This document shows, one piece after another, positions 1-24,089 of a DNA stretch of 24,089 nt. How positions within the stretch are numbered: position 1 is the first letter of the stretch; each line of letters opens with the position of its first letter. The stretch covers positions 1 to 24,089 of IMG/VR virus record IMGVR_UViG_3300044701_003987. The stretch is one strand, 5' to 3'. The stretch comes from a virus. Position numbers and translations under genes: made by a program. The notes beneath the pieces are model-generated. The model had not been told where the DNA came from, ran no database searches, and saw only the letters and a list, made by a program, of their open reading frames with translations.

Positions 1-127
1 GGCGTCGGAGGCAGGTGCTCCGGCTGATCGGAGGCGTCGGAGGCAGGTGCTCCGGCTGATCGGAGGCGTCGGAGGCAGGTGCTCCGGCTGATCGGAGGCG
101 TCGGAGGCAGGTGCTCCGGCTGATCGG
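1..127. repeat. 32-bp tandem direct repeats, four copies
   Basis: Four head-to-tail copies of a 32-bp unit start at 1, 33, 65 and 97. The first three are identical over 32 bp and the last is missing its final base. Each unit begins GGCGTCGGAGGCAGGTGCTC and contains the inverted arms GTCGGAG and CTCCGGC around a 7-nt loop, so each copy could form a hairpin (one G-T pair). The array touches the window edge and may continue upstream. The unit is not a multiple of 3, and every + frame meets the TGA inside CTGATCGG, so it is not a + strand coding repeat. There are no spacers, so it is not CRISPR. Function is unknown; a protein-binding or packaging site is possible given the terminase gene about 660 bp downstream. 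Confidence 0.95.
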
Positions 128-276
128 CAACAGCGCAACAACCATCGACGAAATATAGGCACGTCAAAACCGGGGTTTAACCCCCACCCTCACCGGATCA
201 AAAAATAAAAAAACAAAATTACTAGCGTTTTCGGATCAAACTGCTATTTTTGTCCGTTGAAGGGGGCCAATTTTCC
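128..276. other. AT-rich non-coding leader upstream of first gene
   Basis: No convincing gene lies between the repeats and the first start codon. The stretch contains a perfect palindrome GGGGTTTAACCCC at 172-184, an A-rich tract at about 200-219, and a 9-bp direct repeat CGGATCAAA at 194-202 and 232-240. These could be regulator-binding sites in a promoter region for the rightward operon. I do not see a convincing -35/-10 pair at normal spacing, so no promoter is called. Confidence 0.4.
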
Positions 277-513
277 ATGAGATACCGATTCAGAATTTTC
301 GTTGGTGTCAACGGTCAGTATTATGTGACTCTTCGTCACGTGAATGGTCAGAGTTTGATGACCAGTGAGGGGTATGTTCGTCGCGAGTCTGCGATGGAGA
401 TGGTGAAGAACTTGGTGGACGGCATGCGTGATATGTCGTTTTTGAAGGAAGGTTTGGCGACGGAGGAGATTTTGTCTACTTACGTTGAGTTGGACGACTC
501 TGTTGCGAAGTGA
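277..513 (+). CDS. DUF1508/YegP-like small protein
   Basis: 78 residues from ATG 277. AGGGGG at 261-266 gives a good ribosome site, preferred over the upstream in-frame TTG at 250. The pattern of a short beta-rich start, NGQYYVTL, then NGQSLMTSEGY and a following helix with a Ser-Ala pair matches the DUF1508 (YegP) fold, a small beta-beta-alpha domain found in bacteria and some phages. Only one copy of the motif is present, whereas YegP itself carries two. Biochemical function of the family is not established. It is the first gene of the rightward block. The family assignment is from motif recognition only. Confidence 0.7.
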   Translation: MRYRFRIFVGVNGQYYVTLRHVNGQSLMTSEGYVRRESAMEMVKNLVDGMRDMSFLKEGLATEEILSTYVELDDSVAK

Positions 514-526
514 AGGGCGGTGTATT

Positions 527-703
527 GTGAAGCGGATGACTTTTGTTGTGGAATTTTTGGTGGATCATGTGACCAGTGAGGGCGCCGAGATGTTGGTATC
601 GAAGGCGTTGCTGAAGATGAGCACTGGGAAGGTGAATGTGATTGGTTTCCAGAATGCTGATGAGCCCTCAGCGGACGCTGAAGTGGGGTCTGTGACCGAG
701 TGA
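527..703 (+). CDS. small hypothetical protein
   Basis: 58 residues. The start is taken as GTG 527 because AAGGGCGG at 513-520 sits at ideal distance. ATG 536 is the alternative and would remove three residues. The protein begins with a short hydrophobic strand (MTFVVEFLVDHV), then TSEGAEMLVSKALLKM, a likely helix, and ends in an acidic tail. The stop overlaps a following ATG (TGATG at 701-705). By position it could be expected to be a terminase small subunit, but it is too short and has no visible helix-turn-helix, so no function is assigned. Confidence 0.6.
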   Translation: MKRMTFVVEFLVDHVTSEGAEMLVSKALLKMSTGKVNVIGFQNADEPSADAEVGSVTE

Positions 704-798
704 TGGCTGATGGAGTTCCTGCCTCGGAGATATGGAGAGCCCCGTACGGTTACGCGCCCGTAGCACAGGAATGCAGGCAGGGATTTTATGTCGTTTGA
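703..798 (+). CDS. possible 31-residue coupled ORF before terminase
   Basis: An ATG overlaps the preceding stop (TGATG). The frame stays open for 31 codons and ends at TGA 796-798, inside the first codons of the terminase gene, whose ATG is at 788. The peptide starts MADGVPASEIWRAPYGYAPV. Support is only the overlapping start and stop and the lack of a gap. It may be a leader that keeps ribosomes moving into the terminase gene, or it may not be translated as a functional protein. Confidence 0.3.
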   Translation: MADGVPASEIWRAPYGYAPVAQECRQGFYVV

Positions 799-2209
799 TG
801 TCAGTGATACTCAGTGGAAGTTGTTGAGTTGCAGCACGGACTGGTGTTTGTTTGGGGGTGCGGCTGGTGGTGGGAAAAGTTATGCGTTGATACTGGACAT
901 GCTGAGGCATTGTCAGGGTCCGACAGGTCATCGGGACTTTCGTGGGAGTTTGTGGCGGCGTAGTTTTCCGCAGTTGAGTCAGCCCGGTGGTTTGATTGAC
1001 AGTACGAAGTCGGTTTACTGTCAGTTTGGTGCTAAGTACAACCACACGTCGAGCGAGCACAGGTTTCCGTGTGGTGCGAAGGTGAGTTTGAATACGCTGC
1101 AGAACGAGCGGGACATTGAGGGTTATCTTGGAGCGCAGTTTGACGCGATCGGGATTGATGAGGCGAACCAGTTTTCGCAGAAGAACGTGTTGTTTTTGTG
1201 GGGTCGATGCAGATCCAAGTCTGGTATTCGTCCGACGTTGCGTATGAGCACGAATCCGGACAGGGATTCGTGGTTGTTTCCGGTGGTCCAGTGGTATTTG
1301 GACGGTGATGGGTATCCGGACAGGGACAAGGTCGGGGCGATCCGGCATTTTCGGGTCGAGGACGGCCGGTTTCAGTGGTATTCGGAGCCTCAGTACGATG
1401 AGACTGGGGAGAAGTGCAGCAACAGTTTCACGTTTATTCCGTCGATGTTGTCGGACAACAAGCATTTGATGTCGAGTGACCCGGCGTACAGGCAGCGGTT
1501 GCTGCAGTTGCCGACGCAGGAGCGAGAGCGGTTTCTGCATGGCTCGTGGCTGGCGAGCAGCAAGACGGACGTGGAGTGGCCGCGAGAGCTGTTCATGGAC
1601 GTGACGATCGGTTACGAGTCGTGGCCTCGTCCGGAGCAGATAACGGACAGCGTGAGGATGTTTGCGGTGGACCCGAGTAAGGGTCGGAGTGAGCGGAAGG
1701 GGGACTACTCGTCGATCTGTTGCCTGATGCAGACGCGGGAGTTGAAGTATATCGACGCGGACCTCGCGCGTCGGCCTCCGGGGCAGATTGTGGAGGACCT
1801 GTTTCGGTTTTGCGACGATCCGATGCACCGGATCCGGTCTGGAGACTTGGTTGGGATGGAGGCGACGGCGTTTCAGGAGGTGATGCAGAATTTGGTGATG
1901 CAGTATGCTGTGGACCATCCGGAGATGGCGTTGTCGAAGTATTTGATGGCTGGTAACGTGCTGATTCCGGTGAAGGACATGCTGAAGAAAGAGATGCGGA
2001 TCCGGAGGCTGGACGGGCCGTTGAAGCGGCGTGAGATGCGTTTCATGGACAACCCGGGGACTCAGTTGCTGCTGAGTCAGTTGAGGAATTTTGACGGCAT
2101 CCCGGGCGAGGGGAAGCACGATGATGGTCCGGACAGTCTGGATATGTGCCAGAACCTGCCGGTGTATTTGGATCGGTACTACGAGGACTTGAGGGAGGGG
2201 CGACGATGA
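788..2209 (+). CDS. terL: phage terminase large subunit
   Basis: 473 residues, a normal length for TerL. This is the packaging motor: it cuts concatemeric DNA and pumps it into the prohead through the portal using ATP. The N-terminal ATPase has Walker A GGAAGGGKS at residues 23-31 and Walker B IGIDEA at 121-126 (D124, E125). MSTNPDRDS around 153-161 fits the coupling motif. The C-terminal RNase H-like nuclease shows FAVDPSKG (D295), VGMEAT (E358) and KHDDGPDSLD (D446/D449), the expected acidic set. ATG 788 follows the AGGCAGGG ribosome site. The stop overlaps the next gene as ATGA. No clear small subunit lies upstream in the window. Confidence 0.95.
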   Translation: MSFDVSDTQWKLLSCSTDWCLFGGAAGGGKSYALILDMLRHCQGPTGHRDFRGSLWRRSFPQLSQPGGLIDSTKSVYCQFGAKYNHTSSEHRFPCGAKVSLNTLQNERDIEGYLGAQFDAIGIDEANQFSQKNVLFLWGRCRSKSGIRPTLRMSTNPDRDSWLFPVVQWYLDGDGYPDRDKVGAIRHFRVEDGRFQWYSEPQYDETGEKCSNSFTFIPSMLSDNKHLMSSDPAYRQRLLQLPTQERERFLHGSWLASSKTDVEWPRELFMDVTIGYESWPRPEQITDSVRMFAVDPSKGRSERKGDYSSICCLMQTRELKYIDADLARRPPGQIVEDLFRFCDDPMHRIRSGDLVGMEATAFQEVMQNLVMQYAVDHPEMALSKYLMAGNVLIPVKDMLKKEMRIRRLDGPLKRREMRFMDNPGTQLLLSQLRNFDGIPGEGKHDDGPDSLDMCQNLPVYLDRYYEDLREGRR

Positions 2210-2382
2210 CGTGCAGAGGTTGCGGCCGGAAGAACCCGATTGATGAGGCGATTGAGGAGGCGGAGTTGACTCGGAGTTGGGTGGCTTCGATGAGTTGGGT
2301 GGCGGTACTGGCGTATCCGGGTGTGATGCTTGGGTGTGTCCGGGTGGTGGAGGCTCCCGGAATAGTGTTGGACGTGTGCTGA
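2206..2382 (+). CDS. small CxxC protein with hydrophobic segment
   Basis: 58 residues from ATG 2206, which overlaps the terminase stop (ATGA). GAGGGAGGGG at 2191-2200 is a very strong ribosome site. The protein opens MTCRGCGRKN, a CxxC as in a half zinc ribbon, then an acidic helix and a largely hydrophobic stretch (about residues 24-46, SWVASMSWVAVLAYPGVMLG) that may span a membrane or pack in a protein interface. It sits between terminase and portal genes, so a role in packaging or head assembly is possible but not shown. The 58-nt gap that follows contains a small hairpin, GTCTG-CCTC-CAGAC, at 2393-2406. Confidence 0.65.
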   Translation: MTCRGCGRKNPIDEAIEEAELTRSWVASMSWVAVLAYPGVMLGCVRVVEAPGIVLDVC

Positions 2383-2440
2383 ATTGGTGATAGTCTGCCT
2401 CCAGACGGTACTTTGAGGGTATTTGCGTGAGGGGACGGCG

Positions 2441-4018
2441 ATGTCTGTTGGCGGATTTGGTCAGGTTCAGACTCTTGGGACGTCGTTGGAGTTGTTGTAT
2501 GTCGAGTTGACGAAGAGTGCGCAGAAGATTCTGGAGGAACTGGGGACCAGTTGCGGGTCTTCGGGCGGGATGGACGACCGGGACGTGCCGGGGGGCGAGG
2601 ATCCGTTTGAGGCTGCGACGATCGACGACGTTCGGGAGATGCTGGCGACCGGAGAGAGTCTGGCGATCACGCCGTGGGGTGGGAACGCGACCGAGAACCG
2701 GATGTTTTACACGGTGGACACGGGGCACAACTATGCGGTGAAGCCTCGGAACGGTGAGATCGACAGTGAGTCGGTGAAGCGGGTTGAAGCGTTCCTGAAG
2801 ATCTGGCGGGACGAGAACGACTGGGCATCGCGTCAGGGTGAGGTGTCGCTGCGGGTGGACAAGCATGGTGAGTGCTTCGACCTGCTGTATTACGATGAGG
2901 ACGGGCTGCTGCGGACGTCGTTTGTGGAGCCGTCCGACTTGGAGGAAGACCCTCTGAGCCCGTATTTCAACGATGCGGAGTCTGACAGGCCGTTCATCGA
3001 GAATCTGGGCATTCGGCGGACGAACGACATCCGGAACCGTGACGTTGCGATGTTTGTGGACGGCGGCGGCGCCGGGAAGTGGATCGGTGACTTCCGGTAT
3101 CACTCCCGGCGTGGTGGTGTGGCGAACTGGGCGGCGTTTTCGCCGGATCTGCGGTGTTTGGTGAACTATCGTCGGCGGAATGTGCTTTCGGTGGATCCCC
3201 GGGGGCTGACGTTTTTCTGGCCGGTGCGACAGGAGTTGCGATGGGCGAAGACGTTGCTCAGCAATCTGATGCGGATATCGTCGTTTCAGGCCAGTTTTGG
3301 GGCGATCAGGACGATTTCGCAGGCGGTTGGTCCGGATGCGGTGCGGACGTTTCTGGCGTCGAACCAGACGGGCCGGAAGGACGCGGCGCCGGAGCAGATG
3401 GGCTTCCCTGCTCCGTCAGTGGTGACGGTGCCGAGCACTGTTCGGTACGAGTTCCCGGAGACGGGGGCTGGACAGTCGAACCATATCGAGGTTCTGGTCC
3501 AGTTACTACGGGCGTGCGCAGCGGGGATGAAGGTTCCTGAGTTTATGCTGACGGCGAACGTGAGCGAGGGGAATTTCGCGAGCACTTTGGTCAGCGAGGG
3601 TCCGTTCCACAAGGCGATGCGTCGGAACCAGGATCAGATGATTCGCGAGGATATGCTGATCATCAATCAGGCGATGCTCTACGCTGCTGAGAGCGGGAAT
3701 TTTGACCTAACGGTTGCGGATGTCAACGCCGTGTTTCTGGACGTCAAAGCACCTCGGGTTCAGACGCGGAACCGTATGGAGGACTTTGAGATCGGGAAGG
3801 CGTTGTGGGAGGGCGGACTGCTGGACGGCAAGACTCTGATGGCTCAGGAGAGTTACGACTTTGATCAGGCTCAGCAGCAGTTGAAGGTGGAGAGGGCGAA
3901 CGAGATTCCGCCTCCGATGATTATGAACGTGCAGCAACCGGGACCGGCGGCGGATCCGAAGAGTGATCCGATGAAGGAGCCCGGGGTGTCGAAGGGTGAT
4001 CCGACAAAAAGTGCGTGA
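2441..4018 (+). CDS. phage portal protein
   Basis: 525 residues from ATG 2441, chosen because GAGGGG at 2429-2434 lies 6 nt upstream; an upstream in-frame start at 2423 has no such site. Portals form the dodecameric ring at the head vertex through which DNA enters and to which connectors and tail attach. Support is position directly after TerL and before protease and capsid, usual portal length, an alpha/beta core, and a C-terminal half with MKVPEFMLTANVSEGNFAST followed by a long helical region, as in portal crown and clip regions. The C-terminus is rich in Pro, Lys and Asp and probably disordered. I cannot place it in a specific portal subfamily by eye. Confidence 0.85.
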   Translation: MSVGGFGQVQTLGTSLELLYVELTKSAQKILEELGTSCGSSGGMDDRDVPGGEDPFEAATIDDVREMLATGESLAITPWGGNATENRMFYTVDTGHNYAVKPRNGEIDSESVKRVEAFLKIWRDENDWASRQGEVSLRVDKHGECFDLLYYDEDGLLRTSFVEPSDLEEDPLSPYFNDAESDRPFIENLGIRRTNDIRNRDVAMFVDGGGAGKWIGDFRYHSRRGGVANWAAFSPDLRCLVNYRRRNVLSVDPRGLTFFWPVRQELRWAKTLLSNLMRISSFQASFGAIRTISQAVGPDAVRTFLASNQTGRKDAAPEQMGFPAPSVVTVPSTVRYEFPETGAGQSNHIEVLVQLLRACAAGMKVPEFMLTANVSEGNFASTLVSEGPFHKAMRRNQDQMIREDMLIINQAMLYAAESGNFDLTVADVNAVFLDVKAPRVQTRNRMEDFEIGKALWEGGLLDGKTLMAQESYDFDQAQQQLKVERANEIPPPMIMNVQQPGPAADPKSDPMKEPGVSKGDPTKSA

Positions 4019-4071
4019 TTTGGGAAAAATGTTTTGGTGGGACAGGATCCTCGTTTAGAAAAGGATGCGTC

Positions 4072-4161
4072 ATGTGCAATTGCTGGAAGAACAAAAAGCC
4101 AAAACCACCGGCGTTACCGCCGGCAACAACGGGCGCAGGTTCAAACGGGAACACGAAATGA
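4072..4161 (+). CDS. 29-residue Cys/Lys/Pro peptide coupled to protease gene
   Basis: ATG 4072 is 7 nt downstream of AAAAGGA (4059-4065), the best ribosome site in this gap. The frame runs MCNCWKNKKPKPPALPPATT to a TGA at 4159-4161 that overlaps the protease ATG at 4158 (ATGA). The site therefore serves this small frame, and the protease gene, which has only a weak site of its own, would be translated by coupling. The peptide is basic, Pro-rich and begins with CxC, like several other proteins in this window. It could be a genuine small protein or a translational leader. Confidence 0.55.
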   Translation: MCNCWKNKKPKPPALPPATTGAGSNGNTK

Positions 4162-5054
4162 GCGATCTGTTTACCTCGGATGCGTTTGAGCAGGTGGATG
4201 TCACTGAAGCAGAGACCGGCGTATTGAAGAACGTGAAGCTGCTGGGACTGCGATCGAAGAATCGAAGAACGTACGACACTGATGGCGTGCGGCGGACGGC
4301 GGCTTCGAAGTTGACCGGCGCGAGGATCTTTCTTGATCATCCCGATGAACCGAACAAGACTCGGCGATATTCCGATTCTTTTGGTGCTGTCGAGAGCGTC
4401 GAGTACCGGAGCGGGCAGGGGTGGTTTGGGACGATCAAATACAATCCGGAGCATCCGCTGGCAAAGAAGTTTGCGTGGGACGTCCGGAATGTCCCAAAGA
4501 CCTTTGGGATGAGTATCAACGCTGTTGCGAAGTTTGGTTCGCGGAACTCTGACGGCGACGTGGTTGTCGAATCTCTGGAGGAGATTCGTTCTGTTGATGT
4601 GGTGACTCGCCCCGGCACTGCTGAGGGCATTTTTGAGGAAGAGGATATGACGAAGCCAGGCGAATCTGCTGTGGATGCAGAGAAGGATGCTCTGATGGCA
4701 CAGTTGAAAGAGGCTCAGGAATCTCTCGCAGCTCTTCAGCGTGACGCTGCAGCCCAGAAGGAGCGAGCGGCGGTTACGGAGTCGTTTTCTGCGACGATGA
4801 AGGACATGCCGATCCCTGCTGATCTGCAGAAGGAGATTGTCGAGTGTGCCTGTCAGATGGCTGGCGACACTCGTGACAGGTTCAACGGCCTGCTGGCGAA
4901 GATGGGTCCGTTGTTCAAGTCTGTCGACGACAGCGAACTGGACGATACGGGTGTGAGCCCTGCTGCTGAAGAGTCTGAGAAGCCAGCGCCCCGTGTTGGG
5001 AGCGGCGGTCGGAAGGGTGGGTACAGCCTGCTCGAAAGCCTTGGCCTGAAGTGA
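4158..5054 (+). CDS. prohead protease fused to scaffold
   Basis: 298 residues from ATG 4158, coupled as ATGA to the upstream small frame; the longer frame from ATG 4065 lacks a spaced ribosome site. The first about 160 residues resemble prohead serine proteases: KNVKLLGLRSKNRRTYD, then LDHPDEP with candidate catalytic His61, TFGMSINAVA with Ser119, and RSVDVVTRPGT with Asp147. Such proteases cut scaffold and capsid delta domains during maturation. Residues about 164-240 are a charged, Ala/Glu/Gln-rich coiled coil typical of scaffolds, and the tail is Gly/Lys-rich. The gene sits between portal and capsid genes, as expected. The catalytic assignment is by motif spacing, not by alignment. Confidence 0.85.
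   Translation: MSDLFTSDAFEQVDVTEAETGVLKNVKLLGLRSKNRRTYDTDGVRRTAASKLTGARIFLDHPDEPNKTRRYSDSFGAVESVEYRSGQGWFGTIKYNPEHPLAKKFAWDVRNVPKTFGMSINAVAKFGSRNSDGDVVVESLEEIRSVDVVTRPGTAEGIFEEEDMTKPGESAVDAEKDALMAQLKEAQESLAALQRDAAAQKERAAVTESFSATMKDMPIPADLQKEIVECACQMAGDTRDRFNGLLAKMGPLFKSVDDSELDDTGVSPAAEESEKPAPRVGSGGRKGGYSLLESLGLK
4647..5054 (+). CDS. nested in-frame scaffold protein (internal start)
   Basis: Inside the protease-scaffold gene, ATG 4647 (Met164) is preceded by GAGGAA at 4635-4640 with 6-nt spacing, a good ribosome site exactly at the domain boundary. The 135-residue product would be the coiled-coil scaffold alone, MTKPGESAVDAEKDALMAQL onward. This matches the lambda C/Nu3 arrangement, in which the scaffold is made in excess from an internal start in the protease gene. 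The purine-rich run also encodes acidic residues (FEEEDM), so it could be a coincidence of coding. Confidence 0.55.
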   Translation: MTKPGESAVDAEKDALMAQLKEAQESLAALQRDAAAQKERAAVTESFSATMKDMPIPADLQKEIVECACQMAGDTRDRFNGLLAKMGPLFKSVDDSELDDTGVSPAAEESEKPAPRVGSGGRKGGYSLLESLGLK

Positions 5055-5083
5055 TTTCGCGTTTTTGATTGGAGAGAGCAGAG

Positions 5084-5614
5084 ATGCCACAGTGTTTTGA
5101 TTGCATGTATCAGCAGGGGCACACGGGGAACGGCCAGATCGAAGTTCGGTCGATGGGCGTCCCTGATCCCGCTGTCGACATTTGCCCCGGGGACTTTTTG
5201 ACGTCCACGGATCCTGTTGCCGGCGTGAAAGAGGCCGCGCTGATTTCGACGGTGGCTTGGGATACCGACCTCGCAACGACTCAGGAAGCTGCGAAGCTGG
5301 TGTTTGAGGGCGTTTCCGCACAGGAATACGACGACAACGCCTGCATCGAACAGCCGGACTGTCTTCCGTACTGGAAGTACCGTCAGGGGACTGGTTTCGC
5401 ACGATCTTACGAGATTGTGGACACCTCTGGTGTTGCGGCTCCGACGACTTGGCTGGAAGGTCAGGGATTCACGTTCGGCAAGAATGCGTCTTCGAACGCA
5501 CTTGTGAACAACAAGATCCAGAAGACCGACGTTGCTGAGTTGATCGTGTTTCGAGCGATTGCGAGCAGCGGCGTGACGGCACAGGGTCGTGCGATGGTTG
5601 AGTTTGCTGACTGA
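5084..5614 (+). CDS. probable head decoration or capsid-stabilising protein
   Basis: 176 residues from ATG 5084; GGAGAGAG just upstream supports this over the in-frame TTG at 5069. Its position between the protease/scaffold and the major capsid gene is where lambda-like phages encode decoration proteins. The sequence is beta-rich and Gly/Ala-rich with no helix bundles (for example EAALISTVAWDTDLATTQEA and the end VTAQGRAMVEFAD). It starts MPQCFDCMYQQG, with a CxxC, and has five cysteines. It is longer than lambda gpD (about 110 residues). Function rests on gene order; no family was recognised. Confidence 0.55.
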   Translation: MPQCFDCMYQQGHTGNGQIEVRSMGVPDPAVDICPGDFLTSTDPVAGVKEAALISTVAWDTDLATTQEAAKLVFEGVSAQEYDDNACIEQPDCLPYWKYRQGTGFARSYEIVDTSGVAAPTTWLEGQGFTFGKNASSNALVNNKIQKTDVAELIVFRAIASSGVTAQGRAMVEFAD

Positions 5615-5618
5615 TTGT

Positions 5619-5657
5619 CTTCTCGGTCTGTTTCGTGATTTTTTTGGCCGAGAGGCC
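5619..5657 (+). promoter_or_regulatory. structured leader before major capsid gene
   Basis: Two mutually exclusive RNA hairpins can form. One pairs 5619-5626 with 5648-5655 (8 bp, one G-U) around a 21-nt loop. The other is GGCC-GAGA-GGCC at 5646-5657, a stem capped by a GNRA-type tetraloop, ending 1 nt before the GGAG ribosome site at 5659-5662. The T-run at about 5638-5645 comes before the second stem, so this is not an intrinsic terminator on the + strand. It may stabilise the capsid mRNA or tune its translation. Confidence 0.35.
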
Positions 5658-5668
5658 TGGAGTGAGTT

Positions 5669-6865
5669 ATGCCAAAGCGTGAATTGACGCAGAAACTGAT
5701 CGGTGAGATCAAGCGTCACGGTGATGTGGCTCTGGAGCAGTTTGATCAGGCGATGGAGTCGAAGTCCATCGGTTGGAAGGATATCGACGTCAATGCTATT
5801 CTTGAGCATGACTTCGGCCCTGACCATCGTGGCAAGTTGACGCGACTGGGTGACGACGCGATTGAAGCGATCATCACCAGCGGCGTCTTCAACAAGATGA
5901 TCCCGAAGGTCATCCGGACTGCCTTGGCGGAGAACCCGAAAGAGCAGTACAAGATGTCCAACCTCGTCCCTGTTGAGACGAAGGGCGAGTGCGAAGACGC
6001 CTACGAGGACCACGGTGTGTTCTCTGACCCGCAGGTCGAAGAAGTCTGCGAGCTGGAGAAAGGCCCTTCGTTTGGCGTGGCTACGGACTTTATGCGGCAC
6101 CCGAAAGGGAAGCAGGCTGCGTTGAGTCTGGAGTTTACTCGCGAGGCACTGTGCCGCGACCCGAACGGGTTCATCCTGCAGCAGGTCCCGAAAATCGCGG
6201 ACGCCCACAACGAGTACAAGGAGAACAAGATCCTTGACACGTTTATTGGGTATCTGCCGACCTTCAATCGGTCTGGCACGGCGTACAACACGTACTACGA
6301 AGCCGGGACGGCAACTCCGTTTCCGAATGGTGGTCCGTGGGTGAATGCGGCTGCGAACGATTTCCTTTGCAGCAACGACCTGCAGGACATCCGGAACATG
6401 ATTTACGACCATCGTGACATGGTTCACGGTCGTCCGATCATCATGCCGACTGACAACCTGACTGTCGTGACGAGCCGGCAGAACGCCGACCGCATTCGTC
6501 CTCTATTGCTGGCGACGGCGATTGAGAATGATGCGGCGTGTAGTGGTGGCGAGACTCGGAAGTACATCATGACGGCGGAAGTGGCCAACGGCATGACGTT
6601 CGACCTGCAGTGGTATCAGCGGTTTGTTGATCGCATCAAACTGCGGTACAGCGTGAGTGACGCGGTTGCTCAGCAGTGGTGGTGGACTGGCCGGATTCCT
6701 GAGTTCATCCACTGGGTGTCTCAGATCAGTCCGACCGTCACTCGATGCCCTCTCGGGGCAGAAGAGTGCAAGCGACGAATTGTCGCAGTTTACAGCAGCC
6801 TGAGCAAAGGTTATGCTTACATCGTGAACCCGTACGCGGGTATGATGTTGGTGCCCACCGACTGA
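5669..6865 (+). CDS. major capsid protein
   Basis: 398 residues from ATG 5669 with GGAG at 5659-5662. Support is its place after portal, protease/scaffold and decoration genes, typical length, and sequence character: a charged helical N-terminus (residues 1-50) that could act as a delta/scaffold domain, then an alpha/beta body with KMSNLVPVETKGE, a long central spine-like helix region (KIADAHNEYKENKILDTFIG), HGRPIIMPTDNLTVVTS as in HK97-fold A-domains, and an end GYAYIVNPYAGMMLVPTD. It forms the icosahedral shell. A strong terminator directly follows, which fits a need for high, separately controlled expression. The HK97 fold is inferred from context and pattern. Confidence 0.87.
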   Translation: MPKRELTQKLIGEIKRHGDVALEQFDQAMESKSIGWKDIDVNAILEHDFGPDHRGKLTRLGDDAIEAIITSGVFNKMIPKVIRTALAENPKEQYKMSNLVPVETKGECEDAYEDHGVFSDPQVEEVCELEKGPSFGVATDFMRHPKGKQAALSLEFTREALCRDPNGFILQQVPKIADAHNEYKENKILDTFIGYLPTFNRSGTAYNTYYEAGTATPFPNGGPWVNAAANDFLCSNDLQDIRNMIYDHRDMVHGRPIIMPTDNLTVVTSRQNADRIRPLLLATAIENDAACSGGETRKYIMTAEVANGMTFDLQWYQRFVDRIKLRYSVSDAVAQQWWWTGRIPEFIHWVSQISPTVTRCPLGAEECKRRIVAVYSSLSKGYAYIVNPYAGMMLVPTD

Positions 6866-6891
6866 TCAGGCGGACTGACAACAGTCTTTCG

Positions 6892-6926
6892 GAAACGGCG
6901 GTGGGTTCATCGCCGTTTCTTTTTTT
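6892..6926 (+). terminator. intrinsic terminator after capsid gene
   Basis: A perfect 9-bp stem, GAAACGGCG at 6892-6900 and CGCCGTTTC at 6911-6919, has a 10-nt loop and is followed by seven Ts at 6920-6926. It is a textbook rho-independent terminator 27 nt after the capsid stop codon. With no obvious promoter in the 18 nt before the next gene, connector and tail genes probably depend on read-through or antitermination. Confidence 0.92.
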
Positions 6927-6944
6927 GGCGTAGAAAGAGACAGA

Positions 6945-7253
6945 ATGTCGAGTCCATTGATTGAGTCCGATGCGAAGCCTGTTCAACCCGGTCAGTCACG
7001 ATTGTGGCTGGTTCGCATGCCCGGGGGGCCCTTGCGTGCTGTGAAGAGCGTGAAGCAGAACCTGAATTCTGAGCAGGTGAAGGCGGCTTACAAGAAGTCC
7101 ATCAACTTCATCTCTACCGAGGCGGACATTGATCCGGAGCTGAAGTGGCCGGAGCTTCGCCCGATTGATCAGATGACACTGGAGCAGCGGTATCCGTTCC
7201 TGCTGGAGATTTCGGACGTAACCAAAAAGCCCCGAGGGCTCGTGGAGTGCTGA
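6945..7253 (+). CDS. hypothetical protein after capsid gene
   Basis: 102 residues from ATG 6945 with a weak AAAGAGA site upstream. It begins MSSPLIESDAKPVQPGQSRL, then LWLVRMPGGPLRAVKSV and a helix-forming segment (NSEQVKAAYKKSINFIST). No membrane segment or catalytic motif is visible. It lies in the connector region between capsid and adaptor genes and ends 1 nt before the next start. It may be a head-tail connector accessory protein, but no family was recognised. Confidence 0.6.
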   Translation: MSSPLIESDAKPVQPGQSRLWLVRMPGGPLRAVKSVKQNLNSEQVKAAYKKSINFISTEADIDPELKWPELRPIDQMTLEQRYPFLLEISDVTKKPRGLVEC

Positions 7254-7254
7254 G

Positions 7255-7569
7255 ATGTCGTCGTGCCTGTCGTGCGCTGAGTTAGAGGCGAAGATCTGCG
7301 AGCTGGCTGACGAGATGGCCAATGACCCGGGGTGCGCCGGGCACAAGGTCGTTGAGGCGGGTGTGTCGTTTGACTACACGAGCCAGTTGATGGCGAAGCG
7401 CGAGGCGTTGGCGACGTACCGGCAGTTGTGGCAGGACAAGCGGTGCGGAGAGGCGACTGAGGGTATTTACGAGTACGTTCATGTTGCCTGCACCAAACCT
7501 GTGGACTGTGTTGGGTCTGGTTGTCGGACGCGATCGACGCAGAGGAAACCTCGGAGGTACGTGCGGTGA
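7255..7569 (+). CDS. probable head-tail adaptor, gpW-like
   Basis: 104 residues from ATG 7255, with GGAG at 7244-7247. An N-terminal helix (ELEAKICELADEMAND) is followed by a beta hairpin-like VVEAGVSFDYTS and a second helix (SQLMAKREALATYRQLWQDK), which resembles the helix-hairpin-helix layout of lambda gpW adaptors that bind under the portal. It starts MSSCLSCAE (CxxC) and carries eight cysteines, which is unusual for gpW. The basic C-terminus (RSTQRKPRRYVR) overlaps the next gene's start. The gpW relation is from pattern and gene order only. Confidence 0.45.
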   Translation: MSSCLSCAELEAKICELADEMANDPGCAGHKVVEAGVSFDYTSQLMAKREALATYRQLWQDKRCGEATEGIYEYVHVACTKPVDCVGSGCRTRSTQRKPRRYVR

Positions 7570-8228
7570 GCGGATGCTGTCCGATTAGCTGTGCCTGCGA
7601 AGACTGGCTGACGACGTTCTGCGACTACATCGAAGTGAGCCATCGGTACTGCGGTACTGTGACGACGTTCGAGAAGGCTCGGGCGAAGTCTGTTCCGGTC
7701 GAGGCTGTTCGGGTGGACGCTGGGATCAATCCGGCCGACAGGATCTTTGAGTTTTCGTCGCTTGAGCATGAGTTTGAGTCCGGAATCGGGGCGGTGGTTC
7801 TGGACGAGAACGAGGTCGAGTGGGTGGTCTACAAGGTGGAGCGGATCCGGTCATTCTGCATCACACGGGTGTGGGGCCGCAACATCGAGTCATGCTTCGC
7901 CCTGCTGGGGCGGATCGAGGTTTACGAGGCGATCCCATGTGCCACGGACTGCGGGGACTCTGGGGTTACGATGCGTCACGTTGGGCGATTGAGGGGCAAC
8001 GTGCTGATGTCCGGAGGATCGCAGTCCTTCGACAACGACAGCGACCAGATGTCTGTTCGGTATTCTGCCGCTGTTGCGCGGTGGCCGTTCGGAAGTCACC
8101 CGAAGGCGAATCACCGGCTCAGGGTCGATGACGTCTACTACAGGGTTTCGAGTTTCACCGATGGTGGTCCGTTCGTTCCGTATTCTCTGACGCTGAGTAA
8201 AGTCGATGCAGGTGACTGTCAGATTTGA
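7566..8228 (+). CDS. probable head-closure or neck protein, Cys-rich
   Basis: 220 residues from GTG 7566, which overlaps the preceding stop (GTGA); GGAGG at 7553-7557 gives a strong site, preferred over the upstream TTG at 7521. The N-terminus is MSGCCPISCACEDW, and there are 11 cysteines in all. The body is beta-rich (AVVLDENEVEWVVYKVERI; VYYRVSSFTDGGPF). Head-closure (stopper) proteins occupy this place between adaptor and neck genes in siphoviruses but are usually nearer 110-130 residues. A two-domain or duplicated form is possible. Function is inferred from order. Confidence 0.45.
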   Translation: MSGCCPISCACEDWLTTFCDYIEVSHRYCGTVTTFEKARAKSVPVEAVRVDAGINPADRIFEFSSLEHEFESGIGAVVLDENEVEWVVYKVERIRSFCITRVWGRNIESCFALLGRIEVYEAIPCATDCGDSGVTMRHVGRLRGNVLMSGGSQSFDNDSDQMSVRYSAAVARWPFGSHPKANHRLRVDDVYYRVSSFTDGGPFVPYSLTLSKVDAGDCQI

Positions 8229-8706
8229 AGACTACAGCGATGCCGTAAAAGAGGCCGTCAACGAGATGGTGAACGACCTCTGTGTGGCGGCGGCTGAGTC
8301 GTTGGTTGAGCACTACATGGACAGACTGAGCAGGCAGGAGGCTCCGCCGCACAGTTTCCCAGACAGAACTCCATACGCCTACAACGGCTGGAAGCCTGGG
8401 GGGTACGGGCCGATAAACGAAAACACCACCGTCAACAACATTCCTCCGGAGTTTTCTGCTGTTCAGACCCAGTCTCTCTACACGTATTTGCGGGCAGAGT
8501 CGGGGAATATCGGGTTTCTGAGGCAGGGGCACGTAACGCGACGTGACCAGAACTATCTGCTGTACTACAGTATCCGGACGGACGGACAACGGCGAGAGTG
8601 GGTTGTGCGAGACTACAAAAGGTATTCATCGCAGTTGCGTTCACAGTTGCGATCACGAATGCGGGCGAATCGTGAGTCCCGGGGTGATTCTGGCGTTCCA
8701 TTCTGA
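8206..8706 (+). CDS. probable neck/minor tail protein, HK97 gp10-like
   Basis: 166 residues from ATG 8206, overlapping the previous gene by 23 nt; no strong ribosome site is visible, so coupling is likely. An N-terminal amphipathic helix (AVKEAVNEMVNDLCVAAAES) is followed by a loop-rich centre and a basic C-terminus (SSQLRSQLRSRMRANRESRG). This layout is reminiscent of HK97 gp10-type neck proteins, which join the connector to the tail. The match is by layout and gene order, not by conserved motif. Confidence 0.45.
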   Translation: MQVTVRFEDYSDAVKEAVNEMVNDLCVAAAESLVEHYMDRLSRQEAPPHSFPDRTPYAYNGWKPGGYGPINENTTVNNIPPEFSAVQTQSLYTYLRAESGNIGFLRQGHVTRRDQNYLLYYSIRTDGQRREWVVRDYKRYSSQLRSQLRSRMRANRESRGDSGVPF

Positions 8707-8716
8707 AAGAGCGAAA

Positions 8717-8854
8717 ATGCTGTTCAAGATCTACGGTGCGGGATCGGTGGTGAAGATCGAGGCGTGTTCCTCGGAGCAGGCAGAAGCAGAGTTCCTGCAG
8801 TGCAACCCCGGGGTTTCGATCGAAAAGATTCTGGCGAGACGCTGCGATGCCTGA
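8717..8854 (+). CDS. 45-residue hypothetical protein
   Basis: ATG 8717 lies 11 nt after the previous stop, with AAAGAG upstream. The protein reads MLFKIYGAGSVVKIEACSSE and then a helix (AEAEFLQCNPGVSIEKILA), ending CDA. The stop lies 8 nt inside the next gene. It looks like a small beta-beta-alpha unit. No family or function is recognised; it lies between neck and tail-terminator genes. Confidence 0.5.
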   Translation: MLFKIYGAGSVVKIEACSSEQAEAEFLQCNPGVSIEKILARRCDA

Positions 8855-9254
8855 GTGCTGCATAGACGATGCGTTTTTGTCGGCGATGAGAGGGCTGGAC
8901 TGCACATCGGTTCCCGCAGCAAGCCACTATTCGTTCATCCGGATCGGCGATGAGTGTTTACCGTACGTGGTGGTCACGACGTCGATTGTGGCGGGCCTGC
9001 GGACGACTGACGGGGCGGAAAAGGTCAATCAGGTGCGGATCTCTGCCTATTTTTCCGTGGACAAGCTGGCGGAGTGCAATAAATTCAAGGCTCTTGTTGA
9101 AAACTGGGTGTTTGGAAAAAACTGCATTGATCTGGCTGGTTGCGGGTGCTTTTGTGTCCGGTCGGTAGTTCCATCGCAGTTGACGATCAAAGGTGGCACC
9201 CTGCTGTTTTCTGTGACACTGACTGGAAAGTATTCTGCCGCAGTTGCGGTCTGA
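8847..9254 (+). CDS. probable tail terminator protein, Cys-rich
   Basis: 135 residues from ATG 8847, overlapping the previous gene by 8 nt. Features fit tail-terminator (gpU-like) proteins: helix at the N-terminus, central strands (CLPYVVVTTSIV), NQVRISAYFSVDKLAECNKF with the strand-helix pattern, then VENWVFGKNCIDL and a final strand pair (LLFSVTLTGKY). It directly precedes the major tail gene, as expected. The protein caps the tail tube and joins it to the head. It begins MPECCIDD and has nine cysteines (three in GCGCFC), atypical for the family. Assigned by order and secondary-structure pattern. Confidence 0.5.
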   Translation: MPECCIDDAFLSAMRGLDCTSVPAASHYSFIRIGDECLPYVVVTTSIVAGLRTTDGAEKVNQVRISAYFSVDKLAECNKFKALVENWVFGKNCIDLAGCGCFCVRSVVPSQLTIKGGTLLFSVTLTGKYSAAVAV

Positions 9255-9267
9255 TTGGAGAACTGAG

Positions 9268-9783
9268 ATGCCATTTGCTGCTGGTGAACTGTGCTGCTCT
9301 TCGAAGGCGTGCGTGTTGCTGAACGTGCTGGCTGCTCCCGGCGCGAGCAGCGGAACGTGGGACAAGATTCCTCACGTGACGAACATTTCTGTGCAGCAGG
9401 CGTCCAACAATCCAAAGCTGGTGACGTCCTCGACGAAGGGGAAGGAAACCAGCGCCTGCGGTACTGTCACTCAGACCGGAACTCTTGAGATGGCCTGCCA
9501 CAAGGGTGTTGGCCCTGGGGTGTTGGCAATCAATAACGTCTACCAGATTGCGTGGGCGGAAGACTGCGACAGCATTTGGGACAGCGAGACCTGTCAGTCG
9601 ACCAGTTTCACGAACAACTACTACCAGGCATTTATTCGGATTACTCAGGTTCCGGTCAACATGAACATCAGCGGCAATCAGGCCCAGTTGTTCACCTACC
9701 AGTTTGAGGTCGTGTCGTGGGTGGTTGGCCCTGACGACTACGCCCAGAATCCTGAAACGGATGCCATTTCCTTCGACTGCTGA
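9268..9783 (+). CDS. major tail tube protein
   Basis: 171 residues from ATG 9268, with GGAG at 9257-9260, preferred over the in-frame start at 9244. The tube protein polymerises in rings around the tape measure. Support is its position just before the tail chaperone pair and tape measure, suitable length, and a beta-rich sequence (DKIPHVTNISVQQASNNPKL; YYQAFIRITQVPVNMNIS; LFTYQFEVVSWVVG). It starts MPFAAGELCCSSKAC and has eight cysteines. The identification depends mainly on gene order, which is clear here. Confidence 0.75.
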   Translation: MPFAAGELCCSSKACVLLNVLAAPGASSGTWDKIPHVTNISVQQASNNPKLVTSSTKGKETSACGTVTQTGTLEMACHKGVGPGVLAINNVYQIAWAEDCDSIWDSETCQSTSFTNNYYQAFIRITQVPVNMNISGNQAQLFTYQFEVVSWVVGPDDYAQNPETDAISFDC

Positions 9784-9793
9784 AAGGTGAAAG

Positions 9794-10327
9794 ATGATCA
9801 AGGTTCAGATTGGCGGAACTGACCTTGTGATTGCTCCCAAACGGCTGCTCGACTACTGCGAGAAGATTGATTTCATAAAGTCTCGCAGAGAGCGGCCGTG
9901 GGATCTGTTGCAAAAGATTCCACGGAATTTGTCTGCGGCTGACTTCACGGCATTTGTGGAGGTGGCAATGCAGACCTGTTACAAGATGTCCTCTGCGGTT
10001 TCGATCCAGGAGGAAATGCAGTTCGACACGTCAGAGGAGGGGTTCTTTTACGACCTCTGGCGTGCGATTCGGCGTGGACAGCCGGAGAAGAGGTCGAAGC
10101 CGGTCAACAAGATCATGAACCCTTCTGCACAGGACACTGAGCCTTGGCGGAAGGGCATCATGGACGCCCGTTCTTTGTGGCAGTCGGCAACCGACGAAGA
10201 GCGATCGGCGATTAAGGCGGCGCTCTTCGCGTCCGATCAGCAGGCCGCATTAAAAAAATCCGATGGCCCGCCCGAGAGCGTGAGCAGCAGTCCGGGGGCA
10301 GCGGGCCAAACAGAACGGTCTCAATGA
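9794..10327 (+). CDS. tail assembly chaperone (G-type, zero frame)
   Basis: 177 residues from ATG 9794; AAAGGTGAAAG just upstream serves as ribosome site. In long-tailed phages, two chaperone forms (G and frameshifted GT) coat the tape measure and recruit tail tube protein. The protein begins with a beta hairpin (MIKVQIGGTDLVIAPKRLLD) and continues with helices (SAADFTAFVEVAMQTCYKM). An A AAA AAA slippery heptamer at 10252-10258 lies in the correct phase near the end, followed by a stable stem. The stop at 10325-10327 overlaps a -1 frame ATG at 10324. It lies between tube and tape-measure genes, exactly where G is expected. Confidence 0.85.
   Translation: MIKVQIGGTDLVIAPKRLLDYCEKIDFIKSRRERPWDLLQKIPRNLSAADFTAFVEVAMQTCYKMSSAVSIQEEMQFDTSEEGFFYDLWRAIRRGQPEKRSKPVNKIMNPSAQDTEPWRKGIMDARSLWQSATDEERSAIKAALFASDQQAALKKSDGPPESVSSSPGAAGQTERSQ
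10252..10308 (+). promoter_or_regulatory. -1 ribosomal frameshift signal in tail chaperone
   Basis: The zero frame reads TTA AAA AAA, giving the heptamer A AAA AAA at 10252-10258 in X XXY YYZ phase. After a 5-nt spacer (10259-10263), TGGCCCGC at 10264-10271 pairs perfectly with GCGGGCCA at 10301-10308, an 8-bp, mostly GC stem. Slippery site, short spacer and stable stem are the three elements of a programmed -1 frameshift. The -1 frame is then open to 10491. A slip yields 155 chaperone residues plus 77 new ones, 232 in total. Confidence 0.88.
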
Positions 10328-10491
10328 ACTTTGAGGATCCGTTTGAGGACGGCAGTCAGGAGTTGCCGGCCTGCCGGTACAGAATGTTGGCGATATCTGT
10401 ATGCCGCGCGACTCACCTGTCGTTAGAATCGGCTCTGCAATTGACGATTGTTGAGGCATACACGGCGATTGGTGGGGTTTGCTATGTCTAG
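10258..10491 (+). CDS. T-type extension of tail chaperone (-1 frame)
   Basis: The -1 frame runs from codon ATC at 10258 to TAG 10489-10491 and adds 77 residues to the first 155 of the chaperone. The extension begins IRWPARERQQ and includes MNFEDPFEDGSQELPACRYR and a helical end (LSLESALQLTIVEAYTAIGG). An ATG at 10324 overlaps the zero-frame stop (ATGA), so a separate 55-residue T product by coupling is also possible. The last bases overlap the tape-measure start at 10484. In known phages the GT fusion binds the tape measure and is made at a low, fixed ratio to G. Confidence 0.8.
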   Translation: MRWPAREREQQSGGSGPNRTVSMNFEDPFEDGSQELPACRYRMLAISVCRATHLSLESALQLTIVEAYTAIGGVCYV

Positions 10492-13123
10492 CGGCGGCGC
10501 AGATGATACGCTTTTGGATGTGTTCGTGGCGATTCGCCCGGACGAAGAGTTGCTCAAAGCGTTCAATCAGACGATCAACGACACTGTAAGGGACACGCGA
10601 ACAGCATTTAGCTCGCTTCAGGCTCAGTCGGACATCACTGCGGCTAAGATGAAGCAGATGCAATCCTTGGTCGGACAAAGACCCCCTGCTCCGCCTCCGG
10701 CGCCTGCCGTTGAGGCTGGCGAAACGGCACAGAACGACAGGTACAAGGAACTGCGATCCAGAATCCGCGAGGCTACGGATGAACTGCAGATTCTTCAGCA
10801 GACGCTGAGGTTCACTCAGGCCGACCTGAAGGAACTTGGTCAGTCGGATCTCGCAGCACCATTCCAGTCGGCGGTCAGGACTGCGTCTGCTCTGTCTCTT
10901 GAGTTGCGGCAGATCAGGCCGGCATCGGCGATGGACGAGCAGCAGTTTGATCAGGCCGAGGATTCGATCAATTCTGTCATCAGCCGGATAGAGGACCTTC
11001 GCCGCACCGTAGCAGAGGCGAGGGCTGGCTCACAGATTCAGCTCACAGTGAATCTCGATACCGAAAAGGCAATTGCCGACATCCAATCTAGAATTGCTGA
11101 GACGGAAGACCAGATCAAAAACGAGAGAATCAAAATCAGTTCGAGTTTGCCACGAATTGTCGGATCTGCGTCTGCAGAAGACCGAGAAAAAATCTACGAA
11201 CTCAGGGCAGAAATTGAAAGGGCACAAGTCGTTGCCGACAGGTTTCGCGCGAACCTTGATGGTACGCCGGCCTCCCTTGAGAGGTTTGAAGGAGCATTGA
11301 ATGGTGTCAGGAACGCTAATAAGGCGCTCAACGCTGAACTGGGATCCATCGCAGATGACAGAGGCAAGTCCTTCAACAATCTGGCCAACAGCGCCTACCA
11401 ACTTGGGCAAGCATTTGAAGACGCTGCGATTGGGTTTCAGCTCAATGGGATCTCCGGGGCTATTCGTGGGGCGAGCAACAACATTTCGTTTTTGCTGAAC
11501 GACTTGTCTCGTGTGCCTGTTGTTCAACAGAGGATTGCTGAGCTTTTTGGAACAACCAATAAAAGGGTAGCTGATACGTTGCCGCTGGTGACTGGGATTG
11601 GGGCCGCATTGGCCATCTCGGTTATTCCAGTGACTATTGAGTGGCTGGAATCATTGAACGACATTAAAGCCGAGTTCGAGGATATCTCGGAGATCATTGC
11701 TCGGTCATCAAAGGACATTGACCTGACCATTGAGCTTCAGAACACGAGAACTCAGTTGGAGGAGGCGGTTTTTGGTGCCGAAGAATTCCGGGACTCGCTG
11801 AAGGCCGCGCTCGACTATTCCAGACAGATCGACGATTCGACGGCGAACCTTTCACAAAAGCTGCAGGCAGTGAATACAGATGCTGTCAGCCAGGGGATTG
11901 AGAAGACACTGGAGTCGTTCCAGAAAGCCGTAGAATCAATCCCGGAACAGTCTGGCAACATGCTGCGAACGATGCAATTTATGACCAATCAAAATGCGAT
12001 TGCCATGAATGTCACTGGGCAGCAATTTAGCGTTTTCACAGAACAGCAGGTCAATTACGTCAAAGAGCGGACTCTGGAGTTGATGAACCAGGAAGAGTCG
12101 CTCCGAAATCAGATATCTTCGATTCGGGAGATTGATGGTCTCATTAAAAAGACGGCCTCGGGACAGGCCGTCACTACGGAAGAGTTGTCGAGGGCAAAAG
12201 ATCTGCTTCGACAGATCGGAGACTTTGCAAAGCAGCTTGCGGACCCGTCATCCTCGCCGTACGCGGCGCTGGATGTTGAGGAAGGCTTCATTGAAAAACT
12301 ACGGACCAATCTGAGGTCCGTGACGTCTGAGTTTGAGGGATTCTCGAAGGCATCGGACGAAATTTCCGTGAAGCAGAAGGCTCTTCAGGATTCTTTGCAG
12401 GAAACGGTTCGGAAGTTCAGTTTGCTTCAAGGGATTGACGCGACGGGAATCAAAATCAAAGAGCTTGAGGGGCTGGTGACGCCAGAGGCATCTGGGCTGA
12501 TTGACATCGCGAAGCAGTCTCAGAAAGTGATTGAACAGTTCATCGAACTCGAAGAGCGGCTGAAGGGGCAGGGTGCGTCTCAAGCGTTGATTGATCAGGT
12601 TACTCAGTTGGGAAAGAGAGCATCCGAAGATCAGTCGAGACTGGGGCTTTTGGAACGACAGAAAGACCTGCAGCAGCAGATCTATGAGATCTATCAGGGC
12701 GTGACAAAAGAGATTGAAACGCAGACCAGAGACCTGAGATCTCAGGCGACGACCATTGAGGATCTGTCGAAGACTTTGCAGCAGAATGTCTTGAGTCAGT
12801 ATCAGAAGGAGCAGAGTCGCGACCAGGAGGACCGCGCGTTAGAGTTACTGCGTCTTGGCGAACGGCTGAGTCAGGTGAATGCAGGACTGCAGGTTGGCGG
12901 GAATCCTTCGTTGCTTCAAAGCATTGCAAACAGAACTCCAATTGAGTCTCAGTTGGGCGCATTCACTGGGATCGGCGGTGTCGTCGATCAGGCAGTTGAG
13001 TTGGCAAAAATCGCAGCGCTGCTCCAGAAGACTGTTGACCAACTCGGTGGACTAAAGTCCGTTCAGGGTGAAACAAGAGACGCAATCAAACAGCAGGACA
13101 CGAAATCGAGGGCTGGACAATGA
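10484..13123 (+). CDS. tail tape measure protein
   Basis: 879 residues from ATG 10484, which follows GGTGGGG at 10471-10477; an in-frame TTG at 10448 would lie deep in the chaperone extension. This protein sets tail length and occupies the tube lumen. The sequence is mostly long coiled coil rich in Gln, Glu, Arg, Ser and Leu, with one hydrophobic stretch at about residues 365-390 (TLPLVTGIGAALAISVIPVT) typical of tape measures and thought to insert in the host membrane at DNA delivery. By the usual figure of about 1.5 angstrom per residue the tail would be near 130 nm. No lysozyme or peptidase domain is apparent. Confidence 0.92.
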   Translation: MSSGGADDTLLDVFVAIRPDEELLKAFNQTINDTVRDTRTAFSSLQAQSDITAAKMKQMQSLVGQRPPAPPPAPAVEAGETAQNDRYKELRSRIREATDELQILQQTLRFTQADLKELGQSDLAAPFQSAVRTASALSLELRQIRPASAMDEQQFDQAEDSINSVISRIEDLRRTVAEARAGSQIQLTVNLDTEKAIADIQSRIAETEDQIKNERIKISSSLPRIVGSASAEDREKIYELRAEIERAQVVADRFRANLDGTPASLERFEGALNGVRNANKALNAELGSIADDRGKSFNNLANSAYQLGQAFEDAAIGFQLNGISGAIRGASNNISFLLNDLSRVPVVQQRIAELFGTTNKRVADTLPLVTGIGAALAISVIPVTIEWLESLNDIKAEFEDISEIIARSSKDIDLTIELQNTRTQLEEAVFGAEEFRDSLKAALDYSRQIDDSTANLSQKLQAVNTDAVSQGIEKTLESFQKAVESIPEQSGNMLRTMQFMTNQNAIAMNVTGQQFSVFTEQQVNYVKERTLELMNQEESLRNQISSIREIDGLIKKTASGQAVTTEELSRAKDLLRQIGDFAKQLADPSSSPYAALDVEEGFIEKLRTNLRSVTSEFEGFSKASDEISVKQKALQDSLQETVRKFSLLQGIDATGIKIKELEGLVTPEASGLIDIAKQSQKVIEQFIELEERLKGQGASQALIDQVTQLGKRASEDQSRLGLLERQKDLQQQIYEIYQGVTKEIETQTRDLRSQATTIEDLSKTLQQNVLSQYQKEQSRDQEDRALELLRLGERLSQVNAGLQVGGNPSLLQSIANRTPIESQLGAFTGIGGVVDQAVELAKIAALLQKTVDQLGGLKSVQGETRDAIKQQDTKSRAGQ

Positions 13124-14268
13124 CGCGGATGTGTTCATCGTACACGTTTGATGTGGATGCCATGCCATCACCTCAGCTTCCGCAATACAGTGGCGGACGA
13201 GTGACGGCGAGCCGGGTGTTCCGTGTGCCATGCCAGTACGCGGAGGAGTTCGCGTTGCGGCAGATTGGAAAGTATCACGGCAACGGCCTATTTACGCTGC
13301 CACAACTGCCGGCAAAGTACCCAACGGACCTGTACGCGGAAACGGCGCCTCCGTATCGGCAGTTGAATCTGGTGGCGACGTCGTTCTCGATCAGCCAGAT
13401 CTCAACTGGGAACTTCAACTCGCACTACATGACTCCCGAGCAGGGCGACCGACTGGTTTCTTGCATCAAGGATCCGGAGTCTCCGCTGCAGATGGAGAAG
13501 GGATACAACTTTTCCTTCGTTTATGACGACGAGCAAATGGACCCTCCAACGATTGAGGAAAGTCCATCATGCGAGTGCATTGCAGCGGTGCAGATTAACT
13601 ACGAGGAGCCGCCATGGCACTGCACTGGGCCGACATCTGAAACGGACGAGATGTCAGTTTCAATCATGCCTGAAACGGCACTGTCTGTGGACAAGAGTGC
13701 GGGCTATGAAATGTACACTCTTCCAAACAGGACGCTGCAGTGGAAGAACATCACGAGCGGCGACAGAGCACTGAAGGGAGACTCCTACGCAACGATCATC
13801 ATCCCGAAGCGGGACATCGTAGTGGATTGGCACAATGTGCCTGTGTCGAAGCTCTGTCAGATTGAAAAGCGGCTGACTGATCTTCGGGGAACTGTGAATG
13901 ATCAGGATTTGCTGATTCTTTCTGAGTGCTTGAGTGTGTCGACAGAGGAAGAGACCTCCGCTGCCGTCAACGATGACTGCATGTTCCAGAGAGACACACT
14001 TCTGTTTATCGACTGGAGTGAGGAGAAGCAGTTCAGGACAACTGCATTTCGAAAGATGAACACAACAACGCTTCGCCTGCAGTTCAAGCAGAAGCGAGTC
14101 TTCACTGGTGGAGATCCAGAGTATGTGGGCTGGAACCATCTATTTTGTGACAGGTTCACCGATAGCCTGAATTTCCCTGCGTGGCAGGAGGTTGAGGTAA
14201 AGCTCGGCACAGGAACCCAGCCGCTTTACGTTCGCAAGGATTTCGGCACCATTTTTTCGGACACGTGA
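13120..14268 (+). CDS. probable distal tail or tail-tip protein
   Basis: 382 residues from ATG 13120, overlapping the tape-measure stop (ATGA); GAGGG lies just upstream. It is the first gene after the tape measure, the place of distal tail proteins in siphoviruses. The protein is beta-rich with aromatic and Pro segments (YRQLNLVATSFSISQIST; ATIIIPKRDIVVDWHNVPVS; FRKMNTTTLRLQFKQKRVF). A repeated Cys pattern occurs (PSCECIAAVQ; CLSVSTEEE). I recognise no family. Tail-tip or hub function is inferred from position. Confidence 0.55.
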   Translation: MTRMCSSYTFDVDAMPSPQLPQYSGGRVTASRVFRVPCQYAEEFALRQIGKYHGNGLFTLPQLPAKYPTDLYAETAPPYRQLNLVATSFSISQISTGNFNSHYMTPEQGDRLVSCIKDPESPLQMEKGYNFSFVYDDEQMDPPTIEESPSCECIAAVQINYEEPPWHCTGPTSETDEMSVSIMPETALSVDKSAGYEMYTLPNRTLQWKNITSGDRALKGDSYATIIIPKRDIVVDWHNVPVSKLCQIEKRLTDLRGTVNDQDLLILSECLSVSTEEETSAAVNDDCMFQRDTLLFIDWSEEKQFRTTAFRKMNTTTLRLQFKQKRVFTGGDPEYVGWNHLFCDRFTDSLNFPAWQEVEVKLGTGTQPLYVRKDFGTIFSDT

Positions 14269-14269
14269 A

Positions 14270-15343
14270 ATGAAACCACAAAAATGGACCGCTGGTGATG
14301 CAATCACTGCCAGCAAATTGAATAGCCTGACTGGTGAATCGCTTCGCAGCAGAAACGCTGAGGCAGTTGGTCCCGGCAGTTCTATGGCGGGTGACAATTT
14401 TGGATCTTCATCTGCTCACCACCAGAAGCCACAGGCTCAGTTGTGCGTTGCCTATGAGGATTTCAAGGAAAACATTTACACCGACAACTACGCTGCCTTG
14501 GATAAAATCCCATCCGGAAAGTGTCGTCTGGTGCGGTTCAACAGCGCAACGGGGGACTATGAAGAAGAGTCAGTATTTGAGCCGTTCAGGGTGTGGGATC
14601 CCATTGCCAAACTGACATCTGAGAAGAACAAAGTAAAAGGCGACTTCTTTTACGCGGCATTCAACAAAGACAACCAGCGGCTTGAGGTGCTGTCTGCAGG
14701 CGTTGGAGTGAAGATTCGTCACGGACTTGTTGTGCAGTGTCTTGGTTTCGGGTGGTATCTGATCGAATTGATGGACTCTTTGGGTTTGTCGCCACCTGCC
14801 GAGCAGGGGTCTGGGAGCAGTTCCAGTAGCGGTTCTGATCCGCCGAACCCCTGTTCAATCTGCGATACTGCCAATCTGTTTCCCGGATGCGCAGAAGATG
14901 AATTCTTGCTGCAGTGTGGTGAGAGTGGCGTGTTCGACCCAATTCGCCCGAGGAGAGGGGCCGACACGCCGTGCGTGGAGGGACTCACCGGCAACGGAAC
15001 TTTTATCACGGCTTATGACAAGCGAGTCGTTCCGCTGAAGGACAAAGGGCAGGTCACTGTGTTGTTCACAGGAGACAGACAGCTACCGGAAGGCAGTGAA
15101 AGCCAGTCAGTGGAGCCAGAGGAAGTCTGGACTGTTCTGACGGGTGAGTATCAGCTTGTGAAAATCCCAATTGAGAAGTGGGAATGCTGCGACGGCGAAA
15201 ACGTGAAGCGAATCATGTGCAAGACCGTCATTGTGGAAGGCGAAGAGTGCATTGGTCCTGTGGACTCCTGTGACCAGAGCAGCAGTGGTCCTTTGGGCGG
15301 TAGTGGTACTGGTGGTGGCGGTGTTGAACCGGGTGGACTGTAG
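14270..15343 (+). CDS. probable tail fibre/tip protein
   Basis: 357 residues from ATG 14270, 1 nt after the previous stop. It starts MKPQKWTAGDAITASKLNSL, which matches the W-x-aGD-x-ITA-x-x-LN motif at the N-terminus of many phage tail fibre and receptor-binding proteins. The body is beta-rich, with a Ser/Gly linker (GSGSSSSSGSDPPNP) at about residues 183-197 followed by a Cys-containing domain (CSICDTANLFPGC), and a Gly-rich end. Likely role: host-surface contact. The same type of linker and Cys-rich segment recurs in the next gene. Confidence 0.6.
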   Translation: MKPQKWTAGDAITASKLNSLTGESLRSRNAEAVGPGSSMAGDNFGSSSAHHQKPQAQLCVAYEDFKENIYTDNYAALDKIPSGKCRLVRFNSATGDYEEESVFEPFRVWDPIAKLTSEKNKVKGDFFYAAFNKDNQRLEVLSAGVGVKIRHGLVVQCLGFGWYLIELMDSLGLSPPAEQGSGSSSSSGSDPPNPCSICDTANLFPGCAEDEFLLQCGESGVFDPIRPRRGADTPCVEGLTGNGTFITAYDKRVVPLKDKGQVTVLFTGDRQLPEGSESQSVEPEEVWTVLTGEYQLVKIPIEKWECCDGENVKRIMCKTVIVEGEECIGPVDSCDQSSSGPLGGSGTGGGGVEPGGL

Positions 15344-15352
15344 GAGAAAGCA

Positions 15353-16078
15353 ATGGGGCAAACAGCAAGCAATAAGGGCGTGTTGGAGTGCTGCTGCGGT
15401 TGCGTGGGATCATGTTTTCCTTACACGTGTTCCGGGAGCGTCTGCACGCTGACTGATATTCCGTGGATAATTGATGCGCCAAATTGCCCTGCGATTGATG
15501 GTGCGTTCGGTGTGTTCTCGCCATTCACACTGGCCAGCAGTTTCCGCAAGGGTAAGTGTGGGCCGTGCGTGTGCTATGAATCAGTTGCGATCATCACCAT
15601 GCCAGGTAAGCAAAGATCTGAAACAGGTGGCGGATCCGAGTCTTTGGGGTTTGGAGATCCAATTGATCCGGAGGGGCCACCTGCGATTTGCACGACGTTT
15701 GACTGCACGATTCCGTTGCGTTTTTACCTCGGATTCGATGCGTCAATTGAGGGGTGCTGCACCGCATCGCTCGTCGTTGAAATGCTGAACACAGGATTGG
15801 CATTGAACTCGGGCGTTCCGCAGAAACCTAACACTATTGCGTGTATTCCACAGGCAGTACCGGTGGACAACACGAGGTTCCGGCAGTTCGATTTTGACTC
15901 CTGCACCTGTTTGCCACCACTGGGGACCGGCGCTGGATTTTCGGCGATCTTTGATCTGTCACGAATCACGTGGACTTGCAAGGCCGGAAATCACCCGGCA
16001 GACTCACCGTGTTATCCGTTCTCAAAATGTTGCGAGCTGTTCGGATGTTCCTTGGCGGGGGCGACGTTATCAATATGA
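15353..16078 (+). CDS. extremely Cys-rich tail-region protein
   Basis: 241 residues from ATG 15353, with AGGAG at the end of the preceding gene as ribosome site. I count 23 cysteines (about 9.5 percent), including LECCCGCVGSC at residues 11-21, GKCGPCVC, EGCC, CTC and SKCCELFGC. No membrane segment, signal peptide or catalytic motif is clear. Such content implies many disulfides or bound metal. By position it may be part of the tail tip or fibre. A Gly/Ser segment (GGGSESLGFGDPIDPEGPP) separates two halves. I do not recognise the family. The stop overlaps the next gene (ATGA). Confidence 0.6.
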   Translation: MGQTASNKGVLECCCGCVGSCFPYTCSGSVCTLTDIPWIIDAPNCPAIDGAFGVFSPFTLASSFRKGKCGPCVCYESVAIITMPGKQRSETGGGSESLGFGDPIDPEGPPAICTTFDCTIPLRFYLGFDASIEGCCTASLVVEMLNTGLALNSGVPQKPNTIACIPQAVPVDNTRFRQFDFDSCTCLPPLGTGAGFSAIFDLSRITWTCKAGNHPADSPCYPFSKCCELFGCSLAGATLSI

Positions 16079-16359
16079 CATCTGCATGCGAATGTTCTCA
16101 GTCTGGCTTTTGTTCACGACGAAACACAAAGGTTTCACTCGTTCACTGGGAGCGGTGTCAGTCTGGCGCCGTTGAGATCATTGACGGGCTGTACGAAAGG
16201 TTTGCGCTCAGCAAACAGTCTGAGGCAATTACGCAACAGACGTTGCCGCAGCCGACCGAGAATCGACGACCGTGCAATTGCGGCCCGAGTAAAAAAAAAG
16301 TGATGTCGTGCAGTTCGTGTGGCCGTACTGGCACGGCGGCGCCCGTGGCGATGAACTGA
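16075..16359 (+). CDS. small protein with two Cys-motif ends
   Basis: 94 residues from ATG 16075, overlapping the previous stop (ATGA). It starts MTSACECSQSGFC and ends with CNCGPSKKKVMSCSSCG (residues 68-84), which looks like a zinc ribbon or a disulfide cluster. The middle includes a helix (EIIDGLYERFALSKQSEAIT) and a Pro/Thr linker. An A9 tract at 16291-16299 encodes the KKK. A -1 shift there would join residues 1-75 to the downstream glycan enzyme, giving 741 residues. In the zero frame it overlaps that gene by 52 nt. Confidence 0.6.
   Translation: MTSACECSQSGFCSRRNTKVSLVHWERCQSGAVEIIDGLYERFALSKQSEAITQQTLPQPTENRRPCNCGPSKKKVMSCSSCGRTGTAAPVAMN
16291..16299 (+). promoter_or_regulatory. A9 tract, possible frameshift or slippage site
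   Basis: Nine As encode Lys73-75 of the small Cys-motif protein and contain A AAA AAA in -1 slippery phase at 16293-16299. The -1 frame has a TAA at 16290-16292 and is then open through the glycan enzyme to 18299. A short stem, GCCGT (16322-16326) with ACGGC (16333-16337), lies 22 nt downstream, further than usual for a ribosomal frameshift signal, so transcriptional slippage or tract-length variation is equally possible. Confidence 0.45.
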
Positions 16360-18299
16360 GATTCAGCATTCGCAGCGTTGAAAAGTTTTTTGACTCGCAA
16401 GTCAAATGCACGCTGATTGGCGATAGACCACCGTGGTTCACTGGTCACGTGATTGATCAGGAGCGTGTGAACAACCAGCAGTATCGCGGATTCAGAGATA
16501 TGCTGGCCAAGGTCCACACCATGGCTCACCATCCCGAGATCGACGAAAAGTTCGTGTGGATGATGGACGACATTTACCTTCTTCGAGACCTGTCGTGGGA
16601 CGACCTGAATGTCCCGAGGGCGTACAGGTGGGCTGATATCAGAACGTCAACGTGGCAGAGGTTGAAAAGCAACTCGATGCGTCAACTGAAGATGCGCGGG
16701 CGGACCACTCACGACTACGCCACTCACCTGCCGCACACGGCAGAGAAAGAAAAGCTCAGGCAGATTTTCCGAGACTTTGACCTCGTCCAGAACACGATGC
16801 TTTGGGAGGTGTTGTATGGGAATCTGTTCCGAGAAAACCCACAGGAGCCGGGAGAGTTTTTTGTTCGCACCTCTGGGACCGACAGGCTGAAAACCATTCA
16901 GAAAAAGACCTCGAAAGCATTTGTGCTCAACCACACAGATGACGGGTGGAACGCCGGCATGCGTGAGTTTCTGCTGGGGTTACTTCCAGACCCCTCTCCC
17001 AACGAGCATGAAGGCGTTGATGTTGCGTTCAAGACTCCGGAAGGCGAAATCAGGACCCCGAAGAAGGTGACACACGTGCCAATGAATTTGAGAAAAACGC
17101 TCCCACACTATCTGTTGATTCAGTCTGCGTATGCTGATCCTGAACTGTCTCGAAGGCGTCTTGCGATCTCTCGCGCGACGTGTATTCCTTCGCTGAAAGA
17201 GCAGACACAGAAACCAGTTCTTCATGTGGTTGTCAATACTGGCGATCCTTTGCTCGATGAACGCAAAGCAGCGTTTTTGCAGACTGGGTGCGAGGTGAAA
17301 TTCATTGAGAGAGATCGTTGGAAATTGTATGCAGAGGACTGGGAGTTGCCGGCTATTCGGCGTGTCACCAGTCGGGTCGACGACGATGACATACTTTGCC
17401 GCCAGTTTATTGAGATGGTCAACAAGGCGGCTCCGGCTTCCGGAGATTACGCGATCACGTGGCCGACTGGTTACGTGTACTGGAGAGGCCATTTTTATAG
17501 CCTGACACACCCCGGAAATCAGTTTGTGTCTCTGGTGTCATCGTCGTTTGATCCGCATCAGATTGGTCACTGGGAGTTTCATCAAAGCTGGAAAACCAAA
17601 GTCGTGACTGATGCTCCGGGATGGATCTGGGTGAGACACGGAGACACCAGCAGCAGCACCCTTGAGAAGTATCGAACGCGACTGGTCAGGAATCCCAACC
17701 TGAAGGATATGCCGATAGACGTGACCGCAGTCGACATGGCGACTGCCGGCTCGGGCGTGGCGTCTGAAAACTATCGACAGCACGCGACTCCGGCCGTGAA
17801 GCCGCAGACCGTTTCGGATTACCTGAAGGTGTTTGGCAGTGACAAGGTTACTCTGCACAGCTACGGGCAGTTTTACGACTCGCTGTTTGAGCGAGTAAAA
17901 CCAAGTCGCCTGCTGGAAATTGGTGGATATCGTGGAGCCAGCATGAAGGCATGGAAGGCAGCGAGCCCCGGGCTTTGGTCGGTGGTGATCGACAGAACGC
18001 CAATCCCTGGGCACGACACGATTCTGTGTGTGACTCCAGACTACTGGCCAGCGATTCAGAGGCTGTCACAGTTACCTCAACTGGACGTCATTATTGATGA
18101 CGGATCACACAAGGTTGGCTGTCAGGTCAGCGGCGCAAACAATCTGATGCAATTTTTGAGGCCGGGTGGCGTCTACGCAATTGAGGACCTTCAGAATCAG
18201 GACGTGATCGACTATTTCAGCAGCCAAGGCTGGACAATCGAAGATTACCGCATTCGCAGTGGCCGGTATGACGACGTGATTGCGTGGAAGGTGAAGTAG
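16308..18299 (+). CDS. three-domain glycan enzyme: glycosyltransferases plus sugar O-methyltransferase
   Basis: 663 residues from GTG 16308, which has no visible ribosome site; it may be expressed as a frameshift fusion. Domain 1 (about 1-230) starts FVWPYWHGG and has ELRFSIRSVEKFF and FVWMMDDIYLL (D87, D88), like Stealth-type or GT-A sugar transferases. Domain 2 (about 265-460) resembles putative rhamnosyltransferases: RRLAISRATCIPSLKEQT, then VTSRVDDDDIL (D358-361) and HGDTSSS. Domain 3 (about 505-663) matches class I methyltransferases of the macrocin/rhamnosyl O-methyltransferase kind: GSDKVTLHSYGQFYD, LLEIGGYRGAS, DVIIDDGSH (probable metal-binding acids), GGVYAIEDLQ. It could build and methylate a sugar on virion protein or host glycan. 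Domain calls are from motifs. Confidence 0.75.
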   Translation: MQFVWPYWHGGARGDELRFSIRSVEKFFDSQVKCTLIGDRPPWFTGHVIDQERVNNQQYRGFRDMLAKVHTMAHHPEIDEKFVWMMDDIYLLRDLSWDDLNVPRAYRWADIRTSTWQRLKSNSMRQLKMRGRTTHDYATHLPHTAEKEKLRQIFRDFDLVQNTMLWEVLYGNLFRENPQEPGEFFVRTSGTDRLKTIQKKTSKAFVLNHTDDGWNAGMREFLLGLLPDPSPNEHEGVDVAFKTPEGEIRTPKKVTHVPMNLRKTLPHYLLIQSAYADPELSRRRLAISRATCIPSLKEQTQKPVLHVVVNTGDPLLDERKAAFLQTGCEVKFIERDRWKLYAEDWELPAIRRVTSRVDDDDILCRQFIEMVNKAAPASGDYAITWPTGYVYWRGHFYSLTHPGNQFVSLVSSSFDPHQIGHWEFHQSWKTKVVTDAPGWIWVRHGDTSSSTLEKYRTRLVRNPNLKDMPIDVTAVDMATAGSGVASENYRQHATPAVKPQTVSDYLKVFGSDKVTLHSYGQFYDSLFERVKPSRLLEIGGYRGASMKAWKAASPGLWSVVIDRTPIPGHDTILCVTPDYWPAIQRLSQLPQLDVIIDDGSHKVGCQVSGANNLMQFLRPGGVYAIEDLQNQDVIDYFSSQGWTIEDYRIRSGRYDDVIAWKVK

Positions 18300-18301
18300 C
18301 A

Positions 18302-19033
18302 ATGGAAGCAGTAACGACCATCATTGTCTGCGTGGAGTTCGCCGACTTCCTGTCGGTGACACTCCCGTGGAACCGGGAAGTGCTCGACCGGGTGCTGGTC
18401 GTTACGGATCCGGAGGACGAGCAGACACTTGACGTCGCGTCACAGAGTAATGTGAGTGTCCTGACCACGAAGGTGTTCTTCGAGCGTGAAGCTCAGTTCA
18501 ACAAATGGAGCGCGGTGAATCAGGGCGTCGAGTACCTCGGAGTTCGCGGTTGGTGTTTGATTCTGGATGCCGACCTGATGCTCCCGCAGTCCCGGAGAAT
18601 TGACGGGCTGAAGCGAGGACACCTGTATCAGACTCGAAGAGTTCAGGTTCCGGCATGGCGGACGAAGATCGAGCCAGAGAAGAACTGGAGGAGGTACAAG
18701 CGGATGCGGGAGTTCGCTGGAGGGTACTTCCACCTGTTTCACACTGAAGATCCGGAGGTTCGCAGCAGTCCGTATCTGGACTGCTGGCGTTGGTGTGCGA
18801 CTGGTGACGCAGAATTCGAGAGTCACTGGCCGGAGTCTCGGAAAGTCCTGTTGCCGTTTGACGTGGTGCATCTCGGGACTCCGCAGGTGAACTGGTGCGG
18901 CCGGTCGGAGCCGTTTCGCGACGGCAGTCTGCCCGAGCGGTCTGCGGAGCGTCGTGACGCTGTTGCTGCGATGCAGAGGCAGGTCCGGATCAACGCTGGT
19001 CTCGATGACCGCTATCAGGGGCACAAACTGTGA
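18302..19033 (+). CDS. GT-A type glycosyltransferase
   Basis: 243 residues from ATG 18302, 2 nt after the previous stop; the ribosome site lies in AAGGTGAAG. The fold pattern is a nucleotide-sugar transferase: an N-terminal strand (TTIIVCVEFADF), FNKWSAVNQGVEYLG, then WCLILDADLMLP with the metal-binding DAD at residues 89-91. Later HTED and VVHLGTPQVNWCGR may form the acceptor side. Glycosyltransferases in phage tail regions can modify virion proteins, DNA or host surface glycans. Substrate cannot be told from sequence. The stop overlaps the next gene (GTGA). Confidence 0.75.
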   Translation: MEAVTTIIVCVEFADFLSVTLPWNREVLDRVLVVTDPEDEQTLDVASQSNVSVLTTKVFFEREAQFNKWSAVNQGVEYLGVRGWCLILDADLMLPQSRRIDGLKRGHLYQTRRVQVPAWRTKIEPEKNWRRYKRMREFAGGYFHLFHTEDPEVRSSPYLDCWRWCATGDAEFESHWPESRKVLLPFDVVHLGTPQVNWCGRSEPFRDGSLPERSAERRDAVAAMQRQVRINAGLDDRYQGHKL

Positions 19034-19755
19034 ACGTGGTGGTTTTCGTTCGAAGCGAGTATTTCGAGGAGGACAGCTCAAAGTACCGGCTGGCCATCAG
19101 CAACGAGACTTTGATTCCCGGTCTCAGGGAAATGGAGTTCGCTGGGCACGCGGTGACTGTGGTACTCCGGATGTCTCCGATGGATCCGAGGTGGAGCGCT
19201 CGAAGGCGAGCATTCGAGTCAACCGGGTTTCCCGTGAGAATGTGGTACGACACGATCGGCATTGGCATGGCCAAAGGCCGAATGCCGTTCGTTGAGGTAA
19301 ATGTGCCCGACGACATCGGACTTCGTGCTGACTGGCTGATGAGGACGGCCGACGTGATCGACGGGATTCCATGGGGGCCGGAGAACGTATGGATCAATCA
19401 TGCGTCCGGGTACTGGTTTGCGGAAGACGGGATCCGAGAGTGCGAGGCGGGGATTCCTCCGCTGAAGGTGCGGCTGGTACAGACCGGGAAACGTGTTCCC
19501 CCTCGTTCGGTAGCTGGGGCAACTGAGCCAATCTGGATAAAGCCTAGTCACCGAATGATGGATCCATTTGAATTGCGGGGTTTGGGCGAGAATCTGGTGA
19601 ATAAGTTTTGCTGGGGCTCAATTCATGTGAATACACTCCGGCGGTACTGCGGGCTTTCGCTCTGCACAGGGACTGCGGTCGGTGCAACGGCGTGTCGGCA
19701 TCGCAGCAAGTCTATAATCCATGCACGAGATTATCGAGGCGGGCGTCTCCGATGA
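19030..19755 (+). CDS. rhamnosyltransferase-like paralogue lacking acidic motif
   Basis: 241 residues from GTG 19030, overlapping the previous stop; AGGGG lies about 10 nt upstream. It aligns by eye to the middle domain of the three-domain enzyme: RLAISNETLIPGL against RLAISRATCIPSL, and DPRWSARRRAFESTGFPV against DPLLDERKAAFLQTGCEV. Where that domain has VDDDDILCR, this protein has GLRADWLMR, so the catalytic acids appear lost. NVWINHASGYWFAEDG matches YAITWPTGYVYWRGHF. It may be a non-catalytic partner or a degenerate copy. The C-terminus is Arg/Cys-rich and differs from the homologue. Confidence 0.6.
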   Translation: MNVVVFVRSEYFEEDSSKYRLAISNETLIPGLREMEFAGHAVTVVLRMSPMDPRWSARRRAFESTGFPVRMWYDTIGIGMAKGRMPFVEVNVPDDIGLRADWLMRTADVIDGIPWGPENVWINHASGYWFAEDGIRECEAGIPPLKVRLVQTGKRVPPRSVAGATEPIWIKPSHRMMDPFELRGLGENLVNKFCWGSIHVNTLRRYCGLSLCTGTAVGATACRHRSKSIIHARDYRGGRLR

Positions 19756-20057
19756 GTCTTACAAATCTGATCATGTTCTGGCTCGCGGTGTTCGGCATCA
19801 GCGTCACCATGTCTGAGCTTCATGGTCCATTTGCTGTCTGCAGCAAAATTCGCAAGTTTATTTGGGCGAAGACGAACTCAGAATGGATCCGGGACGGGAT
19901 TTACTGCCCGATCTGCGTTTCGTTCTGGGTTTCGATACCAATGGTTGTTGTGGTGAGTCCCCATGTTACGGTGAACGAGTTCCTCGGCGCGTGGCTCAGT
20001 GGCGTTGGATTCACAGCGGCAATCAAATATTTGTCTCCTCCACACGAGGAAGCATAG
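19752..20057 (+). CDS. DUF1360-like membrane protein
   Basis: 101 residues from ATG 19752, overlapping the previous stop (ATGA). An N-terminal membrane helix (LTNLIMFWLAVFGISVTMSE), then HGPFAVCSKIRKF, YCPICVSFWVSIP with a CPIC motif starting the second helix, and a third helix (FLGAWLSGVGFTAAIKYL). The order GPF, R-K, CxxC-S-x-W-V matches DUF1360 membrane proteins of unknown function. It is the last gene before a strong terminator, in the same coupled string as the glycosyltransferases, so it may anchor them or act in the same envelope-related process. Confidence 0.6.
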   Translation: MSLTNLIMFWLAVFGISVTMSELHGPFAVCSKIRKFIWAKTNSEWIRDGIYCPICVSFWVSIPMVVVVSPHVTVNEFLGAWLSGVGFTAAIKYLSPPHEEA

Positions 20058-20118
20058 CCCCGTCGAGATTGCCGGTAGCAACGCCGGGACGCCCCTTCTC
20101 GGCGGGGTTCTTTTTTTT
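20056..20118 (+). terminator. intrinsic terminator after glycan gene block
   Basis: CCCCGTCGAGA at 20058-20068 pairs with TCTCGGCGGGG at 20097-20107 (11 bp, one G-U) and is followed by TTC and eight Ts at 20111-20118. The 28-nt loop can form a smaller inner CCGG hairpin. The terminator starts at the stop codon of the DUF1360-like gene and separates the morphogenesis and glycan genes from the lysis genes. Confidence 0.88.
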
Positions 20119-20135
20119 ACTCAGGGAGAGTAGCG

Positions 20136-20309
20136 ATGAATGAGAAGATTTTGGGTTCGCTGGTGCGCCATGTTTTGACACTGGCTGCTGGAGCATTGGT
20201 CAGCAAGGGTCTCATTGAGTCCTCGGCTGTTGAGCCTGTTGTCGGGGGAGCCATGGCGGTTGTCGGCGTGGCGTGGAGCGTGTTCCAGAAAATCAAGGCG
20301 TCAAAATGA
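20136..20309 (+). CDS. phage holin, Pam3-gp28-like
   Basis: 57 residues from ATG 20136, with CAGGGAGAG upstream. The layout MNEKILGSLVRHVLTLAAGA, LVSKGLIESSAVEPVVGGAM, AVVGVAWSVFQKIKASK matches the Pam3-gp28 holin family: a short R-H helix, a GALVSKG turn, a Gly-rich second membrane helix with W-S, and a Lys-rich cytoplasmic end. Holins form inner-membrane holes that time lysis. It is the first gene after the terminator and leads a set of membrane and peptidase genes. The stop overlaps the next start (ATGA). The frame is short and easily missed in annotation. Confidence 0.8.
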   Translation: MNEKILGSLVRHVLTLAAGALVSKGLIESSAVEPVVGGAMAVVGVAWSVFQKIKASK

Positions 20310-20557
20310 CCATTGAAATCAACTGGCTGCTGGTTGGTGGTATCGTCATGGTACTTTCCGGCCTTGGAACGGTGGCTGTGCAGATGATTCGAAAACATCG
20401 GCCTGCGGTGTCGTCCGATGTTCAGTGGGTTCAGGAGATCTGCGAAGTCAGCAAGGCGGTCCCCGCCGAGAAGACTCTGGAGTTCCTGAAGGCCGGACTG
20501 ACGCGGACTCAGGCATTGGAGGCGGTGGTTGAATACCTGACGAAAGGCTCCGAATGA
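20306..20557 (+). CDS. small single-span membrane protein in lysis module
   Basis: 83 residues from ATG 20306, coupled to the holin gene by ATGA. One N-terminal membrane helix (INWLLVGGIVMVLSGLGTVA), a basic stretch (MIRKHRP), then a soluble helical domain (VQEICEVSKAVPAEKTLEFL and TRTQALEAVVEYLT). It could be an antiholin, second holin or spanin-like partner; nothing in the sequence decides. The stop overlaps the next start (ATGA). Confidence 0.6.
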   Translation: MTIEINWLLVGGIVMVLSGLGTVAVQMIRKHRPAVSSDVQWVQEICEVSKAVPAEKTLEFLKAGLTRTQALEAVVEYLTKGSE

Positions 20558-20901
20558 AACTGCCTGTTGCATTAACGCTCCTTGGCGGAGTGATTGTCAT
20601 CCTTGGATCCATGGCTGGCCGGCCGGGGGCTGTGACGCCTCCGGCCGAGGATCCTGTGGGCGTTGCGTTTAGTCAGTACGAGAGTGCGTGGAGGGAGGCT
20701 CAGCGAGGTCTGGCGGAGCGGCTGGAGCGAGGCGAGATCACCACAGAGAGCGAAGCGACAAGATGGTTCGGCTCTGCGAATGCCGCAGCGATGAAGGCCG
20801 CGTTCCAGCCTCTCGTCGATTCGGAGTACGAGGTTTTCGGCGGCGATAAGTGGACGGCGGCATCGCACGCGAAATACATCAGGAGATACTGTCGTGAGTG
20901 A
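20554..20901 (+). CDS. small signal-anchor protein in lysis module
   Basis: 115 residues from ATG 20554 (ATGA overlap). The N-terminus KLPVALTLLGGVIVILGSMA is a signal anchor or uncleaved signal, followed by a soluble, helical, charged domain (YESAWREAQRGLAERLERGE) and an aromatic/basic end. The protein would face the periplasm or outside of the membrane. No known family is recognised. It ends 8 nt inside the peptidase gene. Confidence 0.6.
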   Translation: MKLPVALTLLGGVIVILGSMAGRPGAVTPPAEDPVGVAFSQYESAWREAQRGLAERLERGEITTESEATRWFGSANAAAMKAAFQPLVDSEYEVFGGDKWTAASHAKYIRRYCRE

Positions 20902-21757
20902 GATCCAACGCCCAGGCCTGCTGATCCCGACTCCGGAAGATTTCGCCGATTTGAATCGGTCGATGGTCGTGAAGGCTATTGACGCGAGGGACTTCCCGGA
21001 TTGGGAAGCTCGCCTGATGGATCCGAAGAACGATCCGTGTCCGCATATGGAGATCGAGCGGCAGCAGATGTCGGACTGTCAGGGCAACGCCACTGCGAAC
21101 GGGGAGGAAAAGCGGATCTGGTACTGCACCGGAGTGATGCCGAAACTCTCTGAGATGTACGCATACAACGCATCAGAGTACGTGACCGGGACTCAGTATG
21201 TCGGCCGGGACAGTGGCACGACGATGACGTCCGGGGTACGGGTGTTGACTGAGGGCATCAAATCACTCGGGGTGGCCCCAGGGCTCCCGCTTGAGTCGAT
21301 CTGGGCGTACAGCAGCTATGAGAGGTCTGCGTCTCGGTTTGCCACGCGAGCGAAAGCGACGACGATTCAGAAGTCGCACGTGACGGAGCACGGCCCGATG
21401 CCCGATTTCCAAGGCATGCTGGTAGCGCTGGCTGCTGGCGGGACGGGGCACATCGGTACGGACTGGAACGTGCGTTGGTTGGAGCTGAACGGCCGGAAGC
21501 TGATGGACAGGAAGCCGGTGGGCGGCGGCGGGCACGCGACTGAGATCATCTGGGCGTACAAGATCAACGGGAAGTGGTACTTGGCGGTGTGGAACTCACA
21601 CGGTTACGGGTACTACCTGATGAGCCAGCGTGCGTACGAAGAGCACCGCGACTGGCAACCCTATGGAGGATATCTGCTGATGCCCGATCGTGCGGCTCAG
21701 CGTTTTGAGGACCGGAGAGTCTCCGGTGGTGGCTACTTTTTGGGGAACGTGGCATGA
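20894..21757 (+). CDS. papain-like cysteine peptidase, possible lysin
   Basis: 287 residues from GTG 20894, with AGGAG at 20881-20885. The order of motifs fits a papain-fold peptidase: QQMSDCQGNATANG with Cys62 and nearby Gln, GGGGHATEIIWAY with His214, and AVWNSHGYGYY with Asn234, followed by aromatic strands. These would be the catalytic Cys-His-Asn and oxyanion Gln. The location right after the holin and two small membrane proteins suggests an endolysin or other lysis peptidase, but papain-like enzymes on virions are also known. No signal peptide is evident, so it would need the holin to reach the wall. The stop overlaps the next start (ATGA). Confidence 0.7.
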   Translation: MSEIQRPGLLIPTPEDFADLNRSMVVKAIDARDFPDWEARLMDPKNDPCPHMEIERQQMSDCQGNATANGEEKRIWYCTGVMPKLSEMYAYNASEYVTGTQYVGRDSGTTMTSGVRVLTEGIKSLGVAPGLPLESIWAYSSYERSASRFATRAKATTIQKSHVTEHGPMPDFQGMLVALAAGGTGHIGTDWNVRWLELNGRKLMDRKPVGGGGHATEIIWAYKINGKWYLAVWNSHGYGYYLMSQRAYEEHRDWQPYGGYLLMPDRAAQRFEDRRVSGGGYFLGNVA

Positions 21758-22386
21758 GATGCTGTTTGCTGATGGTGTTGCTGGTGGCTGGGTGTACTAC
21801 TGTTGAGGCCAGACCGCAGGAGAAGCCTGCTCTGCCTCGGGAGGTCGTCGATGCGATCATCCGTCAGGCTGACAGCCAGGCGGCGATCCTGACGCGACTG
21901 GAGGCGATTGAGCAGAACACGGAAGACCTGTCTGCGATCCGGACGGTACTGGAGACGAAGCCAAAGGCACCGGAAGCGGAACCGGAGGTGAAGAGCAATC
22001 TCGTGCCGTTGTACGTGTCGTCCACTGATGGGTGTGCGCCGTGTCAGCGGCTCAAGGAAGATCTGGATGCCGGTAAATTCGAGGGATTCGACGTGAAATT
22101 CGTTGAGGATCCCGGAGTTTCGCTCTACCCTCGGATCCGTTACGAGGTCCCTGGGAGTTCGGGGCAGTTTGCGTGGGTGACGGGATACAATGCGAACACG
22201 ATTTCGTTTCTGACTTCCCGGCTGATTGAGGGCGAGACCAATGCCGCTGATGAAGGTGCGAAAACAGGTTCCGGGCAGGGCAGCGTCAGGGTTGCTACTC
22301 CGACTGTTTCGCGGCGAACAGGTGGACGTCGGGGGTTATTCGGTTTCCTTCGGGGCTCCAATTGCTCTACCGGAACCTGTCGTTGA
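21754..22386 (+). CDS. lipoprotein with thioredoxin-like domain
   Basis: 210 residues from ATG 21754 (ATGA overlap). The signal MRCCLLMVLLVAGC carries a lipobox LVAGC with Cys14 as the lipidated residue. A coiled coil (about 28-68, AIIRQADSQAAILTRLEAIE) and a Pro/Glu linker precede a thioredoxin-like domain: LVPLYVSSTDGCAPCQRLKE with CxxC at 94-97. The C-terminus is Gly/Arg-rich and ends CSTGTC. It would sit on a membrane facing the periplasm. Its role could be a spanin-like outer-membrane link through the coiled coil, or disulfide handling. The last 146 nt overlap another frame. Confidence 0.7.
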   Translation: MRCCLLMVLLVAGCTTVEARPQEKPALPREVVDAIIRQADSQAAILTRLEAIEQNTEDLSAIRTVLETKPKAPEAEPEVKSNLVPLYVSSTDGCAPCQRLKEDLDAGKFEGFDVKFVEDPGVSLYPRIRYEVPGSSGQFAWVTGYNANTISFLTSRLIEGETNAADEGAKTGSGQGSVRVATPTVSRRTGGRRGLFGFLRGSNCSTGTCR

Positions 22387-22534
22387 GTCTGATCGGATTC
22401 GGTGGGTGTTTCGAGGCGGGATCCGGATTGATACTCCGGGTCCCGATTCTGTTGTTACTGAAGTGATTCAGACTGAATCGGAGATTCAGTTCAGGGTTGG
22501 GCATTGGGCGACCATCATTCTGGAGTTGACATGA
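22241..22534 (+). CDS. small beta-rich protein, start nested in lipoprotein gene
   Basis: 97 residues from ATG 22241, with GAGGGCGAG at 22228-22236. The first 146 nt overlap the lipoprotein gene in another frame; the rest is unique and ends with TGA 22532-22534. The protein starts MPLMKVRKQVPGRAAS, then SVSFGAPIALPEPVVESDRI and beta strands up to HWATIILELT. The overlapped half is Arg/Gly-rich in both frames, so a later start could be used, but none with a good ribosome site is seen. No function is recognised. Confidence 0.55.
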   Translation: MPLMKVRKQVPGRAASGLLLRLFRGEQVDVGGYSVSFGAPIALPEPVVESDRIRWVFRGGIRIDTPGPDSVVTEVIQTESEIQFRVGHWATIILELT

Positions 22535-22878
22535 CTATCGAAGACGAACTGTTGCGGGAATTCGAATGTCAGCCGATGGCCTCGGCGTTTTGGCCCCTGA
22601 CAGCAGCGGAGCGTCGTGAAGAGCGACGACGGAAGGACAAGCGAGAACGAATTCTCACGATTCAGGACAAATTCGCGGACATCTGGGAGTCCGACAACCG
22701 GCCGAAAACACGGGAAGAGGCAGTTGCGATGCTGACCCCTATCGCCGGATACGTCTTGAGTTTGCTGTTCAACATGCTGTCTCGCCGCGTGATTGAGTGG
22801 CTGTGGGACCGTTATTCGGCGGCTGAGTCTCGGGGTGAATTCGCGTCCGTAACTGTGTCTACGGAAAATGTTGCGTGA
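22531..22878 (+). CDS. charged protein with hydrophobic C-terminal helix
   Basis: 115 residues from ATG 22531, overlapping the previous stop (ATGA), with GGAG at 22521-22524. The N-terminal half is highly charged and helical (AAERREERRRKDKRERILTI), and AMLTPIAGYVLSLLFNMLSR (about residues 64-84) forms a membrane-type helix followed by VIEWLWDRYSAAE. It is probably a small membrane protein with an N-terminal cytoplasmic domain. No family is recognised. Confidence 0.6.
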   Translation: MTIEDELLREFECQPMASAFWPLTAAERREERRRKDKRERILTIQDKFADIWESDNRPKTREEAVAMLTPIAGYVLSLLFNMLSRRVIEWLWDRYSAAESRGEFASVTVSTENVA

Positions 22879-22934
22879 CCGAGGTTTTCTGGTAGCATGG
22901 CTCCGACAGAACACATTTTGCCGGACGGGACACG

Positions 22935-23129
22935 ATGGATGAGCAGCCAAAAACAGACGACGATGCTATCGACATCTCGATGCCTGGGTTTTCCGGGTCC
23001 GTCGATAAGCAGACTACGCAGACGGTTCTGTCACACATTGGTCCGCACTTGAAGTGGCTGGTTTACGCGCTGGGGTATGGCGTGGCGTTCTGGATGACCA
23101 TGCACGGAGTTTCACTGATATGGGACTAG
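22935..23129 (+). CDS. 64-residue tail-anchored membrane protein
   Basis: ATG 22935 follows a 56-nt gap; CGGGA is a weak ribosome site. An acidic N-terminus (MDEQPKTDDDAIDISMPGFS) is followed by a C-terminal membrane helix (LKWLVYALGYGVAFWMTMHG). Ends with TAG at 23127-23129, overlapping the next gene's first codons. It belongs to the run of small membrane proteins in this module and may be a second holin-like or accessory lysis protein; that is inference only. Confidence 0.55.
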   Translation: MDEQPKTDDDAIDISMPGFSGSVDKQTTQTVLSHIGPHLKWLVYALGYGVAFWMTMHGVSLIWD

Positions 23130-23590
23130 AGACCGAGTTCAGAATCGTTTTCGTGGAGGCATGGCTGGCGACAGTCCTCGGGTTATTCATCGTGATGACG
23201 TGGCGCCGATGTTGGCATGGCCGGATGCTGGGAGCGTTCCTTCTGGCGTTGTCACCTGCTGTTTTCAGCGCTTACGGCTTTCATTCGATTCAGGTTTACA
23301 ATCAGATACTGGCACAGAAGGGGCAGAAAGTTGACGATCGAATCTTCCTTACTCGGCTCGACACCATCCGGTTACGGAACGGAGCCACGATCACTACCGA
23401 ACAGTTCTCCGACGCCTCCGTACGCCGATCGCTGTCATCTGCAGCAGGACGCGATGGAAGAGAGCCTTCGGGTGCTGGAGAACACCCTGAACGAGATCGA
23501 CAGCCGGAAAGCAGCATTGATCAAATGTTTGTACGGCGTCGACGTGACGAAGGTACAGCAGACTTCGCCGTTGGTGCAGCAGAGTTCTGA
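23120..23590 (+). CDS. two-span membrane protein with doubtful C-terminus
   Basis: 156 residues from ATG 23120, overlapping the previous gene by 10 nt. Two membrane helices are clear (about residues 8-28, VFVEAWLATVLGLFIVMTW, and about 36-55, MLGAFLLALSPAVFSAYGFH), followed by QVYNQILAQKGQKVDDRIFL. After about 23430 the frame becomes Arg/Gly/Glu-rich and low in hydrophobic residues, while another frame becomes coherent (helical, next gene). This may be a real overlap or a frameshift that once joined a two-span protein to a coiled-coil tail. Confidence 0.5.
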   Translation: MGLETEFRIVFVEAWLATVLGLFIVMTWRRCWHGRMLGAFLLALSPAVFSAYGFHSIQVYNQILAQKGQKVDDRIFLTRLDTIRLRNGATITTEQFSDASVRRSLSSAAGRDGREPSGAGEHPERDRQPESSIDQMFVRRRRDEGTADFAVGAAEF

Positions 23591-23690
23591 GTGGCCGCTG
23601 GCGATGCAGTTAGACATGATGTTGAGGTCGTCCGCAGCTAAGATGCGGAGTGCAGTGGCTGAATACCGTCGAGCATTGGGGAAGAAATGA
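23454..23690 (+). CDS. small coiled-coil protein overlapping membrane protein gene
   Basis: 78 residues from ATG 23454, with AGGA at 23446-23449. It is helical: MEESLRVLENTLNEIDSRKA then ALIKCLYGVDVTKVQQTSP and LDMMLRSSAAKMRSAVAEYR. It overlaps the C-terminal 137 nt of the two-span membrane gene in another frame. The same frame is open further upstream (to 23217) but that part reads as a shadow of the membrane gene except for the last 20 or so residues. The stop overlaps an ATG at 23687 (ATGA). Confidence 0.55.
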   Translation: MEESLRVLENTLNEIDSRKAALIKCLYGVDVTKVQQTSPLVQQSSEWPLAMQLDMMLRSSAAKMRSAVAEYRRALGKK

Positions 23691-24001
23691 ACTAGCAAGC
23701 TTTGATTGAGGAACTCAAGCAGCCACAGTATCTGTCGCTGACTGATCAGCAGGCAGCCGTGGACAGGTGCCGGCTGGAAAAGGACGCTCTGAGAGGTATT
23801 TTGATGGAATTGAAACGCGGAGTGAAGGTCATGCAGGAAAGACAAGACGCTCTCCACAGGTGCATGACTGGCAGGAGTTTGAAAGACACGACGCCGGGGG
23901 AAACCGGCTATAGGAACGCACTGAGTCTGATGGGTGGTGCGGCGATGATGGGTCTGGACCAAATTGCGTTCACAGCAGGAATTAAAATCGATGGGAATTG
24001 A
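23687..24001 (+). CDS. helical protein with in-frame TAG at codon 3, or TTG start
   Basis: The ATG at 23687 overlaps the previous stop (ATGA), as in most genes here, but codon 3 is TAG (23693-23695): ATG AAC TAG CAA GCT TTG. The frame is then open to TGA 23999-24001. Starting at TTG 23702 gives 99 residues, MIEELKQPQYLSLTDQQAAV onward, with helices (LRGILMELKRGVKVMQERQD) and a Gly/Met segment (ALSLMGGAAMMGLDQIAFTA). TTG 23702 has no good ribosome site. A CAG-to-TAG change in an originally coupled gene is one explanation; reinitiation at TTG after the two-codon frame is another. Confidence 0.5.
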
Positions 24002-24089
24002 AGCCCTGTTATCGACGCAAATCATCGACACAACCACAGTGGGCCGCGCGGTTATGACTGCCGTGGATGCAGCGGCGGCACGAACTGCA
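23990..24089 (+). CDS. partial gene running off the window end
   Basis: ATG 23990 overlaps the previous gene by 12 nt. AGGA at about 23976-23979 is a suitable ribosome site. The frame is open for 33 codons to the end: MGIEALLSTQIIDTTTVGRA then VMTAVDAAAARTA. Ala/Thr-rich and helical. Too short for any family call. Confidence 0.5.

Follow-up and report, generated by a model that had tools for sequence, protein, structure and literature searches.

The long ORF behind the tail genes of this phage raises two linked questions: what might its product do, and where does that product begin? The window analysed here, an IMG/VR viral record of 24,089 bases taken in full, carries terminase and portal genes. 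The initial annotation had proposed a single protein with two glycosyltransferase (GT) domains and a sugar O-methyltransferase (MT) domain, placed right after the tail genes. The coordinates that it gave for this ORF are exact, and all the motifs that it named are found in the 663-aa translation: WMMDDIYLL (residues 84-92), SRVDDDD, LLEIGGYRGAS (535-545), IIDDGSH (595-601), and IEDLQ (625-629). Our preferred answer, to which we give a probability of roughly 0.55, is that the product of this tailed-phage locus is a multi-domain enzyme acting on glycans, to which a Cys-rich module is joined by slippage on a run of nine A's, and which most likely decorates the virion.

Table 1. Features of the locus, in window coordinates
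Feature	Position	Strand	Description
Cys-rich small ORF	16075..16359	+	94 aa, MTSACECSQSGFCSRRN...CNCGPSKKKVMSCSSCGRTGT...; ATGA overlap with preceding gene; proposed N-terminal module of the enzyme
A9 run	16291..16299	+	AGT AAA AAA AAA GTG as read in the small ORF; candidate slippery site from which a -1 shift would enter the enzyme frame
28-nt identity in the overlap	16308..16335	+	Window identical to L013; frames CSSCGRTG and VQFVWPYWH
Enzyme ORF	16308..18299	+	663 aa, GTG start; homologue L013 10207-12228
Domain 1	16308..16997	+	Residues 1-230; Stealth-like, predicted sugar or sugar-phosphate transferase; DD at 87-88
Domain 2	17100..17687	+	Residues 265-460; rhamnosyltransferase-like GT-A; SRVDDDD 355-361
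Domain 3	17805..18296	+	Residues 500-663; predicted macrocin-type SAM O-methyltransferase
gt2	18302..19033	+	GT2-like glycosyltransferase, Glyco_tranf_2_4 E 0.00033 (below cut-off); in L013, L014, L017, L019, L021, L023
gt3	19030..19755	+	Diverged domain 2 relative; tblastn of P0001 E 1.8e-5; L025 enzyme versus gt3 E 4e-7; same phages as gt2

Domain architecture of the enzyme ORF

Domain 3 matches the methyltransferase family phrog_21658 (E 1.3e-11, residues 507-638), and both its sequence and its predicted fold (pLDDT about 77-96) match SpnK and MycE in the PDB, macrocin-type enzymes that methylate a sugar hydroxyl and whose SAM, DDGSH, and ED motifs align with those of the phage domain. The metal-binding and catalytic residues D275, H278, E303, and D304 of MycE align with D598, H601, E626, and D627 of the window enzyme (the MycE chain in the alignment is numbered 20 higher than in the literature). 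These four residues are invariant in L013, a second contig, and present in the relatives L026 and L028. The Pfam family Methyltransf_24 scores 13.6 bits, below its cut-off, in the window and passes it in L026 and L028. The match to MycE and SpnK, with the SAM motif and key residues kept, bears out the macrocin-type assignment made initially. In contrast to these enzymes, the phage domain is fused behind two transferase domains, and only the C-terminal domain of the protein matches them.

Domain 2 passes the cut-off of the Pfam family Rhamno_transf (PF11316; E 4.1e-6, 26.8 bits against a cut-off of 23, residues 276-450), as does its counterpart in L026, and the Foldseek matches of its predicted model (pLDDT mostly 70-97) are bifunctional GT-A synthases. 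The PF11316 family is itself labeled "putative." By family and predicted fold, domain 2 is a rhamnosyltransferase-like GT-A domain, as had been proposed, with transfer of rhamnose being putative.

Domain 1 matches phrog_7999, a family of unknown function (E 2.6e-13, residues 4-181), and, below cut-off, Pfam Stealth_CR2 (E 0.003, residues 15-99); weak Stealth_CR2 matches are found in 10 of 24 relatives (best E 0.00047). The predicted model of the window domain is of low confidence, and its fold is represented by domain 1 of L026, which is 55% identical to it over the aligned region and has as best PDB matches two Stealth sugar-phosphotransferases, Mycobacterium tuberculosis CpsY (8j2n, E 1.7e-9) and animal GNPTAB (7s6n, E 2.9e-9). 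In the alignment with GNPTAB, the ELRxSxRSxE, DD, and HxPH motifs are kept, but the Asn of the NDD motif is replaced by Met (residue 86); the window also differs from these proteins in having LNHT (207-210) for the CLND of Stealth region 4 and a Pfam score below cut-off. The published region 1 (IDVVYTF) and region 4 (CLND) consensus motifs (PMC10668966) were both looked for in the window and not found, VQFVWPYW and VLNHT standing, by eye, at the corresponding ends. Because these two motifs are lacking, domain 1 is best called Stealth-like rather than a member of the family, and to this extent the fold match of L026 agrees with its earlier description as Stealth/GT-A-like. Known Stealth-fold members transfer sugar-1-phosphates, so that "adding sugars" may here mean adding a sugar-phosphate.

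Glycan addition and O-methylation are, at the level of protein families, well supported as predicted functions: the Stealth-like and rhamnosyltransferase-like domains would add sugars or sugar-phosphate, and the macrocin-type domain would then O-methylate the product. A role in anti-phage defense was dropped, a PADLOC search having given no match.

Relatives of the enzyme

A single-protein query gave no match in viral and genome collections. Relatives in the viral collection were obtained only after a two-sequence alignment was used as query, and that alignment gave no match in bacterial and archaeal genomes. Sequenced actinobacteriophages have only remote relatives of domain 1 and of the methyltransferase (Patt gp6, Cece gp215, and prophiFVLQ01-1 gp49).

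L013 encodes the same three-domain architecture in a protein of 673 aa that is 66% identical to the window enzyme, so the architecture is neither a chance product nor an assembly chimera. The single GT-GT-MT polypeptide is confined to these two; in the other relatives examined, domains 1 and 2 are encoded by separate, usually overlapping, genes. The earlier view of three domains in one protein holds for the window and L013, does not extend to the relatives, and overlooked the probable N-terminal Cys-rich module described below. C-terminal to domain 2 stands a methyltransferase in L026 and L028, another GT domain in loci of the L033 type, and nothing in L030; by this comparison of genes, the partner is a part that is swapped within the gene. 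At L033 7813-9219 and similar loci, found in many relatives, the partner replacing the methyltransferase is a GT2-family domain.

A Cys-rich module upstream of domain 1

The enzyme ORF starts inside an overlapping Cys-rich ORF (94-110 aa across the window and L013). The encoded module, with the pattern CxC..GxC.RR....H..C, has no match in Pfam or PHROGs. It is 65% conserved in L013 and more weakly in L014, L021, L023, L052, L079, and L080; L014, L052, L079, and L080 carry it as an in-frame part of other enzymes, and in L021 and L023 it is free-standing. Judged by these occurrences, the module is portable. Its Cys/His pattern suggests zinc binding, and our guess at its role is that it docks onto whichever protein is modified. 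The fusions lie at L014 9724-11184 (with a phosphoribosyltransferase) and, with unassigned partners, at L052 5646-6848, L079 about 4001-5329, and L080 about 4001-5248.

We collected 63 distinct readable junctions from the domain 1 relatives found in two alignment-based searches, excluding the window and L013, and in all 63 one reading frame covers both an N-terminal Cys-rich module and domain 1. Examples are L026 (...RPQPRSCGGCGSFKRRDSA-VQFVWPYW) and L029 (...CGGCGTVKKRSDV-LQFVYPYW). At the place of the first residue of the reported ORF, many relatives have Thr, or a Val whose codon is GTT or GTC, so the reported start is not general. The window and L013 have the only split junctions, and both have T-A9-G where relatives encode basic residues after CGGCG; the L013 run (10187-10195) matches that of the window in position and phase. 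A runs at the 63 fused junctions reach 6 at most. Since every other junction is fused and the only two that are split carry nine A's exactly there, a slippage reading is strengthened. By comparison of genes, the joining of both GT domains and the methyltransferase in one polypeptide is a second rearrangement common to the window and L013 only.

The A9 run at the frame junction

The Cys-rich frame reads AAA AAA AAA through the run and terminates at 16359. The enzyme frame has a TAA stop here, made up of the T preceding the run and the first two of the nine A's, so the enzyme cannot be read from upstream without a slip. A -1 slip would give, in the window, ...CNCGPSKKK-SDV-VQFVWPYW, in which the SDV ahead of the GT domain matches L029. 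Scored against a profile of the fused relatives, this -1 fusion reaches 379.4 bits versus 360.5 for the ORF alone in the window, and 383.3 versus 363.8 in L013, a gain of about 19-20 bits in both phages. When the residues of the N-terminal part were shuffled, the mean score was 365.9 for the window and 369.2 for L013 (a gain of about 5 bits), and in neither phage did any of 300 shuffles equal the score of the actual sequence. Read with the -1 shift, the sequence is homologous to the fused relatives, and the protein probably has a fourth, N-terminal module that it would acquire through such a slip.

No other A9 occurs in the window, where 0.16 would be expected. Both phages retain the run despite their divergence: third-position agreement at conserved residues is only 54% between the window and L013, and 19 of 97 conserved lysines are AAA in both. 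A pattern scan of further phages for an A run before QFVWPYW returned the L013 contig only. The combination that marks programmed slippage, a slippery run in the right phase at the frame junction of one protein, is present here and conserved in two phages only, which stand for a single event in evolution.

Just after the run, the overlap contains 28 nt identical between the two phages, the second longest identity in their 6.6-kb alignment, the next longest within the enzyme ORF being 16 nt. Such identity is expected if both overlapping frames are used, i.e., if the unshifted product is used as well. A separate identity of 23 nt to L013 (window 16058-16080) spans the ATGA stop/start overlap of two Cys-rich genes.

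We looked for a stimulatory RNA structure 3' of the run and found no unusually stable one, which weighs against ribosomal frameshifting only and favors transcriptional slippage over a stimulated ribosomal frameshift. Nine A's allow efficient RNA-polymerase slippage in bacteria, and AAA_AAA_AAA is strongly avoided in Escherichia coli genes (reviewed in PMC5009743). In dnaX of Thermus and tssM of Citrobacter (PMC5009743, PMC4256274), a run of at least nine A's or T's likewise joins two frames and gives two products, both of which are needed in the case of tssM (PMC4256274). The present case differs in being a phage glycan-modification gene known from sequence alone, and its novelty is a site of likely slippage through which a fourth module would be joined.

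Alternative explanations of the split

An unlikely explanation, although several observations agree with it, is that an indel broke an old fusion into two proteins, the 663-aa enzyme being made from its GTG by translational coupling and the Cys-rich protein acting apart from it or in complex with it. The GTG is the sole in-frame start, in both phages 8-11 nt past the run, a domain 1 translated from it would be complete (the phrog_7999 match begins at residue 4), the 28-nt identity could mark an initiation region, and the related module of L021 and L023 stands alone without an A run. The lack of a Shine-Dalgarno sequence before the GTG was dropped as evidence, since weak sites are typical of most genes here, which also suits separate translation. 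The run would then have arisen by chance from Lys codons, or serve ribosomes as a landing site free of structure. However, the three to four codons between run and GTG, which would be untranslated in two separate proteins, still resemble the linkers of relatives (SDV as in L029; SSSA), and an accident is hard to reconcile with nine A's kept exactly despite 54% third-position agreement.

The remaining two explanations place the difference in the DNA itself. We think it improbable that the run toggles in length, A9 giving the split (off) state and A10 the fused (on) state, with mixed coat types in a population, since both consensus sequences have A9, with no A10 or A8, and phages show phase variation less commonly than their hosts do. 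One extra A would nevertheless open the frame from 16075 into the enzyme, and homopolymer runs in surface-modifying genes are classic sites of such switching (PMC3711429). An ordinary fusion with a real run length of A10 would agree with every other relative being fused and with homopolymers being error-prone in general, but it requires the same miscall in two separate contigs that share no more than 68.5% identity across their 6.6-kb alignment, which makes a consensus error improbable.

Slippage at the A9 run, which we prefer, would work by addition of one A to the mRNA by RNA polymerase, or by a -1 ribosomal slip on A_AAA_AAA. The Cys-rich, putatively zinc-binding module would then belong to the same protein, one frame away: slippage would make a fraction of the product a full-length Cys-rich-GT-GT-MT fusion of ~740 aa, the unslipped remainder being a short Cys-rich protein with CSSCG at its end. 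Should the slip be real, gene callers give wrong proteins for this phage, and recoding controls one of its glycan-modification genes. More tentatively, and at somewhat less than even odds, the length of the run may set, through transcriptional slippage, the ratio of free Cys-rich module to four-module enzyme. The virus would thereby tune glycan modification (or switch it, by a change in run length), and a recoding site would have arisen where relatives have a plain fusion.

Gene neighborhood and likely target

The placement of the enzyme after structural genes is confirmed by the terminase, the portal, and gene order. The enzyme is absent from terminase relatives, the first sign that the cassette is variable. 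Among related phages gathered through terminase or tail proteins, gt2 and gt3, two further genes of this kind immediately downstream of the enzyme ORF, are kept and the content between the tail genes and gt2 is swapped. This interval holds the three-domain ORF in L013, the Cys-rich/phosphoribosyltransferase fusion and a methyltransferase-like gene in L014, radical-SAM-like proteins (by Cys motif) among others in L021 and L023, and several more transferase-like genes in L017, some of these labels resting on motifs only. In unrelated tailed phages such as L030, relatives of domains 1 and 2 lie a few genes behind the tape-measure gene, a parallel placement. By gene content, the region downstream of the tail genes is a hypervariable, exchanged glycan cassette; the locus illustrates how a mobile set of sugar enzymes is re-assorted among unrelated phages just behind the tail genes, and it turns the function of a recurrent Cys-rich N-terminal module with no entry in Pfam or PHROGs into a directly testable question.

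Together with gt2 and gt3, the enzyme would most likely decorate a virion protein (tail or capsid), the alternative target being a glycan of the host surface. Decoration of the virion with glycans is plausible and is the target that we infer by preference, from gene position and from glycosylated mycobacteriophages: as summarized in PMC11256854, which cites Freeman et al. 2023, Che8 and Rita carry glycans on their major capsid protein and encode glycosyltransferases. The window phage has phage-encoded glycosyltransferases in common with these two, as that summary describes them, but is known from its genes alone, whereas in Che8 and Rita the capsid protein is glycosylated. The literature searched gave no direct precedent for methylated phage glycans.

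A small membrane-protein gene at about 19755-20057 is also constant beside gt2 and gt3, the variable stretch corresponding to the region of window 16360-18300. Immediately before the cassette, Cys-rich proteins with no PHROGs match are encoded both in the window (15353-16078) and in L030 (6033-6761), and these could be the modified proteins.
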